A stretch of 64,000 nt of DNA from Castanea sativa (Eukaryota; Streptophyta; Magnoliopsida; Fagales; Fagaceae). A model generated the notes under the pieces. That model saw only the letters and a program-made list of their open reading frames with translations. It made no database searches and had not been told where the DNA came from. Shown piece by piece: positions 1 to 64,000 of this stretch. A program made the translations under genes and the position numbers. Within the stretch, counting starts at the first letter, position 1, and every line of letters starts with the position of its first letter. The stretch covers positions 29,371,273-29,435,272 of the forward strand of contig NC_134017.1 of the NCBI RefSeq assembly GCF_040712315.1. Reading direction: 5' to 3'.

Positions 1-370
1 ACACTGTCGCTAGACGAGCAGGAGGCCATTGAAAACGTCCTAATACTTAACAAGGAAAGCTAAAGTAAGTATAGAAAGATTACTTGGCTCTAGACGAGGG
101 ACACTAAGGACGCTGAGGATATTCTTAGACGAAGCGACGGACGAGAGTGTCAAAGCGGAAAATTTGAAAAAGTGAGAGGGGCATGAGAGAGAAACCACTA
201 TTTATAAGCAGAAAAGTCTCGGTAACCGTAACGACGGACCTAATTATAAGGTGACACGCGGCGCATGCCTCAGAGGAGTAAACCAGTTGACTAACCTCCT
301 ATGGATGTGCGACACGTGGTGCGTTTTAAAAGCTGTTGATACATCGTATAACTCCTGGACGAGGGGCAAC
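1..370 (+). mobile_element. 3' internal end of a Tat-type Ty3/gypsy element (truncated by window edge)
   Basis: This stretch resembles 51050-51467, the segment between the antisense ORF and the 3' LTR of the complete element at 41980-52091. Both contain a CTCTAGACGA-type phrase, a short run ending in 'tttataag/a', and a polypurine-like 'gaggggcaac' directly before the LTR. GACGA words are frequent. No coding region is recognisable. The rest of the element lies left of the window, so its pol and its antisense ORF cannot be judged. Confidence 0.75.
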
Positions 371-1023
371 TGATGTGGGATGAAAACACTCAAACCACCC
401 AAACCGTCCATGGACGGTCATCACCTCGGCAACCGTCCAGAAGTTATCCTCAGGACGAGGGTAACGAACAAGGACGTCCAGAGGGTGATAGCGAAGCTAC
501 ATCCCTCGTCCGTGGGATGCACACAGCCTACCCTGAGAGGACTCGTCCACGTAAAGATCCATGGACTAGGATTTTACACTTGAAATCAGCAGGTGCACTC
601 GACGAAGGAAATTCAGGACGAGGGTATCATACTTAGGAAAACCTCCGAATATAATGTGACAATCCCTTATCCCACGCATAACGGTCATGTATCCGTTGTG
701 AAATAGAAGTGTAACTCCTGAACGGTTATGGCAGTTACGTTTAAGCCTCGAATCCAGGAGAGGTTCCTATTTCGATAACCGTCTATGAAGGCACTATATA
801 AAGACTGATTCAGACAAGGCAAATGTATGTTTTCAGTTTTTACTCAAAAAAAGTTGGAACTCAGATTACTTAGAGGGAAAAACTAACTTTACCATCGGAG
901 GATTTTTGGCCGGCAGCCCCGGTCGCCTTTGATACGCTTTTCTTTCTTTTTCAGGCCGTAGAAAGAACCAGTAGTCCTTTCAAGTCCGAAGCATCCAGCC
1001 TACTGATTTTCTTGGCATCATCA
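371..1023 (+). repeat. 3' LTR of a Tat-type Ty3/gypsy element
   Basis: It starts TGATG and ends ATCATCA, like the LTRs at 41980-42602 and 51468-52091, and shares with them the 3' stretch around 'catccagcctactgattttc'. A TATA-like box (actatataaag) is near 793-803. The first 300 bases are rich in GGACGAGG/CGTCC words. A duplication of the following CTTAT (1024-1028) would be expected on the far side of the element, outside the window. The two ORFs seen here are unsupported shadows. Confidence 0.85.
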
Positions 1024-1044
1024 CTTATAGTTTTATTTCATTAT

Positions 1045-2113
1045 GGGTGATTTCATGGAGGGTTAAATGCAATATTAACTAGTCAAGGAATATGTTGTGT
1101 AATTAAATAAAACGTAGAGTGTAATTATATTTATATGGTGCAAAAAAATATAATTCGTTAGGGACATATTTGACGTAATTAGTTAATTCTTTGACAAAAC
1201 GCACTTTACTTGTAATTGGGTAGATCTAGGATGGTTTAAGACTTCAAGAAACATATTGTTTAAGCCAAGTGTTAAAGCCATGCAAATCTTTCCAAGAAAC
1301 AAGTGAAGTATTGTTCATTAAAACTCAACAGATGTCTCGACAGAAGCCTATCTATCGAATATTAATGATGAAGCTCGACAAAAGCTCGACACAAGCTCTA
1401 TCTGTCGAGAATTACGAAATCAGAATTTCCAATAACTGATTACACACATATCCTTGAGTATTTGTGTAGGGTTTCTTTTCTCACAACCCTAAACATATAT
1501 AAAGATTATTTTAAGAGCCATCAAAAGGTCTCTTAGGAATCCATACATGCATATTGTGACCGGAGACAAAAATTTCTCTAGTTTATCTTTCTCTCTGCAG
1601 AAGCTACTACGTCTTTGCACTAAGGGTTTTGTGACCAACGAACTTCTTGATTTTCATGTTGATGAACTGAAGAGCTTTGTAGCTAACATTTTCCTCAAGT
1701 TGGTGTGTTAGTCACGTACTGGAATTCGTGTATCATTGGTAACTCACATATTGGGATTCGTGCATTGAAAGGAGAGATTGCCGCTACAATACAAGTCCAA
1801 TTGGGTATTGGGGTAAGGGTTCAACTGTAGGTTGGTATTAGGTATTAGGATTCCTTTTACTTGTAATCGCTTGTTTTGATAATAGTGGATTTTTGGGAGT
1901 GGTGATCTTAAATTCACTCGGTGGGGTTTTGCTTTAGATGTTTTTGCCATTCGTAAACAAATCACCGTGTCAAATTTATTTTCCGCTGCACTTAATTTAA
2001 TTGGTGATTTGTTTGTGCTACCATGCTATTGCATGTTCAATTAACTTAATTAATTAACTCAGACAATTAATTAATTAATTTGTCAAAGGGGTCAATACAT
2101 TCTTGGCCTATCA
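1045..2113 (+). repeat. degenerate 5' LTR of a SIRE-type copia element
   Basis: From about 1085 to 2113 this matches, in opposite orientation, the solo LTR at 11338-12330. Shared landmarks are 'ctttgacaaaa...cttgtaa.tgggtaga', the 'tctcgacag/tctgtcgag' stretch, 'caaccctaaacatatataa', the paired aattaattaa runs, and the terminal 'ccaagaatg.attgacc' block that ends in CCTATCA. The left end is hard to place because the gypsy LTR ending at 1023 abuts it and probably cut it. Confidence 0.8.
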
Positions 2114-2115
2114 AG

Positions 2116-2131
2116 TGGTGTCAGAGTAGAC
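2116..2131 (+). other. primer-binding site, initiator-tRNA-Met type, degenerate
   Basis: Three bases after the LTR end the sequence reads TGGTGTCAGAGTAGAC, close to the TGGTATCAGAGC class complementary to the 3' end of plant initiator tRNA-Met, which copia elements usually use. Two or more bases have changed. This fixes the LTR/internal boundary and the plus-strand direction. Confidence 0.7.
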
Positions 2132-2182
2132 ACTTTGATTATGATTAATCTTTGCTATGTGATCCATTGACCCTTGTTTGTC

Positions 2183-3935
2183 ATGGATAGAAGACAATCT
2201 CTTATTATACTTTCTTTGTTCGATGACATTAACTATGCATAATGGAAAGTACGCATGAGAGTTTTCTTGCAGTTTTTAGATGAAAAGGTGTGGCAAGCTG
2301 TGGAGATTGACTGGACTAAGCCAAAGGAAACTAGCTGATTAGGATGATGCCAATATCAAAGTGGTAAACTTTAATAGCAGAGCATTGAATGCATTATTTA
2401 GTGTGGTGACCAATGAGGAGTTCAAGAAGATATCCTCAATTGAAATTGCTAAGGAAGCATGGATCATCCTTCAGACAACCTATGAAGGGATTAAGGTTGT
2501 CAAGGATTCAAAGGCTCACTACTAGCTTTGAGGAGATAAAAATGGAGGAGGATGAGTTGTTTGATGAGTTCTATGCCAAGCTAAAGGACATAATCAACTC
2601 AGCCTTTAATCTTGGAGAAACCAGTCCTGAACCCAAGGTTGTAAGAAAAGTGTTAAGGTCTCTGCCTGAGAGATTTCATGCCAAGATTACTGCCATTGAA
2701 AAATCAAAGGATATTGATTCTATTCCTTTAACGGAGCTAGTTGGCAACTTGCAAACCTATGAATTGGGTTTGACTAGACTCGGGAAAGGAAGCAAAGGCA
2801 AGAGCATGGCACTGAAGGCCACGAGTAATGAGACTGATGAGTCTTCAGATGATGAAAATTTCAAGATGAAATCCCACATCACTAGGCAGTTCAAGAAGTT
2901 CATGAAGAATGCCAATGTGAAAGAATTTGATAAGGATTGTAAGCAATCCAATTCTTCTCAGTTCAAGACCCAAGACAGAGGAAAAAATGATGCTAAGGAT
3001 GGCGGTCAGTACACTATTCCCTTCGGACCAAAGTGCTTCGGATGCCAAGGTTTTGGACACATGAAGTAAGAATGTCCAACATATCTCAAGTCAGTTGGGA
3101 AAAGTAAGGCTCTTGCTGCTACCTTGAGTGAGACCGAACCTAATACTGAGTCAAAGGACAGTGATGACGAGGGAATTTTAAATGCCTTCATTGCTACAGT
3201 TGGTCCTACTGAGGGGATCATAAAAGAAGTGGATGAAGAAGAGAACTTGGTGGAATCCCAGTTTGAGAAGATGGATGATCAAGATAACACCCATATAGCC
3301 TATACAAAGCTATACAAGGTGTTTGAAAAGCATGAGAAATTGTATAGGCTGTCCACTAAGAAGCTTAGTGAAGTGGACATGGAACGAGAGGAGCTCTCTA
3401 ACAAGGTTGATGAAGCCAACTAAGTCATTGGAGCACTGTGTTTTAAGAACAATTTCTTGGGTGAAAGAACTAAGAAACTTGAAGCATAGTTGTTCCAAGT
3501 TCGAGCTCAATTGGAGAGGACTTCAAGTGCAAAGCTAAATGAAATGCTGAACCTCCAGAATTTAGCTTTTGACAGAATCGGCTTGGGGTATGAACTTTCT
3601 AACTCTTCTCATATTTTCTTTTCTAGTAGAACTGTTTTTGTCTCACCTGCTAATAATGTTAATTATGATAACATTAAATCTAAAATTGATATAGCTAGTG
3701 AGAACACAGACAAGGGCAAATCTATTCTAAGAGTACCCCCTGAGATAGAAAAGAAAGAGACTAGAAACCCTAGGGCTAAGAAAGACAATAAGGCTAAAAA
3801 TAAGAAGTCTCAACCTAAGAAGCCACATTTCTATCATAACTGTGAAGTTTCAGGGCATATTCGTCCAAATTGCTATAAGTGCTTAGCCACTCAACAAAGC
3901 AATAGTATGCTCTCGTCTGGAAACCAGAATTAGTT
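2183..3935 (+). pseudogene. gag: SIRE-lineage Ty1/copia gag, broken
   Basis: Gag packages the retroelement RNA. The likely start is the ATG at 2183, with an N-terminal DUF4219-like stretch (FDDINYA then WKVRMRVFLQ). A UBN2-type capsid region follows at about 2520-2800 (MEEDELFDEFYAKL, VRKVLRSLPERF). A zinc knuckle CFGCQGFGHMK is near 3030-3065, interrupted by a TAA, and a second degenerate one (YHNCEVSGHIRPNC) is near 3835-3870. Lysine/glutamate-rich coiled-coil-like stretches separate them, as in the long gag of SIRE/Maximus elements. Frames change near 2340, 2510 and 3430, and stops are scattered. Protease, integrase and RT are absent; homology fades around 4140, so this copy lost its pol. 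Confidence 0.85.
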
Positions 3936-4670
3936 TCTATCCTCTCTGGCCCTTGTTGGAGATCTTCTCAAGGTCCTCATGTTCCTTTCGAACTTAAACG
4001 ATTTCAATTCTTCCCCCTCTCCATTAGATCAAAGGTTTGGTCAAAGGAAAGGTTCTTCCAAAGTGTGGAAGGAAAAATGCTCAAAGTGATTTAGTCACTC
4101 TTTCTCTCTCTCCCCTTATGGTTATGCATTACTTGTCTGTTATGCTTTCTTGTTTTTGAGTCAGTCTAGTAACATTATTTATATTTTTTAAAAATACGTG
4201 TGGGTGAAAAAGTGTGTGAAAATACGTGTGATGTTGTTTAAAAACTGAAAAGTGTTGCTCAAACAACCATACCAAACGACCTCTCATTTTTCAAAACAAC
4301 TTATATCAAATTATCTATTTTACATTACATTTCATTAAATTATTAATTTTTCTTGATTTTTTAAAATTTTTTCTCTTTCTTTACACATAACAACTACCAT
4401 TCACTCTCTTCCTTAACCTTGAGATATGTAAAGAAAGAATAAACAACTAAATACAAAATGAATAGTGTTAGTATAAATTTGCACGGTTACTGTAATAAAC
4501 TTGTAAATTTACACAATTATATAGAGATTAATGTTGATTATTTTGAAGTAAAAATATGTAAAATTTACACATTTCTCTATTATAAATGGATGTGAATGGT
4601 CCTATTGTGCCAGCCATGTTAATGAAGTACACACTACACGTGTGTTTCAAAATCATTCTTGTTAAGGAGA
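3936..4670. other. gene-free flank left of the LINE
   Basis: 3936-4140 may still be gag-derived, since its translation stays weakly similar in composition. From about 4170 the sequence becomes AT-rich with short words such as 'aaatacgtgtg' repeated and 'acggttactgt' near 4484, the latter resembling the MITE at 23289-23694. I see no gene. Confidence 0.5.
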
Positions 4671-4687
4671 AATCCTAGAGAGAGGCA
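4671..4687. repeat. left target-site duplication of the LINE
   Basis: The 17 bases beginning aatcctagagagag recur at 10942-10958 with one mismatch (G here, A there). This is the length expected for target-primed reverse transcription and defines the LINE edges. Confidence 0.9.
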
Positions 4688-4700
4688 TAAACAGTTAAAA

Positions 4701-6820
4701 ATGGAACGCTCTCGCTCTCTCTCACGCGACAAAGAAGACAAGCTGGTTCAGAGTAATAAGAAAGTCAGACTAGCACCATGCAAATGAAGATAACAGCTCA
4801 AGCCAGGATGGGGTCTCTGCCTACCCCTCTAAACTCTCCTTTAGGGATAAGCTAGTTGGGGAAATACTGGGAGCATACTCCCAAGCATTCGATTTCTCAG
4901 AGTATATGGATGCAGAATCGGACTTGGATGAGGAAGTGGAGGAAGTTAGGGAGGTGATTGCTTTGGTTGGCCTGTCCAAAGAGACCAAACAACGTATTAG
5001 AGCCCCCTGGTCCAAGGCGTTCATCGTGAAAGTCTTTGGTAAAATAGTAGGGTATAAATTCCTACATTCAAGACTGATGAATCTTTGGAAGCCTTCAGGG
5101 AGAGTAGACATGGTTGATCTAGGTAGAGACTTTTTCTTAAAAAGATTTTCAATCCTTGAAGACCTGGAGATGGTTCTTAGGAAAGGGCCTTGGTTCATAG
5201 GTGAACACTTTTTGTCCATCAGAAGATGAGAAGCAAATTTTAAACCTTCGGAAGCTCAAGTTTCTTTTGTGGCAGTTTGGGTCTGGCTTAATGAGCTACC
5301 GATTGAATATTACAATGCAACAGTACTCAATTAGATTGGTCAAGCTCTAGGTTAGGAGTTAAGGATAGACACCCACAATGCTATGGAAGCTAGGGGTAGA
5401 TATGCCCGAATATGTGTTCAGGTGGACATTTCCAAGCCTCTCACTACGATGGTGCAAATTGGGTAGTGCTACCAAACGGTTATCTATGAGGGGGTAAGCA
5501 AGCTTTGCTTCTCTTGCGGTCGCCTTAGACACCGGAAGGAAGCATGCCATTACATTGTTAGGCCACCTTCTCCGTCGCCTAAAGATTCCTTAGAACTAAA
5601 CGACACAGATAAGGTGGTCCAATTGCCAGTCTCTCCTTCAGCGCGATCCGAGGAACAAGGCAAGTTGGAGATAGAGTCAAACGAGGCAACTTTTGGCCCC
5701 TGGATGGTTGCTACGCGAAAAAATAAAGACATTAGAGCGCCAAAGAAAAGTGGACTAAAATCTTTATGAGTTTCGAACCTTGCAAACAGAAACAGCTCCA
5801 AAGAGCCGTTAGTATGAGACAAAGTTGATAAGTCTTCTAATGGGCCAAGCACCTCCTCAATTGAAGGAAAAAGAAAAGCCCATTCTGAGCCCGTATTCAG
5901 CTTGACCTCTCAAGCCTTTAATGTGGAAGCCAGCCTAAATGAATCCACACGCTCAGACCTAGGGCATGGTAACTATAGTCCACGCTTAGCTGAACCTGTA
6001 GGTAAATTCCACAAAGGTACATCCAAGACAAAACCTTTTGCCACGTCAGTAAAGGGCAAAAAATACTATGCACGTGCAAGGGACTCATCTCTTTCTCCAA
6101 GTCTAGCCGCAACATTAGAAGGAATCAGCTCTTTTAAACTTGATTGGTTAGTCAACATCTCTAAGCTCCAATTTGTTTCTAATGGTGAGTTCAAGTTTTG
6201 CAGCCCAACAAGAAATGAAGTGGGCGATCAGTGTCGATGGACTAATAGTGGAAATTCCAAGGGTAATCATCGACGAGATCAGAGCCCAACCTACCCACTC
6301 CACGGGATGGTTCAACTCCAAGCTACGCAAGGCTTGGAAATTAGTATTTCCCTTGACTCCGGTGAGTGCAAAACAGGGATTCCTTCACTTGACGGCACCA
6401 GAATGGGGAATGATGACAGACCCTTGTTGGAAGTTCATATCAGACACCTCGGGTTTGAAAGAATTGAGGAAACTAGTATAGAGCTCCATTCCTCAGCTCT
6501 CACCGACCTGTGCTATGCAAAGAGATTCCGAAGGAGAGCTTGACTGCGAGGAGAATGATGGAGGACCAAGCCATCACAACAAATTTTATGGGCAATCGAC
6601 ATGCAGTTAAGTTACTGCAAGTTTTTCAACCCATAATAGAGTTCAGCATCCACTCGTTTGCCATAGAGAAAATGTTGGGTGTTCTAGAACATTATGTGAT
6701 GCTGATGCCGGGCAGAGGCCAGATGAAAGAGATGGTAAGGAAGACCGGATGGAATCTAATGGAGGAAGCGAAGTACCTCCCTCCATTTGATGAGTGTCTA
6801 ACCCCAAACCACTGTTTAGT
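4701..6820 (+). pseudogene. LINE ORF1 (DUF4283 / CCHC nucleic-acid-binding protein)
   Basis: Plant L1 ORF1 proteins bind element RNA. The first ATG after the 5' duplication is at 4701 and is soon followed by stops and a frame change. The best-preserved part, about 4906-5330, matches DUF4283: WSKAFIVKVFGKIVGYKF, then LEDLEMVLRKGPWFIGEHFL and a following WLNELPIEYY. A CCHC knuckle (CFSCGRLRHRKEAC, spacing 2-4-4) lies near 5509-5550. The remainder to ORF2 (5550-6800) is a low-conservation proline/serine-rich linker, as usual in this family, and drifts between frames (5902-6543 and 6510-6820). Confidence 0.85.
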
Positions 6821-6821
6821 C

Positions 6822-9800
6822 ATGAATATAATAGCCTGGAATTGCAGGGGTGCTTTGAAGCCCTTTTTTCAGAACTGTGTGAGGGATTTGATTCATAACC
6901 ATGACCCTACCATTTTGATAATTATGGAAACTCACATTGGGGGAGATAGAGCTAGAGACATCACTAATAGCTTGCCTTTCAATGGGGCAATTCATACAGA
7001 TACGATTGGGCTTGCTGGCGGCCTCTGGATTTTATGGAACTTGGACAAAGTACATATCACCCAGTTGGCCATGTCAAAACATGAAATTCATGTCTTGGTG
7101 AAGGTAACCTCTTCAAATTTTGAATTTATTTGTACTGCCATATATGCTAGTCCTAGGTTCCATGAGAGATGTATTTTGTGGAATAATTTAAAAAATGCTA
7201 CTAACCCTCATAATAATCCTTGGATTATTGCCGGAGACTTTAATAAGGTTCTTGTAGAAGAAGATAAATTTGGGGGAAGAACAATTAATGCTAACAGATC
7301 GTTAATCTTCAAAGAATGTCTTGATTTTTGCAATATGGTGGATTTGGGGTTTAATGGACCTTGTTTTATTTGGACGAATTGGAGGGAAATTTTTGATCTT
7401 GTCCAAGAAAGAATCGATTGAATTTTTGCCAATCCCAGTTGGTGCACAGCCTACCCGAATGCCAAAGTGACCCACCTCACTCGTTGCTTCTCTGACCACT
7501 GCCTTGTGCTACTATAGTCAATTTCGAGCAATGGGGTTCACCTTCCTAAACCCTTCATCTTCCACAGTTTCTGGTTGTCTGACTTATCCTTTCAAGGTGT
7601 AGTCTTAGAAGCCTAGAGTCGAGCTTTGTCCTTGCAAGAAGCCATAGACAGATTTGCAAAGAGAGCCACAGATTGGAACAAGACTTATTTCGGAAATATT
7701 TTTGAATAGAAAAGGAGAATCCTGGTTCGTCTCAATGGCATTCAAAGGGCCATGGCCAACAATCCCTCTCACTCCCTAGTGGCTTTAGAAAGATTTACAC
7801 AAGGAGTTAGAGAACATTCTAAATTAGGAAGAAGAGGTTTGGGTGCAAAAATCCCGTATCACCTGCTTGGTGGAGGGCGACAGAAACACTGCCTTTCACC
7901 ATATGACCACTATTGTGAGGAGACGACACAACTAGATCTCTTGCATAAAGAATGATATGGGAGAGTGGATCCAAAACGAAGGTGGTGCAATGGAATATAT
8001 AAGAGGGGGATTTGCAAAACTCTTCACTTCTAGTTTGACATACTCCCTCCTCTCTCCGCCCCACCTGTCAAGATGGCAAGCTGCTCTTTTGGAGGACGAA
8101 AGCCTTAGCCTTAGCCTTAGCACCCCAGTTACTAATGAAGAAATTAAGCAAGATCTCTGGTCCTTTAAGGCGTTCAAGGCTTCAGGTCTAGATGGACTAC
8201 ATGCTGGTTTTTTTCAAAGGTTTTGGATGATAGTTGGGGATTCCATTAGAAAAGAGGTTGAATAGATTTTCAATGAAAACAAAGTTCTTGAATATCCCAA
8301 TAGAACAAATATTGTTATGATTCCCAAGATTACTGGACCAGAAACTATTGGAAATTATTTCCCATCAGTCTTTACAATACTGTTTACAAGATTGTATCCA
8401 AGATTATTGTGGCAAGGCTGAGACCCCATCTTGACAAACTTATCTCCCTTCTCCAATCAGCCTTCGTTCCAGGAAGGAGGAGTGTTGATAATGCTATTAT
8501 GGTCCAAGAGCTCATCCACACCATTAGCAATAAATAGGGGAAGGTGGGTTATATGGCTATTAAGGTGGACCTTGAGAAAGCGTACGACAAACTAGAATAG
8601 AGTTTCATTAGAGAAGTTCTTATCAATGCCAAGCTCCCCCACAATCTAGTTAGTCTTATTATGAGTTGTGTGTCTTCCGTGTCTACCTCTATTCTTTTCA
8701 ATGGAGGGAGTGTTGACCCCATCTTTCCTTCGTGAGGAATAAGACAAGGTGATCCGCTCTCACCTTATCTTTTTTTTCTTTGCATGGAAGTTCTTGGAAA
8801 TCTTATTGAAGAAAAATGTGGTGATCGTAGTTGGAATCCTATTAAAAGTTCAAAGAGCGGGGCTGCTTTCTCTCATCTGTTCTTTGCGGATGATTTAGTG
8901 CTTTTTGCAAAAGCAGATTACGTCAATTGCATGGTGATAAGGGATGTGCTTGATGCTTTTTGTGTTCAGTCTGGTCATTCCATTAGTGAAAGTAAGTCCT
9001 GAGTGTATTTCTCTCCAAATGTTGATATTGATTCTAGGGAGTCTCTATGTGGTCTTTTGGGTTTTAGATCCACTCCTAACCTTGGAAAATACCTGAGATT
9101 CCCCATTAAACATCGTGGAGCCAGCAACCAGGACCTTAATTTTGTCTTGGATAGGGTTAAGCACAAGCTAGTTGGATGGAAAGCAAACCTCTTGTCTTTG
9201 GCAAGTAGAGCTGTACTCATTCAAGCCTCCACTTCCATAATTCCCGCTTACATTATGTAGTGCATGGCTCTGCCTAAAAGCTTGCTCAATAACATTGATA
9301 GAGTCAACCGTAATTTCCTTTGGGGATCTTCTGATAATGTGAAAAAGACCCATTGGGTTGGGTGGCATAAAGTCACAAAGCCTAAAGCGGAGGAAGGGCT
9401 GGGTATACGATCTGCCAAAGGGAAAAACAAAGCATTACTAGCAAAACTCAATTAGAGGTTCCACTATAGATTAAGTGCTAGAAACAAAGACAAGCTGCCT
9501 TGTTCCAGAACTTGGAAGGCTTTAAATAAGGGGACAGAGGTTTTTAAGAAAGGCATCAAGTGGATCCCAGGAAGAAACAGTAAGCTCAGTTTATGGCATG
9601 ATAATTGGATAACCAATGGTCCTTTAAGATCCCTTATTCAAGGCCCTTTCACGGCTAAAGAGGAGGACTTGAAAGTAAAAGATATGCTTGGACCCGATGG
9701 ATGGGATTGGTCTAATTTGTCAATCCAGATTCCGGATCCAATCTTGTTGGAGATCCGATCCATTCCTTATTCCATGACTTTTAATAATGGGGATGACAGA

Positions 9801-10787
9801 TTAATATGAAAAGGTGATAACAAAGGAGACTTTGACCTCAAATCTGCTTATGCCATGGCCATTGATTGTAAGGATGGTGATGGTAAGTTCACTGGCACCT
9901 GGGTTTGGAAAATATAAACTTTGCCTAGGATAAGAACATTCATGTGGCAATGCATGCAGGATAGCATTGGAGTTGGAGTGTGTCTTGTTCAAAGATGCCT
10001 TATCGAAATTGATGTCTGTCCTTTGTGTGAAAGTGAGTCTAAAATGATTCTACATAGACTTAGAGACTACTCTTTCTTTAAGAATATCTGGCACTAGTTG
10101 GGCATAAACTCCAACAACAATTTTTACAAGGGTGACCTTCAGCATTGAATGGAGAAAAATTGTAAAGACCAATCCCATAAGCTGAGGCATCAACCCCCAT
10201 GGAGGATCATTTTTCCTTTTGCTATTTGGTGTATATGGAAGCAAAAAAATAACGTTGTCTTTCGGGATTGGTCTGCTCAACTAAATATCCACCAAGATAT
10301 CGTGTTCAAAGCTTCGGAATTTCAGCATTGCGTTCTTAATCTTAAATGCTTGGACAATAAGACTGTGGTGCAAATCAAATGGGAAAAGCCCCAACCTGGG
10401 TGGATTTGTCTTAACACTGACGGTTTAGCTCTTGGAAATCCAGGCGGAGCTGGAGGCGGTGGCATCCTTAGAGATGACCAAGGGAATTGGATTGCGGGTT
10501 TTTCCAGAAATATTGGTCTTTCCACCAGTTTTATTGCAGAACTTTTGGCCCTTAGAGATGGGCTTACCCTTTGTAACAATTTAAATTTTAATGTTGTTGA
10601 CATTCAAATTGATGCAAAAGAAATTGTAGTTCTACTCTCTAATCCTTCTTATTCTAACAATTTTGCCATGCCAATTGTTGATGACTGTAGGTGGTTGATT
10701 TCCCAGATTCCCCAAGTTCGGATCGGGCACTGCTATCGTGAAGCCAACTCTTGTGTGGACTTCCTTGCTAGGATAGGATATTCTTAG
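6822..10787 (+). pseudogene. LINE ORF2: endonuclease, reverse transcriptase, RNase H
   Basis: This ORF would encode the enzyme for target-primed reverse transcription. It starts at the ATG at 6822 (MNIIAWNCRG, the endonuclease opening). Endonuclease landmarks follow: METHIGG, IIAGDFNKV and FSDHCLVLL near 7490. RT landmarks are GLDGLHAGFFQRFW (about 8186), KVDLEKAYDK (8562), a GIRQGDPLSPY-type block (8738) and FADDLVLFAK (8884). A zf-RVT region is near 9830-10100 (CPLCESESK). RNase H closes the protein at 10390-10785 (NTDG, AELLALRDGL, IDAKE, REANSCVDFLA). At least ten in-frame stops occur, for example after RID (7420), LE (8600) and in the FPS-GIRQ block. Several replace an arginine or tryptophan that the family conserves. 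Confidence 0.92.
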
Positions 10788-10941
10788 AATAGAGAGTTCA
10801 TTTTGTACAATGATCTGCCTGTGGATCTTAAGGAGCTTATAAGCTCAGACGATTTTGGTTTGTATCGTAACAAACTGCTTCTTGAGCCCCCTTTCCCCCT
10901 TAGTTTGTTGGTTTAATGAAGTTTCCTTTTAAACAAAAAAG

Positions 10942-10958
10942 AATCCTAGAGAGAGACA
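10942..10958. repeat. right target-site duplication of the LINE
   Basis: It matches 4671-4687 in 16 of 17 bases and directly follows the A-rich tail. Confidence 0.9.
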
Positions 10959-11332
10959 ACTACATCAAGGAAGAGAGAAAAATCTATTTTCTCTCTCCCT
11001 CCTTAGCATACTTGGTTCTATGGGATTATCAACATGGGAGGAGCCCACACTCTTCGACATACATATATTGAGGTGAAGATCAAAACGGTAGAAGGTTTGA
11101 TCAAAACTTGATAAAGATTCAAGTTTTTGGCAAGTTCTTATTTTTTTTTTAAAGTAGATGCATTAAAGGTATATAATATATATATGCTTCATTTTACTAG
11201 AGTTTCAAGATTCATTCTTAGATGTGCTTCACTTTACTAGAGTTTCCCAACTGTTTATGGAGTTTCTTTTTAAGAGATGGGGGTTTTTAATTATGTAATG
11301 TAAAGAAAAGTAACCCATAAAAGATATTGATA
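10959..11332. other. gene-free flank right of the LINE
   Basis: This is the continuation of the pre-LINE sequence that ends at 4687. It contains CT-rich stretches, a poly-T run near 11140 and a short local duplication ('gcttca.tttactagagttt' at about 11188 and 11228). No coding signal is visible. Confidence 0.6.
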
Positions 11333-11337
11333 GGCCA

Positions 11338-12330
11338 AGAATGTATTGACCCCTTGTGATGAATTAATTGATTAATTAGCCAAGTTTATTAATTAATCAA
11401 ATTAACATGCAATGTACGTGGCAGCACAAATAAATCACAAACTAAAATAAAATGCAGTGGAAAATAAAGTTGACAAGGTGATTTGTTTTTGAATGGGGAA
11501 AACCTTTAAGGCAAAAACACCACCGGGTGATTTTAAGGTCACCACTCCCGAGAATTCACTATTATCACAACAAGTGGTTACAAGTAAAGGAATCCCAGTA
11601 CTTTATACCAACCTATAGTTGAGCCCTACCCCAATACCCAATTAGACTTGTTTTGTAGTGACAATCTCTCTTTTTAATACATGGCTCTTACTGCGTGACT
11701 AACCAATAGATGTGCGATCCTAGTACGCGACTTAATCACCAATTTGAAAAGGATGTTGACTGCAAAGTTCTTCAGTTCATCAACACGACGAAGATCACGA
11801 AGTTTCTTGGTCATAAAACCTTACGGTGTACAAACACAACAACTTCTTTAAGAGAAAGAAGAACTAGGGCAAACTAGATTTCCGGTCATAATTTGCATGA
11901 ACAACTCTTTTCTTCGAACTTGTGCAACTGTGATCAGTGTGACGGCCCTTAAAATAATCCTTATATATGTTTTGGGTTGTGAGAAAAGAAAGCCCAAACA
12001 CATACTCACAGATTGAAATGAAATCAGAACTAAAAATTTGATTCTCATAAATCTCGATAGATACCCTATCTGTTGAGCAGCTGTCGAGTTTTGGGCTTAG
12101 ATAACTTTTTAAATCTCGATAGATACTAGTTTTCGAGATTTAAAATTCAATACTTCATCACTTGATTCTTGGATAGACTTGCATGGCTTTAACACTTGAA
12201 CTTGAAACCTTGTTCTTTGAAGCATTAAACACATCCTGTATCTACCCAGTTACAAGTAAAATACTTTTTGTCAAAGGATTAGTCAATACATGATGACATA
12301 TTCCTAACATGAATCACATATGTCTTAACA
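11338..12330 (-). repeat. solo LTR, SIRE-type copia family
   Basis: A 993-bp LTR read on the minus strand, opening TGTTAAGACATATG and ending in CTATCA. It is flanked by perfect 5-bp duplications GATAT at 11333-11337 and 12331-12335. It is the same family as the 5' LTR at 1045-2113 but inverted, so it is an independent insertion reduced by LTR-LTR recombination. The minus strand contains the CCCAAAACATATATAAGG promoter-like box near 11955-11975. Confidence 0.92.
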
Positions 12331-12335
12331 GATAT

Positions 12336-12797
12336 TACCACTGTTCGTTTCTTGACCACATAATAAAATGGTGCATGATACCCAATGCAGATGAATCTTT
12401 GTTATTGAGTCTGAATCAATTTAGTAAAATTCCCACTGAGCATTTTTTTGGAATAAATGTCAAGTAATTTTTTGAAAGGCCTAAAAAGAAACATGTTTTC
12501 TCTTTTACTTTGTGCAAAATCCTTGTTAGATAAAGGGGGATCTTATGAAATAAATTTTTTTGTTGGAATGAAAACCATTATCACTTAGACCCAAAAAGAG
12601 TTTCGGATTAAGAAGGAATGAAATTCATTATACGAAATGCAACTTAATTGAGAAAAATTAGGAATGTGGAAGAAGGATTGCAAATTTGGAATACTAAAAG
12701 TTGAGGGTCAAAATTACCGAATAATAATTCTTTTAATATATTTGAAGAACTACCAAGTGAATGGTGTGAACGGGTGCATTAGTGTAACGGTAAAATT
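12336..12797. other. gene-free spacer
   Basis: An AT-rich 460-bp stretch between two solo LTRs. I see no ORF, repeat unit or RNA gene that I can support. Confidence 0.5.
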
Positions 12798-12802
12798 ATT
12801 AT

Positions 12803-13635
12803 TGTGGGGATAGAGGGCCTAGATAAGGGTACTGGGCCGTGGGCCTTGCCTAAGCACGTCATAAGACCCGAGGACAAGCGCGTAGCAGGACAAGCAGGTA
12901 GAATACTAGACCGAGGAAGAGGTCTGATCATAATGATCAGGTGACGTCGTTCAAGGAGCAATACTTCCTCGGCCAAGTAGAGTGGAGGCCTCAAGTCCGG
13001 ATACTCATCAGGCACTAGATAGGAGACAACCATGCTTGGAAGGATAAGCACCAGAAAGGAATGAGACAAAAGAAAATTGAGAAATATTTGAGAAGAAAGC
13101 TGCTACCACCACATTGAATGCTCTACATCAAACCCCCTAGCCGCATTAATTTGGAAGTGATACCTAAATAGTAACTTTCAGCCTTACAGCTACCCTCAAA
13201 GACTTCGCGAAGGTGCTGATGGGACAAGCATCAAGGAGACTAGCAAGCTGACCTACACGTGGAGGGTTGAGATAAAAGAAAGAAAGGAAGTATATAAGGG
13301 ATGAACTCCCTTACAGGTGGGATCATCAGAAAAACCAGAAAAAATCGCTGTATACTCAAGAATTATAATTTTTGTATAAGTCTAAGAGAAATATATAAGA
13401 ACAGACCTTCCTCGGATTTGATCGAGGAGAACTTTTCTTGTTCAAAATTGTTTGTCTTGTCTATTTTTACATTGGCTAGCCTATTATGATCAAAATAATT
13501 GACTTATTGTGGTCCTTAGCTACTTAACTCATTAAACATTCGTTAGCCAGCCCACTCTCTAATAAATTCATTGTTTTGGGCTTTTTGGGCCATTGTCCAA
13601 ATCGTTTTGGCCGTGGAGCAAAATGAGGCCTTACA
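12803..13635 (+). repeat. solo LTR, probably Ty3/gypsy
   Basis: An 833-bp segment running from TGTGGGGATAG to GCCTTACA, flanked by perfect 5-bp duplications ATTAT (12798-12802 and 13636-13640). A TATA box (gtatataaggg) lies at 13290-13300. TCCTCGG and CCGAGGA words recur. The TATA position, about 60% along the LTR, supports plus orientation. Superfamily is inferred only from style, because no internal region remains. Confidence 0.85.
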
Positions 13636-13640
13636 ATTAT

Positions 13641-14914
13641 TATTATTAAGCTGAAGGAAATTTTTTATACTTTTTTGTTGAGAATTTTTTAAAATTTTTT
13701 TATACTTGATGCTAAATGTTGAAAAGTTAAGAAACATTTATTCAGAAAATAAGTTAGCGTGAACGTGAGAAAGTATGAAATCAAAAAAAAAAAAGAAAAA
13801 AAGAAAGAAAGAAAGAAAGAAAGAAAAAGATATCTATGCAAACGTGAGGTGAGTCTAGATTAATATAACTGAAATTGAGATGGTTTGTCACGTTCACATG
13901 CATTGAAGACCGACTAATATATTAATAGGAAAGAGTTCATTAATTCAAGTTAAAGAAACTGAAAAAGTTTAAAAATAAACGAAAATGACACTTTTGACTA
14001 AGGATAAATTGTGATCTCGATCTGGGCAGTGTCTCATCAAAGTTGAGAAGTTAGTAATTTTCAAATTTCAGCTTTAAGAAGTAAAGTGTATATATTTATT
14101 TATATTTTAAAGTGATTATATACTATATAAAATAACTTTTATTTCAATTAAAAAAAGTGTAGTATTTATAAATCACTCAATTATCTAACTAAGGTATAAA
14201 AGATGTTTAGCATATTGAGTGATTTAAGATTATATAAATCACAGCAAAAGTTTATAATTATAAACAAAAAGTTTTATAGGACGCCGTGGTACCGTATTTT
14301 CTCTCTTTTTCAATATATTTTCATAAATGCTTGCATTATAAAAGCAACGCCACTATAGCTAGAAAAAGAAAAAAAGAAAAGAAAAGAAAAGAAAAGTTTT
14401 TGCTTATATACTCAAATGTTGTTGACCAAGAACCAAAGACATCAAAGCAAAGCAATTCCTTGAAGTTGAAGATGCAAATATATGTGAAATTTAATTGTCT
14501 GTTTCTCTCATTCCCATCGTTATTGATGGATCAACAACACAATCATTTAAAATATAAAAAATGAAATTAAAATGATCTCTGTTTAGATTAGACCATTGGA
14601 CATGGTCACAGCATAGTCCGAATATGTTCCTTTCTTTATCAACAGAAAGCATAATTCCACACGCCTTTGCCATTCTTTATTAAAGCTGTCTTGCCAAATA
14701 TGACCCAAGACTTTATCAAGTTCCTTTATTTTTAGTAAGGGCAACATCTACACAGAGTTCTTTCTATGTGTTTCACATACGTTAAGATACTCAATTAAAT
14801 GTATTTGAGGTCACACAAAATATATTATTTTTTTTTTTTTCAAGAAGGTAATTGAATTTAATTAAAGAACCTAAAATATAACACCTTAAGTATTGTTCAA
14901 AAATCCAATCTTTC

Positions 14915-15007
<93 letters not shown>

Positions 15008-15062
15008 TGTTTTGCCAAGAGCATCGTAGTTTAATTGATATCTTTTAGTGTTTTCATTGGAG
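13641..15062. other. AT-rich intergenic DNA with simple repeats
   Basis: It holds an A/AAAG tract at 13776-13830, an AAAAG tract near 14362-14396, a poly-T run near 14829 and a long (TA)n microsatellite at about 14920-14998 broken by a few CA dinucleotides. No gene is supported; the short ORFs over the TA tract are artefacts of the repeat. Confidence 0.7.
14919..14999. repeat. (TA)n microsatellite
   Basis: About 80 bases of alternating TA with a central 'cata' interruption. It is a likely length-polymorphic site. Confidence 0.9.
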
Positions 15063-15067
15063 ACATT

Positions 15068-15750
15068 TAGGTTTTGTTTGGAAGTTCATAAGAGAATGAA
15101 ATGAAATGAAATAGAATGATTATAAGGGAATGGAAATGAATGGAATGGAATGAAATGAATTTAAGCAAGAGAAATGAATGGAAAAGAATTGAATAGAATG
15201 TATTTAAGTAACCTTTGGATGTTTTAAAATAAAAGAATAGAAATGAATGAAAATAAATGGAATGTAAATAATCTTGTTTTGGAGTAACATATAGGAATGA
15301 AATGGAATCATTTTATGACAATATTACTATTAGACCCTGTTGGAGCATTTTAATATTATATAATTAAAATTGATATATATTACAACATAAATGTAAAGAT
15401 GCGAGAGTTAATATGGAAGATGAGGAGTTAGTAAAAATGTTTAATCTCACATTGAAAAGAAGAGAGATTATTTTACTCTTTTTAATTGTGGTGATTAATG
15501 GGCTAATATGTATTGATTCAGATATTGGGCTAGATACGTGTGCAAGGAGGAGGTGAAGGGAAGAGGTGAATAGAGAGTAAAGTGTTCTTTCCTACCAATT
15601 TTATTCCCTCTCACTAAAACTCCAAAATAAAGGAATGAAATTTTTATTTCTTCCATTAAAACTCCCAAATAAGAAAAGGGAAGAATATTTAAATTTTTTT
15701 TTTTTCATTTCTTTCAATTCCATTCCATTTTCTATTCCCAAATGAGGACT
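15068..15750. mobile_element. MITE-like segment with internal insertion
   Basis: The left part has repeated 'ggaatgaaatgaa' words after 'tttgtttggaagttc'. The right part ends with their approximate complement ('ttcaattccattccattttc...cccaaatgagga'). That gives long imperfect inverted ends. The middle (15340-15600) is unlike the arms and contains 'aatctcacattgaaaag', similar to 61155-61180. I could not fix a target-site duplication. Confidence 0.4.
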
Positions 15751-18700
15751 TAGAGTTTGAATAATCTCACCCCAATAAGAACTTTCCTAATTCATTTTAT
15801 TTCCAAGCAAATCCAACCACTATATGATAAAGTATCTTATTCAGACCTCTTTGATTAGTCCTAATCATTTTTATTCAAAAACAAAAAAAAGTCATAATCA
15901 TAAGTGTTTTTTTTAGTCGGCCACCCAAAGTATAAGTCTATTGCATTATTTTAAAGAACTGTAATGGTCACTACTAATAAAGGGCTCCATTACAATAAAT
16001 CAATACATGTAAAAAAAATTCACAACATTTTTCACAACCGTTAAATTGACAAAATTTTACTAATTTTTATTTAGACCTAACATTGATATAACTTTTTTTC
16101 CTTCATTATCTATCACTAATAATATGTCACATTAGTTTATATGCAATTTTTGATGTTTATAAACTTTCAATTGAGTTATTCTAGAACTACAATATTAATT
16201 TCACATTTATTTTTACACTATCTTTCATGACAAATTACGATTGATTGTCTCCTAATTTTACATGTACCTACAACTATATCATACAGATACAGTAGTGAAA
16301 ATAGACGTAGAAATGATGTGCTACTAGAATTTTCTAAACTTCCTCGTCAAAAAATGGTGAGTTGAGTAGTACACTTCCTTTGAAATTTTCGATACCTTAT
16401 CCATCAAAATTGTGACATCTTCGCAACTGTTGCATGAACTTCATGAAATCTGAACCCTCCATGTTCTTAAACTAATGGATGCCACGTAATCTCACATCAA
16501 TTAATGAAGGAGGTCCCTTTCACCAACCCGGTATTGGCTCAGGCAAACCACCCAAATGTGACTGGCGAGCTTCTTGTTTGAACAATTGTTCCTTTCCAAT
16601 GATACCAACCTTCAGGGTTAGGTTCAGTCAACTGCATAAACGTAGCTCTTGGCAACCATATAAATTAAGCAAAATATATAGTAATATTGATTAATCTATT
16701 AAGAATTCATAATCAATTCTAAAATTTTAAAATTAAGGGTGGATTATTTATATATGTATATAAACAATCTATTATATATATATATTAAGAGAGCTTTAGC
16801 CAAATTATTCTTCTCTATATTCGAGAATTCTAATATTAACTTTTACGCAAACAAGCAAAATCCTGATATTGCAACTTGTTTGTTGTTGTATATTCAATTT
16901 ATTATTTATATACAACCTTTTAAAAATTTATTTATTTATTTTTTTAAAAATACAACTATATTTTTATTTTGCTTATTTTTCAAAATAAATAAACTAATAA
17001 AATAATTTCGCACTATTGGGAAGATACAAGATACAACCCTTTTTTGTTTTCTTGAGTTGGGAAAAAAATTAATGCATGAGAATTAATGAGACTGTGCTAT
17101 ATATATGTACATTTTGTATAATCTTATTTTGGACTGATGAATCTCATTATTTCTTTTCAAAGCAAAAGGCAGAGCTTAAAGTATTATTCTGATCCTAAAT
17201 TGGATATATATATATATATATTCTATTCCACAATTATTAATTAAAAATGGAGAAAGAAATAAATGGCTGTCTGTGAAGGATGGACTGGACCACAGCATGC
17301 ATTCTATGTATAGGTTACACCTGTGTTTGACAGTGGCCTATATATATATATATATATAGGCAAATGCCATGCAGCGCAGGTGAAGCTAAATAACCTTCTT
17401 CCAAATGCGTATCGATCATAGTCAAAGAATTTTTTTGTACTATATTTTCCACGTCCATTCATTTGTTTTTGAAGACTTCTATATTGGACTTTCCGTGTAT
17501 CTTTTAGACACTGCTTTTATTTACCAATTTTCTATTGCAACCACTCTTTCTTTCTACTTTTCTCCTCGACTTATTCAATACCATTACCATTATTTAAAGT
17601 TCTTCTCCGATTCCGACTTTGATTTTTTTTGATATGTTCCAAATTGTCGCGAGATATCATATATATAAACAGTAAAGTTATGTTGACATTAATGTGACAT
17701 GACTCTGAGGTATTTGTACACGAAAATAATTAAAACGAAAAGGAAAGAGAGATATGAAGGTACTGTTGCCGCTATACACACATATACACACACATATATT
17801 TATATATATGATAGTGATAGAATGTTGTGTAGGGGACCGATCTAGATATGTGGTGTATGGACAGTTATTTTTACGTTTTTATTTATTTATTTTAACTTAA
17901 TTAGGTTGAGTGGTGTTATTAAGAATATTATAAAATTTTCTATATATTATCAATTACACATCAATTTAATGTATTAATAAGTGGCATATATCGTTTTCTT
18001 GCAAGTGATTTTTTTTTCTCAATAAAATTTGAGTAACTTTAGTATTTTTACTTAAGTAATAGAGTGCCAGCACTTGGGTGAAAGACGTATGGGATAATTA
18101 TTATCAAATTTTTTTCTTAACAGGTAAATTGGAGTACCGAGCTCAAATTTTCATTTAAGATCAAACACATTAAACAGATGCATATGAGGTATTTACTGCA
18201 TGTTACGTACATCATACGAGTCCTTTTTTTTTTTTTTTTTGGTTTCTGGATCCCAAGTTTATTGTTTGATTATAAAAGTCAAATGCTTGAATAAATTGAT
18301 TCGGTGTAAATTTATAATTGAATTTACAGTTGGACCTGATCATATATATATATATATATATTCAAATCTGATTAGTTGACAACGTTAACAATTGAAAAAA
18401 GTAATAATCTATTTATTGCCATATGATCTTTTGGATAATTCAAATCCTATGTATATGTGTGTTTTTTTTTATTATAGTTTTTAATTCATTCAATATGAGG
18501 AAAAAAATTTCAAATTATAGGTTTAGGCTTAACAATTGACGTGATGATTCAGCCAAAAAAAAAAAAAGTAACATGATGCTTCCTTTATGGATAACTCTAA
18601 ACTATATATAAGGAAAATGATGGACGTGACCACTCTCTCACTAATAGCTGATGATTGTCAATATCAAAATTTAATGTTTCCTTAGCACATAAAACAGGTG

Positions 18701-20590
18701 TTACACCTATCAATTATCATCCAACTTTGATGTGGTAATATCCACACAACTTATTCGCGTGATTGTCAATTTGTCACACTTGGCAGTTTGATTTCAAGAA
18801 ATTAAGTTGGGAAATTCACCAAACTTGGTCAGCACTTGGCAGTTTGAGATTGGTTTTAAGGCTCAAGACAATGTCAATCCAAATCAAAACCCATTTGGAA
18901 TGTTTGACACTAAAATATGCTAGACCTATGATGGTTATAAATTTGGTTACCATTATTATCTTTGAATATAATGACATATCTTCTCCCTCAAAACAAATTA
19001 AAGAATGGAAGGTAAAATCACAAATTAATCACAGGCATGAAAATTTATTTAGAAACAAAAAAAATAGAGCTGTAATGGTTTTATTTTTTTGGTAGAAAAA
19101 AAAGGGAGTAGATAAATTGATAATACCTAGTACTAGTATGATCGCATGAACAATGCAGTACTAATAAAATAATTAAGCCAATAATTAATCATGTTTTCCT
19201 ACTTAAGCTCAGCCGGTTGAATTTTATCAATGTAGCAATGTACATTTTCTGAAATGCCATGCGATTGCTATTGGAAATAGTTAGATACTTTTTTTTTTTT
19301 TTTTTGTTGAGAAACATAGTTAGATATATAAAGAGATTTGGATACCTTCGTTTGTCAAAAAAAAAAAAAAAAAAAACACAACCTTTCAAAAGCCATATTT
19401 TTACATATTTTATTTTATTTAATTATATTGGTTGAAATGCCAATACCAGCTGAAGCACTTGAAATATTCTGGTATAGTCGGTGCAGTTTATTATTCCATC
19501 CGGTACATTTTAGAGGAATATCGATACCATTTTAATGGGTGGTACGATATACTTTCCCAGTTCGGCTGGTACTAGTATGATATTGACCTCTTTGATATAG
19601 GTTCCCTTATATCTCGCACATTTTCTCATTCTCTAATTTATAATTTTAAAAACATAATAAATTTTACAATATTTTTTTACAACTAAAGAGGTGGCAAGTT
19701 ATAATTGGTGTAAAATAAAAGTAGTAATAGTGGTGGTCATAGCAAAAATGATGTTATACACTAATTACAATTAATCTGTCAGCTCAACAAGTTGTTAAAA
19801 AAATTTATGAAACTTAATATGTGACCTCAGATTTTTATCCTACAATTTGTGTGACACATTTTCTTGGAAAACTAGATGGATTGGGCCAAAGTCTGTCCAT
19901 CGCGCCGCGCGTATTGAAAACAAAGGTGCTTTATGTTTTCGTTTTAGATGCTTCTATTTACTTTGAAGAAAAAATGACATGTGAATGGTTCTAATTGATG
20001 GGACATGGAGTGAAGCATACCCATGGGATCGAGGATTTTGATTCTCTTGATGCCACATGTTTCTTACTTGCAAATTGCAATTGATTAAACTTCAAATCCT
20101 CTCGGTGGAAAACCACAATGGTGAAGCTAGATTTAAAAAAAAAAAGTGATATGTATATTTTTAGAGTTATTAACTTATATGAATAATAATATATCTTGAT
20201 AATTTTTTTTGATAATCATACTACATTGACATGACAATAAAATTCAGATTCTAATTTGACTATACTTTATATATATAGTATATATGGGAAAGTAAAAAAT
20301 ATTGTATTAGGTTGTATATCTTACTAAAGAGCAATCAAGCATCGACTTTAATAAAATATAGGTAATTAATAACATTGTTATAAATATTTCATTAGTAATT
20401 CAGAAAAAAAAGACTCACTTTGTTGATATTTGTTGAAAAAAGAGAAGAAGGTAAGAAGCAGTTATCAAAGTTATGTGAATACGGCATTTTTGTAACTATA
20501 ACATTATAATTAAGTGGTTTAATATTTAAAAATAATTAAGTGACCATAGTAGTATCCTACCCACTCCTGAATAAGACCTCATATTCTCGA
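15751..20590. other. AT-rich intergenic DNA, no gene supported
   Basis: It contains short (TA)n runs (about 17202-17221, 17340-17358, 18343-18360), poly-T/poly-A tracts (18224-18240, 19290-19306, 19358-19376) and a CCGGTA/TACCAG-rich patch at 19440-19585. A GC-richer patch at 16460-16670 has short open frames on both strands but no domain I recognise. Confidence 0.6.
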
Positions 20591-20599
20591 TTCGTGAGA

Positions 20600-21030
20600 A
20601 ATTCAGGTAATGTTTGGTAACGGTTTTTATTTTCTATTTTCAAAAACTTGTTTTTGGGAATATAAAGAAAAAACAATTTTCTTGTATTTTTGAAATAAAA
20701 AACATGTTTGGTTAGTTGAAATTAAAAAGATAGTTTTGTGAAAAAAAAAAAAAAGAAAATACTAAAATATGTTGTTACTAGGATTTTAACTTTAATGTTA
20801 ACTCATTAAATGAAACAGATTCATTAAATTAAATGCCTGTTTTATTGACTTTTGAAAATTAGAAACTGAAAACAGCATTTTACATATTTTTAGTTTCCTT
20901 TACAAATTGAATTTTGAAAACAGTTTTTATTTTTTGCCGATTTTGAGTTGCCAAACAAGTTTTTAGTCTAAAAAATAAAAAACCGTTTTTAAAAACAGAA
21001 TAAGAGAAAAAAAGTTATCAAATATACCCT
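20600..21030. mobile_element. MITE-like segment with imperfect inverted ends
   Basis: The left end reads 'aatgtttggtaacggtttttattttc'. The right end reads 'gccaaacaagtttttagtc...aaaaaccgtttttaaaaacag', which complements it imperfectly. The centre is AT-rich with no ORF. This is consistent with a non-autonomous DNA transposon, but the target-site duplication is not clear. Confidence 0.4.
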
Positions 21031-22908
21031 TATTATTCTTTGTACTGTTTGAAATAAAGACGAGATATAAAAAGCACCAACACACATTTAATTAGTTGTT
21101 AAGACTCGAATTTAATTCCTAAGACTTATTAGCGCTATCTTACCAAGGCCACCCAAATGTTGGTGGGTGTCATTAATTATTATCTTATGCATACGTGGTG
21201 TATTTGTATTTTGTGTGCAGTTTATGTAAGTAATCAATGACTTTTTACTGTTTAGTAAAAAAAAAAAAAGGAAGAAATGATAGCCTGAAATCATGGAATT
21301 AATGGGTTATTAAATTAAACTTAAGAGATACTACGTGTATAATATTTTTACAACAAATCATAAGTGGTTAATTGTTATTAGTTCAAATTTGAACCTAATA
21401 CTAAGATTACTTTTTTTTTCCCAATAATAACAATTAGTAACAATCTGCTACTTAAAATTTATTGTAAAAATATTATGAAAATATTATGGACATATTATTT
21501 TCTTTAAAGTAAACTAGAAATTTGTCTAGTCCAGCATTGATCAAGAAAAGAAAAAAAAGAAAAAGAAAAAGAAAAAAAAAAAAGGACGCTCTTGTCTAGC
21601 ATAACCCATTTTCCACGTCCACTCATTTGTGGTTGTGTTTCGTATGGTGCACCACTTTCTATTTGTCCTCTTTCAAAGAAAGCGACTTCACACTTTCTTT
21701 CGATTAAGAACGTTAACTAACAAGATATATTGTCAAAATTGTCATGCACGAAATATCATGATATGATATGACCTAATTTATTATTCATCAAAAAAAAGAT
21801 ATGACCTAATTTATTGGAAGATAATGTCACTATCGTAGTTAGAAGAAAATCCTTTTAAAATTAGTAAAGGTTGTCATTGTTTAAGAGACACATGGGTCAT
21901 GGGTGTGTGTTTCAGTTTTTCTAATCAGAAAAAGTATAGAGCAAAGAACGAACTATGGGTTTGTGATTGGGATTGAATTTCAATTGATTTTCGGTTGAAT
22001 TCTTTCACTTTATAGCTTAAGCCCAGCCCATAGAGCTGACAACATGGTAGTTGGCCCTTAGAGCCCATTCAAAGATTTTTTTTTTTTTTTAAAATTTAAA
22101 ATTTTAATTTTTTTTATATAAAAAATCCGACTCCAACCCAATCTAAACTGTATCTCAAATTCTCCCTCCTATACGCTTAAATCTCGGCCTTTGACCCCCA
22201 TCTTACAAGAACTTATACTTGTGAAGACTTTGAAGAGACGAATTACATATTATATTTTGTAGAGGTTTTTATTTTAGTTATGAGTATAATTTAGAAGCCC
22301 ATTGCCACACTTTTTAAGAATCCTCTTACATAAATATTTGCATCTTGTGAGTGGTTAGGGTACTATTATAGTCACGCTCAATTAGAAAAACAACATTAGT
22401 TGGACTTCTCTATACAGTTTTTTTACCAAAAGAAAAAAAAAAGGTTTTCATGAAAACATGTGTTACAGCTTAAAAAAGACTTGTACTAGTTGGTGTCACT
22501 TTATTTAATTATCTCCTGAAATCACTCACGTTTTTTGATGGCACTTGGAGTTCTAGCACATGTTTTTAAGTAGCACATCAAATTGACCACCAAGAAGTTG
22601 AATGTTTGCTTTGAAATTTTGTTTGAAATGCAAGTGGCTTTTAACAACCCCATGTTCATTTATGGTGTTTCTCTCCATTCTTGCTCATCTTGGCAGCTGG
22701 ATTAATAGACTTGAAAAGACCTGTTATAAAGTCTAAATTCTAAAATTCCATCCACCACATTATCAACTCATAGGGTTTTAAAAGTGCTTCATAGATATGA
22801 AGTAGAATAGTGTAACTAAAAGTTGGGACAATATTTTTTTGTTTTTTTGTTTTTAAAAAGAAGTATTCGGTTAATAGGTATATTCTTAGAACATTTGTTA
22901 AAGAAAGG
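21031..22908. other. AT-rich intergenic DNA, no gene supported
   Basis: It includes an A/AAAAG purine tract at 21544-21585 and a near-duplicate pair 'gatatgacctaatttatt' (21766 and 21798). Nothing else is recognisable. Confidence 0.55.
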
Positions 22909-23883
22909 TGTTGATGCCCTTTTTTTTTTTTAATGAATGACCCAATAGTAGAAGAAGCCCAATAATAAGAGACATGGAAAGAAAAAGAAATATGAATGGT
23001 AAAAGCAAGTTAGTAAACCCAATGGACCAACATGGCAGGAATAACAGCCAGCAGGCCCATGGAAAGAATAAGAGGTAAAGATGAAGCAAGTGGGCCGAGG
23101 AAGCCCAAGAAAAGAAGTAACAAGCCTAATGGGTTAACATGGCAGGAATAACAGCCAGCAGACCCATGAGGAGAATAAGAGGTAAAGATGAAGTGAGTGG
23201 GCCAAGGAAGCCCAAGAAAAGTGATAGCAAGCCTAATGGGCTAACATGGCAGGAATAATAGCCAGCATGTCCATGGGAAGAATAAGAGCAACCACACCAG
23301 TTGGTGGATAGTCTTCTAAAATACAAAAAGTGCTCAATTTTGCACATTTTAACCCCAAAAAACCCTATCAGTCTTTGTAAAAATGTCTAAATATACACAA
23401 TGTTCTTGTAAATGAACAGTAACCGTACATATATACATGATTACTGTTCATCATGTAAATAATTTTTTTATTCTTTTTTTTTTCTCTCCTCACTCTTTTT
23501 TTCTCATTTCTTTTCTCACCTCACTCTCACGGTTACTGTTCACAGTGTTAAAGAAATGAATATTTTATTTGAATAAATGTGTATAATAGACAAACTGATG
23601 TGGGTGTTTGGTAAAAATAGGTGTGTAAAATAGAAAAAGTAGGTTTTAGATGTGTAAATTGAAATTTTTTTTGCACACACTGATGTGGATGCTTTAAGAG
23701 GTAAAGATGAAGTAAGTGGGTGAGGGAAGCCCAAGGAGAGAGGTAGTAAGCCCAATGGGCCAACATGGCCAATGGGCCTATGGAAAGGAAGAGAAATGGT
23801 AGGAATAGGAGCCCAATGGGCTATACGGGTAGAGGCCATTGTCTAGACAATGCCCATTCCACAGAGGGATGAAAAAGGTAATG
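22909..23883 (+). repeat. 5' LTR, truncated, with internal tandem repeats
   Basis: It contains about three copies of a 107-bp unit (AATGGG..AACATGGC..GGAATAA.AGCCAGCA..CCCATGG) from 23018, the third split by a MITE. It ends abruptly at 'aggtaatgcaag', where the 3' copy continues for about 480 further bases (30303-30770). The missing part includes U5. Confidence 0.85.
23289..23694. mobile_element. MITE, about 406 bp, probably hAT-like
   Basis: It interrupts the third 107-bp LTR unit exactly: the LTR sequence 'aagaataagag' resumes as 'aagaggtaaag' after it. The direct repeat TAAGAG flanks it (23283-23288 and 23695-23700). The ends are inverted: CAACCACACCAGT on the left against the complement of 'actgatgtggatg' on the right. 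The interior has 'ccgtacatatatacatg' and 'acggttactgttca' phrases and no ORF. Confidence 0.75.
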
Positions 23884-24660
23884 CAAGGGATATCCTTACC
23901 ATTCCAGTGTCAACTATTGCCTCGAAGTTATCATTTAGCACAAGTGGTCGATTGTTAAGTCCACATCGCAGTAAACTTCATCAAAAGATTGCAGAGGCAT
24001 TAATATGTGCTCAAAATTGGTTATGGGCTGAAATTAATAGGAATTAAATATACTAGTTTAATTATGCAATGATTTATGTTGCTGCATTCTTTATTATATT
24101 TTTCAATTTTTTAGTTGAATTTATATTACCTTTTTTTTAGGCTTTTCATCTATCGTAGATGGAATTGAAGATACATTCCAAAACATCCTGGATGATTATG
24201 ATGATGAAGAAAAAAGTGGTGTCACAATGATGGAAGAAAGTGGAGATTCTTTTTGAAGAACTAGGCAATTTTTATTTTGTTATGTATTAGGAGTTTGGAT
24301 TATTTTATTGTGTCATACAATGAGATTTTTGTTGTGATATTGTCTTGTTAAACATTAGATAATATCATTCAGTTTTTTCTAAAAATTATATTGATTTGGT
24401 AGGATAAATTTATTTATAATTTTAAGTATATTTTTATTATTGAAACATGTAATTTTATTTGAAAAAATGGAAATAGTTGTTGGGCAAATTAACAAGAAAT
24501 ATAGTTTTACGAGGTGAGGTGGGGCGGGGCTTCGCAGGGCCTTAAGGGGCGGGGATGGGGCAAGAAATTTTCCCCATCATGAGGGGTAGGGCAGGGCGGG
24601 GATGGGGCAAGAAAAATCCATGCAGGGTCTTCGCTCCCGCCCCTAGCCACAGGGAAATAG
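23884..24660 (+). pseudogene. hAT transposase C-terminal fragment
   Basis: The translation at about 23884-24046 (RDILTIPVSTIASKLSFST then GRLLSPHRSKL and EALICAQNWL) is the conserved hAT dimerisation region. An intron may follow, with an acceptor at 24139-24140. A last acidic exon (IVDGIEDTFQNILDDYDDEE) ends at the TGA at 24254-24256. A G-rich stretch at 24510-24650, with repeated 'ggggatggggcaagaaa', looks like hAT subterminal repeats. The catalytic N-terminal part is missing. The fragment starts exactly where the gypsy 5' LTR is broken off. Confidence 0.82.
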
Positions 24661-24699
24661 GTAGGCGGAAGCAACAAACTAAACCCTAATTAAGATTAT

Positions 24700-25234
24700 T
24701 AGTAAGATGAGTCAATAGTATAACGGGGGCTGGGTAACACATCTACCAGACGCACTACGGGATTATCGAAGTTCACCCAAATCTGCCACGTGATATTCCC
24801 CTTTTTCCTTGGTGTATGGGATAGAAGCAGTGAGCCTAGCCAAAGTGATGATACCCTCCCTAAGGGACATGTAGATGCGAAAGAAAGAAAAGGAAAATGA
24901 GGTTTTTATGGCAAAAATGTGTGAGGACCTAGAAGGATTGGATGAAAGGAGGGAAGAAGCCCAGGAACGTAGTTGCAAATACAGGCAAAGAATGACCAAA
25001 GCTTATAGCAGAACCATTAAGGAAAGAGTGTTTGCAAAAGGTCAACTTGTTTTAAGAAAGGCAAACTATGTGAAAAGAGGTTTGGCAGGACCATCCAAAT
25101 TCTCGCCAAAGTGGGAAGGACCCTTCGTGGTAAGGGAAGCCCATGCAAGTGGGTATTATCGGTTAGCCTAAATGGATGAAAAAGATTTGATGGACCCCAT
25201 TAACGGCTAGTGGCTGAAACGATATTATGCGTAG
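24700..25234 (+). pseudogene. pol: gypsy integrase C-terminal fragment
   Basis: Traces of FFLVYGIEAV (about 24803) are followed by SLRDM and the open stretch 24875-25171. That stretch ends in the typical post-integrase segment: FAKGQLVLRK, FSPKWEGPFVV and SGYYRL. Two in-frame stops precede the final TAG at 25232-25234 (WLKRYYA). The catalytic core is absent. The fragment sets the sense strand of the element as plus. Confidence 0.85.
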
Positions 25235-25569
25235 AAAATGCTATGTAGTTGTTTTTTTTTCTTTCTTTCCTCCAAGTGACCACCCTTGCAAGATAGTTTG
25301 TTTTTCCCTTATATATAATCATGTTAAAAGACAAAAAGCAGAAAGTAATGAAAATCATACATGAGGTATTAGCAAAAATGCACTGTATCATGATGTATAA
25401 TAGGAACTGTAGCAGATGTAGCATAATAAATTACAAACCAAAGGTATAAGTCACACTAGACTTATCAAATAAGTCATAAGTGCTAAGGAAATAAAGTGTA
25501 TCATGAAGAGAAAGAAGGAAACAGATGGTCATAAACAAAACTACACCATAGTAACAAATGGTTGAATAT

Positions 25570-28500
25570 ATGCTAAACAATCAAAGGCCTGAGATAAGAG
25601 TCTGGTCCTTAAATCGATTAGGGGTAGTAACGCCAGAAAGGAGACACTCAAGGCGAGCCTCTAAGTTCGCCACCTCCTTCTTCAGTTTCTTGATGTGGGT
25701 ATCAATGACATCAACAACAAGCTGGATATTTGGTATAAAGAATGCTTGGGCAATATCACATTAGTGGTCTATTAGAAACCCCATAACAAAATTAACACGG
25801 ATAAACTCCTGGATTGTGGCCTTCCACCGCATGATCTTTTTGCCGAAAATGGTGTCAATAAAGTTGTGCTCAATGTCATTCATCACACAACCCAGTAGCT
25901 TGAGGAATTGCTCCCTTGCAGAACGACTAAGAGGGAACCCTGCATGAAATCTCCACGGCTACTATAAACTACCTCCAAGTGCACAATGCAATCCTCAAGT
26001 ACCCGATACCCATGAAAGTCCACATAGGGAGGTCCAGCACCATGGAAGTCTACTAGATAAAGGTCAATTGTTTCCACCTACTCAAAACGGGCAAAGAAAG
26101 CAGCGACGTTACTTGCAGGGTTAGGAATGGTGGTATAACTACTCCCAACCTCAAACCTAGTGGTCGGAGCCCCTTCCGTAAGTGATGGACCTGAAAGAAA
26201 GGCTTAAACATAGTGTGAGCCCCTAACAAGGAAGCGAAGAAGAGAAATAGACACAAGAACACAATTCTAATTAAAGAGGGGACAAAGGCAATGAGGTTAC
26301 TAGGACCAGCAGGAAGAAGGGCTATGGGCACCGCATGAACTACTACAACCTTAGCCTTTAGGCTTTTCAAGCATGTCCATGACTGTGTGACAAAGACAAC
26401 ATGCAAAGTATATAGAGTAATGTATAAAGAAATGACAGGAAGAGAAGGAAAAGAAGACATACTAGGAATTGAGGATACATACCCATGACCTTGACCCTCT
26501 ACTCATCATCAGAAGCCTTATCAGAGTCAGAAACCTATGTCTTCACAACTAGCTTGTCATTGGAATCCTCAAGAACCTCCTCAGACCCCTTATCGGAGGA
26601 AAAGTTTGCGTCAGGCCCTCGGGTGGCAGAGCTGGGAATGGAGGACGGAGTGATAACCAATGAAGACCGATCATTGACAGCCTATGAAAGAGTAGCAAAG
26701 AGTTTGCTGGTAGAAATAACAGGCAGAGGAGTAGCAGGAGAAGTGCTCTTGGCTTGGGATGCCCTTTTAGGAATGGCTCCCTTTTGGAGAGTGGGGGTGT
26801 TAGCAAAAATAAGGATGGACTCTCCAATGACAACTCCTTTAGCAGGGGCGGCCTCCTCAACAAGATTAGACTTAGATGGAGGAATCAAGGCCTCAGTAGG
26901 AACTCCCTAGGCAGCAGCAGTGGTAAAAGCCATGGTGTTGGCAACAACATCCGCACCATTGAAAAAGCCCTCCATGGGGGTATCAATAGCAACAAGAGCC
27001 TTCTCACTTGTAGGATGGTAAATAGAAATGGGCTCAAGGTCGACCTAACGGAAAGACATCAAAGCAAGGAAAAAGGTGAATAGACTAGATAGAAATAAGG
27101 ATGCATGCACAAATAAGGAAAAAAACAAATAGGAAAAAAGAATGTACCTTAGCCTCGGGCTCATCGAGTAATAAGGGGCAAGTAGAAGAAGTGTCCTCTT
27201 TGTACTTAGACTGCTAGATAACATACTTTCCTCACGGCAGTGGCAGACGGGGCTAGAGGAGATGTCTTCCTCTTACTGCCACGAATCCTGCTAGAAGGAG
27301 CATCCACAAATGGCCTTGGTGTAGGAGGCCTAGACATGGTTGCACTAGAACGCCTGGTGGATTGGGTTTTTGGTAGAAGGAGGAGGAGAGCTTTCAAGAA
27401 CCATGTTGCTACTAGAGGGAGACCTTCCTTGTACGGGACAATATCAGAATAAGTCTCAGAGGAGTCACCACCCTTCTTGGCAGACTTAGGCTTAGCGGAT
27501 TGCGATACCAAGCCCTTCTTTGTTGGCGCAAGAAGGTTCATAACTTTCACCTTCTTCTCCCAACCATGAGAGAACTTACTAGCATACCAATACCATCCTT
27601 GCTCTTTCTCCTACCCCTAAATATAGCTAGCCTACTCTGCTTCTTGGCATAGGCCATCATAAACTTGGTGAGAAGTAACAACAACGGGTTCGTGGAGATA
27701 GTGGCATGTAGGCCATCAGGGGGAATGAGAAAGAACCCACAGCCACCCAACAACTCTTGACTGAAAGAACTCATCACTACCTGCCAATAACCATGCATCT
27801 ACACGATACAAAGACCCACTCTTTGGGAACTCGAAATAGTGACTACTGTAAAAAGCTTACTCCAAAACTCAAAAGCACTAGGGCACAGGAAAGGGCGAAC
27901 CAAAATAGTGGTATCCAAGATCAAGGTAAATTCATTAGGTATGTCCTGATTAAGCCCAAACGGTCTCCTCACTCTATGGGCAGAATAATGTAAATATCGG
28001 ATACTTAGCTAAGTAAGGCAACTACCCAGCATTAGTGGCTGCCAAGTAAGTAATCCCCCTCTCATCAAAGGCTGTCGGAGGGGTAGTGGTCCTAGCAGTG
28101 GCCATGAAAGGGCCCATCACCGAATCAGCATAAATGAACCCACTACCCAGGTTCCTATAAGCCCTCCATGAAAAACCCACCTCTTTGTCAAAAAATTCTA
28201 TGGCAGGATGCCCAAATGACTTCAACCTAACCCAATGGTATGCCAAAGGAAGCTCAGTAACAAAAAGACCACGAAAATCAGTAATTACCTTGGGGTAGGA
28301 TTGGTACTTCTCCTTAGCATGGCGGACTGGCTTGCACTTGGCTAGATGCTTAGCACAACGTTCCCAAAGAAGGTTTTGTAGTATGGTGCTGTGAGCAGAA
28401 GAAGTAACTATATGGCAAGAACCTACCTGCCTCTCATCACTCTGCAAGATGTCCAACTGAACATATAGATGATTGAAGAACATAAGGGCTAATGGCAAAC

Positions 28501-29363
28501 TCACTCTAGCAGAAATCTTTATGGCTAACCATAAATACACAAGCTTTACAGCATAATGTGGGTGCAAACCAAAAATGAACTTACAAAGCCAAAACGTGAC
28601 AAAGGCAGCACGGCAAACGGCGGTGGAAGCCTTTAAGAAAGCCCCAACCCAATGAAATAACTTCACATTCACACTGACCCCCTTCTTCAACTCGGCCTTC
28701 ACGGCCTCCTACTTGGCAGAAAGCCCAATGTTGTTGGGGTCTGTGTCACTAAGGACGGGTAATAGAAATTGATTGGCCACATCCTCTAAGTTCATGATGA
28801 TCTTACCATAGGAAAGAAAGAAAGTGTGGGTGACGCTACACCACTGGCGAATCAAGTGGCGGTGAACAAGTCGCGGTAGTTGGACAAGCACCAAGTGGAA
28901 ACTGTAGCCTTTAATAGGCCGGTTCGTTGAAGCACCTTCATAAAGCCCACATCAGATAGTTTTGTGTCTACCCACCCTTTCTAACCCAATGATGTGCTCG
29001 ACCTGAACTCAAAGAGAATAGGTATTGGTAATGTGGTTCCTTGACGGATGTCGAGGTCAGGGGTGGAGGAAGCCAAGGGAGCCCAAGAAACTTTAGAATC
29101 ACACTACTTGAGGGAAAGAATCACATGGCCTGCGGAGGAGGTGATTAGTCACCGGGCACCACAAAGAATTGAATGTGGGTATCATACCATGGGTCGATGA
29201 GGGGAGGACACTTACTGCTTGGGTCACGACCCCCTTCCTCCTCTTCAGAACAGCGTGATTCAAAATGGGGAGCCTCTCCACCTGTGGCCTTAATGGGCGG
29301 ATTATCAGTGGTAACCTCTTTTCCTTTACGGCGGGAAGAACACTCACCCTTTGCTGGCAACAT
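25570..29363 (-). pseudogene. antisense ORF with plant mobile domain (PMD)
   Basis: It lies between integrase and 3' LTR, opposite to pol, where Tat-lineage elements often carry an antisense ORF. A probable start is the ATG at 29361-29363 (MLPAKGECSSRRKGKEV, then an acidic run SEEEEGG). A PMD-like region spans about 28894-28100: WCSVTHTFFLSYGKIIMNLE, LHPHYAVKLVYLWLAIKIS, LPLALMFFNHLYVQLD and NLLWERC. A lysine/serine-rich segment (27550-27200) follows. The end (25760-25590) is a coiled-coil-like stretch (IDTHIKKLKKEVANLEARLE). Stops and frame changes break it at about 28710, 27800 and 26900. Some may be introns; I could not place all splice sites. The function of PMD in retroelements is not established. 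Confidence 0.75.
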
Positions 29364-29736
29364 GGTGGACGAATTATGTGATAAAGGTAATAGGTAGAGA
29401 AATTTGGGGAAGATGAGACGGCGAAGGGGGTAGGAGAGAAAAAAGATTGTAAAAGAGTTGAGGAAATCATGAGGAAAAGAAAATGAAAAGGTTGAGACAA
29501 ATAAAAAAGCTATGAAGGGAAGCAATAGGCCAGCCATCAAAAGAAGCATTGCATTAAATGAAGCAGAAGTTGTGTTTTGGAATAACTGCTAAATTGAGAA
29601 ATTTGAAGAGACAAGCCTGTTCATAGCAGAAAAGGGAGCAAGGTGGGGTCTACTGTATAAAAAGCCTGCTAAAGAAAAACTGCATAAGTGTTCACATATG
29701 AATTGCAGGGGCAATACATATGTTCAGGGGGTTGAA
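29364..29736. other. leader between antisense ORF and 3' LTR
   Basis: This is AT-rich sequence upstream of the antisense ORF. On the minus strand it may hold that ORF's promoter. A polypurine-like 'caggggg' precedes the 3' LTR (29725-29732) and is a plausible plus-strand priming site. Confidence 0.5.
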
Positions 29737-30770
29737 TGTTGATGCCCATTTTTTTTTTTTATGAAAGGCCCAATAGTAAAAGAAGCCCAACAATAAGGGA
29801 AATGGAAAGAAAAAGAAACATGAATGGTAAAAGCAAGTTAGAAAACCCAATGGGTCAACATGGCGGGAATAACAGCCAGCAGACCCATGGGAAGAATAAG
29901 AAGTAAAGATGAAATAAGTGGCCTGAAGAAGATGAAGAAAAGAGGTAGCAAGCCCAATGGGCCAACATGGTGGGAATAATAGCCAGCTGGCCCATGAGAA
30001 GAATAGAAGGTAAAGATGAAATGAGTTGGCTGAGGAAGCCCAAGAAAAGGCGTAGCAAGTCCAATGGGCCAACATGACAAGAATAATAGCCAGCAGGCCC
30101 ATGGAAAGAATAAGAGGTAAAGATGAAGTAAGTGGGCTGGGGAAGCCTAAGGAAAGAAGTAGTCAGCCCAATGGGCCAACATGGCCAGCAAGCCCATGGA
30201 AAGGAAGAGAAATGATAGGAATAGGAACTCAATGGTCTATACGAGTAGAGGCCTTTGTTTGGACAATGCCAATTCCATAGAGGGACGAAAAAGGTCATGC
30301 AAGCCCAAAATCCCACACATGCCTCATGCTGCAGAAGACAAACATTACCCAACATGCATGGCAGAAAAATACGGCGCAAGAGTGGCAGAAATGGCGTGGG
30401 AATAAAAGAAGACATATCTAGATGGTAGTAGAACTCGCATAAGGCCTAGGCCACCTCTTACGTGTACCTAACCAATATATGAGAGGTGGGCCCTCGGTCA
30501 AGGGATTCAAGGGGTGTGGTTTGGCAGTGGGGAGAAAAGAGGTCTATTCTGGGGTTCCTGCCAAGACTCCTTTTGGAAAATGCTTTGCTGGTATGGAATT
30601 TCTCCCAAAAGAGATAAATACAGGCTGTGACCATTTGATGCATGCCATAGGGATAGGTATTGAGAACCCTCAACCTTTACCCACTGAGGGGAGGCAAGAG
30701 ATTTGTAACTTAAATTGTTCTTATTTCTTGGTCTTTTTAATAGAGACATTTAGCAAGATTGAATCAATAT
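29737..30770 (+). repeat. 3' LTR with 107-bp tandem repeats
   Basis: It opens TGTTGATGCCC like the 5' copy. It carries about three and a half copies of the 107-bp unit from 29849 (AATGGGYCAACATGRC... to ...AAGAAAAGRNGTAGCAAGYCC). The unique 3' part is 30280-30770. The end is placed near 'gattgaatca' by style only. Confidence 0.8.
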
Positions 30771-30915
30771 AGTTGTGACCTAAGGCGATAATCCTAAGTG
30801 GGACCTTTATATTAAAATATCAATGAAAAAAAATTTATTTAATACTAGCAAAATAGTCAATCTTAATTTGATGAATTAGAAAAGTAGTTTTATGAATTAA
30901 TACTAACCAAACTAA

Positions 30916-31052
30916 GGGTCTGTTTGGATTGAGAGGTGAGGGAGGGGGAGTGGAGGAGAATAAAGTAGAGTTGGTTGAAAACAGGCTAATTTTGGATTAA
31001 CTCTATTCTACTCTCCTCCACTCCCCCTCCCTCCCCCTATCCAAACGGACCG
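30916..31052. mobile_element. palindromic MITE with TAA duplication (PIF/Harbinger style)
   Basis: A 137-bp element that is almost completely self-complementary. It starts GGGTCTGTTTGGA and ends TCCAAACGGACCG, with GGAGGGGGAGTGGAGGAGAATA-like purine and complementary pyrimidine arms. TAA flanks it on both sides (30913-30915, 31053-31055). Its transcript would fold into one long hairpin. TWA duplications are typical of the PIF/Harbinger superfamily. Confidence 0.88.
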
Positions 31053-31624
31053 TAAAGTTAATTTCATATTTTTTTTGAAAGAAAATTTTATAAGCTTCAT
31101 ATAGAGTTAGAGATTGTTTGATGTGTAGCTAGCCATATGAAAGATTAGGTAAGTAATGTTGACAATCTGTCATGTAGAATGTTGTCTTACAATAATTACA
31201 ACATCAAAACAATTTTTTCCCAAAATAGTTTATGGCTTTCAACTGGGTTGAGTTTTTATTGGTATAATATTCTAGAGACCTTTTGGAGGTGAGATAAAAA
31301 TCAACATTGTACAACCTTTATTTGTTTATTTTTAAACACTTGTTATCATACAATTTTGAAAAACGCTAAATGTATTATAAATTTTACCACATAAGGCACA
31401 TAAATTGATGTAGCGTTGAATGTAATATCTCCATCATCACTCTACAATTTTGGACCATTTTATAATGAGACAGAGCCTTTATATAAAGGGTGAAATAATT
31501 AAAATATTGGGGGCCTTAGGCTTATGCCTTAAGCCTTCCCTGCATCTAGGGTTCAACTCAGATTAAATAATAATAATAAGAGTGAGCGGTTAATATAATA
31601 TAGCTGACTCCAAACTTATAAGTC

Positions 31625-31674
31625 TAAGTTTTTGGTTTTAAGTGGTATCCATACTACTTAAAACCAAAAACTTA
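31625..31674. repeat. perfect 19-bp inverted repeat (hairpin)
   Basis: The arms TAAGTTTTTGGTTTTAAGT (31625-31643) and its exact complement (31656-31674) are separated by 12 bases that could pair a little further. It sits at the left edge of a CCGGTA-rich patch. Confidence 0.9.
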
Positions 31675-31835
31675 ATACCGTACCTGTACCAGCCGTACTG
31701 ATTGGTATGTACCATACCGGTACATATACCGGTATCGAAACGTCAATATTTCGTACCGGTTTAAATACTGGCGATACCAGCCATATCGGTTAATTTCGAG
31801 TAATACCGGCTATTACCGGGTGTACTGGTTGGTAC
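31675..31835. repeat. CCGGTA/ATACCAG-rich patch
   Basis: About a dozen related words (ataccgt, gtaccggt, ataccggta, gataccagc, taccggct, ggtgtactggt) fill 160 bases. A similar but weaker patch is at 19440-19585. The pattern suggests a decayed family of short repeats; no coding capacity is seen. Confidence 0.6.
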
Positions 31836-32807
31836 AGAAAAAGTTTCTTTTTTGTTTTGTTTTGTTTTGTTTTGTAAGTTTTGAATTTTTGTTAGGACAT
31901 AATGGTAACTTATTTGCATTAACTTATTAGTATTCTTTATTTTCTTAGTATGCAATGAACAATTAAGTTTTCTATTTTTTATATTGCGTTTTTTTTTTCT
32001 TTAAATTGATGCTAAAGTTTAAAACCATGAATAATTTGTTTTGAATTGGGGAAATGTTTTATGTTAAAATTATATATTTATTATAATACACACACACACA
32101 TATATATTTATAAATATAAAAAATAACGATAAACCCAAAACGGTACACCGGTATATCATTCCACTGGTTAAACCAGTACTGCTTCTGGTTTGAGATTGAC
32201 TCCCTTAATCCATATACGTTATATCAAGGCTAAAGTGTAGATTGCACAATCTAAGTTTGATTGAAATTTATTTCAACAATTCGTTAGAAACAAGATAGGT
32301 CTTAGCGCATGTGCTTAGTTACAAGTCCCTCAACCAAATTACAATCAACGACAAGTTTCTCATTTTGGCTACCGATGAGTTGAATGGGGCAGGGTTTTCT
32401 CAAAATTAGATCTATGATTTGGGTAACATTAGATTCGTTTCCTACATGCTGATGTTCATAAAATAGCTTTTGGCACACTCCATGGACATTATGAATTCTT
32501 GATTATGTGTTACGTGATGTAACCTTTTTTTTAGCAAAGCAACGTGTTTTGGTTTTAATTTGAGTAAAAACTAGACCTTCCAAAAGATTGACGTCTGTTA
32601 TAATTTTCTCATTTAAATCATTGTGCAAAGTGTTCAGTCATTTATAGACTTAAAAACTCCAAATTGAAAGAAACAACTAATTAACATAAACAACAGAGAT
32701 GAGAATAGCACAATGCTTATCAACTCCTATTCAAAAGACTTCCTAAATAAGGATAATTTCCCTCATTATTCAAAAACTAAAATATAAAAAATAATGATAA
32801 TCCACAA

Positions 32808-32999
32808 TTGAATTATTCTCCAGCAGTAAATTCCAACGACCTCTATGATAGTGTGCCACGTAGGAGTTCTAGAATTCCTAAGCCCAATTATAAATACTTG
32901 GCTAGCTTGGAAGATAAGGATGAAAAGAACTCTGCTACTATACATGAGAAGTTGCCGCCAAAACCTCAGGCGTTTGATGATCCTTATCATTATCTTTAA
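32808..32999 (+). CDS. unassigned 63-residue ORF
   Basis: A short basic-to-mixed ORF with a PRRSSRIPKPNYKYL stretch. RRSSR-x-x-KP is seen in linker regions of retroelement polyproteins, so it may be the 3' remnant of an older pol. Its last codons run into the first copy of the 100-bp tandem duplication at 32970. I do not recognise a domain. Confidence 0.3.
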   Translation: MNYSPAVNSNDLYDSVPRRSSRIPKPNYKYLASLEDKDEKNSATIHEKLPPKPQAFDDPYHYL

Positions 33000-33169
33000 T
33001 TATAATATCATCTTATCATTATTTTGGTATTTGTTGTTAGTTATTGTCGTTGTTATCACATTATATTAGGAGTTTGATGATCCTTGTCATCATCTTTAAT
33101 TATATTATCATCTTATCATTATTTTGATATTTGTTGTTAGTTCTTGTCGTTGTTTTCACATTATCTTAG
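32970..33169. repeat. 100-bp tandem duplication
   Basis: 32970-33069 and 33070-33169 are direct copies with only scattered differences (gtttgatgatcctt.tcat.atc ... cacattat.tta). It lies immediately upstream of, or within, the LTR that precedes the gag at 33353. Confidence 0.85.
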
Positions 33170-33340
33170 GAGTTGTTGTTTTAGTTGTTGAATAAGTCTC
33201 CAATTGGGAGATAATTGTTTAGCTTTGAATATTAGGATGTAAGCCATTTGGAGGAGGTTGGTGAATTTTCTCTTGTACTGTGGTTTGTCTTTCACCCGAA
33301 GAAAGTCTTATATCAATTTCTCATCTTTGTTTTATCAATT

Positions 33341-33352
33341 TGGTATTAGAGC
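33341..33352 (+). other. primer-binding site, initiator-tRNA-Met type
   Basis: TGGTATTAGAGC abuts the gag ATG at 33353 and differs by one base from the canonical TGGTATCAGAGC. The upstream 33170-33340 is therefore probably the LTR end, although its start could not be placed. Confidence 0.8.
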
Positions 33353-34351
33353 ATGGCCACCATCGAGGACCGAATTGAGAAATTAGAGAGTGAAATGCAG
33401 GAGTTAAAAGAGAGTGTGCAAAAGTTGACCACAGAATCCCAATTTCTTGGTTCATCCATGTGTGAAATTAAACAGATGCTGTCCAAATCCCATGACAAAT
33501 TAGATTCTCTCTCAATCCCGAAATCAGATCAGTCAATTAGATTCAAAACTACAACACATGATCAACCTCAACCCACCACGCTGGATTTTCCAAAGTACTC
33601 GGGTGATGATCCAATGGTTTGGCTCGACCGTGTAAGTCAATATTTTGACTACCAAGGGACACCTGAAGATCGTAAAGTCACGTTAGCTGCCTTTCATTTG
33701 GAAGGAGAAGCAAACCGATGGTGGCAGTGGATGAAGAAGGTGTTTCAAGAGGAGAAGACAAAGATCACATGGAAGAAATTCAAAAAAGAGTTATTGGTTC
33801 GATTTGGGCCAATGGAGGATGAGGATTTTGACGAAGCTTTGTCTAAGATATGTCAGAAGGGAACACTCCGGGAGTACCAGCGAGAGTTTGAAAGATTAGC
33901 TAATCAAGTTGATGGGTGGCCTCAAAAGGCATTGGTGGGAGCTTTCATGGGTGGATTAAAAGAAGAGATTGCCTCGGAAATCAGAATGTTCAAACCAAAA
34001 TTTCTCTCGGAAGCTATTGAGTTGGCTAGAATCAAAGATGAGAGTCTAAATAGACGGCGTCAAGGCAAGAAGGGTTTCCAGCAATCCAATTCCATGACAA
34101 AGTCCCTGCGGAAGTCAAGTCCACATGGCACTCTTGGTACAACGAATCAAGCGACGGACATTGGAAGCACAAGGAGGATTTCTTGGGAGGAAATGCAAAG
34201 TGGGAGAGAAAAAGGGCTATGCTTTAGCTGCAATGAGAAGTTTACACCGAGGCATCGTTGTGCCACACCACAAGCCTTTTTGGCAGAAGCTTACTCACAG
34301 CAAGACCTATTGGAAGTCACTGACAGCAAATGGGAAGAAGATAATCTCTAA
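33353..34351 (+). CDS. gag: chromovirus-type gypsy gag (332 residues, intact ORF)
   Basis: Gag forms the retroelement particle. The start is the ATG directly after the primer-binding site. A coiled-coil N-terminus (residues 1-60: RIEKLESEMQELKESVQKL) precedes the Retrotrans_gag capsid domain (about 75-200: YSGDDPMVWLDRVSQYFDYQ, EGEANRWWQWM, REYQREFERLANQVDGWP). A modified zinc knuckle CFSCNEKFTPRHRC (about 295-308, spacing 2-7-1) is typical of Reina/Galadriel-like chromoviruses. This frame is open throughout, unlike the rest of the element, and ends shortly before the protease. It is the only long undamaged retroelement gene in the window. Confidence 0.88.
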   Translation: MATIEDRIEKLESEMQELKESVQKLTTESQFLGSSMCEIKQMLSKSHDKLDSLSIPKSDQSIRFKTTTHDQPQPTTLDFPKYSGDDPMVWLDRVSQYFDYQGTPEDRKVTLAAFHLEGEANRWWQWMKKVFQEEKTKITWKKFKKELLVRFGPMEDEDFDEALSKICQKGTLREYQREFERLANQVDGWPQKALVGAFMGGLKEEIASEIRMFKPKFLSEAIELARIKDESLNRRRQGKKGFQQSNSMTKSLRKSSPHGTLGTTNQATDIGSTRRISWEEMQSGREKGLCFSCNEKFTPRHRCATPQAFLAEAYSQQDLLEVTDSKWEEDNL

Positions 34352-34379
34352 GAGAATGAGATCCACTCCACAAAGAAGA

Positions 34380-35540
34380 TGCTCAATTGATTTCCCTTCA
34401 TGCAATCGCCCCCGAACCATGCAAGTAAATTAAAGGGTGGATATAGGTTATTCTCATTGACAGTGGATCAACCCACAATTTTTTGGATAAGAAGTTCGCC
34501 CAATCACTACAATTAGCAGTCACGCATATTAAGGAGTTCAAAATAAAGGTAGCAAATGGAGAGAGTTTGATTTTCCGAGAGAGGTATGAACATGTCGCAA
34601 TTACTGTCCAAGGATTTACATTTTGCACTACTTCCTATTCCTTACGACTCAATGGGCCAGATTTGGTGTTAGGGATACAATGGTTGGAATTGTTAGGACC
34701 GGTGGAGTGTGATTGGAAGAATATGACAATGAAGTTTCAATGGGAGGGTAAACCATATGTAATCATGGCTTCCTCAATCAAACCCACTCAAGAGGTGACC
34801 CTATAAAGGCTGGAACATGAAATGCAACGTGGTGGGGAGCTATTTACCATCATGTAGAAGGGAGAGGACAACACGGGGATGGCTCCGGTACTGGCTTGAT
34901 TGCAACCATTGCTCCAAGAATTTCAGCATGTATTGGAGCTAGGGACCAAAGACGCTGCCTCCTTCTAGAGGATTTGATCACCAGATTCCATTAATAGAAG
35001 GCAGCTTACCCATTAATGTGAGACCTTACCTTTACGCTCATTTTCAAAAAGATGAAATTGAACAAGTGAAGGAGATGTTGTCTATAGTAATTCGTCCAAG
35101 TAGAAGTAATTCGTCCAAGTAGAAGTCCTTTTTGCTCACCTATCCTGTTAGATCATGGTGGTTTTGTACTGATTATAGTGCTCTAAATATGACCATTAAG
35201 GACCGTTTTCCAATTCCAATAGTGGATGATATGCTAGATGAGCTTCATGGAGCGACTTATTTCACCAAGTTGGACCTTCGAGTAGGATACCATCAAATTC
35301 GTGTCCACCCCGATGATATTCACAAAACAGCTTTCCGCACTCAGTGGCCACTGAATATCTTGGGACGCCTTTCCGGCTTTGCAACACCCCATCCACTTTC
35401 CAGGCTGCAATGAACGCCATATTTCAACCGTATCTACCAAAATTCTTGCTGGTTTTCAATGACGACATTTTGATATACAACAAAATGTGTGAGGAGCACA
35501 TCATGCATCTCAGGAAAGTTTTTGAAGTACTTAGCAACCT
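34380..35540 (+). pseudogene. pol: chromovirus protease and partial reverse transcriptase
   Basis: The retroviral-type aspartic protease active site is visible as LIDSGSTHNFLD near 34453-34488. It is followed by LNGPDLVLGIQWL in the open frame 34483-34806. RT traces lie at 35132-35540 in shifting frames: [48 protein letters not shown] and FNDDILIYN (the Y/F-x-DD catalytic box). Homology stops at 35540, inside the RT thumb, where a different LTR-like sequence begins. RNase H, integrase and chromodomain are missing. Confidence 0.87.
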
Positions 35541-36512
35541 GTGACGGTTGGAAATTAATTCCTTCTTGGGTTTTTACTTTTTGGGTTCATGTGTTTCTAG
35601 GATGAAGTGTTTGTCTCTTTTTATTGTATTTTATTTTATTTTTTTATATTTTAAATAGTCACCACCAACAATTGGCTTTGTATTAAGTATGATTGGTTAC
35701 CTATTTGTCTAATTTGTTTTACTTAATTAACTAAAAACTGATTCAGTAGTATTAATTAATTAAGGTAAACAACGTTTTGAACTAAAGATTTTGGACTTTG
35801 ATTACAGGTGGGGAAAATGTTAGACACTCCACCCCGCCTATTCAAAGGATAATACCTCAGTTTAATTTAACTTCAATATTCACATTTAAGGAAAATAAAT
35901 TAAACACTTGACATTTGATTTTTGAAAGAGTTTTCATCAAACAATACATATACATATCATGTGAATATTTTGTTTATGTAAAAAGTATCATGTTAATATT
36001 TAAGGCATCAAGTATATACGAAAAAACATGTAAATAATATATATACATATCATGCGAAAACTATTACAAAATTGCAAGAATTTAAATGTATTATAATAAA
36101 CAAGTGAATATTATACTTACTACATGAGTCTAATGATTCAACGGAAGTGAATCATAGACACATAACAATTCTCTTAAAAATGATGCCACTTTATGCATTT
36201 AAGCCCATTTTATTGTCCAAGTTTCATTCTCATGCATAAATACAATGAACCAAAAATTATTAGTGCAAAGGGGAGGGGAATATGTTCGCTTGATGGGAAT
36301 GATTCAATGGAAGTGAATCATAGACACAACAAATCTCTTAAAAATGATGTAAATTTTAAAGGAAAGATTTAGAAGCAACTCTGTATAAAAAGAAGCCTAT
36401 AATTTTCTTTTGGGAAAATCTCATGGCTTTTGAAAAAAAAAGGTTTACTTTAAAACTAACACGTAGGAAGAGAACCTTAAAAAAAAGGCTTCTCTTGGTT
36501 TTACATGGAAAA

Positions 36513-36515
<3 letters not shown>

Positions 36516-36547
<32 letters not shown>
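36516..36547. repeat. poly-T tract
   Basis: About 32 consecutive T, in a region where runs of four or more A or T dominate for 800 bases. Confidence 0.9.
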
Positions 36548-37243
36548 CATTCTGATGAGAAAACATAAAAATGTGCTAATTTTAAGAAAAATGGATTTTG
36601 GGAAAGTAAAAAGAACTTTTATGAACAAAACTTTAAGACTCAAATTCTTTTTTAAAACTTGTTTTTTAGGGAAAGAAAAGGGCTTTCCAAAATTTTCAAG
36701 AAAGGTTTTTAAGAAAAAGGTGGTTCCATGGTTTAAATGAAAACCATAGTTTTTGTCCATATATCTTTTAAGGTTTAAAAAAGAAAAAGAAAAAAAGAGC
36801 TTAGTTGAAAAGGAATTTTGAAAGAATAAAGGGTTTAAAATTATAATCATTTTATTTTAGGGAAAAAGAATTTCCATGTCTTTTTGAAAAAAAAAAAAAC
36901 CTAAAACTTAGGTCAAAATTATTTTTTAAAAAGAAGGGTTTTTAAGAGGAAAGGGTTCCATGGTTTTTATTCGTTTTTGTGTAAAATGAAAAAAAAAAAA
37001 TCAAACTTAAGCTCTTTTTTTGTAAAAGGATTTTGAAATGGACATTGATTGGGGTTTTTAAAAACATACCCCTTTGGAAGTTATTTTGCTAAAAAGGAAC
37101 TCAAAAGAAAGTCACATTTTATTCCTTGAAAATATCAATTTTAGAAAAAGTGGATGGCTATTGGAGTCCATTTTTTATAATCTTTTAGAAAACACATTTT
37201 TAGAGGCTTGTTTACCCAAACTTCTCATTATTTGGTAATCTGG

Positions 37244-37282
37244 GGTTCATGGTGCTAGCTAGAGAGCTAGCACCATTGAACC
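37244..37282. repeat. near-perfect hairpin
   Basis: The arms 37244-37260 (ending GGTGCTAGCT) and 37265-37282 (AGCTAGCACC...) pair over 17 positions with one bulged base and a 4-base loop. Confidence 0.85.
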
Positions 37283-37414
37283 GTTGTACTCATGAGAATG
37301 ATAATAAGAAAAATAAATAGAACTTAAAGTTAAAAGAAATGAATTAAAAGCAATGAATAACATAATTTAGAGGACTTAAAGTATAACAACAAATTATGGG
37401 CAAGAACATAATGA

Positions 37415-37740
37415 CTAAAAATAAATGCAATTTATAAGCAAGAACATAATTTAAAGGACTTGAAAATAAAGGACATTTATAAGCAATAACATAATTTCAA
37501 AGACTTGAAAATAAAGGCAATTTATAAGCAATAACATAATTTAAAGGACTTGAAAATAAAGACAATTAATAAACAAGAACATAATTTAAAGGACATGAAA
37601 ATAAAGACAATTTATAAGCAAGAAGCCAAGAACATTATTTGAAGAAAATAAAGGCAATTTATAAGCAAGAACATAATTAAAAAAAGATATGAATATCAAG
37701 GCAATTTAAGCAAGAGCATAATTAACAAAGACATGATTTG
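37415..37740. repeat. 45-bp tandem repeat, about 7 copies
   Basis: The unit reads 'gcaatttataagcaagaaca' then 'taatttaaaggacttgaaaataaag', with copies increasingly decayed at both ends. It lies inside the LTR-like remnant. Confidence 0.85.
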
Positions 37741-38259
37741 AAACTTATTTGAAAATGAAATCTCCCTTAAATGAACCCTAAAACTTGTGAGATCCAAGCT
37801 TGTAGGCTCCCTCCCATGATGGAAATGGAAGTATCTGGACCCCCTCTTTGGAGTGATCCTATCCCAATTTTTGAAAGTATTCGCATGTTGTGCTTGGAAA
37901 AAAGTTTAAGATTCATTTAAGAAAAACCCACCTATCTTAAATCTCCACTTTCCTACTAAGATTGGTTGTGCGCAAGGTCATTCCATCACATGCCTTCTAG
38001 TTAGGAAGATGAAGGTTTACCACATTCATTTAAGAAACCCACCTATGTTAAATCTCTAGATGCCTTCTATTCCACCATAAAAAGAGAAGTAAAGAAAATG
38101 ATGTAGCTACGAACAAAGCTACTCATGTCTACAACAAGGCTTACCAAGCTTACCTAAGAGCTTTGGAGGTGTGAAAATGGTGAAAAAGAGGGTTGGAGTT
38201 TCAGCTTAAGTGAAAGGTTTTCTAAAGAAAAAGAGAGAGAAACTAAAACTAGAAAAATT

Positions 38260-38260
<1 letters not shown>

Positions 38261-38296
<36 letters not shown>
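38261..38296. repeat. (GA)n microsatellite
   Basis: About 18 GA dinucleotides, just on the transcript side of the minus-strand TATA box at 38350-38361. Confidence 0.9.
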
Positions 38297-38301
<5 letters not shown>

Positions 38302-39960
38302 GAGGATTTTTGGGATTTTTGTGCATGTTTTGTTGGTAGGAGGGGGGGATCTATTTATAGAGCGGGTGAGATGTCAACATCTCACCCAACCACACAAAGC
38401 ATCATGCGGCTGGGGATGAAATGTCAGCATTACCCAAAATGCCTTGATGCATACACAATTTCACTTTTCGTCTTTTTATTTTTTTTAAACCCTATTTTTT
38501 AGCTGATTTTTGGAGGCCTTACAGAGCTTAAGTTTCTTCAAACTTAGTGTCCATGGTAAGGTCTAGATGTCTAGTTTCCATAGTTCCTAACCTTGCATGA
38601 TGAGGAGCTATGGTTATCGAGATATTACGTCAAGAAGGGAGTTGATGCAGTGTATGAAATTTAATAGCATTGTTTTTGGAAAATTCATTTTTCCCAATTT
38701 AGGTAGATATCGCCAGCTCTTTTTATGGAAAGTAGATGACTCATCATAATTTAATCAAGTTTACACAGATGGCACTAGTTGTAGCTGGATTGATATAGAT
38801 TATTGCGTGAAAATGCCCCCAAAACAACTCTTTTGACTTGATTTTGGTATTTTCATGATATCTTATCTGTTTTAACTCCGATTTTGGCCTGTGAAATGTT
38901 GTTTCAAAGAGAATCTCATGATATTTAAGATGTTTTAAAATTTACCTTGATCAGACGGTGTATCAAAAAGTCAACATTTTGACTGCACCCGGTTAGGGTT
39001 TGATTAGCATTGGTCAAATTTTGCCAGAAATGACAATTTTGATTTTGGATTGTTTGCTCAGTCATCCAATTAGAAAATAGGATTTTTACTCATTGTTTCC
39101 AACTTTTGGTTCTCAAAATCATGGGTTTCACCCTTTTTTGAAATATAAATCACTATTTTGGCATGTTAATTGGGGCAAAAAAAAAGAAAAAAGAAGAAGA
39201 TATCGACACTAATTCATACGTAGGTTTTGTTAATATTCTTTTGACTCACAATTAACATCATTTTACTATCTATCATTTTGAACTTGTTATCTTAGCAATT
39301 GGAAAATTTTGTCTATTTATATTTACTGTTTACTATAATGTATGTAGAGGGGAGTAATCCATGGTTCTTACATACGACTATGTGGCCCCCTTAAACCCTG
39401 ACCCAAAAAAAGAAAAAGAAAAAAAAATGGTTCATTGTATCTTTTTTTTGTTGTTGTTGTTGATGAATTGGTTCATTGTGGGCGCCAGGGAAAGGGATAT
39501 AAGGGAGTCGCCGCCTTGTTGTATAGTTTAGGAACCATGAATATAGCATCCTTTCGAGGAAGGACCTTTGATTTTACTACCAGAGTTTGGGTTTGAAGTT
39601 TAGGTACGCTCTTGGGAAGGTGTTAGACACCCAAGATTGTCCAACGATAAGGTTGGCCTCCCATCATTGTATCCTATATATTAACCTTATTAAAAACTAT
39701 TTAAATACTTGTATTCTAGACTCACACACACACTAACATGCATCTAACAAACAACATGGTATCTTTAACTCTAAACACATACTTATTTATCTATCTAAAC
39801 AAAAGGGAGCCAAACATGTTGAAGAAACCCTAATACTCATCTAGCATATGAAAACCTCATCATACATCCAAAACAAAGCAGCAACTTAAACATGGCGGCA
39901 AGCATATTGTCAAACAAAAACATATAAAAAACAAAACGTTAACACATTAGAAATCCTAAT

Positions 39961-41355
39961 TGTTAAGATGTGTGCCCTTAAATCCTATTGTATGATGCTA
40001 TGTATGACATTATGTATGATTTAATTTTGTAATTAATAAAGTTGTTTTTATTATAATCTAAAGTAATGGTAACATGAATATTGGACATTATCATATAGTC
40101 CATGAGATGCATAGTATGTGATTTATGTGAAAAGTTACAGAAGATATAAATCACAAGTTCTTTGTAAACTCAGAATTATAGTTCGTAGTCGGTGATGAAA
40201 GTAGGCATTTCATCTGCGAAGACTATAACATATCAACTAAGATGATTTATCTTGATCATAGAAGTGGAGACTTCTAGTTGGTATGTTGGTATGTTTTAAG
40301 AGTTAAGACATATTGAACTGGACCGCTGTGAGATTTATTATTCTCCTAACGATTGTCAATTAAATAATAAATCTCACGACTTATATTTACATGAACTCTT
40401 AATCATGAGAGAATAATAGACCTGATCATGAAGTGTAGGTTGTTTTGATATATTAGGAGTGAGATCTAAAGTAATGGTCAAAACCTCATTATGTTGGGCA
40501 ACCACATTTAGTGTTGATGGAACATATATTTTCAAGATGAAATTCATAGTCTCTTAACGGAGATACAAAATATTCCATTGAAATAAGTTTAATGAGTTTG
40601 GTTATTCAGAGTGTTAGACCTAACCACTTTAGTAAGGAGTTACTTAAGTATATATTTATGAAATTGGATTTCATAAATATATGATGAATAACATAGAGGA
40701 TTAAACCAGGTACTCAAGGATAAGATGTAGTAATTTACAAAGTGGCAGTCTACATTCATGACTTTGTATTACTACGAATATTTTATGAAGGGGTTGCATG
40801 TATAATAAAGTCTTGGGATATAATTTATAAATAAGGCCTAGAGTGCAACTATATTTATATAGTGGTATTAAATATAGTTAATGGTAACTTTGGACTTGTC
40901 AAGAGTTAACAGAAAAGCCGAAAGCCCATTAGAGCTAGTGTCTTATTGGTCCCTTTTGATCCCACTCCAAGCCACATACTAAAGCCCAATTGGAAAGGCT
41001 CAAAAGGCTAGCCTAATTAGATAATCAATTATAAGGAGAGAAACATACAAAATTTTTTGTAAGAGAATATGAAATGGAGTGTATGTGAGTGTGAGACACT
41101 CTTTTTTTATTCTCCTTTTAAAAACTGATTGAGAGACCACACTTCTTGGGCATAAAGTGGAATTGGAGTGAAGATTAAAAGTGTTCCCAAGTGCTTCTAA
41201 TCTTAGTTTTGAAATCTCACCGCACCAAGGTACACTTTCTTGTTCTTGAATTCTGAAATTTGTATAGTACATGTTAACAATTTTGAATGAAGTAGATCTG
41301 TTAATTTTCCTCTGTGTATGTTTTGTATATGATACAAACATGTATTTAACCAACA
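39961..41355 (+). repeat. solo LTR (1395 bp)
   Basis: It runs from TGTTAAGATGTGTG to ACCAACA and is flanked by perfect CTAAT duplications (39956-39960, 41356-41360). It is the same family as 55932-57246, which lies in the opposite orientation. No internal sequence remains. Family is undetermined; the style suggests copia. Confidence 0.93.
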
Positions 41356-41979
41356 CTAATCATATATTTAAAAACCCTAACACAAATGCATGAACATTGC
41401 TAATGCATGATTTACCCTTTACTTACCTCTCAGCAGCACAACACCTATGGCATCAATGCATGAACATGTGGATGAATGGCATTAATCCTAATCTAAACCC
41501 TAATCTACACATGTGATAACAAACAAACACGTTAAGAGGTACACAGACGGTTATGGAAACATGTGAAAGCAGAATCAAAACAAATAAAAGATTAGGGTTT
41601 CTGGGTAATGGCATCATGTACACTAGAACAGGTCTACATACACATGAGTTCAGCCTGCGTGTGCAAGCTAGATCATGCATACGCAGATCCTTACCCAGAA
41701 AACTTAATTAACACAAAAACAGAGCAGAAGCCAAAAAAAAAAAAAAAAAAAGCATAAAATCTAGCAACCTAACATGCTTAAAGATATAAAGAAAACCTAA
41801 AACTAACCTAAACAAACGTGTGTAACATAAACTGAACAAAAGAAGCAGATCAAAACAAAGATTAAGGTAGAAAAGAAAAAGAAAAGTTTTAAAGCATACC
41901 TTAAAGCAAAAGCTCTTTGATTTTTGACTGTTCCCCTCAATCAAATCTATCACAATTCAATAAAATAGTGATTAGTAAT

Positions 41980-42602
41980 TGATGGTGAACTAAAAAAATT
42001 GAACCAACTCCAATTCGTCTATAAGAGGCGTCCAGAGCAGAAAGGACATCCCACATTAGAAGGTCGTTTATAGCAGGACAACTATCCATGGTAATGAGGG
42101 TCATCCATCAGGATGGATCCTGGACGACCCCCTAACACTTAGGAAATTCCCAAGTGTGGATTTGCCTACAAGAGCTGGCAGTGGAACCACATACTATTGT
42201 TCTAAGGCATAAGTGAGATCTAGGTTCATTGCTACAACTGCTTATTAAGTACTTAACTTCCAATGACAGTTATACAAAAAGATGTAACTTCTATGGCAGT
42301 TGTGGAAGTTATCCTTGAACCCTCTAACCTCCTAAAATACAAGGGAAGTTACAAATCTAATAACCGTTTCTGGGGTGCACTATATAAACACTCATTCAAA
42401 CCAGATAAAGGTACATTTTCAATTCCTGAAAAGTTGGAACTCTAGAACTTAAGAGAGAAACTAACTTTGGCATCGGAGGGTTCTTGGTCGATCGGCCCCG
42501 GTCACCTTTGATAATTTGTTCTTTCATTTTCAGGCCTTCAAAACAGTAGCCAGCCCTTTGAAGCCCATAGCATCCAGTCTACTAATTTTCTTCGCATCAT
42601 CA
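41980..42602 (+). repeat. 5' LTR of the 41980 gypsy element
   Basis: It opens TGATGGTGAAC and ends TTCGCATCATCA. A TATA box (actatataaacac) is at 42380-42391. It is related to the LTR at 371-1023. Confidence 0.95.
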
Positions 42603-42604
42603 GT

Positions 42605-42622
42605 TGGCGCTGTCTGTGGAGA
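42605..42622 (+). other. primer-binding site (TGGCGC type)
   Basis: TGGCGCTGTCTGTGGAGA follows the LTR after two bases. This form resembles the TGGCGCC-GTCTGTGGGG sites of Tat/Ogre elements, attributed to tRNA-Arg or tRNA-Asp. I cannot decide which tRNA from the sequence alone. Confidence 0.75.
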
Positions 42623-42673
42623 ATTTCGATTACTTGCATTTTGACAATTCACCTTTCCCCGACAAAAGGCTAT

Positions 42674-44113
42674 ATGGTTTGGACAAGATTAAGGGCTACC
42701 AGCCCAGGCCACCAGGAGAGTAGGGATGCTTCTAGTAATCCCCACCGTGATCGTCAGTTAGCACCTGTCATGCAACCGCCTGCCATTCAACATATACAGT
42801 CCACGGCTGCCACCATGGCGGAACTAACCTGTCAGAACCAAGAGTTGACTAGGGAGATTAGTCTAAGGAGGCAACACCATGAAAGACATGTGGAAGGGCA
42901 AGCCTAGAGTCAAGAAGGTAGAGGAGAAAATCCTGAGCCTGAGAACCAGTTAAGGGATACTGCTTCAAGAAGGGTGCCGCACTTGGAGAGGGAGATGGAC
43001 CAAATGAGGAAAGCTATGGATGAAATGTGGGAGAACATGAGAAGGGCGAACCTTGTAGATGATTTAGTTCACCGAATGGACTTTCCTTTCACGGCTTTTA
43101 TCAATAGTCATCCCTTACCCCTAAAGTTCAAGATGCCTTTCTTGGATTCATATGATGGAACGCGTGACTTGTGTGATCATATCGCCACCTTCAATACTAC
43201 CATGCACCTTCAGGGGGTTTCAAACAAGATTATGTGCAGGGCTTTCCCTACCACCCTCAAGGGGCCAGTGCGAGTGTGGTTCAGTAAGATACCCTTAAAC
43301 ATTTTGGGCTCATTTGAAGAATTGAGTAAGTTGTTCGTTAACAATTTTATCAGAGGACAACACCACAAGTGTTCCCCTTTCAGTCTGTTAACTATAGAAC
43401 AAGGGAAAAACGAGAGTTTGCGGTCCTTCATTACTCGGTTCAACAGAGAAGCCTTGACGATAGCCTTCCACAATGGAGTCAACTTTGATTTATTCATTCA
43501 TAAGCTTTAGGAGCAAGAGCCACAAACCATGGCTGAACTCATCCATTCAGCCCAAAATTTCATGAATGCGGAGGATGCGATCATAGATAAGAAGAGGAAG
43601 AGAGCAGAGCGTATGGAAGCAGATCTCCCGCGTCATCTTGAGTAGGGTCCTCGTCCAAAGAAGGCTCGAGTAGGAGAGAAAAAAGACAGAGATAGCAAGA
43701 AGGCGAGTTCTTCAGCAAGGAATCAACAATACGCTCCCTTGAATACGCCACTTGAGTAAGTGCTTATGCAAATCAAGGATGACCCGTCCTTGAAGTGGCC
43801 AGATAAAATGAAAAGAGATCCTAACAAGCTCAATAGGAACAAGTATTACCGCTTCCACAGAGATCATGGGCATGACATGGACGAGTGTTTTGATTTGAAG
43901 CAGCTAATAGAGAATCTCATCAGGCAAGGAAAGTTGATGAATTTTCTTAGACGAGACCACAAGGACGAGAAGTTGAAGGCAAAGGTTGAGGAGTCGTCAC
44001 GGCCCTTACTTGGAGAAATAAGAGTTATTATAGGAGGAACCTCAACAGGCCAGTCATCTAAGTCAAGGAAGACATACTTAAAGGTGGTGCAAAACGTCCA
44101 ACTATTTGGATGA
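42674..44113 (+). pseudogene. gag: Tat gypsy gag, broken
   Basis: The first ATG in frame is at 42674, about 50 bases after the primer site. A coiled-coil-like N-terminus (ELTCQNQELTREISLRRQ; EREMDQMRKAMDEMWENMR) is followed by the capsid domain at about 43075-43510 (DSYDGTRDLCDHIATF, FPTTLKGPVRVWFSKI, SLRSFITRFNREAL). A zinc-knuckle-like relic, YYRFHRDHGHDMDECFDLKQ (about 43847-43906), has the H-D-x-x-E-C pattern common in this lineage. In-frame TAG codons interrupt it at 42905, 43508, 43644 and 43757. Confidence 0.9.
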
Positions 44114-44159
44114 TCTCCAAGGACGAGGGGAGCTGACTAGCAAGCCATTATGTTCATAG

Positions 44160-47100
44160 ACGAGGAAGCTAAAAGAGTTCACCACCCACATGACAACGTG
44201 ATCGTCATTACTCTGCTCATTGCTGATTATACGACTAAAAGGGTGTTAGTAGACAATGGCAGCTCAGTGGACATCTTGTATTACCCCACCTTCCAACAAA
44301 TGAGGCTGGGACAAGATTAGCTCCGTCTAGTGAATTCGCCCTTGGTAGAATTTGGAGGGATGAAAGTGCAACCTGTGGGTACCATTACATTACTTGTGGT
44401 AGTCGGAGTGTACCCGTAAGAAATAACCAAAAAGGTAAACTTCCTTATTATTGATTGCTCATCATCATACAATGCCATCATTGGAAGACCGACTTTAAAT
44501 AGTTGGAAGGCAGTAACGTCTATCTACCATTTGTCTGTCAAGTTCCCGACTGAGTATGGAGTAGGTCAAGTACAAGGAGATGAATTAGCCGCTAGAGAAT
44601 GCTATTTAGCCATGTTGGCTATGGACAAGCACGTACAGATGAACATAGACGAGAGAAGGATTACAGCGGAGCCCATTGAATTACTAGAAGATATTCCTTT
44701 GGACAAGAACAAGCCTGAGAAGTTTACTAGAATTGGGGCGAGTATGGAAAAGAAGACAAAGCAGACCTTGGTCTAGTTTTTGAAGAAAAGCCTTGATGTG
44801 TTTGCATGGAGTCATGAGGACGTGCCAAGTATCGACCCAAGTGTCATTACCCATCATCTAAACGTGAATTCTTTCTCCAAGCCTGTATGTCAAAAGAAAA
44901 GAGTTTTTGTTCCTGAACGAGACAATGCCATCAAAGAAGAAGTCCAGAAGTTGATCACGGCAAATTTTATCCGGGAAATCTATTATCCAGACTGGTTGGC
45001 TAATGTTGTTATGGTTAAGAAGGCTAATGCTAATGGCAAGTTGAGGATGTGTGTGGACTTCAGTGATTTAAACAAGGCTTGCCCCAAGGATAGTTACCCG
45101 TTGCCACGCATTGACCAGCTGGTGGATTCGACAGTGGGTCATAAACTGCTAAGTTTCATGGACGCCTTTTCAGGCTACAATCAAATAAGGATGGACGAGG
45201 TGGATCAAGAGAAGACTTCCTTCATTACTAGCCAAGGGTTATTTTGCTACAAGGTAATGGCTTTTGGTTTAAAGAACATGGGGGCGACTTACCAAAGACT
45301 GGTTAACTAGATATTTCATCCACAAATTAGACAGAATGTGGAGGTTTACGTAGATGACATGCCGGTAAAGAGTTTGGACGAGGAGAAGCATCTGGACAAC
45401 CTTCAAGAAAATTTTGATACACTTAGGTGGTATAACATGAAGTTGAATCCAAGCAAGTGTACTTTTGGAGTTTCGTCAGGGAAGTTCCTGGGGTTCATGG
45501 TTTCACATTGAGGAATGAAGGTAAATCCCAACAAAATCCTGGCAATTCTAAATATGGAGCCACCGAAGAATATCAAAGAAGTCCAATCTCTCATCGAATG
45601 AGTTGCCGCCCTTAACAGGTTCGTCTCAAAAGCTACTGATAAGTGTTTACCATTCTTTAAGGTTCTCAAAAAGGCATTTAAGTGGACGGACGAGTGTCAG
45701 AAGGCCTTCCAAGACCTCAAGGCTTACCTCACCACAGCACCTTTGCTGAGCCAGTCCATACCTGGTGAAGAATTATATTTGCACTTGGCGATGTCCCCAC
45801 ATGCAGTGAGCTCGACATTGATTAGAGAAGAAAGGTGGATTCAGAAGCCAGTTTATTATACGAGCCGGACACTAAGAAGAGTGGAAGGACGATATCCAAT
45901 GATGGAGAAGCTAGCCTTTGCTTTGGTCACGGCTTTTAGGAAGTCAAGGCATTATTTTTTAGCTCATGTCAGGTACTAACCAGGGAGTGCGATAAAAGTA
46001 CAAGCATTGGCAGATTTCATTGCGGAGTTCACTCCCGGTTAGGACGAGCTAGACAAAGAGGTAGGGGCTCCAAGGTGGGTCATCAATGTTGATGGCTCAT
46101 CCACGTTATACGCAAGAGGGATTTGAGTCATACTAAAGTCCCCGGAGGGAGATAAGTTGGAATAAGTAGCCTGTCTACAATACCAAACCACTAACAACGA
46201 AGCTAAATATGAAACTCTCCTCAAAGGACTAGAGTTGACTAAGTCTTTAGGGACGGAGTCAGTAATAGTTAAAGGAGACTCTCAATTGGTTATTAATCAA
46301 GTGAATGGAATGTGTGAAGCTAAGGAGGATTGAATGAAGAAATATCTCAACAAAGTGAAGCGGCTAGTCCAGAAGTTTAAAGAAGCCAGTTTTGTTCAAC
46401 TCCCGAGGGAGAAAAACATGGAAGCAGATGCTTTGGTGAAAGCAGCTTCGACAGAAGGAATTATGGACGAGTATGACAAAATTCAATACATGCCGAGCAT
46501 AGACCTTCCAGAGATATAGCAGATAGGAGGGGGAAAAATTGGATGAGTCCAATAATATTCTATCTCAAGGATGGAAGGCTTCTAGAAGACAAGGATGAGG
46601 CTAGGAAGTTAAGGGTCAGGGCTGCCTAGTACGTCCTCATAGATGAAGTACTATATGTATTAGGAGAAGTCCATGAAGGAGCATGTGGGAATCACTCGGG
46701 AGAAAGATCACTAGTCCATATAGTCGTTCGTACAGGCTACTACTGGCCAACTATTCAAGCAGATGCAAAGGCTTATGTCAAGTTGTGTGACCCATGTCAA
46801 TGCTTTAGCAACATTCCTAAACAGCCCTCGGAGTACCTGACCCCAATGATGGCCTATGGCCCTTTGCGAAATGGGGACTGTATATCTTAGGTCTTTCCCC
46901 ACTAGGAACCAGACATATGAAATTTTTGGTAGTAGGGATTGACTACTTTACGAAGTGGGTGGAGGCCGAACCTTTAGTAAAAATTACTCAGCAAAATGTT
47001 AAAAACTTTGTTTGGAAGAACATTGTATGTAGGTTCGAGGTACTTAGGGTACTAGTATCTGATAATGGAAGATATTTTGACAATGCATATTTCAGAGACT

Positions 47101-47715
47101 TTTGTGAGCAATTTGGAATCAAGAATCACTATTCCTCACCCTCTCACCCACAGGCGAACGGACAAGCAGAAGTAGCAAACTGATCCTTGCTGAAAATCAT
47201 CAAGACTCGGCTCGAGGGGCAAAGGGGGTATGGCTAGATGAGTTGCCAGGTGTTCTTTGGGCTTACATGACGACTGTGAGGACCCCAACAGGAGAAACCC
47301 CTTTCAAGCTAGCCTACGGAAGTGAAGCAGTCATACCTGCAGAAGTTCATATGGCTAATCATTGAGTGATGAAGTACCAAGAGAAGGAAAATGAAGAACA
47401 ACTTCGTCTTGACCTCGATCTTATTGAAGAGGTAAGGATAGATGCAGAGTAAAGGACAGCAAGATATAAAAATCTTATGACTATGTAATACGATGCCATG
47501 GTAAAACCCAGGCGTTTCAGCATTGGGGACCTCGTCCTTAAAAGGGTAACCTTGGCAACTAGGAATCTGACTCATGGAAAACTAGGGCCTAATTGGGAAG
47601 GACCCTATAGGGTTATCAACTGCAAGAGGTAGGGGTCATACTACTTGGAAGCTTTAGACGGGCGGAAGCATGAACACCTTTGGAACGTTGAGCATTTGAG
47701 AAAGTACTATCAATG
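44160..47715 (+). pseudogene. pol: Tat gypsy pol: protease, RT, two RNase H domains, integrase
   Basis: The protease motif VLVDNGSSVDILY (about 44245) is the D-N-G-S variant of Tat/Athila elements. RT runs from about 44830 to 45530 ([35 protein letters not shown] near 45351). The RT-linked RNase H (45760-45975) reads LYLHLAMS then KPVYYTSRTL and EKLAFALVTA. A second, archaeal-type RNase H follows at 46070-46470: VINVDGSS, NNEAKYE, VKGDSQLVINQVNG, EADAL. Integrase has a zinc-binding remnant (GYYWP, CDPCQ; 46690-46805) and core motifs GIDYFTKWVEAEP (46935), VSDNGRYFDN and SHPQANGQAEVAN (47145). At least fifteen stops are present, mainly TAG. Confidence 0.93.
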
Positions 47716-48788
47716 AAGGGTGAGCTTGGATGAGAATTAACATGGATGAACATCATTGACGAAGTTGCAACTATGTGGTCTACTATTATTACATGTTACT
47801 ACTACTATTACGTGTTTTTAAGAAAAAATAAGTGCACTAGTTCCCAACTTTTGCACTGTCTATGGACAAATTTGTGAAGGACGAAGTCATGTACTTGTAT
47901 AAGTATTTTTATTTCCTAAGGCACTAGCTTCTAAGCGTGTGCCATATTTGTGGACGATGTTTATATCATAAATATGGTTTGGATTTTCAATGTATTTGAT
48001 GCATGAATCTAATCTCCATAATTTCACCCACAAGAAGGCTAAGGCCTAGGACGAACGAAAATCTCTGGACGTGGGGATGTAACATTTATAAGCTTTCCTC
48101 AAAATGAGGATAAAGCGAAGAAAAAATATGCTAAGGCATGCTCGTGTAGTCAACAGACGAAAAAATATATACTCGCCCAAAGGATGGAATTAAACCTTAA
48201 GCATGGACACCCAGGAAATGGACGAAGGAATGCATCCATGTAAAAATATATTTAAATATTTAAATCCATGGATAGACATACCCTGCCAAGGCAATCCAAC
48301 ATTCTGGATGAGTTGAATGCTAAAGACATCTTATCTAAAGACGGAGGTAAACCGTCCAGCCTATGGACGAGGAAAAGAATTGGTAAACCAGTCATTCATA
48401 GGATGAGCTATACTTGAAAAATTAAAGAATGGCAAACATGTTAGACATAAAAAGAAACGAGTGGATGGACCACTTCAAAACCAGTGTAACATGAATAGTG
48501 TAAGCAAGGGATGAACTCATCCATGAAACAACAATCAATAATGGATAAAAATAAACATTCATTCATCAAAATTTAAAGGGGTAGACGACTACTGTCCAAA
48601 AACCCTTATAAAGTAAAAGCCTAAAAAGGCAATTGTTTGGAAACTTGTCCAAAGTATTCTGGACGAGTGAAATGTACTTAAATAAATTTTAAATGGTCCA
48701 AAACAATGGACCTCATAAAAAAAAGAAGAGAAAAGAAGAAAGTAAACAGGTCAAATTTTTATACTTTTCTTGATGGATCCTCTCCGGT
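47716..48788. other. spacer between pol and antisense ORF
   Basis: About 1.1 kb of non-coding element DNA, rich in GGACGA/GACGAAG words (for example 47879, 48050, 48211, 48660). No gene is visible. It may include termination signals for both convergent transcripts. Confidence 0.6.
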
Positions 48789-48800
48789 CTTTGACTCGTC

Positions 48801-49883
48801 CTAGGCTAGCTGAGTGGTAGCGTCATCCTCGATATTGACGTCTTCAGAACTCGTTTGGAGAAAAGAGCTAGTAGCGCCACCAAGTTGAAGTTTGATAGAG
48901 CTAAAGTCAACTTCAGGAAACTTTTCCTTAGCGTCCATACGGAAATCTTCAAACCCAGCTGCATAGTTGGCGTCTAGCAAATCAGTCAATTGCTTGGATG
49001 CTCTAAACTCCTCCACTACACCTTCTTTGGCTTTCTCAAGATAACTACTTAGCTCATCATTCTTTTACTGAAGCTGATCAAGATGAGTGTCCTTTTCGAT
49101 AATATCAATTCTTAGCTCTTCGATGAGATTTCACAGCTCTTTGGCTTCGTCCCTAGCCTTAGCTGCCACTTCAGCCCAACCCTTGCAATTTTCCTTGACT
49201 TCCTTAATCCTTTTTTCAAGCAAGATCTTCTTCTTGTCTAGCTCTGTGGCTGGCCTAGATGCAGCGATGAACTTTGCCATACCCTGCACAAGTGATTAGA
49301 AATTTTGTTAAAAGAAAAAACAAACAAAGCGTATGTATATGCTATGACAACAAGGACGAGATAAAAAAAAAAGAAGAGAGTTTTTTTTTTTTACTTACCT
49401 TGAAAAGATCATGAACACCTGAGTGCTCAAATTCTCTCAAGGACATGTTGTAGCACGCGGCCACGTCCTCGCCAGTCACGGCCTTCTCAAATCTCTCCCA
49501 AGCCAAATCCTCATTTTCAATTATGTTCGTAGGGACCTTCTGAGGAGGCTGAGACGAGGTAGGCACCGTAGTCTTGGACGAGTCTACATCTTGGATCTGA
49601 ATGGACAGCTACTGGGAGGGAGGGGGATTAGGGAGACCAGGAGTGACAACCCCAGTCTTGGACGCCTTATGTTTTGCCCTCTTTTCCTTACGATGGCTTG
49701 GAAGATTCTCCAAGTCAATAGCTTTTGATAAATTCCTTTTATCACCAACGGCTGGACGAGGCTGACTTTCAACCTTTTGCTTGGTTGCCTTGTCCACCAC
49801 TTCCTTACCTTTGTTCTCTTTCATGGTTGCCATCCCTGAAGGAAAACTTAGTCATCCAAGAGGTAATAAAAGTATAAACTCTT

Positions 49884-49934
<51 letters not shown>

Positions 49935-51047
49935 AAGAAAGAAAGAGAGAGAGAGGGGATAGAAAACTTACGCCTGCGGATAGTGAGCTCTTGAGCTAGG
50001 GCTTCTCTAGACGGCTCGGGACCAAGTCCCCAGATGGCAAGACGCTGAAGGCTTACCAAAGAGTGAAAAGTCCTGTCAAATATACATATGAGCCTTCTAG
50101 ATGCGATTAAGGTAGAACTTGTTCAAGGTTGGTCGTCTAACACCTATAAAAAAAAAAAAAGGAAAGAAGAATGAAAAATTGTCAGATGACTACAGGAAAA
50201 AAATAAGATATATAATACTGATAGTAAAATAATCATAATAGGCATACCTTCAGGACGAAGATTTCCTAACTCTCCTGTATAGGGGCAAAAGGATCCTTAC
50301 CGACCTCGACAGGGTGTCCAGCCCAAAAACCAGAGACGAAGAAAAACTCCATCTTCTAGTTCCTATCTGATGCAACCAAGGATTTTATTAACCTACAATC
50401 TCTCTCTCTGGCTGTGAATTGGTAAAAACTAAAGGATTGGTTAATTTTTTAGGGTTTGTAATGGTAAAGGAACTCGTCCACAGTAAGAGGACGGTTCCTT
50501 TCAAACACTTCCCTCCACAAAATTTTCATAGAGACGACAAGTCTCCACGCATCAGGGTTAAATTGGCAAACTCCTAAACCTAATCTAGTAAGTAATTCTC
50601 TAGCAAATGCATTCAAAGGTAACCTAAGACCCCCTAGAAGGTAAGCCTCGTAAATGCCTATCCCAAAATGAGGCTAGCAGCACCATTCCCCATGGACAAC
50701 TAACCTAGGGTTGAGGTTGTTAGGGATTTGGTACCAACTCTTAAGGGCAGTTAATCTCTTCCGTCTGTCTTGGAAGGAATATCTATAGTGTAACTGTATT
50801 TAGTCTCTACCTCATCTACAGGAATGGACAGAGGAACACTTGTTGAGGTGCCAGCCAGAGACCTTGAGGCTACCCTCATCCTAAGGTGTTCTTGAAAGAC
50901 CTCTAAGGGAATCCCAGGGACCCTAGACGTGTATTCCTCGGTATCTCCACTATTGCTATCACTACTAGAATCACTGTAACTAGAGTCATGATACTCGATA
51001 GCTTTCTCTACATTATTGCTAGACGAGAAAACAACAACATTAGACAT
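48801..51047 (-). pseudogene. spliced antisense ORF, 'putative gypsy type transposon'-like
   Basis: It begins at the ATG 51045-51047 (MSNVVVFSSSNNVEKA) with an acidic/serine run (YSDSSSDSNSGDTEEY). A conserved-looking block follows at about 50720-50500: GIYEAYLLGGLRLPLNAFAR then LLTRLGLGVCQFNPDAWRLV. This is like the domain described as putative gypsy-type transposon (PF04195). A lysine-rich segment (MATMKENKGKEVVDKATKQK), a coiled-coil-like stretch (about 49260-49020) and FEDFRMDAKEKFPEVDFSSI follow, ending at 48801. Two GT-AG introns fit: 49971-49836, holding the CT microsatellite, and about 49403-49286. Several stops remain. The role is unknown; it is antisense to pol, as in other Tat elements. 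Confidence 0.75.
49887..49955. repeat. (GA)n/(GAAA)n microsatellite inside an antisense-ORF intron
   Basis: About 70 bases of GA followed by GAAA units. On the minus strand this is a long polypyrimidine tract between the proposed donor (49971) and acceptor (49836). Confidence 0.85.
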
Positions 51048-51467
51048 ATCGAAATTTGAAGGAAAGCCTAAGAAGGGGGATGAGGAGATTACCTTGCTCT
51101 AGACGAAGGAATACTAAGGATGCTGGAATACTTCTAGACGAGGCAATGGACGAAGAATGTCAAAGAAGAAAATTTGAGAAATGTAAAGGGTATGAGAGGA
51201 ATTCCACTGTTTATAGACATTGAAAATTAGTGTCTGAAACGAGATGACCAACCGTGAAGCACCACGTGGCATTTTCCTTGAAAACTTAAATCGACGCAAC
51301 AAGTCACCAATGAAACTATGACATGTGGCACAATCCGAGACAATAAAATTCAACCATTGAAATTGTGGTACATGGAACAACATCTGACTATTAATACGAA
51401 GACACACGTACAAAGAACAATAGTAGATCCTCCAGTGCTCTGGACGACCCTTGGGTAAAGGGGCAAC

Positions 51468-52091
51468 TGATGGTGAACTAAAAAATTGAACCAACTCTAA
51501 TTCGTCCATAAGAGGCGTTTAGAGCAGAAAGGACATCCTACATAAGAAGGTCGTCCATAGTAGGATGACCGTCCATGGTAATGAGGGCCGTCCATCAGGA
51601 AGGCTCTTGGACGACCGCTTAACACTTAGAAAATTCCCAAGTGTGGATTTGCCTACAAGAGTTGGCGATGGAGCCACATGCTATTGTTCCAAGGCATGAG
51701 TGAGATCCAGGTTCATTGCTACAACTCCTTATTAAGTACTTAACTTCGAATGACAGTTATACAAAAAGATATAACTCCTATGACGGTTGTAGAAGTTATC
51801 CTTGAACCCTCTGACCTCCTAAAATATAGGGGAAGTTACAAATCTAATAACCATTTTTGGGGCGTATAATATAAACATCTAGTCAGACCAGATAAAGGTA
51901 CGTTTTTACAATTCTTGAAAAGTTAGATCTCAAGAACTTAAGAGAGAAACTAACTTTGGCATCAGAGGGTTCTTGGCCGGTCTACCCCTGTCACCTTTGA
52001 TCATTTATTCTTTCTTTTTCAGGCCTTCAAAACAGTTGCCAGCCCTTTGAAGCTTGAAGCGTCCAGTCTATTAATTTTCTTCACATCATCA
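51468..52091 (+). repeat. 3' LTR of the 41980 gypsy element
   Basis: It opens TGATGGTGAAC and ends TTCACATCATCA. The preceding 'taaaggggcaac' is the polypurine priming site. GTAAT follows at 52092-52096, matching the left duplication. Confidence 0.95.
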
Positions 52092-53039
52092 GTAATCTCA
52101 AACTCGAAGGATTGGAGCCAGAAAAGGTCCCAATCAAATAAAAATGACTTAAGGGTGTTTTGTGAAAACTTCCCTTTTGATTCAGTAATTTCTAGTGAAT
52201 CTTAGGTTTTGGGATTTCAGCGTGTCTTGAAAATGTACCATATAAGACTTTTTATAGTTGAAAAAAATGGGGTTTGGAATGGCTCCCAGGTGATGTAGGA
52301 TTTGTTCCAAACCTCAGCCATTATTGCAAAAAACTTGCCTTTCTTATGCTTCTGAAATCTTAGATACGTACGCAAGAGCGTGCCTATTTACGCATGCTTT
52401 GGCTCATGAATGCAAGCCGAGGGTTATTTTGGTAATTTTATTTCCAAAAATAATTTTTTTGCTCATTTAAAATGTTATATTTTTCATTTTAACACTTCTC
52501 AACTCAATTTAATATCTGATTGGGCTCTAAACTGGCCTTGGGCCTTAGAGGCATAAGGGATACAAAATGTGGTGTCTACATTTTGTTTTGATGTATGGCT
52601 CAGGCCCAAGCCACTTACATGACACACATCACGCATACGTGGGTGGGGTGCAACTTTGAAGAGTTGCGTGGGATTCATATGTTCAAAGTCCCACCTTTAT
52701 TGATCGGGAAATGAGCAACGACAAGTTCACTATCCCAGAACCTGTTTTGCCACTTGCAAGCAAATGGCGAGTGACTCACTATCCTAGAGTCACTAAAAGA
52801 AATATAAAACCAATAAGGGTACTCTTACGAGCTAACCCAACAAACAAAAAAGGATATAGTCCCTGTGGTGTCAATCTGGGGCTTTTGCCTTAAACTTCTC
52901 CGGGTGACTTATTCCTCTTGCCTTGTTCACTTCTTTTTCTACCTTTTCTGGTGAGGCTCTTGCCTCGGGTTGGCCTTGGCCTTTTTCTCTATCACTATCT
53001 CTACATTTTTCTACCGTGCTTGCATGTTCAAATTCCTGG

Positions 53040-53850
53040 AGGATATGTGCACGAGTAGGATTTACTAGGGATGGTGAAAATCTCACTGAGGAGTGGATGT
53101 ACATGGGGAGGAATCTTCTGCCTGTTATGACTTGCTTGGAGATGAGAAACTTGCTGAGGAGTAGTATGGATGGATTTGCTGAGGAGTAGTATGGATGGAC
53201 TTGTTGAGAAGTAGTGTAGATATGCAATCCACTAGGGAAGAATCTTCTGCTTCCTTCATGGTTCACGGAGGACTTTGAGGAAGAATCTTTTACTTCCTTG
53301 CTAGGGATTTTTTGGTGTATGGGACTCATTGGGGACGAATCTTCTGCCTCCTTACTGGGAATACTTTGGGGAAGAATCTTTTACTTCCTCACTAGGAGTT
53401 GCTTTAATGTTCTTGGGTCCATCGGGGAAGAATCTTCTGCCTCTTCCATGGGTTTGATGCTAGACATGCTTAAATTTTTGGGGAAGAGTCTTTTGCTTCC
53501 TTTATAGGGATGATATTTGATACATTTGGGGAAGAATCTTCAACTTCCTTAATGGGGATTCGCTTTAGATGCTTGAAATATTGAGGAAGAGTCTTCTACT
53601 TTCTTACTAAGGGTGATGTTTGATAGATTTGATCCATGTGAGGAAGAATCTTTCGCTTCCCTCACTAGGGATATTTTGCTTGAGATGCTTGAAATATAGA
53701 GGAAGAGTCTTCTACTTCCTTACTGAGGATGATGTTTGGTAGGTTTGATTTGTTGGAGGATGATTCTTGATGTGCTTGAATCACTGGGGATGATTCTTGA
53801 TGTGCTTGATCCACTGGGGGATTTTTTGATGTGCTTGATTCATTGGGAAT
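53040..53850. repeat. degenerate 50-70-bp tandem repeat array
   Basis: 'gaagaatctt.t.cttcct' followed by 'actggggat' recurs about a dozen times with variable spacers, drifting toward 'gatgattcttgatgtgcttga' at the right end. It suggests an old minisatellite within the element. Confidence 0.8.
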
Positions 53851-53963
53851 TTTTTCGTTGTTGATAATTTGTGTTTAATTGTGGGAATCTTGAGATGTCC
53901 CTCCTTTGAAAGAAAGAAAAAAAAAATTTTGTTTTTTTTTTTTTTTTTTTTTACTGTTCATGA

Positions 53964-54012
53964 CTAAACTACACATAGTTTAGTGGTGAGGCCTAAACTA
54001 CACGTAGTTTAG
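53964..54012. repeat. duplicated 20-bp palindrome
   Basis: CTAAACTAC-AC-GTAGTTTAG at 53993-54012 is a perfect palindrome around AC. 53964-53983 is the same with one changed base. They are spaced 29 bases apart and lie about 235 bases upstream of the PMD gene ATG. Confidence 0.85.
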
Positions 54013-54246
54013 CCATTAGGTGTGTTCCCACCTTTTCGTTTTCTCCAATGGTTACCAATCATTTCTTTTCTTCTTCTTCATTTTCTTCATTTTCTTCATC
54101 TCCTTCACCTCTTCACATTCTTCATAACTCCTTTATCTTTTCTCTCTACAAAAACCTCCCTCCCTTCTTTTTTTTCCTCACACCTTCTAACTCCCTCATT
54201 CTCTCAAACTCTCTCATTTTCTCTCTTTCTCTCATCATCTCCTCTA

Positions 54247-57200
54247 ATGGCACCCAAGGCCAAGAAATCCTTCTACATCCTATGTTCCGATACCTTCCAT
54301 CTCACCTACTGGAGTGGAGCCACGAGGTTGGTGGGACCTCCACCATTGACATATCCGCCAATGAATCACATTCCCATGGGTGAATATGTAAGTTTTTCAT
54401 TTTTTTTCTCATTTTCAAGTTCCTCTCTGATCTTTTGTTTAAATGTGTTTTTGGCTATTTGAATGATTGAGTTTTGCTATAGGATGGGTTTAGATGAAAA
54501 CTTGATGTCTTAGGAGTGGTAGGAACATGACTAGGATTGATTTTGGATGATGCTTCTTTGAAAATGTCGGAGAACTGCTTCTGTCCGTGTTCTTGCGTGT
54601 GTGGCCTCAAGCCTGTGTACGCAACTTGTGTTCATGCGTATGCAGCTCTGTTCTTGCATATGTAGGTTTGTTCTTGAGATTCTGCATACATGGGAATGGA
54701 CCTGCGTATGCGGGGTCTTGTCTGTGTGCGTTGGATTTGACCCGCGTACGTGAGACGCCTGGCAGAAGCCTTGTTCTACCCATTTTTACTCGTTTGTCAA
54801 CCTTTTCACTTCCATATGCAATTCTAACACACCTTTTTGTCATTTTTGTATTTGAATATAACTGTATCATTCTTTTCATCTTCATTCTCACATCAAAACA
54901 CCATATTCCTTGAATTTCATTTGAATAATGAATCTAACGACATTTTCTTTTTGCAGTCATCATCCCCTTATGCAGGTAGGGGAAGCACCAATAAGGTGGT
55001 GGAATGGTTCAACCTTCTTACTCCCACAACAAAAGGCTATATTAGGGAGGTGAGCTTTGAGCCTATCGTTAGCCTCCTTCCAAAGAAGTCTGGGAGTGCC
55101 ACCCTAGTATAGTGTCTCATTAAGAGGTGGTGGGATACTACCCACACCTTTCATATAGCCGAGCGGGAGATGACGGTGACTCCTTATGACTTTTACCGTA
55201 TGTTAGGTGTGCAGTTGGGTATTGACATGTTGAGGAGGAAGTGCCCTACTGAGACGATTCACTACTTTGACCTAGTGTCGGATTACATGTTCCTCCCATA
55301 GAGGACCACGGAGGAGTGTGTCCGTATTGATAGGGCTTTCCTTCTCTAGTTGTTAGGGGCTTACCTTTTTGCCAATGGTGGGCAAATGATGTCTTTAAGA
55401 TGGCTAACCCTTTTCCAAGATTTTGGGGGAGTCACGGAGGGCCAATTGGGGGCAAGCTTGTCTTGCATATCTTTACTCCATCCTCGGCACTCTTAACTAG
55501 GGCACTTTGCGGTAGTTTGTTGGGCCTTGGAAGCTCCTTGAGGTTAGTTCTCTTTTCATTTTTATTTGTAGCTTATAGTCTTGTGAACTGTACTATCATG
55601 AAAATTATTAACTTGCATCTGCCATCTTGCAAAGTGTCATCTTGTATCTAACCTGTGGTTTATGCTTCTTCTTCTTTTTTCTTTTTTTTCAATGGTGGGT
55701 GGTTAGGTGTGGCCTCATATCCCCGTCACTGACCTAGTTCTAAAGGATTTCCATAAAGTAAGGGCACATCTTGCGGGGTTGACTTCGGATGAGGTAAATT
55801 TAAGAGTTCTAACAGTTCATGCTTTTTCATGTATTTTCCTTAGAATATTCTCCTCATAACCTTGTGTCTTTATAGGTGAATTGGGCCCCATGGGTTGGAC
55901 AACCCTTTCCTGCTACTCGAGACTTGGAGCCTGATAAAAAAAAATGGTTTTGTATCTTATACAAAACACATAGCGGAAGCAACAAATAAGGATCTATTGC
56001 ATTCATGATTGATAACGTGCACTATGTAAATTTCAGAATTTAAGAACAAGATAGCGTACCTTGGTGTGGTGAAATTCAAAACCAAAGATTGAAGTACTCG
56101 GGAATACTTTTAATCTTCACTCCAATTCCACTTTATGCCCAAGATGTGTGCTCTCTCAATCAGTTTTCAAAGGGAGAATGAAAGTGTGTCTCACTCTCAC
56201 GTACACACCATTTCTTATTTTTACTGATAAAAATTCTGTATGTTTCTCCCTTTATAACTAACTGATTATCTAATTGGGCTGGCCTATTGGGCCTTTCCAA
56301 TTGGGCTTTAGTGTGTGGCTCGGAGTGGGACCAAAAGGGACCAATAAGACACTAGCTCCAATGGGCCTTGGGCTTTTCCGTCAACTCATGACAAGTCCAA
56401 AGTTACCATTAATTATATTTAATACCACTATATAAATATAATTGCACTCTAGGCCTTATTAATAAATTATATCTCAAGACTTTATTGTACACGCAACCCC
56501 TTCATAAAATATTCGTAGTAACACAAAGTCATGAATGTAGACTGCCACTTTGTAAATTACTACATCTTAATCCTTGAGTACCCGGTTTAATCCTATAAAG
56601 TTATTCATTGTATATTCATGAAATCTAATTTCATAAATATATACTTTAGTAATTTCTTACCAAAGTGGTTAGGCCTAACTCTCTGAATAACTAAGGTTTT
56701 GACCGTCACTTTAGATCTCACTCCTGATATATCAAAGTAACCTACACCTCATGATCAAGTCCATTATTCTCTCAGGATTAAGAGTTCATGCAAATAGAAG
56801 TCGTGAGGTTTATTATTCATTTGACAGTCGTTAGAAGAATAATAAATCTCACAGCGGTCCAGTTCAATATGTCTTAACTCTTAAAAACATATCAACATAT
56901 CAACTAGAAGTCTCCACTTCCATGATCAAGACAAATCATCTTAGTTGATACGTTATAGTCTTCGCAGATGAAATGCCCAATTGCATCACCGACTACCAAT
57001 TATAAATTCTAAGTTTACAAAGAACTTGTGACTTATATCTTCTGTGACTAAATCACATAAATCACATACTATGCATCTCATGGACTATATTATAATGTCC
57101 CAATATTCATGTTACCATTATTTTAGATAATAATAAAACAACTTTATTAATCACAATATTAAGTCATACACAATGTCATACATAATGTCATATATAATAC

Positions 57201-57990
57201 CATACATAGCATCATACAATAGGATTTAAGGGCACTAATCCTAACAGAGCTTGCCATTCTCGTTGCTTCGGAGATTACTCAAACCCTTGAAGGAGCGAGT
57301 TTGAGGGCTCTATATTTGGCGAAGAAGGTGAGGTGCCCGTTGGTGGGTATGGATGATCCACAGATTCTAAGGGTTCCACTAAAGTTCATGCTTACCCCAT
57401 ACTCTATGACTGATGCTGAGTACAACTCGTTGGGAGTGGTGTTTCCTATGCCGAGTGGCTCCTTGAGTGGTTGGACTATGAGGAGTTCAACCTTACTCAC
57501 CTTATGCCTTTTCCATTGTCTAGGTATAAGTTCAAACTCTCTTTTCTTTCTTGGTTTGTCATGACTACTAATTCGGGGAATTGTAATAGGGGGGACCTGC
57601 TGCCAGTGAGCCCATTGATCCTTCACATCTCCATTGGATGGTTTATGCCTATGGTCCAGATGGCTTTCCTCGGGAGCGTATTGTGCCCTACAACCGTAAT
57701 TTCATGGGCTATCCTTTCCCTTCCAACACTCGAGCAGTGAGTTCTTTTTTTTTTTTCCCTTTTTTTTCTTTCCATCCAATTTCTCTTCTTATTTCAGTCA
57801 CTAACCCTTCCATCTTTAAATTGCAGCCCACTATCTAAGAGCATGAGGGGTTGGTATGGCTAGCCAGGAATCTCAAGTTGGAGGTGACCAACTACTCAAG
57901 GGAGCTGTACATAAAAGTGCAGAAAAGTAAAACATGGGGCATATCAAGGCAGTCACTCAGTCCTTCTTATCTTCTTTCTAGTCTTCATGT
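54247..57990 (+). pseudogene. spliced plant-mobile-domain gene, antisense to the Ogre-like element, broken
   Basis: PMD proteins include MAIN/MAIL-like plant proteins and ORFs carried by gypsy elements. Exon 1 starts at the ATG 54247 (MAPKAKKSFYILCSDTFHLT) and ends at 54387. Introns fit at 54388-54956 (gtaagt...gcag), 55543-55706 and 55794-55875. Exon 2 (54957-55542) carries the PMD core: FHIAEREMTVTPYDFYRMLG, GAYLFANGGQMM, LRWLTLFQDFGGVTEGQLGA, then, after a frameshift near 55460, GPWKLLE. Exon 4 is split by the solo LTR 55932-57246 and resumes with LAILVASEITQTLEGASLRA. A late part reads EEFNLTHLMPFPLSRYK. Five TAG codons replace probable Q/W codons. It ends near 57990, close to the tail of the oppositely oriented ORF at 58043. 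Confidence 0.8.
55932..57246 (-). repeat. solo LTR (1315 bp) inside a PMD exon
   Basis: It is the inverted relative of 39961-41355. Read on the minus strand it opens TGTTAGGATTAGTGCCC and ends TTTTATCA. The flanks are GAGCC (55927-55931) and GAGCT (57247-57251), a 5-bp duplication with one mismatch. Confidence 0.9.
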
Positions 57991-58042
57991 AAGCCATCAC
58001 ATCCTTTAGAATCTACTTCATAGCATCCTTCAACCATTACTT

Positions 58043-59330
58043 TTAGCTTGTAGAGGGGTAGATGTATTTGGGAGAGACAATGTCTTTCGTCAACCTACGG
58101 CGTGGCCAAACTTCACTAATCCTGCCCAAGATCCTATTGGTGAACACCATGGTATGGAAGGCACCCTTATCATCAGAAGCTCCTAGACGCTCTTCAAATT
58201 TCCTTGAGATACAGCAAGTAAAGTAGTAAGAGCAGCAACGAAGCCCAACTAGAGTCAAACAATGGTCCTTGCAGCAATTGTGGACCATGCTTGAGATATG
58301 CCACCATTCCACAACCCATTGGATGTCGGTTTCCTTAAGGAGACCTATAAGCTCCGTGTAGGCTTCAAAGCCTAGGACATCTCGAAGCCAACGGTCCCTA
58401 AGATGCCTAAGAAGGTAGGTGTTGAGGGGCACAGTAGGAGGATGAGGTAAGCCGAAGCCTCTCTTGTAACCATATATGAAAAAAGAGGAGGAAAGGAAGA
58501 AAGAGAAAAGTGGAGAGCATGAGTAATAAATATGAAAGAAGATAGAAGGTGCCTCGATGGGTCGAAAACTGCAAGGAAATCCATGCAAAATTAGAGGGAT
58601 CCCACTGGGTTGAGAAACTAGGAAAAAGTTAGGAATCATATTTGAAGAAGAAAAGGACTTCTTGCAAAGAAGTTTGCTTCCCTCCTTTGAAAGGCGTCCA
58701 AACCATTGAGAGTTTCTGCCAAGATGAAGCCTACCGGATTGCCCTTTTTTAGCTTATAAGCCACCATACAATATGACTGTTGAACCAAGAAATACCTTGC
58801 AAGAGCACATAAGCAAAAGACACGAAGGTAGTATGATCATGGTCTCTCACCCTCAGGAAGGCCCGAACCAGAAAAATAATCAAAGACCAACCTAAGGTTG
58901 AGTTTGCCGAAAACACACCACCTATTATTAGTTGTGGTTTCAGGGACGCCTAACACAACTCACAATAGGGAAGGAAGATCCCCACCCATGGTAGGAAAAA
59001 TGAGATCATTAATCTCTGGTTCACCCATGATAGCAGTGAATTCCTCAAAAGTGGGGCATAATTCTATTCCGTCGAAGTGGAAAACATGCCAAGAAGGAAC
59101 CCAATAGTTGGTAGTAGCACGAAGAAGAGGCTCATCCACCCTAATTTGATGGTAAGGGAAGATGCAAGAAAGGCCATAGGAAGCAATAAAGTCCTTGAAA
59201 TTGGGACCTAGCTTCCTAATCCAAGTGGAGACATCAAGAGGAGAGTTTCTGCCATTAGGGGACCTCAAAAAAGTGTTATCTGGGTTGGAAATATGTTGGT
59301 GAGGGTTTTGGACCCAAACAACTACTTTTA
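58043..59330 (-). pseudogene. DUF7745-like extra ORF of the Ogre-like element, broken
   Basis: It is sense to the minus-strand pol that ends at 59865. The N-terminal part (about 59330-58960) reads DVSTWIRKLGPNFKDFIASY, RVDEPLLRATTNYWVPSWHV and GIELCPTFEEFTAIMGEPE, resembling the DUF7745 family found next to plant Ty3/gypsy genes. A stop follows. Then traces of an ILAETLNGLDAF-type block occur near 58715. The final open part, 58639-58043, contains FEAYTELIGLLKETDIQWVV, WWHISSMVHNCCKDHCLTLV and ILGRISEVWPRRRLTKDI. A minus-strand TATAAAAG occurs near 59325. The start codon is uncertain. Function unknown. Confidence 0.65.
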
Positions 59331-59864
59331 TACCTAAGTAAGTTGGCTAGGTTTTTTTTTTTTTTCTTCACAGCTCACGTACGCAGAATCAGCCCTGCAT
59401 ATGCAAAGCCAAAGCTACAAACGCAGGCTTATCTCCACGTACGCATGGCGTATGGCGCATGGCAAAAGCCCATGTTCCCCCATTTTGAGCAGAATTTTTC
59501 CACTCCCATGTTTTTGTTTTTGAAGTTAATAAAGGATTGGAATGCTCCAAATCCCCTAGGAAAACAAACTTATCATCTTTTAATTTGAGCAATGAAAGAA
59601 TTTCCCCTTTTTATTATCTTTGCTTATTGTCATCTCATTTATTCATTTTTTTTCTCTTCTTTTCTTTTTTCCTTTGCCATGTAATTTTGGCCCATGACAT
59701 ACTTTGAGGAATTTTCACCAAGTCCATGGTCTTTTCCCCTAACTTTTGCCTAGACCGCCCTTTCAGGTTTTCAATCTAGTAGGGTTTTGTTGCCTTAATT
59801 TTTTCCTAGGTCGCCCTTTCGGGTTTTCAACCTAGCAAGCTTTTTCCCCCCTTTTAAATGTAGT
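59331..59864. other. spacer between pol and the DUF7745-like ORF
   Basis: The minus strand carries the phrase 'gttgaaaacccgaaagggcg' twice (about 59820 and 59760), a signature often seen just after pol in such elements. TACGCA/TATGCA words cluster at 59376-59460. No ORF is supported. Confidence 0.6.
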
Positions 59865-60725
59865 ATTTTCAGAGTCCATCCATGTTAATGGGGCAAAGCA
59901 TCTCTTCCCCATCCAAATCTTATGACTCTTGTAGCACCTCCAGACATGATCTTCTTAATGATAAAAGGCCTAGACCACCTATGCTTCATTTTTCCCCTTG
60001 GATCAAAAGTCTCATCTCTAAGCACCTTTAGGAACAAGTCCCCTTCTTTAAGGTTTCTTGGTTTTACTTTCTTATTGAATGCTCTAGCAATCCTTTTTTT
60101 GGTACCCTTGTGCATGGTATTGTGCCCTAGCCCTCTTCTTATCTATCAAAGCCAATCTTTCATATCTCGCCTTGGCCCAATCCTCTTCTAGGACCTTAGC
60201 TTCCACCAACACCCTCAAAGATTGTATCTCCACCTCAATAGGAAGTACCACCTCACTACCGTAGACCAAGGATTAAGGTGTTGCCCCAGTCGATGCACGG
60301 ATAGAAGTCCTATAACCCTATAAGGCAAATGGAAGCTTCTCAGCCCAATCTTTGTATGTCTCTACCATCTTGGCTAGGATATTTTTTACATTCTTATTGG
60401 TTGCTTCTATGGTCCCATTAACTTGTGGTCGATATGGTGAAGAATTGTGATGTTCAATGCTATATTCTTCCATTACTCTTCAGACTTCGCCTTCAAAGTG
60501 GAAACCATTATCAGAAATGATCTCTTGGGGCACCCCAAACTGACATATGATGTTGTTCTCTAAAAACCGAGCCACATGCTTAGCCTTCAACAAGGAATAG
60601 GAGGCCGCTTCCACCCACTTAATGAAGTAGTCAATTACCACTAAAATGTACTTATGCCTATTTGAAGCCTTAGAAGCTATTCTTCCAATCACATCTATGC
60701 CTCAAATTATATATGGCCCCCTAAA
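59865..60725 (-). pseudogene. pol: Ogre-like gypsy integrase (partial, minus strand)
   Basis: It starts abruptly near 60725 with GIDVIGRIASKAS then HKYILVVIDYFIKWVEAASY, the first catalytic aspartate of the integrase core. It continues FGVPQEIISDNGFHFEGEV (second aspartate). Downstream frames (60269-60084, 60115-59885) read MVYGSEVVLPIEVEIQSLRV, RYERLALIDKKRA and GDLFLKVLRDETFDPRGKM. Stops and frame shifts break it. Everything upstream (gag, protease, RT, RNase H) is missing, so the element is 5'-truncated or continues elsewhere. Confidence 0.88.
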
Positions 60726-62965
60726 GATAAATACCTTACTCCGCCATTATTTAGCAATGACCCCAAATAAAAATTAATATTTTTTTATAAGCATAAATTG
60801 TTTTAATCCAAGGCTATGAAAATTATTTTACCGGTAGCGTTTACTCTTAAAAGTAGGGGCTAACCCATATTGGTCCCCTAGAGTAACATACGGGCCCCGG
60901 TAGCATTTACTATTAAGAATAGGGACAAGCCCATATAGGTCCACATCTCACATAAGTTTACCCTTATTTTAAGAGATTTTTTCCCCATGTTTTTTTTTCT
61001 CGTCTTCATAACACTTTACAAACATGTTTCAATCTTTCACTTTTTTTTTTCTTTCAATTTTTTTTTACTAAATTACAAATTGCGTCATTTAACTTACCTA
61101 AAATTTAATTTAATTTCTGTAATTTAACTTTTGTTCAAATTCTCAAAAGAAAAAACAGTGGGTTAATCCCACATTGGAAAATGAGTGTGAGTTAAAGAGA
61201 TTAAAAGTATGTACATTGTAGCCAAGAGTTAGGCCTCTTTGGAGATACACTCCTGTCAGTTTGTTTAAGACCTTCTCGCCTCTTTCCGTGTGTGTGTTGA
61301 AATACTTAGTATTCTGAAAAAAAAAAATATATAACTTTATTCAATTCAGGTCTTTTGTTAATTTTCATCGACTTGCAATGCTAATGAGTTTGATATATTT
61401 GGATTTTGAAATAATAAAATGTTTTCCCACTATTATTTAAAAAAGGTAATTAAAAAAGAAAAAAAATGGGACATGAGTATAATAGTGGGAGATGGTGATT
61501 CAATGAAGTGCTTCTAAATTCCATAAATCTAATATACCCACAAAAACCCCATTAGAAACATATATCAAACAAAAAAAAAAAAACGGAATCCAAATCCCAA
61601 AATTGAAACAGAATATGGAATCTTCAACAAAGAAAATGAAGGAGCACCAACAATGGACGTCTAGAGAAAATTGTTGGAGGCGACCATAGTACTTCTCAGG
61701 TATGTGTTCCTCAATTTTTCTTGCATGAAGCTAAAAGTAGTATGTTGGTTAGCAAAGAATAGTTCTATATTTATTTTTTAAATCTATGTGGACTTTGATT
61801 AAAAAAGCTCGGTCTTCTTCTACAGTAGGTATCATCAAGTAGTTTTAAAAATAAAAATTGTTCATTTAAATTTAGTATCTATTTTTCAAACAATTTTAAT
61901 AATATTATGGCAGTTTTTTCCAATCTACATATAATTAATTAGTGATTAAACCGAGCATGATATTCGTTTGGAAAATTACACCAACCTCACATGAGTTTTA
62001 ATAAAATGACAGTTCAAAAACATTTCTAGAAATGACGCTTCACCCTTGAGGCTTGTATAAGTGAAATAGTTAAGTTTTTACTATCGGAATATTCATTTTT
62101 AAAACGATTTTTATTTGTTTATACACACCTGGGTGGGGGGAGGGGGGGGGGGTTGTTTTTCTTCGACAAACCTCAAGGAAAAAATAGTACTATTCCATCC
62201 ATTTTTTAGGTAAGAATCATTTTAGGAAAGGAACATTCCATTAGTTTAGAGACATTGAACTTAACTATTACGTTGTACAGGCCACAACAGAGGTGTGTCA
62301 TTTCTATAAATCTCAATGACAGGTTTTGTAATTTATCCTATTAGTTATTTGTGCACGATGTTGGAGGCGATTTCCTCGTTTAGCTAGAATAAGAGTTTTC
62401 ATGTATGTTTTCCCTCCAATTTGGAGAGATGAATGTTTGGTGGGCTAGGGGTAAAAATGCCCCGCCAAAAAAAATCCACCCATTCTCTCATTACCAAACA
62501 AAACTCATACCGGTTTTCTCTCCTTCATTTTTTCTATTTTATTTTTTATCCTTCTTATTCCACCTCCAACCAAACGGACCTTAAGTGTGAAGCCTACCCC
62601 ATCACTTAAGAAAGAAAGATACGAGGAAATATACAACCCAAATATTATCAAAATCTACTTTTTTTTTTTCTCAATCGAATGTCAATTTTTTTTTTTTTTG
62701 GGTAAGAATGTCAACTTGATTTTAAAAGGATGAAGGAACAAAGAAAGATCATAGAATATTTAAAAAATATAGTCACTTTATTGTTATCACTCATTGACGT
62801 AACATCCATGTTCTATGGCAAATTCCTAAAAAATAAGTAGAAATAATTATAATTTATTTGCGTAGTAGGTAATATGTACGCTAACATTGTTTGGAGTGAA
62901 AGTCTCTCTCCATTCTCAGCCCGAAATTCCATGACGCAAACTAAAGTGACCTAAATCTTGGAGCA
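60726..62965. other. AT-rich intergenic DNA left of the CLE-like gene
   Basis: It holds a two-copy repeat at about 60830-60955 ('ccggtagc.tttact.tta'), a 'gttaatcccacattggaaaatgag' block at 61152-61240, a G-run (62130-62152) and a possible MITE near 62430-62580 ending 'caaccaaacggacc'. A small frame at 61617 (MESSTKKMKEHQQW) has no recognisable domain. Confidence 0.55.
62130..62152 (+). repeat. G-run with quadruplex potential
   Basis: GGG-T-GGGGGG-A followed by twelve G. On this strand it meets the simple four-tract pattern. Confidence 0.8.
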
Positions 62966-63924
62966 TCATGGCAACATATTGATATATTTTTGAAGGGGTG
63001 ACTCGAGAGACTCTGTTCCACTAGGACCTAAAGGATGTTCCACAGGGGGTGTCGTGGGAGACTTGATAGGATCTAGGCCATTTGGAACTGTCCTTTTGAT
63101 CTCATAATTTAAAGAACCAAAATCATTAGAAACAATAGGATGTTCTACAGGGGCATTCCAGGAGACTTGATAGGATCTGGGCCCTTTGGAACTCTCCTTT
63201 TGATCTCATAATTTAAAGAACTGAAATCATTAGAAACAATAGGATGTTCTACAGGGGGAGTTCCAGGAGACTTGATAGGATCTGGGCCCTTTGGAACTCT
63301 CCTTTTGATCTCATAATTTAAAGAACTGAAATCATTAGAAACAATAGGATGTTCTACAAGGGGAGTTCCAGGAGAGTTGATAGGATCTAGGTCCTTTGGA
63401 ACTGTCCTTTTGATCTCATAATTTAAAGAATCGAAATCATTAGAAACAATAGGATGTTTTACAAGGGGTGTTCCAAGAGACTTGATAGGATCTGGACCCT
63501 TTGAAACTCTCATTTTGATCTCATAATTTAAAGAACCAAAATCGTTAGAAACAATAGGATGTTCTATCGGGGGTGTTCTAGGAGACTATATAGGATCTGG
63601 GCCGCCAGGAACTTTCCTCTTAATCTCATAATTTGAAAAACCAAAATCATTAGAAATAGTAGGATGTCCTACAAGGGGTGATCTCGGAGATTGTATAGGA
63701 TCTGGGACACTAGGAACTGTCCTTTTGATCTCATAATTTAAAGAACCAAAACCATTAGAAACAATAGGGTGTTCTATAAGGGGTGTTCTAGGAGACTTGA
63801 TAGGATTTGGGCCTTCAGGAACTGTTCTCTTGATCTCATAACTTAGAGAACCAAAATCATTATAAGCATAAGATAGAGAGAGATGTGTGAATATTACGAG
63901 AAAAAAAACCTTCAGGGACTCCAT
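62966..63924 (-). pseudogene. secreted multi-domain CLE-like peptide precursor, eight tandem 35-aa units
   Basis: CLE peptides are 12-13-residue apoplastic signals cut from secreted precursors and sensed by receptor kinases. The ATG at 63922-63924 opens a signal peptide (MESLKVFFLVIFTHLSLSYA, predicted cut after SYA). Eight units of 35 residues follow, each carrying KR-x-VP-x-GPDPI after an NDFGSLNYEI-like spacer and before SPGTPLVEHPIVS. This is the CLE consensus up to the isoleucine; the usual final H-N/H is replaced by K/Q/N-S-P. Units 2, 4, 5 and 8 deviate (VP for GP, VSK, KDL, NGL). An in-frame TAG (63586-63588) cuts unit 3 right after GGPDPI, and a one-base loss near 63152 shifts frame in unit 7. 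The restored frame would stop at 62966. Either the gene is decaying, or the short form with signal peptide and three motifs is used. Confidence 0.82.
62990..63862 (-). repeat. 105-bp coding tandem repeat, about 8 copies
   Basis: The DNA unit ('gatctcataatttaaagaac' and neighbours on the plus strand) repeats every 105 bases without gaps except the frame-shifting one near 63152. Central units are the most alike, as expected from unequal crossing-over. Confidence 0.92.
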
Positions 63925-63971
63925 TGTATTACAAAGGCTCTGAATGTTTGCAATAATAACAACTTTTTTTT

Positions 63972-63980
63972 CTTATATAA
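63972..63980 (-). promoter_or_regulatory. TATA box of the CLE-like gene
   Basis: On the minus strand TTATATAAG lies about 48 bases before the ATG at 63924. That allows a transcription start roughly 30 bases downstream and a short 5' leader. Confidence 0.6.
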
Positions 63981-64000
63981 TGTCAATCTTGGATATCTCA

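Follow-up and report, generated by a model that had tools for sequence, protein, structure and literature searches.

A tandem array of CLE-like units in Castanea sativa, probably the remains of a multi-CLE-like precursor gene

The 64,000-nucleotide stretch of Castanea sativa DNA analysed here (the window) carries on its minus strand a leader-like start followed by eight tandem units, most of which resemble the core of a CLE peptide, and a reading frame that is broken in two places. Judged from the sequence, the evidence best supports a CLE-related precursor with several units as the product of such an array. We propose that the locus is a degenerating multi-CLE-like gene whose full reading frame has been lost, a reading that we consider likely rather than assured.

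Organization of the array

Tandem Repeats Finder describes units with a period of 105, in 7.9 copies with 86% matches and a score of 1163, at 63032–63862; none of the other 14 rows obtained for the window with a minimum score of 80 is higher, the runner-up standing at 470. The array is far beyond chance. Its strand, which is absent from the earlier note, is minus, as it is for all the features of the locus given below. The outer ends of the span claimed in that note (62966–63924) fit, the ATG lying at 63924–63922 and the last stop, a TGA, ending at 62966.

The start codon opens a signal-peptide-like leader (MESLKVFFLVIFTHLSLSYA, 63865–63924) which, judged by eye, is hydrophobic and ends in S-Y-A, and a near-identical leader is common to three of the eight relatives described below (P0002, P0003 and P0005). 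A TATA-box-like TATATAAG is situated 55 bases 5' of the start codon (63972–63979), but is a weak hint of a promoter because the window has four copies of this 8-mer on either strand. Unit 1 (63736–63840) has the core RTVPEGPNPI followed by KSP, and unit 2 (63631–63735) has RTVPSVPDPI followed by QSP, while the core of unit 3 (63526–63630), RKVPGGPDPI, is followed by an in-frame TAG. Beyond this lie unit 4 (63421–63525; MRVSKGPDPI, then KSL), unit 5 (63316–63420; RTVPKDLDPI, then NSP) and unit 6 (63211–63315; RRVPKGPDPI, then KSP). Unit 7 (63107–63210) has the same core and KSP as unit 6 and is 104 bases long where the others have 105, and unit 8 (63032–63106), with RTVPNGLDPI and KSP, comprises the first 25 codons of a unit only. 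In the frame of unit 8 there follows a C-terminal tail of 21 residues (LGPSGTESLESPLQKYINMLP) with its TGA stop (62966–63031), and 19 of the 21 residues match the tail of P0004. The locus thus has the several regularly spaced units by which multi-CLE precursors are recognized, eight of them at intervals of 35 codons except for a single interval of 104 bases. The earlier description of eight 35-residue repeats holds for the number of units and for the period of 105, but not for the 104-base unit, nor for a single frame.

Two interruptions of the reading frame

The spacing between the anchors of the eight units is 105 bases in six of seven cases and 104 in the last, and the frame therefore shifts inside unit 7, behind its core and KSP, where a short run of C contains or adjoins the site of the missing base. 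The TAG (63586–63588) is the codon directly after the GPDPI of unit 3. A mechanical list of open reading frames accordingly gives separate entries at 63586–63924 (112 aa), which runs from the leader to the GPDPI of unit 3, and at 63145–63513 (122 aa). The earlier note had implied one open frame behind one signal peptide; the stop and the missing base contradict this, and the intact open reading frame expected of a CLE precursor is lacking at the locus. Although the repeat can be followed by eye across both breaks, with these two lesions the product would be at most 112 aa and reach into unit 3, provided that no splicing occurs round them. Loss of function would follow from the stop and the frame shift, and the locus is probably a pseudogene.

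Resemblance of the units to CLE peptides

The motif KR-x-VP-x-GPDPI, formerly ascribed to every repeat, is present in exact form in three of the eight units (3, 6 and 7), and GPDPI in four (3, 4, 6 and 7). A K-S-P ending, likewise claimed throughout, is found in units 1, 6, 7 and 8, whereas unit 2 has QSP, unit 3 stop-SP, unit 4 KSL and unit 5 NSP. Histidine 11 is absent from all eight units, its place being taken by K, Q, N or a stop, and all eight have S at position 12, where N or H is expected.

We scored the units with two matrices, one built from 27 Arabidopsis CLE peptides (matrix 1) and the other from 12 published multi-CLE motifs, two of them from rice CLE76 (matrix 2; PMC2254619). The controls were 69844 other 10-mers from all six frames of window bases 1–62900, and 20 shuffles in which the window was permuted in two-base steps. 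With matrix 1 the ten-residue cores of units 1 to 8 score 24.3, 22.7, 31.7, 14.4, 11.9, 30.0, 30.0 and 20.4, against 12.8 for the best other 10-mer and 16.7 for the highest shuffle; with matrix 2 they score 23.0, 23.8, 29.8, 19.3, 11.7, 25.4, 25.4 and 18.4, against 9.6 and 20.6 respectively. The core R-x-V-P-x-G-P-D/N-P-I is therefore above the shuffles in six of eight units with matrix 1 (1, 2, 3, 6, 7 and 8) and in five with matrix 2 (1, 2, 3, 6 and 7); units 4 and 5 fall below the shuffle maximum with both matrices, and unit 8 does so with matrix 2 (18.4 versus 20.6). Most units thus carry a recognizable R-x-V-P-x-G-P-D/N-P core, and the cores of five units (matrix 1) or three (matrix 2) fall inside the score range of the training CLE peptides. 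Over the full 12 positions, all eight units score under the lowest training peptide with either matrix (4.2–24.0 versus 27.3, and 9.7–27.8 versus 32.7).

A Pfam scan of the two open reading frames of the locus gave nothing at the cut-off, and a weak match of the second to DUF6538 (E 0.11, 12.6 bits versus 27). The strings GPDPIQS, GPDPIKS, GPDPIQSP and VPSGPDPIQ were not found in literature text, a search that sequences printed in figures escape. The earlier assignment to a multi-CLE or CLE-derived precursor is partly borne out by the core scores, the unit length and the layout, notwithstanding the twice interrupted frame and the missing H11. Because both H11-N/H12 and an open frame were looked for and are lacking, we do not claim that the locus belongs to the CLE family proper.

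Relatives of the array

Protein searches returned eight relatives (P0001–P0008), which include all six found by a second search; they come from ENA contigs, the longest for each being 640 to 2547 bases. All eight have leader, units or tail in common with the locus, and the family is therefore real and not confined to it. The leader and the tail do not occur together in any of the eight, the shared tail standing at the end of P0004. A unit with RTVPKGPNPIK, or close to it, is the first in P0002, P0003 and P0005 and the last in P0004, while the other units have RKVPSGPDPIQ or close to it. The sharing of leader and tail among the relatives speaks for a family that was coding and does not mark it as dead.

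Damage looks common among the relatives, as far as can be judged from short contigs and gene calls that may ignore introns. By eye, four of the eight (P0004, P0005, P0006 and P0008) have unit-like stretches in a shifted frame, and two (P0006 and P0007) end exactly at the DPI of a unit, through a stop or the end of the contig, a possible parallel to the TAG in unit 3 of the window. P0001 and P0008 share an alternative C-terminal end, ISNDF-C/S-TFLDPLN-T/A-NRLT, where another unit would be expected, possibly a read-through intron, a rearrangement or another exon.

Pattern matches in viral contigs (5 and 29) and in bacterial and archaeal genome contigs (18) yielded no confirmed relative. A Pfam scan of the eight relatives returned no family. 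Five of them (P0002, P0004, P0005, P0006 and P0007) carry a precomputed assignment to PF27922.1, which that scan did not return, and no mention of this accession was found in the literature searched.

Differences between units

Ratios of replacement to silent differences are 0.50 between units 1–3 and units 4–7, 0.54 within units 1–3 and 0.48 for unit 8 against all others. Units 4–7 differ among themselves by 5.0 silent and 29.0 replacement changes, a ratio of 1.84, which set against 0.48–0.54 in the older comparisons fits older constraint and recent release. The test is a weak one, because units 1–6 give 0.58 in the true frame and 0.68 and 0.74 in the wrong ones, the unit pairs overlap rather than being independent, and high ratios are in any case usual for young comparisons.

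The rest of the window

Ten open stretches of the window, nine of the 14 with at least 150 codons and one of 70 codons, were scanned against Pfam, and eight match at E 0.001. Seven of these matches concern domains typical of retroelements, of which the integrase match is below the cut-off, and the eighth, also below the cut-off, is to a Plant mobile domain. Together with the gene itself, they fit a plant origin. The retroelement-type fragments lie at 2410–3066, 6477–7418, 10149–10784, 33350–34348, 42908–43507, 44777–45307 and 60480–60692, and their domains comprise copia-type and other gag, Ty3 capsid, endonuclease, RNase-H-like RVT_3, reverse transcriptase and the sub-threshold integrase. Two arrays of 107-base units, alike by eye and about 6.5 kb apart, are situated at 23021–23288 and 29829–30185, with the sub-threshold Plant mobile domain match (28025–28708) nearby. 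Several short arrays with periods of 25 to 116 occupy 53149–53855, and an open stretch that adjoins them on the minus strand (52874–53380) contains IPSKE twice. Rfam at gathering thresholds and ARAGORN found nothing in the whole window.

Interpretation and alternatives

The ancestor of the locus most likely worked like a multi-CLE precursor. In an intact ancestor the leader would have directed the precursor into the secretory path, and proteases would have cleaved it at the basic pair that precedes every unit (EI-K|R-x-V-P). Several similar peptides would thereby have been freed, each starting with the core R-x-V-P-x-G-P-D/N-P-I, and these might have been read by receptor kinases of the CLV1/BAM type.

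Alternatively, the living plant may have an intact and working eight-unit precursor, with both the stop and the absence of one base arising as errors of sequencing or assembly. There are just two lesions in about 960 bases, relatives keep the leader and the tail, and the missing base in or beside a run of C would suit this explanation. However, the two lesions are independent, and both the ends at DPI in two of the eight relatives and the frame changes seen by eye in four of them count against it; moreover, a 259-residue read-through query found no match at E 0.001 among 54 candidates (proteins of about 142–453 residues). We therefore regard an intact gene as unlikely. We are more doubtful still about a shortened but working gene, in which a CLE core forms the extreme C terminus of the 112-aa product and the units past the stop are left over and untranslated. 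The 112-aa frame does include the leader, the replacement ratio is high among units 4–7, and P0006 and P0007 end at the same residue of the unit. P0007 begins with residues that by eye match the last part of unit 1 in P0005, which would place the P0007 end in its own unit 3, and its last unit is closest to unit 3 of the window (13/14). On the other side, P0006 and P0007 may end where they do simply because their contigs end there, and the order of units in P0007 is not firm because its first whole unit is also closest to unit 3 of the window (29/35). Moreover, unit 2 of the window is without the core glycine, and P0001 has Q at the position of the stop codon in both its units. An extension of this idea, in which stops at the same place in the unit, shared or recurrent among relatives, made a short precursor whose final ten residues are the CLE core alone, with I10 as the free end, and were kept for exposing a C-terminal peptide without trimming, we think the least probable of the possibilities raised here.

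It is also very unlikely, in our estimate, that the units form a repeat family unrelated to CLE, such as a proline-rich secreted protein whose R-x-V-P-x-G-P-D-P-I resembles CLE by convergence. The missing H11 and N/H12 in all eight units, the full-length scores below those of every training peptide (minima 27.3 and 32.7) and the lack of a Pfam match among the relatives speak for such a family, but the core scores of five units (matrix 1) or three (matrix 2) reach the range of the training CLEs, and rice CLE76, which is classed as CLE in print, departs in like manner. The degenerating multi-CLE-like gene thus remains our preferred reading. The damaged copy in the window would be useful mainly for annotation and for tracing the growth and decay of multi-CLE arrays; if intact relatives were found, the family would join rice CLE76 as an example of multi-unit CLE-like precursors that lack the H-N end, and one could then test whether peptides of this type are read by receptors.

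Comparison with known CLE precursors

The single-unit Arabidopsis peptides CLE25 and CLE26 (RKVPNGPDPIHN and RKVPRGPDPIHN), which have the H-N end, agree in nine of ten core residues with RKVPSGPDPI, the usual inner unit of the relatives. Among Lotus CLE domains, as tabulated with multi-CLE genes excluded, H11 is present in 91%, the exceptions being three serines and one glutamine (PMC5570945). In the crystal structure of TDR with TDIF, Asn at position 12 bonds with two arginines, and the same paper cites a loss of activity, in part, for N12A (PMC4979064); units in which S takes this place may therefore bind poorly or to a different receptor. Pseudogenes of the CLE family are frequent enough to appear in family surveys, examples in print being MtCLE19, MtCLE34 and LjCLE5 (PMC5570945).

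Multi-unit precursors are also described in print; the Populus survey reports none in its species (PMC4776436). The rice CLE500-series does include such genes, as the earlier note had it, OsCLE502, 504 and 506 being named as multi-domain (PMC12677920). That note also took eight units and the loss of the H-N end to be unusual; neither is new, because LjCLE32, LjCLE33 and RsCLEm1/2 already carry eight or nine units and the units of rice CLE76 (PITS) already lack this end. In the table of Oelkers et al. 2008, multi-CLE units are spaced 25 to 37 apart and once 58 (PMC2254619). The locus is like LjCLE32 and LjCLE33 in unit number, with eight and nine putative peptides respectively, and its 35-residue units are at the upper end of the 24 to 35 residues given for repeats in multi-CLE genes of Lotus and Medicago; the likeness to these two genes is one of layout, and they are listed as prepropeptides (274 aa and 347 aa) and not as pseudogenes (PMC5570945). 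Medicago MtCLE14 has seven CLE units, and GmCLE37a/b have six (PMC4526924). By layout the locus also resembles radish RsCLEm1/2, with eight tandem CLE domains and a signal peptide drawn according to the legend of Figure 7, and Brassica napus BnCLEm3, with five tandem domains, but these genes, unlike the locus, are described as probably coding (PMC11172632).

The closest precedent in the units themselves is rice CLE76, which has several similar units per precursor, RKVPTGPDPITS or REVPSGPDPITS, with no H11 and with S at position 12 (PMC2254619). It differs in having four units, spaced 25 to 29 residues apart in a protein of 195 aa, and in having T at position 11 followed by D-P-P-P, whereas the units of the window have K, Q or N at this position and continue with P-G/R-T-P (PMC2254619).
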